From assembly GCA_031263195.1 (NCBI GenBank), contig JAISGD010000029.1:1-41861 (forward strand): a stretch of DNA of 41,861 nt, written 5' to 3'. The DNA comes from Campylobacteraceae bacterium (GTDB lineage: Bacteria; Campylobacterota; Campylobacteria; Campylobacterales; Campylobacteraceae). Of this stretch, positions 1-41,861 are shown one piece after another (position 1 is the first letter of the stretch; each line of letters begins with the position of its first letter). The position numbers were made by a program, and so were the translations under genes. The notes under the pieces are model-generated. The model made no database searches. It had not been told where the DNA came from and saw only the letters and a program-made list of their open reading frames with translations.

Positions 1-124
1 CTGTCACAAATATCTTTGTTTACTGATGAGAGTTGCAGGTGATGAAGAGTAAGATTGGTTGAGTTTCTGTCATTCATGAATATTTGACACTCTAATTACA
101 TGTTTCTCATTCAAACTCTCTATT
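1..124 (-). pseudogene. Degenerate LVIVD repeat remnant downstream of the giant gene
   Basis: Read on the minus strand, the 3' flank just past the stop still resembles one LVIVD unit. A segment corresponding to ACTCTCATCAG...AAAGATATTTGTGACAG aligns with the coding pattern for LSSDxTKxFVTD, but it is interrupted by frameshifts and stops. It may be the decayed end of an originally longer repeat block. The window starts here, so its full extent is unseen. Confidence 0.45.
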
Positions 125-3100
125 CTAAAACCCCTCAATGTCTATTATCTTTAAACCTCCATCACCATCAGCTATAAACGCTTTTGTTTCGTCTGACGAG
201 AGAGCGATACCATAGCCCGACATAGGGAGCTGACCGATAAGAGTTGGATTTGCAGGATTTCTCACATCTATTATCTTTAATCCGTAATAATCATCAACCG
301 TAAACACTTTTGACTCATCTGATGAGAGAACGATATCGTAGATATATGATGATGTATCAAACTGACCGATAAGAGTTGGATTTGCAGGATTGCTTACATC
401 TATTATCTTTAAACCATCATTATCGGTTATAAATGCTTTTGTATTGTCTGACGAGATAGCAACAGCTTCAACATATGGCAACGTGTCAAACCAACCAAGA
501 AGAGTTGGATTTGCAGGATTGCTTACATCTATTATCTTTAAACCATCATCATCGGTCACAAATACTTTCGTATCGTCCGACGAGAGAACGATATCGTAAA
601 TATACAATGGTGTATCAAGTTTATCTATAAGGGTTGGGTTAGCAGAGTCACTTACGTCTATTATCTTTAAACCCTCATCATCGGTTACAAACGCTTTCGT
701 ATCGTCCGACGAGAGAGTTACAGTCCAAGCATATGATAATATATCAGTCTGACCGATAATTCTGTTTTTAGTATCTAATGTTAATTTTATAGTATTGCTG
801 TTACCGCATGTACTTACTGCATATATATTTGTGGTATATTTACTGCCCTCCGATACAGTAGTAGTCTTTACGTAAATCAATCCGTCTTCTGTAATATCAA
901 ATACAGAGTTATCGTCCAATACAAACTCCGTTATTTCGCAATACGTATCAGAGACTATTCTTATCCCTCCTATTTCTTCATCCATATATATTGTTTCATA
1001 TAAAACATTAATATAAGTATTCTGTAAAGCAGGAGACGTATCTCCCATATCTCCAACATAAATATAAGCTGTTTCCACATTACTGCCGCCAAATTCATTG
1101 ACAGCTTTAACGGATAGAGCATAACTGTTTTTACTCTCATAGTCCAGATTTGCTCCGTCATTTACAACTATAGTTCCATTGTTGTAAGCTTTGAAGTTTT
1201 CATTTCCTTCACCATCTAAAGTTATTGATATTACGGGTGAACTGCCGTTATTAATGTCTAACTGTCCGACAAATGTTTCTGCAGGAGAGTTTTCATCTAT
1301 ATGAAAATAAATATAACTTGGAATAACAGGCGGATTATCCGGCAAATCATTCACATAAATACGGATATTTACCGTAATACTGTCACCAAAGGCATTTGTC
1401 GCCTTAACATATATCCGGCTATAAACTCTTTTATCCTCATAGTTCAGATTTGCTCCCTCTTTTACAACTATCGTTCCGTTACTGTAGACTTTGAAGTTTT
1501 CGCTTCCTTCACCGCTTAAAGTTACAGACGTTACGGGCGAACCGTTATCATCTATCTGCAACTGTCCGACAAATGTTTCTGCAGGGGAGTTCTCATCTAT
1601 ATAAAATAGCCAATCATCGTGCATTACGGGCGGCAATTGATTATTTATAAAATTCTCAATATCTATTATCTTTAAACCGCTGCCGTCAGCAACAAACGCT
1701 TTTGTATTATCTGATGAGAGAGCGATATCGTAGGCATTCGATAGAGGAATTTGACTGATAAGAACAGGATTTGCGGGATTGCTTACGTCTATTATCTTCA
1801 AACCGTCATAATAATCGGCTACAAACGCTTTCGTATCGTCTGATGAGAGAACAACGGCTCTTGCATATGACATCATACCGATTTGACCAATAGGGGCAGG
1901 TTCGGCAGGATTACTCACGTCTATTATCTTTAAACTATAGCCGTCAGCCACAAATGCTTTTGTATCGTCTGATGAGAGAACAATATCTAAAGCATATGAT
2001 GTATCAAATTGATTTATAAGAGCAGGTTCGGCAGGATTACTTATGTCTATTATTTTTAATCCACCGGTATAATCAGCTACAAATGCTTTTGTTTCGTCTG
2101 ATGAGAGAGTGACGGCTTCGGCATACGATGATACATTAAATTGACCTATAGGAACAGGATTGACAGGATTACTTATGTCTATTATCTTGAAACTACCCTG
2201 ATCAGTTACAAATGCTTTTGTATCATCTGATGAGAGAGTAACATACTGAGCATCGCGTGTATTAATCTGACCGATAAGAGCAGGCTCAGCAGGATCGTAT
2301 ATGTCTATTATCTTTAACCTGCCGCTATAAGAATCAGTTACAAATGCTTTTGTTTCGTCTGATGAGAGAGTGACATCATAAGCATATGTATTAAACTGAC
2401 CGGCAAGAGAAGGACTGAGAGGATTTATTACATCTATTATCTTTAAGCCTCCATAGCCACCAGTTACAAATGCTTTTGTATCGTCTGATGAAAGAGCGAT
2501 ACCGTAAGCGTAATGCGGTAACGTATCAAACTGACCGATAATCCTGCTTTTGGTATCTATTGTCAGTTTTATAGTATTGCTGTTACCGCATGTGCTTAAA
2601 GCATACACATTCATAGTGTAGTCGTTATTCGCCGACACAACGGTATTTGTATAAATTTCACCGTTATCTCTGATATTAAATACAGAGTTATCATCAATCA
2701 CATATCCTGTTATATCGCAATGTATGGTCGAACCTACTCTTATAGCGCCTATTGTTTTATCTGCAAGTATTGTTTTATACATACTAAAGTAAGAATCCTG
2801 TAAAACAGGAAGAGTATCTTTTAGGTTATTTAAATAGATATCAATATCTGCTATGTTGCTGTCGCCAAATACATTTGAGGCTTGAACCGACAAATAGTAA
2901 AAGTTTTTACTCTCATAGTCCAGATTTGCTCCCTCATTTACAACTACCGTTCCATTATTGTAAACTTTGAAGTTTTCATTTCCTTCGCCGTCTAACATAA
3001 CAGATGTTACGGGCGAACTGCCGTTATCAATGTCTAACTGTCCGACAAATGTTTCTGCCGGAGAGTTTTCGTTTATGTAAAAATAATATGAAACTCCAGT

Positions 3101-6100
3101 AATAGCAGGAGGAAAATCAGGCAGATTATTCAGATAAATACGAACAGTTACCGTATTACTGCTGCCGGCAATATTGTCTGCTTTGACTTTGAGGTCGAAT
3201 ACCTTTTTACTCTCATAGTCCAGATTTGCTCCTTCATTTACAACTACCGTTCCGTTATTGTAAGCTTTAAAGTTTTCGGCTCCTTCGCCGTCTAACATAA
3301 CAGATGTTACAGGTGAATCGTAGCTGCTTATACTTAACTGTCCGATAAATGTGTTAGCCGGAGAGTTTTCGTTTATAGAAAAATAATATGAAACTCCGGT
3401 AATAGTCGGCGGTATATCCGGCAGATTATTGATATTAATAGTTACATCAACTATATTACTCTCACCGTATATATTGTCTGCTTTGACTTTGAGGTTAAAT
3501 ACCTTTTTACTCTCATAGTCTAAATTGGCTGAATTTGTTACGGTTATTTGACCGTTACTGTCTATAGCAAACCAGTCACTGTTTGTACCGTTTAGTATGG
3601 TAAAAGAGGTTATCGGACTGTTTCCGTGAGAGTATACGGCAACACTGCCGACTATTGTGTTTGCAGGCGAGTTTTCATCAACGCTTAATGTTGTCGGTAT
3701 CAGTATGGGTTCTTCATCGGGAGCATTTACAACGTTTATCGTTATATTGACGGATTTACTGACATCATGAGAGTTTGAAGCTATGACCTGGAGGTTATAA
3801 ACACTCTTTGATTCATAGTCTATCTTAGCCCTTGTGGCTACTTTGATAAGTCCCGTTGAGTCTACGGTAAAGTATTCGGACTCTCCGCTTAGAGTAAAAG
3901 AGGTTATTTGGCTTTTACCGTTTGAACCGACTTTTACATATCCTGCTATCTCACCTCCGTAAGAGTTCTCCATAATGTTTAGAACTGTATCTTTTAATAC
4001 CGGAGCATCGTCTATAAGCGTAACGGAAGCTGTGCTTTGAGCAGTATTGCCGATGCTATTTGTAGCTTTGATAGTAAATGTATATATATTTTTAATATCA
4101 TAATTGATATTGACTCCCTCTTTTATTCTTATCGTTCCGTCCGCATCTATCGTGAAATACTCGGCATCGCCGCCTATGAGCTCAAACGCAGTTATAGGAC
4201 TTGCACCGTAAGAGTAAGAGGGTTTGCCTATAGCTGTTCCGCCCTCTAGTCCTTCCATGATTGAAACGCTGAAGTTACGCAAAGACGGCACATCGCCTAT
4301 AACAGTTATCTTTACTTTAGCTTTACTGCCTGAAGCGTTTGCTTCAAGATTGAAAACTTGTCCTACGCTCAAACCTCTATTATCTATCAAAATTATAACA
4401 CCGTTTGAGTTTATGCTAAATCTTTCGCTTCCCGTACCGCTTAGAGTAAAACTATCGGGCACAGTGTAACCGTAACTGTATGCTATTTTTCCAACAACAG
4501 AGTTATTTTCGGCGCTGACATATATATTTGCGTTGAAATCATAAAGCGATATACTACTATCTGCTTCCGAAGATACGATATTTATATTTACTGTTCTAAT
4601 TTCACTAACGCCTTGTTCGTTTTCGGCTGATATAGACAGGCGGTAAGGGGAATCCTCTGTCTTGATGTTGGCATTCTCGGAAACTCTTATAGTTCCGTCT
4701 ATACTGACATTAAAGTTTTCAGCCCCGTATCCTTCAAGCTTAAACTCTTTTATAGCTGAAAAACCTTCGTAATAAGAGGGCTTTCCTAAGATAGTACCTT
4801 TTGCGATATCTTCTCTTATCGTTACAGAGATATCATTTAAAACAACAGGTACATCGTCGTATATATTAAACCGAACAAACGAGGGCGCGCTCTCTCCGAA
4901 AGTATTCGCGGCGATTACCATGAGGTTATAGACTTTATCGCTCAAAGTTATATTCTCGCCCTGCGCTACGGTTATTTTGCCGCTATTGTCTATATTGAAG
5001 TATTCTGCCCCGTATCCTTCGAGCCTCATACTTGTTACGGGATATCCCATATTATTTACGCTTATCGTTCCTACATGATAGCCGTTCGGCATATTTTCAA
5101 AAATATAACCTTCAATACTATTTGTTATCACGGGAGAGTTGTCGGCGGTTACTGTGATATATACGGATTCGGCAGGAGAGTTGCCGTAAGCGTTTGTATC
5201 GGTAACTTGCAGACTGTATATCCTCTTTTGTTCATAAACGAGATTGGCGTTTTGAGAGACTTTGAGATTGCCTTGGTTGTCTACTTCAAAGTTTTCGGCT
5301 CCCACTCCGCTTAATGTAAACATATGTACAGGACTTTCGCTGACGCAGTCAGTATCTATCCTGCCGATGACAGTTCCTATCAAGGCATCTTCGTTTACGC
5401 TGAAATATCCGCCTTTTACTAAAGGCTTGGCGTACAGTTTGAAACTATCTTCATATATATCTTCGCCTTTATGGATTTTATTGATAATAGGCATAAATTC
5501 ATTACGGTAACTTCTGTATAGTTTATCCATATCATTATAAGGAGTAAAATACAAAGCGTCTATGGTATTGGTAACATTGTCCAAATTTATATCGGTCTTT
5601 AAAAGACACTTTACAGTTTCATCGCTTTTACTTATAAATTTAGACAAATCATCTTTATCATAATACTGTTTGGATATCTGATAAGCCATTTCAGTCAGGA
5701 TGTTCAGTTTAAAGCCTATGTTTTTCAAGGCACTTCCGCTTGTTACGGCTCTTACGCTTCCTAAATTGATAACGGGGTTATTGATATCAACCACTTTATC
5801 ATCGTTCGCATCTATATCTACCCCGCCTTTTGCTTCAACTATATAAAGCTTCTCGTCCGAAAGAGCGTCTATTATCTCTCTTGGCATAGCAATGACGCCT
5901 GCTGTGTAGATAGACGAACCATAAGAAGAGATTTCTGAATATAGAGGGTTTGAACCTTTGTCTGCGGTAAGATTATAATCCTTAAGTTCGTAAATACTTA
6001 TATTCGCTCCGGCTAACGGCCCAAGCAATGCCTGCGATATATGCCAGATGATAGAGTAGATATAGCCTTTTGCTGGAGAAGGAACATATGTAGCAGTCCA

Positions 6101-7984
6101 GCCTCCGGTTGAGTTTGTGATAGGAACATATCCTCCGCTGTAGCCTCCTCCTGTATATCCGCTACTGTGATAATATACAGACTTACTGTGTGTTCTAAAA
6201 GAATCCCCCAGTATAACCTCTATTTTTCTATCTTCCACCTTTATGTCTGCTATATGACCTCTGCTTAAACCATCCAATACCTTTAAGCTGACTACTCTTA
6301 TCTCATCATGACCCGGTACTGTTATGCGCACTCTGACATCTTGCATCTCTTTCTGACTCGCGTTTATATCAGAAGCGCTGTATGTAATATACACGGGATA
6401 GAGTCCGGGCTTTAGACCTGCTCCTATAGCTGCACTTTCACTCGGAGAGTAGAAATGCTCCATAAGCTGACATTCGTCTTTCACATCATGTACTCCGGCA
6501 GGGAATACTACATTTAAATCCATATCCGCATCTGTGTTTTCCCAAGAAACGCTTACTTCTACAAAACCGGATGTGGGTTCCGTGATAAGATCGATGGAAT
6601 CGTCTATGCTTTCAAGCGTCTCGTTATTTTCATCTTTTAACAAATAGCATATGTTCTTGCCTATTGTAGGATCAACGCTGTCCCCGTAAGCGCTCTTTGC
6701 TCTCACGTATTCGCCGTTTTTCAAAGGATAGAGTTTGCCGTAAGTATAATCGTCTGCGTCAAACGGATAGACAAGCGACTGCACATATTGGTTTAGGCTG
6801 TCGTCGTACATATGTTTAGCATATTTCAGCTTATATTTGCAAAGGTTTAAAACATTGCAGGAACCGTTCTTTTTAATTTTCCACTGTGAAAGAGCAAAAT
6901 AAGGCGATTGTATATAATCTTTTAAAACAGTTATGATTGTACTATATGCTGGATTTGCTTTTTCAATAACTTCAATACCATTATCAACCTTAAATACAGG
7001 CATCATATAATACTCAAACGCATTAAACTTGAGATTTTTTACATCGTAGTCTGCCCCGAAATCATGCTGTCGCAAACAAGAATCCAACAAATAATCGTCT
7101 CTAAAATAAACTCCATTAGCGCACGGCAGAGTCTGTCCTTCGTATCTGCTTTCATCTTCGGGTTTTACGATGATGCGTACATATCTCATAGGATTTTCCA
7201 CAACACCGTCTGATATCTCTGCGACAGGGTCGTTGTCAAAAGCAACCGCCGTTGACTCTCCTAAGAGATTTTTTGACGGAGAGGCTATGGCTATCGCTTT
7301 GATATAATGCGTCATCCACGAGTTGTGACTCTCTATCGCTTTATATATTTCGTTAAAAAAGAAATTACCTTGAGCATGCGCAATGACTACCACGCGATGT
7401 CCCGATCTCACGCTTTCTCTTACATCCGCTATTTGCCGAGTGAAATCTTTATCATGCATAATATCGCTTGCAAGTCCGATTGCGCTTGGTATGACAGAGC
7501 ATATGTCTGATGTGAAAAACAGTTCTACTAGATTTTTCAAAAATGTAATTTCAAACCAATTTTGTATGGGATCTACGACAAGTTCTACGATTAGTCCCTC
7601 AAACATACTTTTTATCGCTTCTAAACGCCCGCCTGTTAACAACCCGCATCCGCCGCTATAAGCAATATCCACCATCACCCAAAACCATCTATCGTCTGCT
7701 TTTCCCTGTTTGAATGACTCTAATGTATCCCAAAACTCACCGTATGTATCATTGTAAAGGAGTTTGTAGTCGGTTTCTTTATCCATAGCGGTTTCGTTGT
7801 TATGATATATCTCTTTTTTGGCAGCTTGCTTAATTATTTTAAATAATGCATTCTTTGCATCATTTTCTGTTACTAACATACCATTAACATGATAGATATC
7901 AGTAATTCTTTCATCTATTATGATATCTTGAGCATTCAGAAATATAGGAAATAAAAATATTAAAGATAAAATTAGCTTTTTCAT
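125..7984 (-). CDS. Giant exported repeat protein: inactive lipase-like head, cadherin-like repeats, two LVIVD propellers
   Basis: This encodes 2619 residues with a Sec signal peptide (residues 1-18, LNA-Q cleavage). Residues about 186-215 resemble the nucleophile elbow of alpha/beta hydrolases, but the motif reads AHAQG (202-206) with Ala204 where the catalytic Ser should be. Residues about 472-560 resemble a DUF2135/YfaP-type domain (WENTDADMDLNV). A Gly/Tyr-rich stretch lies near 605-630. From about 857 there are roughly ten cadherin-like repeats (INENSPAETFVGQL type), then seven LVIVD repeats (1812-2112), three more cadherin-like repeats (2115-2400) and five LVIVD repeats to the C-terminus. 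The ATG has an AGGAAAG site inside the end of the upstream lipoprotein gene, so the two are probably co-translated. A role as a surface or secreted adhesion or binding protein is inferred. No membrane anchor is visible. Confidence 0.9.
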   Translation of the reverse strand: MKKLILSLIFLFPIFLNAQDIIIDERITDIYHVNGMLVTENDAKNALFKIIKQAAKKEIYHNNETAMDKETDYKLLYNDTYGEFWDTLESFKQGKADDRWFWVMVDIAYSGGCGLLTGGRLEAIKSMFEGLIVELVVDPIQNWFEITFLKNLVELFFTSDICSVIPSAIGLASDIMHDKDFTRQIADVRESVRSGHRVVVIAHAQGNFFFNEIYKAIESHNSWMTHYIKAIAIASPSKNLLGESTAVAFDNDPVAEISDGVVENPMRYVRIIVKPEDESRYEGQTLPCANGVYFRDDYLLDSCLRQHDFGADYDVKNLKFNAFEYYMMPVFKVDNGIEVIEKANPAYSTIITVLKDYIQSPYFALSQWKIKKNGSCNVLNLCKYKLKYAKHMYDDSLNQYVQSLVYPFDADDYTYGKLYPLKNGEYVRAKSAYGDSVDPTIGKNICYLLKDENNETLESIDDSIDLITEPTSGFVEVSVSWENTDADMDLNVVFPAGVHDVKDECQLMEHFYSPSESAAIGAGLKPGLYPVYITYSASDINASQKEMQDVRVRITVPGHDEIRVVSLKVLDGLSRGHIADIKVEDRKIEVILGDSFRTHSKSVYYHSSGYTGGGYSGGYVPITNSTGGWTATYVPSPAKGYIYSIIWHISQALLGPLAGANISIYELKDYNLTADKGSNPLYSEISSYGSSIYTAGVIAMPREIIDALSDEKLYIVEAKGGVDIDANDDKVVDINNPVINLGSVRAVTSGSALKNIGFKLNILTEMAYQISKQYYDKDDLSKFISKSDETVKCLLKTDINLDNVTNTIDALYFTPYNDMDKLYRSYRNEFMPIINKIHKGEDIYEDSFKLYAKPLVKGGYFSVNEDALIGTVIGRIDTDCVSESPVHMFTLSGVGAENFEVDNQGNLKVSQNANLVYEQKRIYSLQVTDTNAYGNSPAESVYITVTADNSPVITNSIEGYIFENMPNGYHVGTISVNNMGYPVTSMRLEGYGAEYFNIDNSGKITVAQGENITLSDKVYNLMVIAANTFGESAPSFVRFNIYDDVPVVLNDISVTIREDIAKGTILGKPSYYEGFSAIKEFKLEGYGAENFNVSIDGTIRVSENANIKTEDSPYRLSISAENEQGVSEIRTVNINIVSSEADSSISLYDFNANIYVSAENNSVVGKIAYSYGYTVPDSFTLSGTGSERFSINSNGVIILIDNRGLSVGQVFNLEANASGSKAKVKITVIGDVPSLRNFSVSIMEGLEGGTAIGKPSYSYGASPITAFELIGGDAEYFTIDADGTIRIKEGVNINYDIKNIYTFTIKATNSIGNTAQSTASVTLIDDAPVLKDTVLNIMENSYGGEIAGYVKVGSNGKSQITSFTLSGESEYFTVDSTGLIKVATRAKIDYESKSVYNLQVIASNSHDVSKSVNITINVVNAPDEEPILIPTTLSVDENSPANTIVGSVAVYSHGNSPITSFTILNGTNSDWFAIDSNGQITVTNSANLDYESKKVFNLKVKADNIYGESNIVDVTININNLPDIPPTITGVSYYFSINENSPANTFIGQLSISSYDSPVTSVMLDGEGAENFKAYNNGTVVVNEGANLDYESKKVFDLKVKADNIAGSSNTVTVRIYLNNLPDFPPAITGVSYYFYINENSPAETFVGQLDIDNGSSPVTSVMLDGEGNENFKVYNNGTVVVNEGANLDYESKNFYYLSVQASNVFGDSNIADIDIYLNNLKDTLPVLQDSYFSMYKTILADKTIGAIRVGSTIHCDITGYVIDDNSVFNIRDNGEIYTNTVVSANNDYTMNVYALSTCGNSNTIKLTIDTKSRIIGQFDTLPHYAYGIALSSDDTKAFVTGGYGGLKIIDVINPLSPSLAGQFNTYAYDVTLSSDETKAFVTDSYSGRLKIIDIYDPAEPALIGQINTRDAQYVTLSSDDTKAFVTDQGSFKIIDISNPVNPVPIGQFNVSSYAEAVTLSSDETKAFVADYTGGLKIIDISNPAEPALINQFDTSYALDIVLSSDDTKAFVADGYSLKIIDVSNPAEPAPIGQIGMMSYARAVVLSSDDTKAFVADYYDGLKIIDVSNPANPVLISQIPLSNAYDIALSSDNTKAFVADGSGLKIIDIENFINNQLPPVMHDDWLFYIDENSPAETFVGQLQIDDNGSPVTSVTLSGEGSENFKVYSNGTIVVKEGANLNYEDKRVYSRIYVKATNAFGDSITVNIRIYVNDLPDNPPVIPSYIYFHIDENSPAETFVGQLDINNGSSPVISITLDGEGNENFKAYNNGTIVVNDGANLDYESKNSYALSVKAVNEFGGSNVETAYIYVGDMGDTSPALQNTYINVLYETIYMDEEIGGIRIVSDTYCEITEFVLDDNSVFDITEDGLIYVKTTTVSEGSKYTTNIYAVSTCGNSNTIKLTLDTKNRIIGQTDILSYAWTVTLSSDDTKAFVTDDEGLKIIDVSDSANPTLIDKLDTPLYIYDIVLSSDDTKVFVTDDDGLKIIDVSNPANPTLLGWFDTLPYVEAVAISSDNTKAFITDNDGLKIIDVSNPANPTLIGQFDTSSYIYDIVLSSDESKVFTVDDYYGLKIIDVRNPANPTLIGQLPMSGYGIALSSDETKAFIADGDGGLKIIDIEGF
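128..780 (-). repeat. LVIVD repeat block 2 (5 units, about 126-129 bp each)
   Basis: These are coding tandem repeats with the pattern LSSDDTKAFVTD...GLKIIDVSNPANPTLIGQ. Bases 371-420 and 500-549 are identical over 50 bp at a 129-bp period, which indicates recent duplication or homogenisation. LVIVD repeats (PF08309) form beta-propeller blades. Five units is fewer than a usual complete propeller, so the fold may be incomplete or may pair with another chain. Confidence 0.85.
1650..2550 (-). repeat. LVIVD repeat block 1 (7 units)
   Basis: Seven successive copies of the (G/S)(L/F)KIID(V/I) motif are seen, each preceded by LSSD(D/E)TKAFV. Seven units would make one complete seven-bladed propeller. 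The block ends IDIENF and is followed by cadherin-like repeats. Block 2 ends in the matching IDIEGF and then stops, so the two blocks are copies of one cassette. Confidence 0.85.
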
Positions 7985-7985
7985 T

Positions 7986-8609
7986 TTACTTTCCTAAAAG
8001 TTCATCTACATCAAAATCACAAAAGCGTTTATATGAGCCTTTAGGAAGTGTATATACCCCTCCACTGAGTTTTTTATCATAAGTCAAATATGTTTCTATT
8101 CTCTCTTTAGTATTTAACTGCATTGTTTTAAAGGCAGTAGAAGTTAATATATCACTGTCAACAACAATAGGTTCTCCATAGTTTATTGCATCAAACTGAA
8201 AATATGTCTCACATGCCAATGTATCACTCATTTTCTGTTCTGCCTCAAGATATTTATCAGGATTAGCCAACATAAACTGATGAGCACGCCCTGCTTGAAA
8301 CCCAATCTCCGTAACAATCCTATGATGATCTTTATATCTGAATATAATCCATCTCTCTACATCGTCTCTTACCCCGTTATCGTTGCTGTCAATTCCTAAA
8401 AGCGTTGAATCATTCACAGCAGGGTCGGGACAAGGAGGAAGAGTATAACCGTTTACGACATCGCCCCCTTCGCATAAATAAATAGGTGCGGTTTGATTTG
8501 TAGCGTTTGTATTGTTGTTGGAAGCGGAACTGTCAGAATTTGACTTTTTATCACCGCAGCTTGTAAGGAATAATAGTAAAATGGTTGAGAATATAATTGT
8601 CTGTTTCAT
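7986..8609 (-). CDS. Predicted lipoprotein with a Ca-binding-like DxNDNG motif
   Basis: This encodes 207 residues from the ATG at 8609 (MKQTIIFSTILLLFLTSC). The hydrophobic segment ends in the lipobox LTSC, so Cys18 is the likely lipidated residue. An upstream in-frame ATG would put a hydrophilic extension before the signal, so it was not used. A low-complexity Ser/Asn linker follows, then a Cys-containing region and IDSNDNGVRDDVE, an Asp/Asn-rich loop like thrombospondin-3 or EF-type calcium sites. The gene ends one base before the ATG of the giant repeat protein, which suggests a functional pair at the cell envelope. The specific function is not recognised. Confidence 0.8.
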   Translation of the reverse strand: MKQTIIFSTILLLFLTSCGDKKSNSDSSASNNNTNATNQTAPIYLCEGGDVVNGYTLPPCPDPAVNDSTLLGIDSNDNGVRDDVERWIIFRYKDHHRIVTEIGFQAGRAHQFMLANPDKYLEAEQKMSDTLACETYFQFDAINYGEPIVVDSDILTSTAFKTMQLNTKERIETYLTYDKKLSGGVYTLPKGSYKRFCDFDVDELLGK

Positions 8610-8632
8610 GCTATACCCCGATAATAATTTTT

Positions 8633-8645
8633 GAATATTATCACA
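8633..8645 (-). promoter_or_regulatory. Candidate extended -10 promoter for the lipoprotein/giant protein operon
   Basis: On the minus strand TGTGATAAT lies about 28 bp upstream of the lipoprotein ATG. It matches an extended -10 (TGN plus GATAAT). No convincing -35 hexamer is present at the expected distance. Confidence 0.35.
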
Positions 8646-8837
8646 AAAATATATAAAAGATGACAGTTTTTGGTTAGAAAAAGCTCTGCTTTGCAAATAT
8701 TAAACTATGAGCCTTTATCGTTGTTTGTATTTTTTTTGCCGTTACAAAGACATATTTATTATAACAGTGAGAAATACAGACCTGTAACGAGAAAAAGATA
8801 TTGTCATTGCGGTTATCTTTTTACCTTTTACCGCTTT

Positions 8838-8978
8838 GTCATTGCGAGGAGCATAGCGACACGGCAATCTATAGAAACCGTCAATAAAGTAATGTCAGAT
8901 TATTTGATATTATCAGTGAATAAAGTTGATGTTTTTACACTGGATTGCTTCGTCACACTGTGTGTTCCTCGCAATGAC
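8838..8978. mobile_element. MITE/REP-like inverted-repeat element
   Basis: The left arm 8838-8870 begins GTCATTGCGAGGAGCATAGC. The right arm 8942-8978 ends CCTCGCAATGAC, and its reverse complement matches the left arm over most of its length. The roughly 70-bp centre is AT-rich and has no gene. Sequences of the GTCATTGCGAGGA...GCAATCC type are widespread dispersed intergenic repeats in bacteria. A plus-strand ORF across it is judged spurious. Confidence 0.6.
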
Positions 8979-9061
8979 GCGGGTGGGGAGTTTAGCTGTT
9001 TTTAATGATTTGCAATGATACTTTGCGTTATTTGGATTTTTTAGCAAGAGCAGTATATTAA

Positions 9062-9098
9062 GATAAATCCAAGCCCGTATCAGGTTACTTACAGGCTT
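9062..9098 (-). terminator. Probable terminator after purA
   Basis: A stem AAGCCTGTA / TACGGGCTT on the minus strand (9098-9090 with 9079-9071) gives nine pairs including a G-U wobble. That wobble would be a C-A mismatch in plus-strand RNA, so the hairpin suits the purA transcript. The following tract (GGATTTATCTT) is only moderately U-rich. Confidence 0.5.
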
Positions 9099-9107
9099 AG
9101 CGCGTAT

Positions 9108-10361
<1,254 letters not shown>

Positions 10362-11219
10362 CTATTTTTCCTCTTCTATTTTTATAACTGTCTCAACAAT
10401 CGCATCCGTATACAGACCAAATCCGCACGACTCCTGACCTTCAAAATGGTAAGCTCCGCCACTTCCTAAAATCTCATTTTTATCTATAAAGCTAAAAAAC
10501 AGGGAGTCATAATAGCGCATTTTTGAGTAAAACAGAGGCGATATAAGCATGTTTTTATAAGATATCTTGTCGGTTAAAGATTTTAACTTCACAAGCTCAT
10601 CTCTTATAGGCTTCGGTGATATGTCAAGCGCACTTTCAATCTCTTCGGCTTTTTGCATTTTTGCCAGCTTGATAAGCCAGTCTTCATTGATACTTAATAT
10701 ATCTTCCAATTGACCGTTCGCAAAAATCTCAAGCGGGATATTTAGAGTTTCGGATATTATTTTTGGGATTTGCACATTACTTACACACAACAGCGGCAAA
10801 ATATCAAAACGTCCAAAAATTCTGCTTACCGCGTCTATGCAAAGTTTCAAATCCGAACCGCCTATGAACTCTGCACCTATTTGATTGATCTCTGTACTTG
10901 GATAGTGAAAAACAGGTTGAATATAAAACCACTTTTTCTGTTTTGTGGCGCGCCCTAATCTTCTCATGATAATCCTAACCGCATCAAGCGTGCTGTCTGC
11001 TCTTAAAGAGATAATGTGATTATCAGCATCGGAAAATCTTATCAACAATTTTTCATCTACGCTTTGGTGCTGATGGTATGAAAAAAACGGAGTTATAATC
11101 TCCTCAAAACCCTCTTTATATAAAATATCGCTGGCAACCGCTTCTATCTCTCTTTTCAGTTTCGCGCTTTTTGCAAAGTAAAGTTTACTGCCTTGTGGTA
11201 TTTCGTGCTCGTAAATCAC
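10362..11219 (-). CDS. hisZ: ATP phosphoribosyltransferase regulatory subunit
   Basis: This is a 285-residue class II aminoacyl-tRNA-synthetase-like protein resembling HisZ, the non-catalytic partner of short-form HisG in the first step of histidine synthesis. Visible HisS-like features include the N-terminal segment with EGFEEIITPFFSYHQ, the ISLRADST strand and the C-terminal GSGGAYHFEGQESCGFGL. It is much shorter than a histidyl-tRNA synthetase and lacks an anticodon-binding domain. It overlaps the aminotransferase gene by four bases (ATGA). No hisG is in the window, so the partner must lie elsewhere. A diverged HisS paralogue with another role is the alternative. Confidence 0.8.
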   Translation of the reverse strand: MIYEHEIPQGSKLYFAKSAKLKREIEAVASDILYKEGFEEIITPFFSYHQHQSVDEKLLIRFSDADNHIISLRADSTLDAVRIIMRRLGRATKQKKWFYIQPVFHYPSTEINQIGAEFIGGSDLKLCIDAVSRIFGRFDILPLLCVSNVQIPKIISETLNIPLEIFANGQLEDILSINEDWLIKLAKMQKAEEIESALDISPKPIRDELVKLKSLTDKISYKNMLISPLFYSKMRYYDSLFFSFIDKNEILGSGGAYHFEGQESCGFGLYTDAIVETVIKIEEEK

Positions 11220-12328
11220 TGCATGCCTTTAAAAATCTTCGATACAAAAACACGATTTGCCGTACCATCATAATCTCGTATGCCAAGTTCATCCAATGAT
11301 AACTCAACGGCGTTTAACACCCACGCCATCTCATAAGGCGCTATCAGACCCATATTGTTTATACGAAAAAGTTTATCTTTAAGTTCGTCTTGACCGCCGG
11401 CTATATTAACGTCGTATTTTTTTTTGGCTATGGCTCTTATCTCTTTACTGTGTTCATTGTAAACAGTACTCATAGCATAAGAGGGCGTTTTCGGATAAAT
11501 CTTAAGCCCAATAGCTTCGAGTGCGGTATTAGCAGCTTTAGCTCTATTTTTTGCATCATCGTAAAATTTATCAAATCCGATATTGTCAATAACCTCCAAC
11601 ATAGCTTTTAAGCCTATAATAAGCGTAGTTGCCGCTGTATAAGCGGTAGTGTTTTTGCGTTGATTTTTCAGTTCGCTCGCAAGGTTAAAATAGAATCCTT
11701 TGGAACTGTTTTCTATCCTCAAAACAGCGCTTTCGCTTAAACCTATCATAGCAAGCCCTGGAGGCAGCATAAAGGCCTTTTGACTTCCTGTGATAAGTAC
11801 ATCAATATGTGCGGTATCTATCTTTTCAACGCCCACGGCTGTTATACCGTCTGCGATTATCATAATATCTTTATTGATATCTTTAACAGCTTTGGCTATC
11901 TCTTCCACATTATGGCGCAATCCGCCGGCACTTTCGCATATCTGAATACAAAGCACATCTATAGATGGATTTGTTTTAATCACATCTACTATATCCGAAA
12001 CCGCAGCCGGAGTATCCCAACTATACTTTAACTCCGTATAAACTATACCGAAAGACTTGCAGATTTTGCCAAATCTCTCGCCAAATTTTCCCGCATTTAT
12101 CGTCAAAGCGTGTGATTTGCAAAGATTTGTAACCGCTGCTTCCATAGCGCCTGTTCCGCTTGAAGCGAGCATCAAAACTTCCGGCATATTCATAATCCGT
12201 ATCAGCTTCTCTCTAACAGCTTTAAAAATCTCCTCAAATTCCGGCGTTCTATGATGAATTGTCGGAACGCTCATCGCAACCCTTATGGCTTCCGGCGTAG
12301 GAGTAGGTCCCGGTGTAAAAAGCAACAT
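11216..12328 (-). CDS. Class V PLP-dependent aminotransferase (alanine/serine-glyoxylate aminotransferase family)
   Basis: This encodes 370 residues. The N-terminus LLFTPGPTPTPEAIRVAM and HHRTPEFEEI are typical of the serine-glyoxylate/alanine-glyoxylate aminotransferase branch. The PLP lysine is Lys184 in ITGSQKAFMLPPGLA, and the upstream ADGITAVG supplies the Asp that contacts the pyridine nitrogen. The exact amino donor and acceptor cannot be told from sequence. AAGG lies eight bases before the ATG. It is the first gene of the operon with hisZ and purA. Confidence 0.85.
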   Translation of the reverse strand: MLLFTPGPTPTPEAIRVAMSVPTIHHRTPEFEEIFKAVREKLIRIMNMPEVLMLASSGTGAMEAAVTNLCKSHALTINAGKFGERFGKICKSFGIVYTELKYSWDTPAAVSDIVDVIKTNPSIDVLCIQICESAGGLRHNVEEIAKAVKDINKDIMIIADGITAVGVEKIDTAHIDVLITGSQKAFMLPPGLAMIGLSESAVLRIENSSKGFYFNLASELKNQRKNTTAYTAATTLIIGLKAMLEVIDNIGFDKFYDDAKNRAKAANTALEAIGLKIYPKTPSYAMSTVYNEHSKEIRAIAKKKYDVNIAGGQDELKDKLFRINNMGLIAPYEMAWVLNAVELSLDELGIRDYDGTANRVFVSKIFKGMQ

Positions 12329-12339
12329 TTCTCAAACCT

Positions 12340-12382
12340 TAAAAAAAATAAGCATGTATTTTAACGCAATAATCCTTGTTTT
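12340..12382 (-). promoter_or_regulatory. Promoter-like repeat copy 1, upstream of the aminotransferase operon
   Basis: On the minus strand this reads AAAACAAGGATTATTGCG followed by TTAAAATACATGCTTA and a T-run, ending just before the ribosome-binding site of the aminotransferase gene. TAAAAT could serve as a -10. Nearly the same sequence recurs at 13501-13542. Confidence 0.45.
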
Positions 12383-12547
12383 GAGTTGAGAAAAGTACAT
12401 TTTACCATATTGCGCATAATACATATTTTGCGATTTTCAATATACGACAATAACAACCGTTTAATTTATGATTTTATTAATTTATTTTTAGTTTTTGAGA
12501 GATAAAAAAATGCCAGATGCAAAAATTATTTTAAAATTATAATAATC
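12383..12547. other. AT-rich spacer without genes
   Basis: This part of the 257-bp gap between the aminotransferase gene and the first outer-membrane protein gene has no ORF or clear structure beyond A/T runs. Confidence 0.4.
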
Positions 12548-12575
12548 AAAGAGCGCTTATAAGCGCTCTTTTTTG
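12548..12575. terminator. Hairpin terminator after the first outer-membrane protein gene
   Basis: AAAGAGCGCT-TATA-AGCGCTCTTT (12548-12571) is a perfect 24-bp palindrome followed by T-rich sequence on the plus strand and by TTTGATTATTAT on the minus strand. It lies directly after the stop of the minus-strand gene ending at 12586 and could act in both directions. Confidence 0.75.
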
Positions 12576-12585
12576 CTGTGAATAC

Positions 12586-13131
12586 TTAAAATTTATAACC
12601 GGCAGATAACAAATATGTCTGTTTAGGTTCGGCCTTAAAATCACGGCCTCCAAAACTTTTATCTTCATCTATTCCGCCAAATACACGCTGTCTAAACTCT
12701 ATAGCGTAATATACATGTTCAAACTCTATATTTACACCCAAATTGACAGTACCAAAAACACCGCGCTCATTAAACCCAACCTTAGACTCTTTATAATTCA
12801 ATAAACCAACGCCAAGTCCAATAAACGGTTTGACAGTATTGAAATTCTCAAAAACATAAGCACCACTTGCCAAGATATAGTTTGTATTGCAGCCATCACA
12901 TCTGGCAGTTGTGTAAGAGAGTCCGAATTGCGCATTTTGCATACGATATCCACCGTATATATCAAGTGCAGCACCGCTATCCGAATTTTTACCGCTGCCC
13001 GAGAGTTCTCTTTGTAAACTTAACCACCCAAAACCTACTCGCGCGACAAACCCATCTTCTGCAGCCATGAGAGTATTGCAAAACAATCCCGCAACAATTG
13101 CCACACCCAAAACCTTTACCATGAAACGCAT
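12586..13131 (-). CDS. Small outer-membrane beta-barrel protein (copy 1)
   Basis: This encodes 181 residues from the ATG at 13131, which is preceded by a strong GAGGAGGAAACA site. A longer in-frame start would place that site inside the gene. The signal peptide MRFMVKVLGVAIVAGLFC...MAA is followed by amphipathic beta strands, a CDGC pair and a terminal YKF, whose last Phe suits BAM recognition. Its length suits an 8-stranded barrel. It is a paralogue of the gene at 13662-14225, sharing GAALDIYGGYRMQNAQFGLS, CDGC and NYILASGAYVFEN. The ligand or function is unknown. Confidence 0.85.
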   Translation of the reverse strand: MRFMVKVLGVAIVAGLFCNTLMAAEDGFVARVGFGWLSLQRELSGSGKNSDSGAALDIYGGYRMQNAQFGLSYTTARCDGCNTNYILASGAYVFENFNTVKPFIGLGVGLLNYKESKVGFNERGVFGTVNLGVNIEFEHVYYAIEFRQRVFGGIDEDKSFGGRDFKAEPKQTYLLSAGYKF

Positions 13132-13258
13132 TGTTTCCTCCTCAAAATTAAACAATCTACAATAATGATAATATAACCATTTTAAAAAGCGATGCTTTAC
13201 ATGCGATTATATGGTTATAATCCCAAAAATCTACTTGACATTCAGGTCATTTCATCAT

Positions 13259-13320
13259 AGTAAATTGTGTAAGAATTGTATTCAATTTAAACTTATATTT
13301 AACTTAATTATTATATAGAA
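13259..13320. repeat. Conserved AT-rich upstream block, copy 1
   Basis: AGTAAATTGTG...ATTTAAACTTATATT...TTAATTA.TATATAG matches 14324-14385 at most positions (about 50 of 62). It lies between the first barrel gene and a decayed copy of the XRE gene. Its conservation between duplicates suggests an operator or promoter region. Confidence 0.55.
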
Positions 13321-13322
13321 GA

Positions 13323-13385
13323 CTTGGATAAATTCCTTACTAAATCGATTGAATTCAAGTATAATGAAAATGTATTTTTATAAAA
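13323..13385 (+). pseudogene. Remnant of the 5' end of a duplicated XRE regulator gene
   Basis: ATAAATTCCTTACTAAATCG followed by ATTGAATTCAAGTATAATGA aligns with the first codons of the XRE gene at 14388 (ATAAGTTTTTTATTGAACCG, ACTGAATTTTCAGATGAAGA). It is shortened and lacks an open frame. It sits at the same place relative to the first barrel gene as the intact regulator does to the second. Confidence 0.5.
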
Positions 13386-13500
13386 ATATAAGTAAAAAAG
13401 TGAAAAATTAAGAGCCGGACCGGATATCAGTCAGCAGGATTTAAATAAGTCTCATTGACAGCCAAGCATAAAATTCTCATAAATAATGATTTTTAAAAAT

Positions 13501-13542
13501 ACAAAAAAATAAGCATGTATTCTAACGCAATAATCCTTGTTT
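13501..13542 (-). repeat. Promoter-like repeat copy 2
   Basis: On the minus strand AAAACAAGGATTATTGCG and TTAGAATACATGCTTA nearly repeat 12340-12382, with about 40 bp shared and few mismatches. It lies 3' of the second barrel gene as copy 1 lies 3' of the first, so it marks the junction of a tandem duplication. TAGAAT could still act as a -10 directed toward the first barrel gene. Confidence 0.6.
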
Positions 13543-13624
13543 TAATTTCTGCCGCATTAATAATGGCGGCAAAATCTAAAGCTCTATTGTTATAAAAAGA
13601 TGTGGTTTAGAAAAATTATTGATT

Positions 13625-13644
13625 GTGCGGATGCATTTTCGCAC
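13625..13644 (-). terminator. Weak hairpin after the second outer-membrane protein gene
   Basis: GTGCG/CGCAC with a ten-base loop is followed on the minus strand by AATCAATAATTTTT. It lies 17 bp past the stop. The stem is short, so this is tentative. Confidence 0.3.
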
Positions 13645-13661
13645 CCGCTAATGTTTGCAGT

Positions 13662-14225
13662 TTAAAATTTATAGCCGACATAAAACAGATATGTTTGAGC
13701 CGGATTAGCTTCGTAACTGATATTGTAACTGGAATAATAATAATCCTTATCTACTTTCCCAAATATACGCTGTCTAAACTCCACGCCTGTAAAAAAATGG
13801 TCAAATTCTACATTTACACCCAAATTGGCAGTACCAAACAGACCTCTTTCATTAATATCGCCATCATCTGTTTTAAGATTAAACGAACCAAGACCAAGTC
13901 CCAGAAACGGTTTGACAACATCATTCACATTTTCAAAAACATAAGCGCCGCTTGCCAAAATATAGTTTGAACTGCAACCGTCACAATTGATACTTGTGTA
14001 AGATAGACCAAACTGTGCATTTTGCATACGATATCCGCCGTATATATCAAGTGCGGCACCTCTATCTGAATTTTCCAATGTAAGTCCGGAAGCAGACGCT
14101 TTTTCTTTTAAGACTACCGATCCAAAACCTAATCGCATTACAATCCCATCTTCTACGGCGACAAGAGTGCTGCAAAATAGTCCGGCGGCAATCACCGCAA
14201 CAAAAACTTTCGTCATAAAACGCAT
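13662..14225 (-). CDS. Small outer-membrane beta-barrel protein (copy 2)
   Basis: This encodes 187 residues with signal peptide MRFMTKVFVAVIAAGLFC and likely cleavage before VEDG. AAGGGGAAAACA precedes the ATG. Alternating amphipathic strands, a CDGC pair and a terminal YKF point to a small barrel inserted by BAM. It is a diverged tandem paralogue of 12586-13131. The XRE gene on the opposite strand shares its upstream region and is a plausible regulator. The substrate or function is not recognised. Confidence 0.85.
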   Translation of the reverse strand: MRFMTKVFVAVIAAGLFCSTLVAVEDGIVMRLGFGSVVLKEKASASGLTLENSDRGAALDIYGGYRMQNAQFGLSYTSINCDGCSSNYILASGAYVFENVNDVVKPFLGLGLGSFNLKTDDGDINERGLFGTANLGVNVEFDHFFTGVEFRQRIFGKVDKDYYYSSYNISYEANPAQTYLFYVGYKF

Positions 14226-14246
14226 TGTTTTCCCCTTAAAATAAAA

Positions 14247-14274
14247 CTATATAATAAAAATAGCCTTTTTCAAA
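14247..14274 (-). promoter_or_regulatory. Candidate sigma-70 promoter of the second barrel gene
   Basis: On the minus strand TTGAAA, a 16-base spacer and TATAGT lie about 20 bp upstream of the ribosome-binding site. The same region upstream of copy 1 is similar but less consensus-like. Confidence 0.45.
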
Positions 14275-14323
14275 GCAATTTTTTCCACTTTCACTGCATG
14301 AACAAATTCTAAAACTTCATTAC

Positions 14324-14385
14324 AGTAAATTGTGAAAGGATTATATTATATTTAAACTTATATTAAATTTAATTACTATATAGGA
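14324..14385. promoter_or_regulatory. Conserved AT-rich upstream block, copy 2
   Basis: This is the counterpart of 13259-13320. It sits just before the GTG of the XRE gene and upstream of the divergent barrel gene, the expected place for an autoregulatory operator and the XRE promoter. Its exact -10 and -35 are ambiguous in the A/T background. Confidence 0.4.
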
Positions 14386-14387
14386 AA

Positions 14388-14660
14388 GTGAATTTGCATA
14401 AGTTTTTTATTGAACCGACTGAATTTTCAGATGAAGAGATAAAAGTTTTTTACAAAACTATCGTCAATAAAGTGAAAAAATTGCGAGATAAAAAGGGCGT
14501 AAGTCAATTGGAGCTTGCTTTGGCTATCAGCTTTAAATCCGTATCGTCTGTAGTTAAACCTGAAATTCTTATAGACAATAAACATTCTAATTTGGAACAT
14601 TTATATAAAATAGCAAAAGTTTTAGGTGTGGAGATAAGATATTTTTTGAATAATTTGTAA
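14388..14660 (+). CDS. XRE-family helix-turn-helix regulator
   Basis: This encodes up to 90 residues. The segment VKKLRDKKGVSQLELALAIS followed by SVSSVVKPE and HLYKIAKVLGVEIRYFL matches a Cro/C1-type helix-turn-helix in which SQLELA is the turn entry. The called GTG start leaves only two bases after AGGA. The in-frame TTG at 14394 has better spacing and may be the real start. There is no sensor domain. It diverges from the second barrel gene and probably controls it or itself. It is not an obvious antitoxin because no toxin gene is adjacent. Confidence 0.75.
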   Translation: MNLHKFFIEPTEFSDEEIKVFYKTIVNKVKKLRDKKGVSQLELALAISFKSVSSVVKPEILIDNKHSNLEHLYKIAKVLGVEIRYFLNNL

Positions 14661-14687
14661 AATTCCCCTCAAAAGAGGGGAGAGTTT
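14661..14687. terminator. Bidirectional terminator between the XRE gene and rplQ
   Basis: CCCCTC-AAAA-GAGGGG (14665-14680) is followed by AGAGTTTTT on the plus strand and by AATTTT on the minus strand. It lies between convergent stops and ends the ribosomal transcript. Confidence 0.85.
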
Positions 14688-15038
14688 TTAAACTAACTGT
14701 ATAAATGCCATTTCGGCTGCGTCACCGCGGCGTATTCTTGTTTTGACAATTCTTGTATAACCGCCGTTTCGCTCAATATATTTAGGAGCTATTTCGGTTA
14801 CCAATTTTTTTACTGACTCTTTATCCTGCAACACGGCAAATAGTGCTCTATGCGCATTTGAGTCGCCTTTTTTCGCCCTCGTGATAAGTCTTTCGATAAA
14901 ACCTCTAAGCTCTTTTGCTTTTGGTAAAGTCGTCTCTATTTTATTCTTTTTCACAATAGCTATAGTCAAATTTTTCAAAAGCGCGCTTCTGTGAGAAGAG
15001 GTGCGCCCAAGTTTTCTGTATCCGTGCTTGTGTCTCAT
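14688..15038 (-). CDS. rplQ: 50S ribosomal protein L17
   Basis: This 116-residue protein begins [17 protein letters not shown], the L17 signature, and has the usual core length for bacteria. L17 binds 23S rRNA near the peptide exit tunnel. It starts two bases after the rpoA stop and is the last gene of the ribosomal cluster, with a strong hairpin just beyond it. Confidence 0.98.
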
Positions 15039-15040
15039 CG

Positions 15041-16036
15041 CTATCCCTTATTTTTTAATTCGCCGACTTTTTTTCTCAAAATTTCAGCGTCTTCAAGAGA
15101 GAGACTTCCGACAGGAAATCCTATCTCTCCCATCACATTTCTAATCTCATCAAGAGATTTTTTGCCTAAATTTTTTAAATTTTTAAGTTCGCTATCGCTC
15201 AAAAGTGCAATCTCCGCAACATATTTAATTTGCGCTTTATCAAGCGAATTAAAACTTCTCACGCTCAAGTTCAAATCGTTGATACTTTGCAAAAGTACAG
15301 TGAATTTACCAGCATCTACACTTTGAATATTGGCATTTGAGTCAAGTATATTATGAAATACGCTCATCTGATCATACATGGCTTTCAAAGAGTGTTTAAA
15401 AGCGTCTATCGGAGAGATTTGTCCGTCTGTCTCTATGGTAAATACCACTTTTTCATAGTCAGGATTATCTTCGATAAGAATATTCTCTATATCGTACATT
15501 GCTTTTTTCACAGGCGTAAAAAACGCGTCAAGCGCGATAAATCCATCGTTTATCCGCTCACGGATAATCTCGCTCGGAACATATCCGATACCACACTCTA
15601 TTACAACCGTAAAGTTAAGCTCAGCATCTTCGTTGATAGTCGCCAGATGGATATCGGGCGTTACTATATCAACTTCGTCATTCACAAGATCTATACCTTT
15701 AATCTCTTTCGGTCCTTTAAAAGAGTAATGAACGACTGTTTTTGGATTGACACCTCTAATCTTAAAGCGAATGGCCTTGAGATTTATGATAAAATTCGCA
15801 ACATCTTCAAACATACCCCTCATACTGTCAAACTCATGCGTAACGCCATCAATTTTAACAGACGTCGGAGCAAAGCCTACAGTACTCGCGTACAACAAAC
15901 GGCGAAGCGGGTGAGCCAGCGTGATACCAAATCCTGTTTCAAAAGGATATACACTAATCTTTACCCTGTTTTCACCCATATCTTCTATATTCAGCTCTGT
16001 CGGAACATAAGCTGATGTGTTAATTTTTGTCATCAT
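15041..16036 (-). CDS. rpoA: RNA polymerase alpha subunit
   Basis: This 331-residue subunit is the assembly platform of RNA polymerase. The N-terminal domain (to about 230) carries the [17 protein letters not shown] dimerisation helix. The C-terminal domain (from about 250) has [14 protein letters not shown], with the Arg that contacts UP elements, and [18 protein letters not shown] lies 11 bases from the first of two tandem ATG codons, a longer spacing than usual. The position between rpsD and rplQ is canonical. Confidence 0.98.
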
Positions 16037-16054
16037 AATTATGTATGCTCCTTA

Positions 16055-16681
16055 TTATTTAGAGTAGAGCTCTACAATCAATCTCTCTTCAATCGGAATG
16101 ATAACCTCTTCTCTCAGCGGTAATCTTGTGAAGATACCAAATACTCTATCTTTATCTATATCTACCCAAGAGACGATACCGGTTTGTGCAGTAAGATCCA
16201 AAGATCTTTGAACCTGTGGATTTTTCTTCGTCTTTTCGGCAACCTCTATCTTTTGTCCTACTTTTACACGGTATGATGGGATATCAACTCTGTATCCATC
16301 TACTAAAATGTGTCCGTGCGTTACCATTTGTCTTGCCAAACGGCGAGTCGTAGCAAAACCCATTCTATAGACAACATTATCAAGTCTTTGCTCGATAAAT
16401 GTTATAAGATTTGCTCCGGTATTGCCCTCTTTTCGCGCGGCATCCTGAAAAAGCTTACTAAACTGCTTTTCGGAAATACCATACATAAATTTCGCTTTTT
16501 GCTTCTCTTTTAGCTGTAACCCGTATTCACTGAGTTTCGTTCTTCTTTGTCCGTGTTGTCCAGGCGCATAAGGACGCTTATCAAGCGCGCTTTTACCTGC
16601 AAGTCTTCTTTCGCCTTTTAGTGCAAGACTTACGCCCAATCTTCGTTCAAGTTTTTCGACAGGTCCTCTATATCTTGACAT
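16055..16681 (-). CDS. rpsD: 30S ribosomal protein S4
   Basis: This encodes 208 residues. It nucleates 30S assembly by binding the 5' domain of 16S rRNA. The N-terminus has [12 protein letters not shown] and no zinc cysteines, so it is the C-minus type. The S4 RNA-binding domain includes [20 protein letters not shown]. In other bacteria S4 represses the alpha operon. No matching pseudoknot was identified here. Confidence 0.98.
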
Positions 16682-16709
16682 TATTTTGTTCTCCTATTTT
16701 TCTTAAAAC

Positions 16710-17102
16710 TTATACGCGTCGTCGTTTTGGAGGGCGACAACCATTGTGAGGAAGAGGAGTGATATCTTTCAAGAAAACCACACGGATTCCTTCATAAGCG
16801 CCTATGCTCTTTATCGCCGTTTCGCGACCGGAACCGGGTCCTTGAACTTTAATGCCTACCTCTTTTATACCATGTTCTTTAGCTTTAGCCAAAGCATCGT
16901 CTACAGCTTGCTGAGCCGCATACGGAGTAGACTTTTTACTCCCTTTAAAACCAAGGGAACCGGCGCTGCTCCAAGCTATAACATTTCCCATTTCATCGGT
17001 AACGGTTACAACAGTGTTATTAAATGTAGCGGAAATATATACAATGCCTTTAGCGATATTTTTTTTGACAACTTTTTTTCTTACAACTTTTTGTTTTGCC
17101 AT
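16710..17102 (-). CDS. rpsK: 30S ribosomal protein S11
   Basis: This 130-residue protein forms part of the 30S platform near the E site. It shows [37 protein letters not shown] and the conserved C-terminal [15 protein letters not shown]. It lies between rpsM and rpsD as is usual. Confidence 0.98.
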
Positions 17103-17111
17103 ATCAATGCC

Positions 17112-17480
17112 TTAACTTGCTTTTGAGCCAACGGTTTTTTTCTTACCCTTGCGAGTACGAGCGTTGGTCTTTGTCTTTTGTCCGCGTACGGGAAGTCCTT
17201 TTCTGTGTCTTATGCCGCGGTAGCTTCCGATATCCATCAATGCTTTGATATTCATCGCAACATTTTTTCTCAAATCTCCCTCGACGGTAAAATGACCCTG
17301 TATCTCATTTCTGATAGCGGCTGCCTCATCTTCGGTGAGTTCTTGAACTCTTTTGTCATATGAGATGCCTGTAGCATCTAAAATTAAACGTGAAGTATGA
17401 AGACCGATGCCGTAAATATATGTCAGTCCGTATTCAATCCTCTTTTTATTAGGCAAATCTACGCCTGCAATTCTTGCCAT
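17112..17480 (-). CDS. rpsM: 30S ribosomal protein S13
   Basis: This 122-residue head protein bridges to the 50S subunit and contacts P-site tRNA. It begins [20 protein letters not shown] and has [20 protein letters not shown] and a basic tail (TRKGKKKT). It starts five bases after the rpmJ stop. Confidence 0.98.
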
Positions 17481-17485
17481 CTATT

Positions 17486-17599
17486 CTATCCTTGTCGCTG
17501 TTTATGTTTTGGATTTACGCAAATAACTCTTATTATACCTTTGCGTTTAATCACCTTGCACTTATCGCACATCATCTTTACAGAAGGGCGCACTTTCAT
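17486..17599 (-). CDS. rpmJ: 50S ribosomal protein L36
   Basis: This is a 37-residue gene: [15 protein letters not shown], a basic middle, and a C-terminal [10 protein letters not shown]. Cys11, Cys14, Cys27 and His32 form the zinc-binding set, so it is the zinc-containing form. GGGAGAAGAG precedes the ATG. It stabilises a 23S rRNA junction. Its place between infA and rpsM is typical. Confidence 0.95.
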
Positions 17600-17638
17600 T
17601 CTCTTCTCCCAAATTTATTCCACTTGAATAACGGAAGA

Positions 17639-17699
17639 GGTTTGAAGAAAAATTTCAAACCAATTATTGAAAAAATAAGTGGTAACTTTTTCAATAATT
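17639..17699. other. Two stem-loops between infA and rpmJ
   Basis: GGTTTGAA/TTCAAACC (17639-17661) is followed immediately by a 13-bp perfect stem AATTATTGAAAAA/TTTTTCAATAATT (17662-17699) with a 12-base loop. The roughly 195-bp gap is the longest inside the ribosomal cluster. Attenuation, RNA processing or internal control are possible roles. No regulator-binding consensus was recognised. Confidence 0.5.
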
Positions 17700-17794
17700 C
17701 TTCACGCAGTCTTACAAAAAGGGCTAATTATACAAAAACTTAGCTGATAGCTTACTTATAATAAGCGTGTTTCCAGTCCGGTACGGATACGAAA

Positions 17795-18013
17795 CTATTT
17801 ATATCGGTAAGTTATCCGTCCCTTATCCAAACTGTAAGGAGTTAATTCTACCTTGACTTTATCTCCCGGCATTATTTTTATATAATGCATTCTCATTCTG
17901 CCCGAGATATGACACAACACTTTATGCTTATTTTCAAGTTCCACCATAAAGTTGGCATTCGGCAGTGCTTCGGCTACTTTACCGTCAAGTTCAATTACAT
18001 CATTTTTTGCCAT
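17795..18013 (-). CDS. infA: Translation initiation factor IF-1
   Basis: This 72-residue, single OB-fold protein occupies the 30S A site during initiation. [19 protein letters not shown], the [19 protein letters not shown] core and the C-terminal [13 protein letters not shown] match IF-1 along its length. It follows map by 11 bases. Confidence 0.98.
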
Positions 18014-18024
18014 TATTCCTCCGC

Positions 18025-18792
18025 TTAAAAATCATTATCAACAGATAAGATTTTTGCTTTTTTATCTACAATTGCTATAGTGTGTTCCCAATGACTGCCT
18101 CTTAAACCGTCTTCGGAAACAACCGCCCAATTATCGCTTAAAACTTTAGGTTTACCGTTTTTGCGGCAAATCATAGGTTCTATACAAAATACCATTCCTT
18201 CTTTTATTTTTGGCCCTTGTTTGGGATTGGTACCTTCAAGATAATTCGGTATATCCGGCTCTTCGTGCGGACGCTTTCCTATACCGTGTCCGCAATATCC
18301 GCGAAGCGGTACAAAACCTTTAGAAACGATATACTTTTCTATCTCATATGAAAGTTCTTTAAAATGCATACCTTCCCGTATAATATCTACAGCGTACATC
18401 AACGCCTCATAAGAGCAGTTTATTAAATCGGTATCATTCTTACTAATCTCTCCCACACCAACAGTCTTTGCCGCATCCCCATACCAACCGTCTATCTCAA
18501 CACCGATATCAAGCCCAACTATATCGCCCTCTTTTAACTTGTAACCGCTTGGTATGCCGTGGATTATCACTTCATTTACAGATATGCAAATACCATCAGG
18601 AAATCCGTACAAGTTTTTAAATGCAGCTCTTCCGCCAAGAGTTTTGATATACTCCTCGCCCAAATTATTTAACTCTTTTGTGCTAATACCTGATTTTGTT
18701 TGTTTTGTGAGATAGTTCAGCGTCTTTGCAACCGCCCTTGAGGCGGCTGCAATTTTTTTAATCTCTTCGGGACGTTTTAGACTGATAGACAT
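18025..18792 (-). CDS. map: Type I methionine aminopeptidase
   Basis: This 255-residue cytosolic metalloprotease removes the initiator Met from new proteins. All five metal ligands are present: Asp95, Asp106, His169, Glu205 and Glu236, along with the substrate His79 (VIIHGIP). It lacks an N-terminal extension, as in bacterial type Ia enzymes. It lies three bases after secY, which places N-terminal processing with translocation and translation genes. Confidence 0.98.
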
Positions 18793-18795
18793 CTA

Positions 18796-20058
18796 TCAAA
18801 GACCAACAGCGCTTAGCGTTTCATATTTGCTCATATAGATTTGCGCTTCTATTTTTCTCATTGTGTCAAGAGCGACTTGAACGACAATCAAAACAGCCGT
18901 ACCGCCAAAATAGAACGGTATTCCCATATATTGTACAAGCGCCCACGGAATCGTCGCGATAATAGCCAAATATATGGAACCGAAAAATGTCAAACGGCTT
19001 GCAGTTTCATTCAAAAACTCTGCCGTGCTGGCACCGGGACGAACACCGGGGATAAAACCGCCCTGTTTTTTAAGATTTTCGGAGATATCTTTTGCATTAA
19101 AAGTTATAGAAGCATAAAAATAGGCGAAAAAGACAACAAGCAAAAACATTAAAATGTGAAAAAAATATCCGCTCGGACTCAAAAAGTCATTGATAGAAAT
19201 AATGATGGGATTGGTACTTGCCTGTAAAATAGTTGACGGAAATGTTAAAACAGCTGAAGCGAAAATCGGCGGTATAACGCCGCTTAAGTTGATCTTTACC
19301 GGAACGTAATTCATAATGCGCTTATTTTGATTTTGCATAACAACTTTTCTTGAGTAGGATATGGGGATTCTTCTTTCGCCCAATTCTACAAAGATAATCG
19401 TACCTACTACCAATACAATGACAACCATCGCTCCAAGAATCACAAAAAAGTTAAGAGTACCCATATTGACAAGAGTGATACTCTCACCGATAGCCATAGG
19501 AATACCTGAAACTATACCAGCAAAAATGATAAGACTAACGCCTTGTCCGACACCATGCTTCGTTATCTGTTCACCGATCCATAACAACAGCATAGTACCT
19601 GCAAGCATGGATACAGCCGCAATCGGTACAAACTTTGTCATCTCTATCGTGATAGCGCTCTCACCGCCGGCTCCCGTAACACTCTGAAGACCGATAGACA
19701 CACCTACAGCCTGTATGATCGTAATAAAAATCGTAGCATAACGGATAATTTGCATATACTTTACCATACCGTCGCGCTCTTTTTTAAGTTTGCCGATAGC
19801 CGGAAATGTAGCCGCTATTAACTCCATAACAATGGAAGCGGTGATATAGGGCATAATGCCCAAAGAGATAATACTAAATCTCTCGGCAGCACCGCCGCCG
19901 AACATATTGAAAATCCCCAAAGCATTTGAACTGTTTGTATCAAAAATACTTTTGATAACATCCGTATTTACACCGGGAACGCCTACATAAGCCAAAACTC
20001 TAAACGCAAAAAGACCTACCAACACAACTAAAAGTTTGTTGGTTAGCTGCTTGTTCAT
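18796..20058 (-). CDS. secY: SecY preprotein translocase channel subunit
   Basis: This 420-residue, ten-span inner-membrane protein forms the Sec channel. The N-terminus has [13 protein letters not shown]. The plug region near [19 protein letters not shown], the [12 protein letters not shown] cytosolic loop and the C-terminal [20 protein letters not shown] all match SecY. Its start overlaps the rplO stop by four bases. Confidence 0.98.
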
Positions 20059-20459
20059 TTTTCACTTCCGCTGAATGTTATGTTTTCATCTTTGATTTTA
20101 GATGACAACTCTTTAGCGTTGACTCCTATAAGTTTTACCTTCGCAACGCTGCTTGATAATTTATGCACACTTTTAATGCTCTCTATCGTAATCTCCGATA
20201 GTTCCGCTATGGCTTTAATTTTATCAACATTGATTATGTAAGGTTTTTTTATTTTAGAGGTAAAGCCGATTTTAGGCAATCTTCTTTGAAGCGGCTGTTG
20301 TCCGCCTTCAAAACCTCTTTTGATTTTATAGCCCGTACGCGCTCTTTGACCTTTATTGCCGCGTCCGGCTGTTTTACCATTGCCGCTGCCTTGTCCGCGC
20401 CCTACTCTTTTCTTGGAGTGAGTGGAGTTAGCAGCAGGTTTGAGACTATTTAATGACAT
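20055..20459 (-). CDS. rplO: 50S ribosomal protein L15
   Basis: This 134-residue late-assembly 50S protein has the Gly/Arg-rich N-terminal extension [19 protein letters not shown] and [20 protein letters not shown]. It directly follows rpsE, with no rpmD gene between, and overlaps secY. Confidence 0.97.
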
Positions 20460-20470
20460 CTTCTATCCTT

Positions 20471-20920
20471 TTATCTTTGGCTTTTAATCATACTAAGAGC
20501 TTTTATAGTCGCTCTTACCACATTCGCGGCATTGTTTGAGCCAAGCGATTTTGTAAGAATATCCTTAATACCGGCCAACTCCACAACAGGCCTTGTAGAG
20601 CCGCCCGCGATTACGCCCGTACCTTCGCTGGCAGGTTTTAAAAGAATCTTGCTCGCGTTAAATTTAACTTCAATATCGTGAGCTATGGTTGAGCCTTTTA
20701 TCTCTACTTCAACGATATTTTTGAACGCGTCATCTACGGCTTTTCTTATAGCGTCAGGTACCTCTTTTGCTTTTCCGAAACCATATCCAACAAGCCCTTT
20801 TTTATTGCCGACTACAACAAGAGCTGTAAAACGAAATCTTCTACCGCCTTTTACGACCTTTGTAACACGACCTATATTGACTATTATTTCTTCAAACTCT
20901 TCTCTATTAATTTTTTCCAT
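20471..20920 (-). CDS. rpsE: 30S ribosomal protein S5
   Basis: This 149-residue protein near the mRNA entry channel contributes to decoding fidelity. It shows the double-stranded-RNA-binding-like N-terminal domain ([37 protein letters not shown]) and the C-terminal [20 protein letters not shown]. Confidence 0.98.
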
Positions 20921-20937
20921 TAACCTTTTTCCTCACT

Positions 20938-21294
20938 TTACAGCGCGATGCCGTTATCGCGGAGTGCACCGGCAAATGCCGCTACAACGCCATGATACAA
21001 ATAACCGTTTCTGTCAAACGCAACTTTTTCTATGCCTTTTGATTTGAGGTTTTCAGAGAAAGCTTTGGCTAACTCCACCACATCAGTTTTATTGGCTTTA
21101 AGGGAGAGTTTTTTGCCGTCTACTGCCGCGATTGTAACTCCGTTAATATCATCTATCGCTTGTGCGTAAAAATATTTGTTTGAACGAAAAACAGAAACTC
21201 TTGGGAGTGCCTGCGTGCCTGAAATTTTGGCTCTTATTCTTCTTTTGCGTTTTACGCGAAGTTTGAGTTTGTTTTCTAATATATTTGTTCTCAT
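20938..21294 (-). CDS. rplR: 50S ribosomal protein L18
   Basis: This 118-residue protein binds 5S rRNA with L5. Its basic N-terminus ([17 protein letters not shown]) and the end [19 protein letters not shown], continuing with ALRDNGI, are diagnostic. Confidence 0.97.
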
Positions 21295-21303
21295 TCTTTT
21301 CCC

Positions 21304-21840
21304 TTACTTCTTAGAAGTCTTGCCGGCTTTGCGGATGATTATCTCATCAGCGTACTTAATGCCTTTGCCTTTATATGGCTCAGGCGGTCTAAACCCGCGT
21401 ATTTTAGCAGCGATTTGTCCGATTTGCTGCTTGTCGCTGCCGGATATGGTAACCGTGTTTTTCTCAACAGCCACTTGAACGCCTTCAGGTATGTCATATT
21501 TGACAGGGTGCGAATATCCCAGCTGCAACTCAAGAGATTTACCGTTTACTGCCGCTCTGTAACCTACTCCGTTAATCTCAAGTTTTTTCTCAAAACCCTT
21601 TGTGAGTCCGATAATCACATTGTTACATAACGCTCTGTACGTTCCCCAAAAAGCATTTGACTGTTTGTCTTCGCTTTTAGGAGAAAAAATTATTTTGCTA
21701 TCTTCTATTTTTGTAAAAACATTACCTTTTGTGTCTAACTCTTTTTGGACATTTCCTTTTTTAAAGAGCAGTACATTGCCTTCCAGCTTAACCTCTATAT
21801 CGCTTGGTATCGCTACGGGCTGTTTACCGATTCTTGACAT
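21304..21840 (-). CDS. rplF: 50S ribosomal protein L6
   Basis: This 178-residue protein lies near the sarcin-ricin loop and the L7/L12 base. It begins [17 protein letters not shown] and carries the L6 signature [20 protein letters not shown] near its end. A 78-bp gap with a small inverted repeat (ATGGT/ACCAT, 21884-21901) separates it from rpsH, longer than most gaps in the cluster. Confidence 0.98.
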
Positions 21841-21918
21841 TATTTTCCTTTCTACAAGTTTTACGATAATTCTACTTTTTTGAATGGTTACCGAATACCA
21901 TAAAAAGTCTGAAACTCA

Positions 21919-22314
21919 TTACCAAATGCTGCAAAGCAGCTCGCCGCCAACGCCTATTTTGTGCGCTTCTTCATTGTCTAAAACACCTTTTGAGGTACTT
22001 AAAACAATAGTACCATATCCGCTTTTAAATCTCTTGATTTCATCAAAGCCTTTGTAGACTCTGCGTCCAGGAGTGGAGATTCTTTTTATCTCATTGATGA
22101 CGCTTACGCCTTTTTCGTTATACTTTAATGCAACATTAATAAACTTTTTATTGCCCTCTTCCACTACATTAAGGCTCTCAATATAACCTTTGTTTTGAAA
22201 AACTTTCAAAATAGCCTCTACAGCATTTGTGTGTATAAGAGTGGTAACTTCAAGTCTACGCATAGAAGCATTTCTGATACGCGTCAACGCATCTGCGATT
22301 AAATCATTTATCAT
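21919..22314 (-). CDS. rpsH: 30S ribosomal protein S8
   Basis: This 131-residue primary 16S rRNA-binding protein starts [16 protein letters not shown] and has the C-terminal signature [20 protein letters not shown]. In other bacteria S8 regulates the spc operon at the L5 message. That site was not identified here. Confidence 0.98.
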
Positions 22315-22323
22315 TAGCTTTCC

Positions 22324-22509
22324 TTACCAACTTGCTTTTTTTAGTCCTGGGATTAATCCCTCATTCGCCATTTTTCTTAAGCATACACGGCAAATCCCAA
22401 AATCTTTATATACGGAACGCGCACGTCCGCATATCTTACAACGAGTATATCCCCGCACTACAAACTTGGGCTTCCTTGCCGCTTTGGCAATCATTGATTT
22501 TTTAGCCAT
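22324..22509 (-). CDS. rpsN: 30S ribosomal protein S14, zinc type
   Basis: This 61-residue short (type Z) form has a zinc ribbon with Cys24, Cys27, Cys40 and Cys43 (CKIC...CRVC). It binds 16S rRNA in the head. Its start overlaps the rplE stop by one base. Confidence 0.97.
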
Positions 22510-23057
22510 TATTTATGTCCTCTCATAAACGGGATACCGATTAATTCCAACAATCTAAACGCCTCTTTATCATTTTTTGCGGTAGTTACTATAGTAATGT
22601 TCATACCGTGAGTTTTAATAATTTTATCATACTCAACTTCCGGAAACATAAGCTGCTCCTGAAGACCAAAATTATAATTACCGCGTCCGTCAAATCCATT
22701 ACGCGGCAACCCTCTGAAATCTTTTACTCTTGGAAGCGCTATTGAGATAAGCTTTGTTAAAAAGTTATACATATTAGCACCTCTTAATGTAACTTTGATA
22801 CCGACAGGAAATCCTTCTCTCACTTTGAAACCGGCAACTGATTTGTTGGCATTGGTAATAATGGACTTTTGACCCGCTATCAAAGATATCGTATCCGCCA
22901 TATTTTGCATAACTTTCATATCTTTCGCCGAATCCCCAGCACCGACACTTATGACAACTTTTTCAACAGAGGGTATAAGCATAGGATTTTTGATATCCAA
23001 CTCTTTATTTAAAAGAGGCTTTATTTCATTATTAAATTTAACTCTAAGCGTACTCAT
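22509..23057 (-). CDS. rplE: 50S ribosomal protein L5
   Basis: This 182-residue protein binds 5S rRNA and contacts P-site tRNA. It shows [34 protein letters not shown] and [19 protein letters not shown]. The length fits the family. Confidence 0.98.
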
Positions 23058-23060
23058 TTA

Positions 23061-23294
23061 TTAATCCTCCGCCTTTGCTACATTTGAGATATGAATAGGC
23101 ATCTCTTTGTTTTCCCATCCGCCATTTTTTGTCTTATCACTTGGCTTGACGGCTTTTTTGACCACTTTGCAGCCCTCGACTATAACTTGCGAAGTCTTAG
23201 GCAATACGCGTAAAACTTTGCCGCTTTTACCTTTATCGTCACCCGCGATAACTTTTACCAAATCACTCTTTTTGATTTTAAATTTGACCGCCAT
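23061..23294 (-). CDS. rplX: 50S ribosomal protein L24
   Basis: This 77-residue KOW-domain protein initiates 50S assembly. The KOW motif is [20 protein letters not shown]. It lacks the C-terminal extension found in many bacteria (about 100 residues), and I believe short forms occur in Campylobacterota. It overlaps rplN by one base. Confidence 0.97.
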
Positions 23295-23662
23295 TATAAA
23301 ACCTCCGGTGCCAAAGAGACGATTTTCATAAAGTTGGCATATCGCACTTCACGGCCGACGGGTCCAAAAATTCTAGTACCTATCGGCTCGCCCTTATTAT
23401 CAAGTATAACTGCCGCGTTTTCGTCAAATCTAATCAAAGAACCGTTTTCACGGTGAATCTCTTTTTTAGTCCTTACTATAACTGCTTTTACAACTTGACC
23501 TTTTTTTATTTTTCCGTTCGGAATAGCCTTTTTAACAGACGCTACAATTACATCACCTACCGTAGCGTATCTTCTTTTGCTTCCGCCCAAAACTTTGATA
23601 CACATAATCTCTTTTGCGCCGCTGTTATCTGCAACAGCAAGTCTTGTAAAACTTTGAATCAT
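23294..23662 (-). CDS. rplN: 50S ribosomal protein L14
   Basis: This 122-residue protein is part of an intersubunit bridge. It begins [19 protein letters not shown] and ends with the signature [13 protein letters not shown]...[10 protein letters not shown]. It overlaps rpsQ by one base. Confidence 0.98.
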
Positions 23663-23913
23663 TACTCAACCCCCGCCGTAATAATCTCTTTCAAACGGAA
23701 AGATTTTCTTTTGGAGAGTGGTCTGCACTCAATTGCTAAAACTACATCTCCAGCTTTTGATTCGTTTGCCTCGTCATGCACCAAATATTTTTTGAATCTT
23801 TTGACGATTTTTCTGTATTTTGGGTGCATAACTCTTCGCTCTACTAAAACGGTAGCTGTTTTATCTCCCGCTTTTTGTACTACAACGCCTTGAATTTCTC
23901 TTTTTAGTGCCAT
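23662..23913 (-). CDS. rpsQ: 30S ribosomal protein S17
   Basis: This 83-residue OB-fold protein binds 16S rRNA early in assembly. It shows [20 protein letters not shown], the [17 protein letters not shown] segment and the [16 protein letters not shown] signature. Confidence 0.98.
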
Positions 23914-23931
23914 TTTGAACCCTTATATCTT

Positions 23932-24117
23932 CTATTTCGCTGCTGCGATTGCTGTATTGATTTTAGCGATGTCTCTGCGAACATCTCTAATCTCGTTAGG
24001 GTTTGTCAGCTGCATGGTTTTAAGCTTCTGCTTCAATGTAAACAAAAGCACCTTTTTTTCTTTTAATAACGCGTTCAAATCCTGGACGCTTTTCTCATTT
24101 AACTCAGTATATTTCAT
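23932..24117 (-). CDS. rpmC: 50S ribosomal protein L29
   Basis: This 61-residue two-helix protein lies near the tunnel exit. [18 protein letters not shown] and the second helix with REI-like [13 protein letters not shown] match L29. It overlaps the end of rplP by 14 bases, the largest overlap in the cluster. Confidence 0.95.
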
Positions 24118-24529
24118 TTTCGCTATCCCTGGTTATGATTTTTGTTTTAAAAGGAAGTTTATGCATAGCCAATGTCAAAGCTTCTTTTGCCAACTGCTCA
24201 TCAACTCCGGCTATCTCATAAATGATACGTCCGGGTTTGATATTCATCACCCACAACTCAACGCTGCCTTTACCTTTACCCATTCTTGTTTCCAATGGTT
24301 TTTTCGTAATCGGCTTATCTGGAAATACTCTAATCCAAGTTTTAGCCTGTCTTTTTACGTGTCTAGTCATTGCGATACGAGCCGCCTCTATCTGACGCGA
24401 ATTAATTCTGCCTGCCTCGACGGCTTTTACCGCCATTTCCCCAAAAGCGATTGACGTAGCGCGCGTAGCTTTACCGCGGTTACGACCTTTCATCTGCTTT
24501 CTATATTTTGTGCGTTTAGGCATTAACAT
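24104..24529 (-). CDS. rplP: 50S ribosomal protein L16
   Basis: This 141-residue protein contacts the A-site tRNA elbow. The start [20 protein letters not shown] and the segment [20 protein letters not shown] are diagnostic, as is [13 protein letters not shown]. Confidence 0.98.
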
Positions 24530-24531
24530 GA

Positions 24532-25239
24532 TTAATTACTCCTCTCTTTTTTTATTCTTGGAGTTTTAGGTTTTCTAGGCTCTTCTGTTGTCTTCTCAGC
24601 TTGAATTCCTTTTTGTAAAACCTCGCCTTTAAATATCCATACTTTAACGCCGATAATTCCATATGTTGTATAAGCTTCCGCAAAACCATAATCAATTTTG
24701 GCTCTTAAAGTATGCAAAGGAACTCTGCCTTCCAAATACCATTCCGTTCTTGCCATTTCAGCTCCGCCAAGACGACCTGCGACACAAATCTTTATACCTT
24801 TAGCGCCTGATTTTTGCGCGCCTTGAATTACCTTTTTCATAGCACGGCGAAACGCAACTCTTCTCTCCAACTGCATTGTCACATTTTCAGCGGCAAGTTG
24901 AGCGGACGCTTGAGGACGACGTTCTTCTTTGATATTTACATTAACTTCTTTATTGGCAAGTTTTTGCAACTTCTCTTTTAATTTCTCTATATCGGAACCT
25001 TTTTTTCCTATGATGATTCCAGGACGCGCCGCTACTACTGTTACTCTCAATTTTTTAGCCGTACGTTCTATAAGTATTTGACTCACACCTGCATAAAAAA
25101 GCTCTTTTTTCAAAAATTTTCTTATCTTATAATCTTCGCTTATATTTGAAGCTAGAACTTGTTTGCCAGGAAACCATCTTGAATCCCAATTTCTATTGAT
25201 TCCAAGTCTTAGACCAATCGGATTTACTTTTTGACCCAT
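24532..25239 (-). CDS. rpsC: 30S ribosomal protein S3
   Basis: This 235-residue head protein forms the mRNA entry site. It begins [20 protein letters not shown], has a KH domain with [14 protein letters not shown], and the C-terminal signature [20 protein letters not shown]. Its tail is Lys/Arg-rich. Confidence 0.98.
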
Positions 25240-25240
25240 A

Positions 25241-25570
25241 TTAATCTTCCTTCTTTGTTTTACTTACTTCTACAAATATATGAGCTGTAGGTTTGCGAAT
25301 AGACGAAGCGCTGCCGCGTGCGCGTGGCATAAAGCGTTTCAATACCGGTCCTGTGTCAACTCTGCATGAAGAGACGATAACCTCATTGGGCTCAAATCCT
25401 CCGTTTGAAACAGCAGAAGCAATAACTTTAGAGATAATCTTAGCGCCTTTATTCGGCGTAAATTCAAGAGCCGCGAGAGCAAGCTCTGCATTCATACCTT
25501 GCACTTCTTTTGCTACCAAACGCGCTTTTATCGGCGATACGCGGATAAATTTTAATATTGCATTACTCAT
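25241..25570 (-). CDS. rplV: 50S ribosomal protein L22
   Basis: This 109-residue protein has a long hairpin that lines the exit tunnel. It shows [17 protein letters not shown] and the hairpin [20 protein letters not shown]. The usual operon position before rpsC is kept. Confidence 0.98.
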
Positions 25571-25579
25571 ATTTTATCC

Positions 25580-25861
25580 TTACTTACCGATTTTCTTTTG
25601 CACAGAACCTTTATGTCCTTTAAATGTGCGTGTTGGGGCAAACTCGCCCAATTTATAACCGATATGATTTTCGGTAATATAAAGAGGTATAAATGTTTTG
25701 CCATTGTGAATATTAAAAGTAAGCCCGATCATTTCAGGAACAATCGTGCTTCTTCTTGACCAAGTTTTTATCGGTTTACTATCGTTGGATGCTTTTGCGG
25801 TTGATACTTTTTTTGCAAGATGAGCATCAACAAAAGGTCCTTTTTTAAGTGATCTTGCCAT
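25580..25861 (-). CDS. rpsS: 30S ribosomal protein S19
   Basis: This 93-residue head protein partners with S13. [19 protein letters not shown], the [20 protein letters not shown] core and the [16 protein letters not shown] signature are present. Confidence 0.98.
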
Positions 25862-25863
25862 TG

Positions 25864-26694
25864 TTATTTTCCTTTTCTTCTGGAAATAATCAGTTTATCG
25901 CTCGCTTTTTTCTTGCGAGTTTTTGCACCCTTAGTAGGTTTACCCCAAGGAGTAACAGGGTGGCGACCTGAATTTTTCTTGCCTTCGCCTCCGCCGTGCG
26001 GGTGGTCAACAGGGTTCATAGCAGAACCTCTTGTTTGAGGTCTTACGCCAAAATATCGGCTTCGTCCTGCTTTACCGATAGTGATATTAGACCAATCTTC
26101 ATTGCCTATTACGCCCACGGTTGCCATACATTCGGATAAAACTTGTCTCATCTCGCCGCTTGGAAGTCTCAAGATAACATATTTCTCTTCTTTGCCCATA
26201 AGTTGAGCGTAACCGCCGGCACTTCTTGCTATCTGTCCGCCTTTTCCAGGTTTTAACTCTATATTGTGCAAAATAGTACCTATAGGTATAGCTTTTAGCT
26301 TCATAGCGTTTCCGGGTTTTATATCAAGTCCCTCTTCGGCTGAAGCTACAACGTCGCCTACTTTAAGACCTGATGGCTGAAGAATATATCTTTTATCGCC
26401 GTCTTTATAGACTATCAACGCTATGCGACAATTTCTGTTAGGATCGTACTCTATGGCTTCAACCCTTCCTTCAACGCCAAATTTCGTTCTTTTAAAATCT
26501 ATAATTCTATAAAACTTTTTAGCGCCTCCCTCTTTATGTCTTGAAGTAATGCGTCCGTAACTGTTTCTTCCGGATGTTACCGGAAGCTTCACAAGCAGTG
26601 AAGAAACGCTAGGTTTTGCCGTAATATCTTTATTGCTAAGCCCTGTTAAAAAACGGCGGCTTGGCGTATAAGGTTTGTATGTTTTAATTGCCAT
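25864..26694 (-). CDS. rplB: 50S ribosomal protein L2
   Basis: This 276-residue protein is one of the most conserved 23S rRNA-binding proteins and is needed for subunit association and peptidyl transferase assembly. It contains [20 protein letters not shown] and the signature [20 protein letters not shown], followed by [10 protein letters not shown]. Confidence 0.99.
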
Positions 26695-26695
26695 A

Positions 26696-26977
26696 TTAAG
26701 CCTCCACGTTTTCTAATTTAGCGCCTTCAGGCAGCTTAACATAAAATTTTTTATAATCATTTCTTGTTCCAATGCGTCCGCGAAATCTTTTTGTTTTACC
26801 GTTTACGCGAAGAGAATTTATCTTCAAAGGTGAAAAACCAAAATAGTTCTTCAAAACCTCTTTAAGTCTGTTTTTCGTCATTTTGGTAGATGTTTGAATA
26901 ACAACCGTACCATCTTCTTGCAAACTTAAACTTTTTTCGGTATAGAGTATCGCTTTTATGTCGGTAATATCTGCCAT
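26696..26977 (-). CDS. rplW: 50S ribosomal protein L23
   Basis: This 93-residue protein at the tunnel exit is the docking point for signal recognition particle and trigger factor in bacteria. It shows [20 protein letters not shown] and the [20 protein letters not shown] loop. Confidence 0.97.
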
Positions 26978-26978
26978 T

Positions 26979-27605
26979 TTAGCCCTCTTTTATTATATTT
27001 TCCAATACGGATTTTTCTATGATAACCGCACGAAATGCCGCTACTATATAAGCATTTAGTTCGCTCGCATCTACCAAATACGCATTATTTATGTTTCTAA
27101 ATGCCAAAAATGTCTTTTCGTCAATCAAATCTTTTACAACAAGAGTATCTCTCGCGTTTAGAGTTTTAACGATATTTAAGGCATCTTTTGTCTTTCCGGA
27201 AGCAACTTCCAAAGCGTCTACCACAAAAAGCGCATCTGTTTTCGCTTTGTCAAAGAGCGCAAATTGGAGCGCTAATTTTTTCTGCTTTTTATTGATTTTC
27301 AAATCATAATTTCTGTTGCCTCTTGGTCCAAATGCCGAACCGCCGCCTACCCATACGGAAGATCTTGAGCTTCCTGCTCTCGCTCCGCCTCTGCCTTTTT
27401 GACTCCAAGGCTTTTTGCCGCCGCCGCTTACTGAGCCTTTATTTTTCGTATGCGCGACATTTTCTCTCAAAGCGGCTAAATAAGATTTTGTATAAAGATA
27501 AAGATTGTGCGAATTTATCTGCGCATACTCTTGCGGCAAATCAAAATCGCCCGCTTTTTTAAACGTATTATCTAAAACGATTGCTTTTATGTTTGCTTTA
27601 CTCAT
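26979..27605 (-). CDS. rplD: 50S ribosomal protein L4
   Basis: This 208-residue protein has a long loop reaching the exit tunnel. [20 protein letters not shown] and [20 protein letters not shown] are the L4 loop signature. In E. coli L4 autoregulates the S10 operon. No equivalent leader structure was recognised here. The start overlaps the rplC stop (ATGA). Confidence 0.98.
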
Positions 27606-28183
27606 TTAACTATCCTTACTCGTCCAAGCGCGCCATTTGCGCCCGATACAGAACCTTTTACTACCAAAACACCGCTTGCCGCATCAAATGAGACAAAATC
27701 ATTTCTTACGCTTGTCGTTTCATTGCCGTAATGTCCCGCCATTTTGCGTCCTTTTTGAACGCGTCCGGGCCACTCGCGATTGCCGATTGATCCTGACGTT
27801 CTATGAAATCTGCTTCCGTGCGCGGCAGGTCCGCCAGCAAATCCATGTCGTTTAATCAAACCGCTAAAACCTCTACCTTTGCTTTTAAAAGTAATTTGAA
27901 GAAGTTCTGCATTTTCCAAAGATGAAACATCTAAATCGCCCGCTTCTTGATTTGCAACTTTATCAAGCGTAACAAATCGGTTAAACTCTGCGCTCAAACC
28001 GAATTTCTTTTGTTGTCCCGCAATCGCTTTGTTTATGCTTTTTCCGCTGCTATAAGCCACAATCGCGCTTTTGTTCTCATTTAATGCGCAAACTTTAGCT
28101 TTTAAGACGCGAAGCAAAGTAACGGGCACGCTTTGGGTCGCTATCGTTCTGCTCATTCCAATTTTTTCTACTATAAATTCCAT
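27602..28183 (-). CDS. rplC: 50S ribosomal protein L3
   Basis: This 193-residue protein reaches the peptidyl transferase centre. The signature [20 protein letters not shown] and [20 protein letters not shown] are visible. The segment that reads GQNQTPG in E. coli, containing the Gln methylated by PrmB, reads GNREWPG here, so that modification site seems absent. Confidence 0.98.
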
Positions 28184-28194
28184 TTAATATCCTT

Positions 28195-28506
28195 CTAATT
28201 ACCCATCGCTCTAACTTCAACATTAACTTCCGGAGCCAAGTCAAGCTTCATAAGCGAATCAACCGTATCGGTCGTGGCTGCAACAATATCAATCATTCTT
28301 GTATGAATTCGTATCTCAAATTGTTCGCGTGAATCTTTGTTGATGTGAGGAGATCTAAGCACTGTGTAGCGCTTAATTTTTGTAGGCATCGGAATTGGAC
28401 CCTTTATCTCAGCACCTGTACGCTTTACAGCTTCTACTATCGAAGCAACTGAACGGTCTAACACTCTATGATCATAAGCTTTAAGCTTAAGACGAATCTT
28501 TTCCAT
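28195..28506 (-). CDS. rpsJ: 30S ribosomal protein S10
   Basis: This encodes 103 residues from the ATG at 28506 ([19 protein letters not shown]), preceded by AAGGG at suitable spacing. A 10-residue upstream extension was rejected because the standard S10 N-terminus begins at this Met. S10 is a head protein and also the NusE antitermination factor. It is the first gene of the ribosomal cluster. Confidence 0.98.
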
Positions 28507-28596
28507 ATAAAATCCCTTAAATAAAGAACTTGTCATTTTAGCTACTTGACGCTTTGTACCGCAAAATAGTTTATTGATGACCTAAAAAGGACTGTG

Positions 28597-28625
28597 ATTT
28601 TACTTAAACTTTTTCTAAAAGTCAA
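28597..28625 (-). promoter_or_regulatory. Sigma-70 promoter of the ribosomal cluster
   Basis: On the minus strand TTGACT, a 17-base spacer and TAAAAT match the vegetative consensus closely. Transcription would start about 80 bases before the rpsJ ATG, leaving a leader with no obvious L4-type control structure. Confidence 0.75.
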
Positions 28626-28694
28626 TAGTTTTGGTATTTTTTAGCCTTTTAGTGATAAAATTTTCTATGTTATTTTCCTTGTTATAAGGAAAAA

Positions 28695-29777
28695 ATGATT
28701 AAAACTATGGAGTATTTGATGGATGTTTTAGAGATTTTGTATGACAATCCTCCGAAAATTAGTGGATTTTTGCCGCGCAAATATGAGATAACGGCTAAGA
28801 AGACAGTTCTTTACGGTCCCGCATTTAGCGGTAAAAGTTTCATTATCATAGACTATTTAGGCAAATTTTCGCGCAAAGAGCTGCTCTATATCGACTTTTC
28901 CGATGTAAGAGTGGACATCAGAAGTCTAAAATCACTCCAAAGTTTTATTGATAAAAACAACATTAGAATTATTGTTTTAGAACATTTTGATTTTCAATGC
29001 GCTATTCCGGAAGCTGAAGAGGTGATATTGAGCAGTGTCGCCAGGCTTGAAATAGATGGATTTCATGAGCTGTTTGTACCGCTTTTGGATTTTGAAGAGT
29101 TTGTGTCGTTCAATTTTGACAAAAAACATCAAAATATAGAGGGAATATTCACTCTTTTTGAAAAAAACGGCACATATCCGCAGATGGCTCTTGGCGGCAC
29201 AGAGGCAAAGCAAGTACAGACGATACTGCAAATGTACGCCAAAAACTCATTTACTATGCTAAAAAATATAGCGCTTTTTCAAGCACAGATACTTAGCGTA
29301 CATAAACTCTACGAACTTTTAAAACCAAATATCAAACTCTCAAAAGACACCATCTACGCTACGATATCTCGATTTGAAAATGAGTATTTGATATATTTTG
29401 TCGATCGGTTCGATAAAAGAGGTGCCGGTAAAAAACTCTACTTCGCAGATTTTACACTTAAAAATATACTTACGTTTGAGAAAGATTTCATATTAAAATT
29501 TCAAAATATCATCTTTTGCGAACTCATAAAAAAAACTGGACAGATTTTTTATACTCTAACGCTTGATTTTTATCTACCCAAACACTCACTTGCCATACTT
29601 TGCATACCGTTTTTGCAACCAGAACTTATCAATCGCCGTTTTAAAAAACTGTCAAAAGAGTTAAAATCTCTTGGCATAACAAACTTACAAGTCATCACTC
29701 TGGGAAATGAAGGTAAATACAAAGACGAAGGGCTAACCTGCGAACTTATCCCGTTTTGGGAATGGGCGATGAGATAG
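28695..29777 (+). CDS. AAA-type ATP-binding protein (COG1373-like), divergent from rpsJ
   Basis: This encodes 360 residues. The Walker A motif GPAFSGKS lies at 41-48 and a Walker-B-like IIVLEHFD at 92-99. The overall pattern (YIDFSD strand, then a winged-helix-like middle and a C-terminal alpha/beta part) resembles the COG1373/DUF4143-type ATPase family, whose function is not well defined. AAGGAAAAA precedes the ATG. From memory, Helicobacter pylori also has an ATP-binding protein gene beside rpsJ, so the placement may be ancestral in the phylum. No partner gene follows it. Confidence 0.75.
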   Translation: MIKTMEYLMDVLEILYDNPPKISGFLPRKYEITAKKTVLYGPAFSGKSFIIIDYLGKFSRKELLYIDFSDVRVDIRSLKSLQSFIDKNNIRIIVLEHFDFQCAIPEAEEVILSSVARLEIDGFHELFVPLLDFEEFVSFNFDKKHQNIEGIFTLFEKNGTYPQMALGGTEAKQVQTILQMYAKNSFTMLKNIALFQAQILSVHKLYELLKPNIKLSKDTIYATISRFENEYLIYFVDRFDKRGAGKKLYFADFTLKNILTFEKDFILKFQNIIFCELIKKTGQIFYTLTLDFYLPKHSLAILCIPFLQPELINRRFKKLSKELKSLGITNLQVITLGNEGKYKDEGLTCELIPFWEWAMR

Positions 29778-30089
29778 GAAATATTTTTGACTCATTTGCA
29801 GTAGCTGTATAATCAGTAATAGTTTTCATAAAATAGACTAAAACAAGCGCTGTGCGAACCAAAGCGAAACATGTCAGTATCAAAATACCATCTTGTTTTT
29901 TATATAATTAAAAGCAAATCCTGTTTTATGTGGCACCCTCTGCAAGATGCATAATCGCCCTTTAATTCATGGCCTTTGTAATTCTCGTCATTTGCTAAAT
30001 TGCGGCGTAATACCGCAATGACACCTACCAATTTCATCAACTAACAATGACACAAACTCGCAGCTTTGTATTTTTTCATCTTAACAAAT
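29778..30089. other. Intergenic region between convergent ATPase and fusion-protein genes
   Basis: About 310 bp without a gene. A small inverted repeat ATTGCGG...CCGCAAT (about 29999-30019) is followed by GACACC and resembles an arm of the GTCATTGCGG-type dispersed repeat seen near 8803-8845. No strong terminator was found for either convergent gene. Confidence 0.4.
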
Positions 30090-32981
30090 TTATTGGACAA
30101 CTTCATCTCCAAATCGATTTATAAGATATTCGTAAGTACTATTCGGTACTATCTCTCTAATTTCATCAAAATTTTTCTCTTTCAAAAGTCTTCTAACTCT
30201 TGAGGCGCTTATCGGATCATTGTTAGACTCGACTCTTTTTATCACTTCAAAGTCTATACCGTATTGAGGCAGTATCATTTTCATAGTGTTGTTATACTGT
30301 CTTGTAATATTATCAAGCGGTTCTTCACCTGCAAAACGTATATTTATGTTTAAAGATGGAGCTATCTCTTCAGCAAAAATAGTGACATCGCTTGAAGCAT
30401 CTATAGTCTCATCTTGAAGTCTTTCTTTATTTGAATACGCCTCAAACGTCAAAGATGAGATGATAAATCTACCGCTTGGTATAACGGTGATATTTTGCAA
30501 GTCTTTAACACCTTGCTTGACTAGTTCAAACCTGTCAACAAAAGGGAAAAACGACTTATCTTCTTCTACTACAAAAAGGTATAAATGCTTTACTTTTTGG
30601 ACCGACTGCTCTATTAAGTATCTATGACCCAAAGTAAAAGGATTGCAATTCATAACGATAGAGCCTATTTTGCCTTTGGTTTTAACTTTATACTTTAAAA
30701 GCAGAGATTTATATTTTGTAAGATTTTCATGTTCCTCTTTGCGGACAATATTCGATTTGGCAGGCTTAGACGGCGACTTTACCCCCCCCCCCCCCACTTT
30801 GAGAACAGCTTTTGTTTTATCATCAAATAAGTGATTATCCAACATTGTTTGAAATAACAATTCAGCAATTTTTTGATTGCCTATTTTGTTGAGATGTAAA
30901 TCATCAATAAATACTTCACCCATATCATGAGGACGTTCAAAAGCTTGCTGAGTCTCGCATATAATAAAATCTTTATCAATTAAATTTTTTATTGATTTTT
31001 CATGTATTGAAAAAATTATCAAATCTCCTTTTTTAAACTTTGTATTTTTAATTAAGTTAATCTGACAGTCGTGATTTCTGCCGCCATAATTTGCACAATT
31101 CATAACACAATATTTATCATTACTGCTAAAGTGTCGATTAATAGTTCTTTGTAAATTACTCGGAATAGTATCATAATCAGAAGAACCAGCTCCAAGCATT
31201 ACGCTATTGCCAAAAGAATAGATATTATGCATAAATTTGTCTGGTTGGTCTGTTGTAAGCCTGAAATTATTTATAACATTTACATTCTTACCCAATCTAT
31301 TTTTACAATACGTAATTTCATTTATTGTTGTGATAAGTATTGGTCTTACTACTTCTCGATTGTACTCCAAAGAATTATTAAATCTATCTAACGCAGCTGG
31401 AATTATTGGTTTTTCTGCATTTATCATATCGCGTGTCTTCTGATAGGTAACTAATTCTAATTCATTTTCAGATTTATGAGTTACCTCTTTAGCCAATGGT
31501 AATAAGCAACATATTAGTTGAACTTCTGGATTACTTTTTTTAATATCTATCAATGGTTCAATGATAAATTTTTTACAATATATATCAGAAATTACATCCA
31601 ATAAATGAATGACCTTAGCTTTTGTTTTTTCTTGTATAGATAGCATAAAACTTGTGTTTTTTTTGGATGTGCAAATTAAAATTACATCGTCCTGATTAAA
31701 AGAAAAATTATCTGCTAATTTGAGATGCGTAATATTAACACTTGCCGGTACATATATATGATATGTATAAGAGTATCTACCTAAAAGATATTTAATATTA
31801 AAGTTTTGTGAATGTCTTGCGCTTACCCATATAAGTTTTGATAGTTCTGCGTCATCTTGATGTCCAAATATACTTATTTCTCTAATGCCTAACTCTTTAA
31901 AATATTCTATAATATTGTAGTTAAAAGATGATATAGCATGAAGTTTTTCTTTAATGTAATTGATATTATTTGTATGATTTTCTTTTTGCTTAATAAGTGC
32001 AGATATTTGTGAAATTGCTTCAGAATAGTTACTTTTTTGATAATTTAAATATTTCAAAGCCGATATTTCATCGTAATTAATGTATTCTGTTAAGAAAGAG
32101 TTTTCTTTTACAGAATTAATCTCTTTAGTACATACCATAATTGCATAATTACCAAACTTTTTTAATGTAAAAGATGCAAATGAATTTTGACTGTATTCAA
32201 TTTTAGCAACCAAAGTAGCTTCATCAAAAATATGATATTCAAACAAGAAATCTTTATCGTATTTAGCTCCCATTTGAATGTTTAATATATTATTTTCTAT
32301 TGAAATAGTATATGGCATATCAAGCATATAATGTTTCTTATTATCAGCTATACTAGTTTTTGGTCTAATATAACAATCTGGATAAGCCCTTGACCAATTG
32401 ATATTTCTTTTTATAATTTTCGCCGGAACACCACATGCAATAATATTATTTTCCATAATTTTACCAGTAACTAAAGATTGCGCACCGATTACAGAATTAT
32501 CAGAAATTACACTACCTTTAAGAAGAATAACTCTACAACCAATCCACACATGATTACCTATAACGACATCTTGTCCATAATTTATACATTCAAGTGTTGT
32601 ATTATCATAAATTGCATGACTATCAGATGTAAATATGATTATCTCAAAAGAGAACATGCAATCATCACCAATGTAGACCGAAGCAGACTCATTCATATTA
32701 ATCTGACAACCTACACAAGAAAATCCATCTCCTATTTTAATGACAGTATCATTCACTTTTTCTGCTGCAATTTTTAAATTCTTAATATGGCGCTTTGTCT
32801 TTCCTATGCTTATTGTATTATTATTACCGCATTTAATTATTACATTTTGAAAATCTGTGTTTTCATATATACTTATACGATTTCCTTTTCCGATAAATTG
32901 AATACTTAACCCTTTAATATTATTGCCGATCGTATTATCTTTTTCACCATTTTCTTTAATAATTTCAACAATATTTTCCAC
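30090..32981 (-). CDS. Phase-variable fusion: left-handed beta-helix acyltransferase, SGNH hydrolase, citrate-lyase-ligase-like nucleotidyltransferase
   Basis: This encodes 963 residues from a GTG with AAGG nine bases upstream. Residues about 20-205 form a hexapeptide-repeat acyltransferase (catalytic His in SDSHAIYD; VVIGNHVWIGCRVILLKGSV; ACGVPAKIIKRNINW). A middle region of unclear fold follows (about 205-550). Residues about 560-720 look like an SGNH/GDSL hydrolase with GAGSSD and the DDLHLN block V dyad. A Gly4 linker (about 730-733) is encoded by G14. Residues about 760-963 match the C-terminal domain of citrate lyase ligase CitC: NPFTLGHRYLIE and SASRVRRLL, both nucleotidyltransferase motifs. 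No citrate lyase genes are near. Its place after a glycan-type gene suggests acyl decoration of a surface polymer (inference). Confidence 0.8.
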   Translation of the reverse strand: MENIVEIIKENGEKDNTIGNNIKGLSIQFIGKGNRISIYENTDFQNVIIKCGNNNTISIGKTKRHIKNLKIAAEKVNDTVIKIGDGFSCVGCQINMNESASVYIGDDCMFSFEIIIFTSDSHAIYDNTTLECINYGQDVVIGNHVWIGCRVILLKGSVISDNSVIGAQSLVTGKIMENNIIACGVPAKIIKRNINWSRAYPDCYIRPKTSIADNKKHYMLDMPYTISIENNILNIQMGAKYDKDFLFEYHIFDEATLVAKIEYSQNSFASFTLKKFGNYAIMVCTKEINSVKENSFLTEYINYDEISALKYLNYQKSNYSEAISQISALIKQKENHTNNINYIKEKLHAISSFNYNIIEYFKELGIREISIFGHQDDAELSKLIWVSARHSQNFNIKYLLGRYSYTYHIYVPASVNITHLKLADNFSFNQDDVILICTSKKNTSFMLSIQEKTKAKVIHLLDVISDIYCKKFIIEPLIDIKKSNPEVQLICCLLPLAKEVTHKSENELELVTYQKTRDMINAEKPIIPAALDRFNNSLEYNREVVRPILITTINEITYCKNRLGKNVNVINNFRLTTDQPDKFMHNIYSFGNSVMLGAGSSDYDTIPSNLQRTINRHFSSNDKYCVMNCANYGGRNHDCQINLIKNTKFKKGDLIIFSIHEKSIKNLIDKDFIICETQQAFERPHDMGEVFIDDLHLNKIGNQKIAELLFQTMLDNHLFDDKTKAVLKVGGGGVKSPSKPAKSNIVRKEEHENLTKYKSLLLKYKVKTKGKIGSIVMNCNPFTLGHRYLIEQSVQKVKHLYLFVVEEDKSFFPFVDRFELVKQGVKDLQNITVIPSGRFIISSLTFEAYSNKERLQDETIDASSDVTIFAEEIAPSLNINIRFAGEEPLDNITRQYNNTMKMILPQYGIDFEVIKRVESNNDPISASRVRRLLKEKNFDEIREIVPNSTYEYLINRFGDEVVQ
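30782..30795 (-). repeat. G14 homopolymer (contingency tract) inside the fusion gene
   Basis: The coding strand has 14 consecutive G. With 14 the frame is open. With 13 the next codon is TAA. With 15 a TAA follows five codons after the glycines. Slipped-strand mispairing would therefore switch the C-terminal ligase domain on and off while leaving the acyltransferase and SGNH part translated. Confidence 0.85.
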
Positions 32982-33029
32982 AATTACAACCTTTTAAAAA
33001 ATATCAAATACTATTGATCACAAATTCCG

Positions 33030-36000
33030 TCAAATTTTTAAATATAGTTTTCCAATTTTTCTTATTAAAAAATATTTACTATCACTAAAAAACAGATAAG
33101 GATCTCGTGCAAATTTTTTCTTTTTATTTTCAGAAAGAAACCTATTAAAAAGTGAGCTAATTACTTTTCTACTCATACTTGGCAATATACAATTTATATT
33201 TTTATTTGTTTTTGCAATGCACGGTTTATTACTCTGATCAGCAATCAACGCTTCGCGACCCTCTTTCCAAACACATTCAATATTAAGATTGTCACTTGGA
33301 GATAAAATTATTTTATTTTTACCGCCGTACGAATCTTCAAATTCAATGCCTGCCAATATTTGAGCATCTCTAGGATGTGGTTTGTGAAAAAATAAATCTA
33401 ATACACGAATAGTTTTATTTGGCTCGATATCCAACTCAGCAAAACTTGTACCCATTGACTCAATTACATCATCGATAAAAGTTAAAGCCCCAATTTGTAG
33501 TTGTTTTATAAGTCTTGATCTATTTTTATTAGTTCGCATATCTTCCATAAAAATCGGATACAATTTGTTGTTCCAATCTTTTGTCATTCTAACGAAAGAT
33601 GTTTCTGTAGCACTAAATAATGTTTCATACATAGGCACATAACGACAAAATGGATGATATGTATCATGACGATCTACAAAATTTGCAAAAAAGGCATTAG
33701 CGAAAGCTCCTTTTTTAACAACTCTATCCATTGCTGCACGAAATGTAATAAGGTAATAGCCGCCAATGACTTTGTTATTTATAAGTGATTGTATAGATTC
33801 TTGCATAGTGCCAGCATAACCTATATCTACTATCGCAACTTTGTTCTCTTGTGCTAAACCACATTGCGTTAAATACTCTTTATATGTCTTGCTTTCCTCT
33901 GTTGCAATATCCAATAGAATATCTTTCATCTCTACAATCAAATTACGTAAACTACTTCTATCCTTAGCTGTTAGTTTCGTATCCCATTTAAAATTATTCT
34001 TATGTATAATATCAATTATTTCCTCGGAATAGGTAACTCCAAAACGGTGAGTCAATAAAAATCCAAGCGTAACATTGTTTGCATAGTCTATATTTACCAA
34101 GTCTATTAAATCATTTTCATCCTTAGCTTTTGCAAGATTAACGGCTCGTCTAGAACAAAGCAGATAGTGTGATGATGGAGATTTTTTATAATATGGTAAT
34201 AATTTATCATAAGCATTTTTTATTATTTTACCGTCTCGGGACAAAAAATATAATTTTTTTATTCCATCTCGTATTGCTGTTTCAATAAGCCATTTTGCAT
34301 AGCCAAACAGTAACGGACCTAAACCGTAATAACCTAATTTCCATGGATCTCCACTGAATAAAGTTCCTTTTCTTTCTGGAATATATGGATTGTCATTTAG
34401 TTTATTTCCAATAATAGTCAATATTATACGCCAATCCAAAGAGTGTCGTTCTGCATCACGCCGCCATGGTCTTAAATATGCAGATGTTTCGCAAAACCTA
34501 TCAAATGATCTTCTTAAATGAAATGATTTTATTCCGTATTTAGACGCCATTCTAACATCTGTTTCTATATTATCACCAATATGCAAAATGCTTCTGGAAT
34601 CAACGCCTAATTCCGTCATCATAATTTTAAAAAGTTCTCCACTATGTTTTTTTGCTTTATATGTTGATGAAAGAAAAAGCTTTTCATATGCTTCATAGCC
34701 ATTTTTGCGTAATACATTTTTTATGAAGTACTCAGGCAAATACATGTCGGATACTATAATGATACGCTTTTTTAAGCTTACAGCTTCAACAAAAGCACTA
34801 TAGGCAACTTGTCGCTTTTTTAGAAATTTATATTCTGCATCCATTTCGAGCTCTATAAGCTTATTAATGGTAGTAATATCTAATTTTAGTATATTCCCAA
34901 TAACAGAATAAATTTCATGCAAGCTTGTTTCACCTTCTCCTCTTTCTCGTGCTTGCATAAATGCCGTTTTTTCTGCTTGTATACGTTGATACCTAAAGTC
35001 TAAATTTGGTATCATTGTTATTTCTCTTGCATCCTTTTCAATGAAACTAAACATATCTGTAGGTTTTTGAAATGGGCGTATCAAAAGAGTATCAAAAATA
35101 TCAAATGAAATAATATCATATTTAGCTATTTGAGCTGAGAGTTCTTCCGAATAATTCATGTTTGATTTATTTTTTTTAATAGCTGCACCCATAATAGAAA
35201 GGAGTTCTTTTTCTCTGCTCTCCTTTATTAATTCAGAAGCAAGTGTATTATTGGTCCAAGTGCTAAAACATCCTGTTTGCATAAAATGTTCTAACCACAA
35301 AATATATTGTTTTGTCTTGATGAAACTCATCGGCAAATGAGATTGCTTAAGCATAGACACTATCAAATTATTTCTATCGAATGTTTCTCTTTTTTTTACT
35401 TGCTCTGCAAAATCTTCAAGCGTATCAGCGGTAGCAAAGCGAGAAATATGACTCTCTCCTACGGTAAAAACCGGCTTTTGCCAAAATGCAGCCTGATAAG
35501 CAACAGAAGATGATATTGATATAACTCCATCAACAAACGGCACAATAAACTGTGATACATAGGGTATATCATCATGATCTGTTTCAAAAAATATATTTGG
35601 AAACTTTAACTTTAAAAAGTTAAAACTTGTTTCCGACAAAACAGCACTTTTATTTTCACCAGATTTGTAATTAGTTATTATAATGGCTTGATTTTTCGGA
35701 AGTTTTTTTATAATACTTACCAGAAGATCAAATTGCTTCATTTTTTTAAGCTGGCAATCAATCATAAAGTAGTTATCTAGCTGCAACGGAAATAAAATAA
35801 TACTATCAAATTTTATACGCAAAGAATTAAGATAGGAACTTAAAGGCGAAACTGACTCCAAAAATGATTTTTGCGCTTTCTGCAAGGTAGTTAAATCTTG
35901 AAGTTCGCCCTTAGTATATATATGTTTATCTATTTTTATCTTAGAAGAGTGTTCCAATAATCCAACATCCATCGCGATCATATTTGCAAATGGCGGTCTG

Positions 36001-36434
36001 GAAAAAAAGCCAGGCATTTGATACAATATTTTTGAATTAGGAAAAATTTTCGATAAATAACTTGCTGGAGTTTCCCACACTATAATCAAATCTGGATTAT
36101 AATTTGGCGGCAAAACACCCTTTAATATCTTTGCTAATCTACTAATTTCATTGTGTAAATACTTATTATTGTGATGACGTATACTACGCTCTAAATAATT
36201 TTCGCAATTTGTCCATTCAATCGAATCTATAGCAGCAAGAGTTAAATTTGATTGCATATGGTAATCCGACGTATACTTTTGGGCAATAGAAATGCTTGTT
36301 ACCAACACAATCTCACCACCTGAATCCACAATAGTTTTTATTTGCGGCAATAAAGAGTTTCTTAGTGTCGCATATCTAAATAATGGATTTGCAAACTCTA
36401 TTGCTGGTTCAAGATAATAAAGAATATTTTTCAT
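33030..36434 (-). CDS. Large glycan-biosynthesis protein: Capsule_synth-like domain plus HAD hydrolase (COG5610-like)
   Basis: This encodes 1134 residues from the ATG at 36434 (GGAG six bases before). A TTG four codons upstream has no such site. Residues about 1-410 resemble capsule-synthesis glycosyltransferases of the KpsC/KpsS type (ILFPLQLDNYF; SISSSVAYQAAFWQKPVFTVG). Residues about 440-650 are a HAD phosphatase fold: motif I DIFDTLL (Asp445, Asp448), motif II SDMYLP, motif III HIGDN (Asp621). The C-terminal half (YFLSRDGKIIKNAYDKLLP; VAIVDIGYAGTMQESI) is typical of large HAD proteins in polysaccharide loci. It overlaps the upstream ORF by four bases. The precise sugar substrate is unknown. 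Confidence 0.75.
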   Translation of the reverse strand: MKNILYYLEPAIEFANPLFRYATLRNSLLPQIKTIVDSGGEIVLVTSISIAQKYTSDYHMQSNLTLAAIDSIEWTNCENYLERSIRHHNNKYLHNEISRLAKILKGVLPPNYNPDLIIVWETPASYLSKIFPNSKILYQMPGFFSRPPFANMIAMDVGLLEHSSKIKIDKHIYTKGELQDLTTLQKAQKSFLESVSPLSSYLNSLRIKFDSIILFPLQLDNYFMIDCQLKKMKQFDLLVSIIKKLPKNQAIIITNYKSGENKSAVLSETSFNFLKLKFPNIFFETDHDDIPYVSQFIVPFVDGVISISSSVAYQAAFWQKPVFTVGESHISRFATADTLEDFAEQVKKRETFDRNNLIVSMLKQSHLPMSFIKTKQYILWLEHFMQTGCFSTWTNNTLASELIKESREKELLSIMGAAIKKNKSNMNYSEELSAQIAKYDIISFDIFDTLLIRPFQKPTDMFSFIEKDAREITMIPNLDFRYQRIQAEKTAFMQARERGEGETSLHEIYSVIGNILKLDITTINKLIELEMDAEYKFLKKRQVAYSAFVEAVSLKKRIIIVSDMYLPEYFIKNVLRKNGYEAYEKLFLSSTYKAKKHSGELFKIMMTELGVDSRSILHIGDNIETDVRMASKYGIKSFHLRRSFDRFCETSAYLRPWRRDAERHSLDWRIILTIIGNKLNDNPYIPERKGTLFSGDPWKLGYYGLGPLLFGYAKWLIETAIRDGIKKLYFLSRDGKIIKNAYDKLLPYYKKSPSSHYLLCSRRAVNLAKAKDENDLIDLVNIDYANNVTLGFLLTHRFGVTYSEEIIDIIHKNNFKWDTKLTAKDRSSLRNLIVEMKDILLDIATEESKTYKEYLTQCGLAQENKVAIVDIGYAGTMQESIQSLINNKVIGGYYLITFRAAMDRVVKKGAFANAFFANFVDRHDTYHPFCRYVPMYETLFSATETSFVRMTKDWNNKLYPIFMEDMRTNKNRSRLIKQLQIGALTFIDDVIESMGTSFAELDIEPNKTIRVLDLFFHKPHPRDAQILAGIEFEDSYGGKNKIILSPSDNLNIECVWKEGREALIADQSNKPCIAKTNKNINCILPSMSRKVISSLFNRFLSENKKKKFARDPYLFFSDSKYFLIRKIGKLYLKI

Positions 36435-36910
36435 GCAACACTCCAAATATTTGACAACAAAAAAGTCAAAATGAAAGGCAGTGCAGACATATAATTCACC
36501 TTATTAACCGCCACCTGTTTTTCAGTAGTGCTCAAATATCGCTCTGAAATAAAATTACTTATATCGTCTGAACAATGCAACCTTGTGTGTATTTTTGCTT
36601 GATTTCGTAAAATATTAATTATTGAGCCTTCAATTTCTAAATCTTCAACAATAATGTCATTATAGTTTTTATTTTTCTTAATATTTTGAATATATAATGT
36701 AACATACTCATAGAACTCTGATATTGGTTTTTGTTGTGCCTCAATGATCGCTTGATAGTTAACGTTCCTATTTTTCGGTACTAAATTGGCATTTTTTACG
36801 TAATTATTAATACTATCACCAACACCTTCGACTAAATTTACTAAATATATATCTGATTTTGATATCACGCTATTTTGATCCTTGATGATTAAATTTATAA
36901 CTATAGGCAA
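36431..36910 (-). CDS. Unrecognised 159-residue ORF, possibly 5'-damaged
   Basis: The frame runs MPIVINLIIKDQNSVIS to the C-terminal LPFILTFLLSNIWSVA, which may be a membrane segment. It is joined to the next gene by an ATGA overlap, which argues that it is or was translated. The first possible start is a TTG at 36910 with no clear ribosome-binding site, and the first ATG lies only near the end. It could be a decayed gene or have a non-standard start. No family was recognised. Confidence 0.4.
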   Translation of the reverse strand: MPIVINLIIKDQNSVISKSDIYLVNLVEGVGDSINNYVKNANLVPKNRNVNYQAIIEAQQKPISEFYEYVTLYIQNIKKNKNYNDIIVEDLEIEGSIINILRNQAKIHTRLHCSDDISNFISERYLSTTEKQVAVNKVNYMSALPFILTFLLSNIWSVA

Positions 36911-37481
36911 ATTTATTAGATATACTATAAATGAGGTAAGTATTTTACCCTGATAGTTTTAAACTCTAATAAAAAAAACTTGTAATTTATGAAGAAAATT
37001 TATAGTGTTCTTATATTTTATATAAATATTAATATTTTATAAAATATATATTTTTATAATTATTCAAAAATATTTTAAAAATCTTATGTTTTTAAAAAAA
37101 CTTCTGATAAAATATATTTTAAAAATTGTATATTTAAATTTTTATGAAAAGAAAAATGGTCTATAGTCTGCATTTCAAGTAATTTTTCTTTTATTCTTGC
37201 GTTGTTTTAGAGAGCTCAAGATACATTTTTAGCAAGCACGATTACATTTTTTGAACTATAGTGGAGCCTATGGTGCATAAGTCATTTTACTGTTTATATG
37301 ATTTATACATGGGGGGGTTATATTGCTGTTTGAATTTTTGATCACCAGAAAAACACATTATATACTCTACAATACATGTACGGTTTAGTTTATTTATTAA
37401 TTTACTCTAAAATACATCGCATATTATTTTGATTTTAGAAAGCTTCTTTAGCCTCGTTTATTGTATAGACCGCGCAGATAA
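36911..37481. other. Very AT-rich gene-free region upstream of the glycan cassette
   Basis: About 570 bp. Bases 36960-37140 are almost entirely A/T, with several overlapping palindromes such as TATTTTATAAAATA. It must contain the promoter of the minus-strand cassette, but no single -10 stands out. A G7 run at 37311-37317 follows an AT on the plus strand and opens only a ten-codon frame. Confidence 0.5.
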
Positions 37482-40400
37482 TCAATATGTCCCAAGAAAG
37501 TTAATAAACCAGCCTTTATATTTGTAGTCAAGTTTTGTCAAATCATCGCTGAAATTCGTAAAATTATATCCAACTCCTACTCTCAAATTTTTCGCTATGT
37601 CTCTATCTATTCCCACTAAATAGCCATTTTTAACTCCGCCGTCTTTCACGTCCAATACTCTGTACTCCAAAAGACCGTGCCATTTATACAAAATATCATA
37701 TCTTATCTGTCCTGCGTAAAACGAAGTTTGGGAATCAAACCAATCTCCATTGCCTCTTTCAAATCTCGCTTTACCTTGTCTGGTCGCATATTTAAGAGCG
37801 AATTCCCACTTATCGTCTATTTTATATATGCTCTCAAAAGATATTACTTGGCTCTTTTGGTCATACGAAGCTCCGTTTAGCACTTGTTGTCCGAGAGTCG
37901 AGAGATCGTAAAGATATGTATATTTTCCAAATAAAGCCCATTTGGCAGAGTTGTAAGGTCTATACGCAAAACCCACGTTTAGCTCCGTAAATTTCGCTCC
38001 GTTTTGAGAAGAGAGATAATCTTTTGTATTGGAATAATTAACCCTTCCCGCAAAACTCAAACTCTCGTCCACTTTAAAAGACAATCTATTTGTCGTAAGC
38101 CACTGCTTTCTCTCTTCAGTACCCTTATCTTGTCTATACTCAAATTTACTTGCCCAATTCATTGTGCTTGAAGTTCTGCCAAGATTTACGCTTAGTGAGT
38201 CTCTGTCCACATCTCCTCTATAGCTGTCAAGTTCGCCTTTTTGATACAAAAAGCCTATGTTCCAACCCTCTCCAACGTAAAAATCCATACCAAGAGAGTT
38301 AGTAGCGCCTTTATCGTTGCTATTTTTAATATATTGAGACTCGTTATACAAACTTATCTTATTTGTCAAATTCCATCGCTGACCTATCGTAAAACCGCTG
38401 TTGGTATTCACGCCAAAAGCCGTGTCAAAATCCGATACGTAATTATTTAACCAGGTATATCCTCCGTATATGGTATGATCCTTGTTTAGTCTTTGAGAAA
38501 TGTCAAGCTCTAACGCGTCTCCCCTGTGTCCTGTGGTATATTTTGCCGACGCGCTTGAACTTTCGCTATACAAATATCTTGCTCCTAAAATCACGGCGTC
38601 GTTATTTTCATACTCTCCGTTATCATAAAGAGTAGCTTGTCCTGTTAAAAACATTTCTAAATTCGGATTTATATCGTAACTAACTTTTAAAGCGCCAAGC
38701 GTTCCTTCCAACGTGGAGTTACTACTGTCTGTTCGCGAATTTTGAATCTCGGCGCTAATGGACGAGACGTCGTTAAGTCTATATTCTGTTGTTAGCTGCT
38801 CTTGCTCATACGACGCTTTGCTGTTTTCCGATTTGTTTACCTTTGTGTATAGTTTTAAACTTTTGGTAATTTGTCCCAAAAATTCAAAACCGTATTCGGT
38901 TATATCGTTGAACGACGAAGATGTTGAGTGCGTGCTTGAATACTCTTTTCCCACATCTCTCCACCATGCTCCTAAAGTAATATCTTTATCGGTTAAACCA
39001 AGTTCTTGAAAGTTTACTCTGGCGTCTATCGCTTTCGCGTCTCCGCTTTGGTCATCAAGACCCGAACCAAGTCTTGAAAACGATAAACCGCCGTTAGTAG
39101 AATAGTATATCGGCGCGGCTTTGGATTTCGTGTGAGTAAATTCGGTCTTTAAATATGTTCCTTTACCGGCTTGCAAAGTAACATCCGCGCTTGCTATCTC
39201 ATAATCGTCCCCGGATTTATCCTCTTTCACATATGTTCCGCCTACGGCTATATAATCTCCAAACCATTGTTTCGCTCTAATACCTGCGGTTATAGAATCG
39301 TCCTCAAATCCTGAAGGCACAAATTCGTAATCCGCCACAAGAAGTTGCTCGTACCCATTTAAAAGAGTTTGGCTTGTAATGGAAATCACGCCTTGATAAA
39401 TTATTTGAGATAGCGGACGAGATAGTATTATCCTTCCTTGAACGTTATCTATCTCATAATCCGCGCCTCTAATCAAAGATATTCTGGCAGCAACATTGCC
39501 TGTCGTTTTATCGGTTACTTGCAACAGTATCTTATCGGATCCTGGAAGTATATTCGTATGTTTTAAATAATAAAGACTTCCACCCGTTCCTAAAAGTTCG
39601 GTATGTCCCGCCATACTTTGCGCTTCGGAACCAAACACTTTTGTTATGGTTTTTGAATCTCCCCATTTGTTTATGTCTACTGATCTATAATCCAATTTCG
39701 CGCCATAAAGCGATCTTGAGTATCCTCCGTATTGCGTTCCGCCAAACTCGGTATTATAATTGCCCCAAATAACCTGACTCTTATCCCAATCCGTTCTAAA
39801 GTAAAATCTCCCTTGCGTATTTACATCTCTAATAACGGTAGAATCGTCGCCGTAAGTGGGATAATACATATCCGGATCCAAAGTTTCAAACAGATCAACA
39901 GCGTTCGCTTGCGTAAATCCGCTGAATAATTTTTTGACGTCTTTTTGCGTCGTATCAGCTTGTGCTGTAATTTGATATTTATTGTAAACCTTGCCTTTTA
40001 AATAAAAAGCGAGCCTTCCATCTCTTAGCACATCGCGATTGCTGTTGTCATTATTATACGAAGTATACTCTCCGCCTACGGTAAAATCCGCTATAGCCAT
40101 TCCAAAAAAGTAATAATTGCTTATGTCTATTTTTAACCTTTTGGATACGGTCTCTTTGCCTTGCAAAACGATATTGTAGTAATGCTCTCCCGCAGGAACT
40201 ATATACTCAGCCGCAAATCTCCTCTCCAAATCTATAGGGTATTGTTCGCCGTTGATAAATAAATCGCCGTCTGGGATATTTGAACCTCTTATAATCGCAG
40301 TTGAACCGTATAAAACAATATTTTGTTTGGATAAAGAGTTATAATTAAAAGCCATATCAAGCATATATTGAGACACAGCTTCGCTGATTCTTAATTGCAC

Positions 40401-40976
40401 ACCTTGTTCTTTGGACGCCGCGTCTCTTATGTCTCTCTTGCTGTTCTCCACATCTTCCGGTTTTAAAAGCCAAATTTTGCTTGGCACCGTCTCGTCAAAT
40501 CTTCCGTTTTTATCGTAAGCTCTTAAAACATATACTAACTCGTCTCCGGTTTGATATATGTATTTATCGGGCAGTTTGCCATCCCAAGAGACGATACTAA
40601 ATGAACTCGCAGGCACTGGTATACTTACGATAGGATCAACCAAATCAACGTCTTCCACTCTATATATGTTAAGTTCCATTTTGTCTATAAACGCCGCGTA
40701 ATTTGATCTGATATAAAACTCTACGTTCTGTGTTATAACCCCTTCGTTAAAGCTTACATAAGGAAGTACCGCTGCGTTTAATACCGCGTTGGCGATATTC
40801 GGATCTTCGCTTATATAGATAATGCCGTCATTCGCAAATCGTATCGTAGACAAGCCATCTTGCTCTACACTCTCAACGCTATTTGCCGCTAAAATAGTTT
40901 GATTATTTGTTTGCGCAAAAACAGAGCTCATTAAAAGAGCTGCTGTAAGTACGCTGATTTTTGTATATGTTCTCAC
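37482..40976 (-). CDS. Large outer-membrane beta-barrel protein with N-terminal beta-sandwich region
   Basis: This encodes 1164 residues from a GTG that overlaps the upstream stop (GTGA), with AGGA nine bases before. The signal peptide ends SVFA-Q (about residue 21). Residues about 30-330 are beta-rich periplasmic or extracellular modules (PVPASSFSIVSWDGKLPDKY; AGEHYYNIVLQG). From about 330 to the end there are many alternating amphipathic strands with aromatic girdles (GGEYTSYNN, YRPYNSAKWALFGKYTYLY, GVGYNFTNFS), ending in FLGTY with a terminal Tyr. This fits a barrel of more than 20 strands, without a recognisable TonB box or plug. It probably anchors or exports the coupled DUF11 protein. 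Confidence 0.75.
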   Translation of the reverse strand: MRTYTKISVLTAALLMSSVFAQTNNQTILAANSVESVEQDGLSTIRFANDGIIYISEDPNIANAVLNAAVLPYVSFNEGVITQNVEFYIRSNYAAFIDKMELNIYRVEDVDLVDPIVSIPVPASSFSIVSWDGKLPDKYIYQTGDELVYVLRAYDKNGRFDETVPSKIWLLKPEDVENSKRDIRDAASKEQGVQLRISEAVSQYMLDMAFNYNSLSKQNIVLYGSTAIIRGSNIPDGDLFINGEQYPIDLERRFAAEYIVPAGEHYYNIVLQGKETVSKRLKIDISNYYFFGMAIADFTVGGEYTSYNNDNSNRDVLRDGRLAFYLKGKVYNKYQITAQADTTQKDVKKLFSGFTQANAVDLFETLDPDMYYPTYGDDSTVIRDVNTQGRFYFRTDWDKSQVIWGNYNTEFGGTQYGGYSRSLYGAKLDYRSVDINKWGDSKTITKVFGSEAQSMAGHTELLGTGGSLYYLKHTNILPGSDKILLQVTDKTTGNVAARISLIRGADYEIDNVQGRIILSRPLSQIIYQGVISITSQTLLNGYEQLLVADYEFVPSGFEDDSITAGIRAKQWFGDYIAVGGTYVKEDKSGDDYEIASADVTLQAGKGTYLKTEFTHTKSKAAPIYYSTNGGLSFSRLGSGLDDQSGDAKAIDARVNFQELGLTDKDITLGAWWRDVGKEYSSTHSTSSSFNDITEYGFEFLGQITKSLKLYTKVNKSENSKASYEQEQLTTEYRLNDVSSISAEIQNSRTDSSNSTLEGTLGALKVSYDINPNLEMFLTGQATLYDNGEYENNDAVILGARYLYSESSSASAKYTTGHRGDALELDISQRLNKDHTIYGGYTWLNNYVSDFDTAFGVNTNSGFTIGQRWNLTNKISLYNESQYIKNSNDKGATNSLGMDFYVGEGWNIGFLYQKGELDSYRGDVDRDSLSVNLGRTSSTMNWASKFEYRQDKGTEERKQWLTTNRLSFKVDESLSFAGRVNYSNTKDYLSSQNGAKFTELNVGFAYRPYNSAKWALFGKYTYLYDLSTLGQQVLNGASYDQKSQVISFESIYKIDDKWEFALKYATRQGKARFERGNGDWFDSQTSFYAGQIRYDILYKWHGLLEYRVLDVKDGGVKNGYLVGIDRDIAKNLRVGVGYNFTNFSDDLTKLDYKYKGWFINFLGTY

Positions 40977-41861
40977 TTTTGTATTCCTCGCATAACGTCA
41001 ACATCAGCAAATTTTATGCCAAAATCAAACCTTACCGGAATACCGGGCGTTATTCTTCTTACTAAAGGATTTGCCGTTGTAAACTGAGAACCTTTAGGTA
41101 AAGACAACGGGTCTATTTTCATCATAAAATTACGTCCTCTGCTCCACTCTCCCCCTTTAATATTTAAGAGGTGGAACCTTCCGTATTTATCCGTGGTTAT
41201 TATATAACCTTCTACCGTAAATATTCTAACTCCCGGAAGTCCTTCTTCATCTTCGTCTTGAATCATATTACCATTTTTATCATTAAACACCGTGCCTATT
41301 ATCAAACTCTCATCCAACATAGGATCATCAGCCGTTATCTCCACTGAAGCCGAAGCTGTATTGGACCTGTCGGATGTTTGGTTATTGTACGCGGTTGCGG
41401 TCGTGATATGAGTTCCGTGTTTTGCGCCCGCGCCGATTCTTAATAGGTACACTATCTCTATTTTTTCTCCCGGAGCTAACTTTAAGTTGTTAATATCCAA
41501 AGTTTTATCCCAAGTAATATTTGAACTGATGTTGTTGCTGATATAGATAGATTTCTCTACATATGAAAATCCGAAAGGAATAACATTTGACAGCGTAACG
41601 TTGTTGGCTGCGAAAGAGCCTATATTTTCTATAGTAGCGGTATATTTTATAAGGTCTCCTATTTTTGCCTTTTTTGTAGAAGTACTTAAAGTTGCGACTA
41701 AAATTGTTTTTTCATAACTAACAAACTCTACAATGCCAGTTAAAGTACTGTTTGTTGCGTTTACGCTAAATCCTACCGTTACGTTTCCAGCAACTGTTGA
41801 ACCCAGGTTTGCGCTGTAAGTTCCATTATTGTGATGAACGAATGAATCAATTGTTCCAGTA
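40973..41861 (-). CDS. C-terminal part of a DUF11/SdrD-B surface protein (5' end outside the window)
   Basis: The frame is open from the window edge to a stop at 40973, so the first 296 or so codons seen are a fragment. A DUF11 (conserved repeat) domain is visible (IGDLIKYTATIENIGSFAAN; VIPFGFSYVEKS; LAPGEKIEIVYLLRIGAG). It is followed by an SdrD-B/carboxypeptidase-regulatory-like module (VFNDKNGNMIQDEDEEGLPG, TTDKYGRFHL) with Asp-rich loops that may bind calcium. The chain ends IKFADVDVMRGIQK. A TTG at 41500 is not the start. It is translationally coupled to the barrel gene. Confidence 0.75.
   Translation of the reverse strand, partial: TGTIDSFVHHNNGTYSANLGSTVAGNVTVGFSVNATNSTLTGIVEFVSYEKTILVATLSTSTKKAKIGDLIKYTATIENIGSFAANNVTLSNVIPFGFSYVEKSIYISNNISSNITWDKTLDINNLKLAPGEKIEIVYLLRIGAGAKHGTHITTATAYNNQTSDRSNTASASVEITADDPMLDESLIIGTVFNDKNGNMIQDEDEEGLPGVRIFTVEGYIITTDKYGRFHLLNIKGGEWSRGRNFMMKIDPLSLPKGSQFTTANPLVRRITPGIPVRFDFGIKFADVDVMRGIQK

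Follow-up and report, generated by a model that had tools for sequence, protein, structure and literature searches.

Phase variation of protein C-termini by poly-G tracts has been described before. In Helicobacter canadensis, ranges of tract length were found at the read level, and in one case a tract merges two reading frames (PMC2823697). C-terminal phase variation by poly-G has also been described for Neisseria (PMC5320596). Hence, the mode of variation discussed here is known. What is new is that the target here is an entire catalytic domain, and that the enzyme bearing it has not been described.

The tracts of H. canadensis resemble ours in being late (G10-G14) and in altering the C-terminus when their length changes, which it does among reads. 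However, in H. canadensis mostly a few residues change, and the merged frames encode hypothetical proteins, whereas in our case the cell would gain or lose an entire, conserved catalytic domain of ~210 residues (PMC2823697). For N. meningitidis pglB2, as cited in the Neisseria account, a homopolymer likewise reportedly decides whether two parts of a glycan enzyme form one protein; there it is a poly-A tract and two adjacent genes, whereas here there is a single gene and the second part, a nucleotidyltransferase (NTase), lacks a separate start (PMC5320596). Surface genes of Campylobacter carry G/C homopolymers in their coding sequence and switch by frameshift, but there the tracts usually switch the whole product, while here most of the protein stays (PMC8355987). 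Most known contingency tracts switch an entire product in this way. A tract in a linker would switch one catalytic module instead, and in a multidomain enzyme it could yield two functional surface forms.

The gene lies on the minus strand of the window, the whole 41.9-kb stretch of DNA analysed here (30090-32981). It starts with GTG, encodes 963 aa and is the last gene of its own strand run before rpsJ. The encoded protein begins with an LbH (hexapeptide) acyltransferase module (about residues 1-214, 32340-32981). A middle region follows (about residues 215-722, 30816-32339), in which an FnIII-like part, a helical/Rossmann-like part and an SGNH-like alpha/beta part succeed each other. A linker (residues 722-748, 30738-30818) then leads to a C-terminal CitC-type NTase (about residues 749-959, 30105-30737).

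Within the linker, 14 consecutive G encode residues 729-734 (30782-30795, read as C14 on the plus strand); no other homopolymer in the window reaches a length of 10. A previous sequence-only reading had placed the tract at exactly this position and had taken it to encode a glycine linker between domains. The minus-strand codons across it are AAA GTG GGG GGG GGG GGG GTA AAG. An AlphaFold model, built with seven homologues in the alignment, gives pLDDT values below 50 for residues 722-748 and confident domains on either side, so the linker is probably disordered or flexible.

We simulated the reading frame for tract lengths from G10 to G18. Only G11, G14 and G17 give the full-length protein. All other lengths lead to a stop at 732-739 of 963 aa, and the NTase is lost whenever the length is not 2 mod 3. 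As the sequence-only reading had predicted, losing one G places the stop right behind the glycines (G13, 733 aa, ending in KVGGGG), gaining one G places it a few codons on (G15, 738 aa, ending in GGGGGKVAV), and both frames lose the C-terminal domain. A change in tract length therefore alters the product, and it does so late in the gene while retaining most residues, as in the C-terminal phase variation of Snyder et al. (2010). The run lies in a coding sequence and is far longer than expected by chance. In a first-order Markov model with the window's own composition, about 3e-6 runs of G14 are expected per window and about 1e-4 per genome.

We consider it reasonably probable that this poly-G tract acts as a contingency locus and subjects the NTase-bearing enzyme to C-terminal (late translational) phase variation. 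Slipped-strand mispairing would alter the number of G. At lengths of 2 mod 3 the full polypeptide would be made, with its NTase on a flexible linker, and at the remaining lengths the protein would end ahead of the NTase. This OFF state would remove the NTase activation step. The N-terminal LbH acyltransferase may stay active in it.

Alternatively, the tract could join and separate two genes, so that a separate NTase protein would be made in the OFF state. HCAN_0660/0661 provide a published precedent (PMC2823697). Within the genus, species G003 has a C13 tract at codon 177 (L089:1442-1454), with a polysaccharide deacetylase part on one side and a radical-SAM part on the other; at its present length the tract apparently joins the two genes, and the radical-SAM part has its own ATG. 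In our gene, however, no in-frame ATG, GTG or TTG was found between the tract and the NTase core. The first in-frame start codon after the tract is M777, which already lies inside the core motif VMNCNPFTLGH. For lack of a start codon ahead of this motif, we reject a separate translation start for the NTase. Furthermore, the related Treponema gene is one continuous ORF. We thus give two joined genes next to no weight.

In the C-terminal NTase, residues 772-953 match PF08218, the C-terminal domain of CitC ([citrate (pro-3S)-lyase] ligase), with E=1.3e-65 in Pfam, and the TLGH and ISAS motifs (of the TxGH and ISxS type) are conserved. Phosphopantetheine adenylyltransferases (PPAT), TmcAL and pantoate ligase are its fold matches in the PDB. 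With stand-alone CitC the domain shares 42-47% of its residues. In contrast to CitC, the protein has no N-terminal GNAT domain, and the NTases of the fusion proteins form their own sequence cluster. The whole-protein profile of CitC (TIGR00124) scores 214.1 bits against a cut-off of 262.1 and is matched at positions 113-329 only. A search of the own genome for CitF, the only citrate lyase subunit we searched for, gave no match, and we reject a role with citrate lyase for that reason. The name ligase, as used in the sequence-only reading, is thus unproven; the domain corresponds to the NTase part of CitC. We also looked for a second copy elsewhere in the same genome and found just weak matches to other nucleotidyltransferase-like ORFs, and we reject duplicate copies on these grounds.

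Adenylation of a carboxylate is the reaction of CitC, TmcAL and pantoate ligase. Most likely, the NTase converts a small carboxylate or phosphate substrate into an activated nucleotide adduct, which would serve the decoration of surface glycans. The role in glycan decoration is suggested by the neighbouring genes and the LbH domain.

The OFF states would keep the N-terminal part and the middle region. The N-terminal part contains PF00132 hexapeptide repeats (29.0 bits against a cut-off of 27), as expected for an LbH protein; the NCBIfam matches to WbbJ-like and maltose-acetyltransferase-like families are both below their cut-offs. Among the homologues found, the LbH module is seen in the window protein alone. 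AlphaFold models it poorly because the homologues in the alignment do not cover it. The middle region was also modelled separately (517 residues) and reaches a mean pLDDT of 79.7. In a fold search against the PDB its top matches are FnIII-like only and span about 100 residues. The SGNH-like reading of the later middle part comes from its topology and from a sub-threshold match to Lipase_GDSL_2 in one homologue (E=0.0024). The window protein itself has no SGNH/GDSL match in Pfam, and the putative active-site Ser and His (GxS ... DxxH) are missing in a Propionibacteriaceae homologue. Hence the SGNH label of the sequence-only reading is weakly founded.

The NTase, on the other hand, is the best conserved module of the protein. 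Between the window protein and its orthologues in species G012 and G009 the NTases are 74-77% identical, and the Treponema NTase is still 65% identical; across the fusion family the range is 54-77%. For the middle region, identity is 44-49% with G012 and G009 and 35% with Treponema. Given that no other module is as conserved as the NTase and that its fusion persists across phyla, the OFF state would probably lose the core reaction, rather than toggle between a two-activity and a three-activity enzyme as the sequence-only reading had it.

This leads to the main rival explanation, a simple on/off switch that happens to sit in the later part of the gene. The shortened protein would be inactive or degraded, and there would be no meaningful two-activity form. 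The conservation of the NTase and its fusion to the middle region in Treponema speak for such a switch, as do putative SGNH active-site residues that are not kept in all homologues. Against it, a separate model of the middle region without the NTase still shows a fold of fair confidence, the linker is probably flexible according to the model, and the LbH module was added independently. We regard a simple on/off switch as doubtful, though it carries appreciable weight. A further reading, which we hold to be unlikely, is a single surface-glycan enzyme that carries its activating module, the NTase, behind a hypermutable linker. Slippage would then give the cell two differently decorated surfaces, the first due to the full enzyme and the second to the acyltransferase parts that are left, rather than a decorated and a bare one.

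Orthologues of the gene are found in MAGs of Campylobacteraceae bacterium (isolates Po218, Cd354 and Gsp477). Judging from the isolate codes and general knowledge, we take the MAGs of three relatives to be of termite-gut type, and the host is apparently an uncultured Campylobacteraceae of the termite gut. Related proteins occur in one Treponema MAG and one Propionibacteriaceae MAG. The Treponema protein shows the same fusion of middle region and NTase, without any tract; the gene (L061:5974-7800) encodes a 609-aa fusion of SGNH-like part and CitC-type NTase and is followed by a glycosyltransferase-like ORF. A literature search for the SGNH-like/CitC fusion found no description. The gene points to an undescribed enzyme family that combines an SGNH-like part with a CitC-type NTase and also occurs in Treponema and Propionibacteriaceae from MAGs of a similar kind.

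The linker differs between species, with one genome compared per species: G14 in the window, G9 in species G012, a short GGGGG in species G009 and no tract in species G013. The G9 of G012 has the same linker position and follows the same frame logic as our G14, and it may be too short for frequent slippage. Since the fusion exists without a tract in G009 and G013, the switch is not general. Ahead of a strongly conserved catalytic domain, a variable linker has thus either acquired a tract or lost one.

It could also be that the assembled tract length is wrong, or that the tract is stable and there is no switch. The genome is an assembly of 32 contigs, and the tract is missing in two orthologues. 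However, G14 keeps a conserved domain in frame, the corresponding site of a relative carries G9, and genes with tracts abound in the genus, some of them assembled out of frame. We therefore find the absence of a switch very unlikely.

The sequence-only reading had named homopolymeric G tracts as known phase-variation sites in Campylobacterota, and switch-like G tracts are indeed frequent in the genus. Tracts of at least 10 G number 61 in all and occur in 12 of the 14 congeneric genomes, where the Markov model expects about 0.1 per genome. Many of them sit in coding frames. This frequency supports the sequence-only reading, as do the position, the frames, the linker and the domain loss, whereas the ligase, the SGNH label and the toggle between two and three activities find little or no support.

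Two runs of at least 10 occur in the genome to which the window belongs, both G14; the second (L055:5449-5462) lies in a 287-aa FkbM-like methyltransferase-like ORF, and adjacent lengths stop at 79-82 aa. A PF01555 DNA methylase of species G013 carries a G17 near its N-terminus (L076:1502-1518) and joins its start codon at G16. Its homologue in species G007 has a G18 near the N-terminus (L082:1502-1519) and joins its start codon at G17. Both genes are thus assembled one base off the start-joining frame, and from their sequence we regard the methylase as a candidate phase-variable methylase. In species G012, a C15 at the start of a KpsC-like gene (L052:4802-4816) is also assembled off frame; the gene is open from its start at C13 and C16. 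In two species the gene of a WG-repeat protein has a tract near its end, G13 or C15 (L068:1502-1514, L069:1496-1510), and in G012 a phosphatidylserine decarboxylase gene adjoins the WG-repeat gene.

Off-frame alleles such as those of the methylases and the KpsC-like gene are what phase variation predicts, and assembly error would be another possible source. Given the tract-rich genus, these off-frame genes and the G9 at the linker of G012, the G14 tract is likely hypermutable, as judged from one genome per species. If so, poly-G phase variation would extend to a genus of uncultured Campylobacteraceae that apparently live in insect guts, with candidate methylases and capsule genes among its targets. 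Transcription can slip on long homopolymers, and slippage of RNA polymerase or of the ribosome would give every cell both the long and the short protein in a constant ratio while the DNA stays unchanged. Yet the out-of-frame assembled alleles of the genus point to changes at the DNA level, and we consider such a mixture highly improbable.

A frameshift should leave operon partners unaffected, as there is no same-strand gene directly downstream. Going downstream, rpsJ is the first gene on the same strand, 1.5 kb off and beyond a convergent ATPase-like gene; we assigned the names of rpsJ and the neighbouring ribosomal genes from their sequence. Scans for promoters and terminators performed no better than on shuffled sequence. 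The fusion gene was not found in the near-complete congeners G001, G006 and G008 and is therefore accessory. We also considered and rejected a conserved genomic site. The flank of the ATPase gene holds other genes or a contig end in G001, G005, G006, G008, G011 and G003, and in this respect, too, the gene looks accessory.

Upstream, the gene adjoins a minus-strand gene for a 1138-aa protein with a HAD-like domain (33030-36446). A homologue of this neighbour adjoins the NTase-fusion gene in species G013 as well, and in species G012 the orthologue adjoins a KpsC-like capsule gene (PF05159). Elsewhere in the window, positions 125-7984 encode a 2619-aa protein with cadherin and LVIVD repeats.
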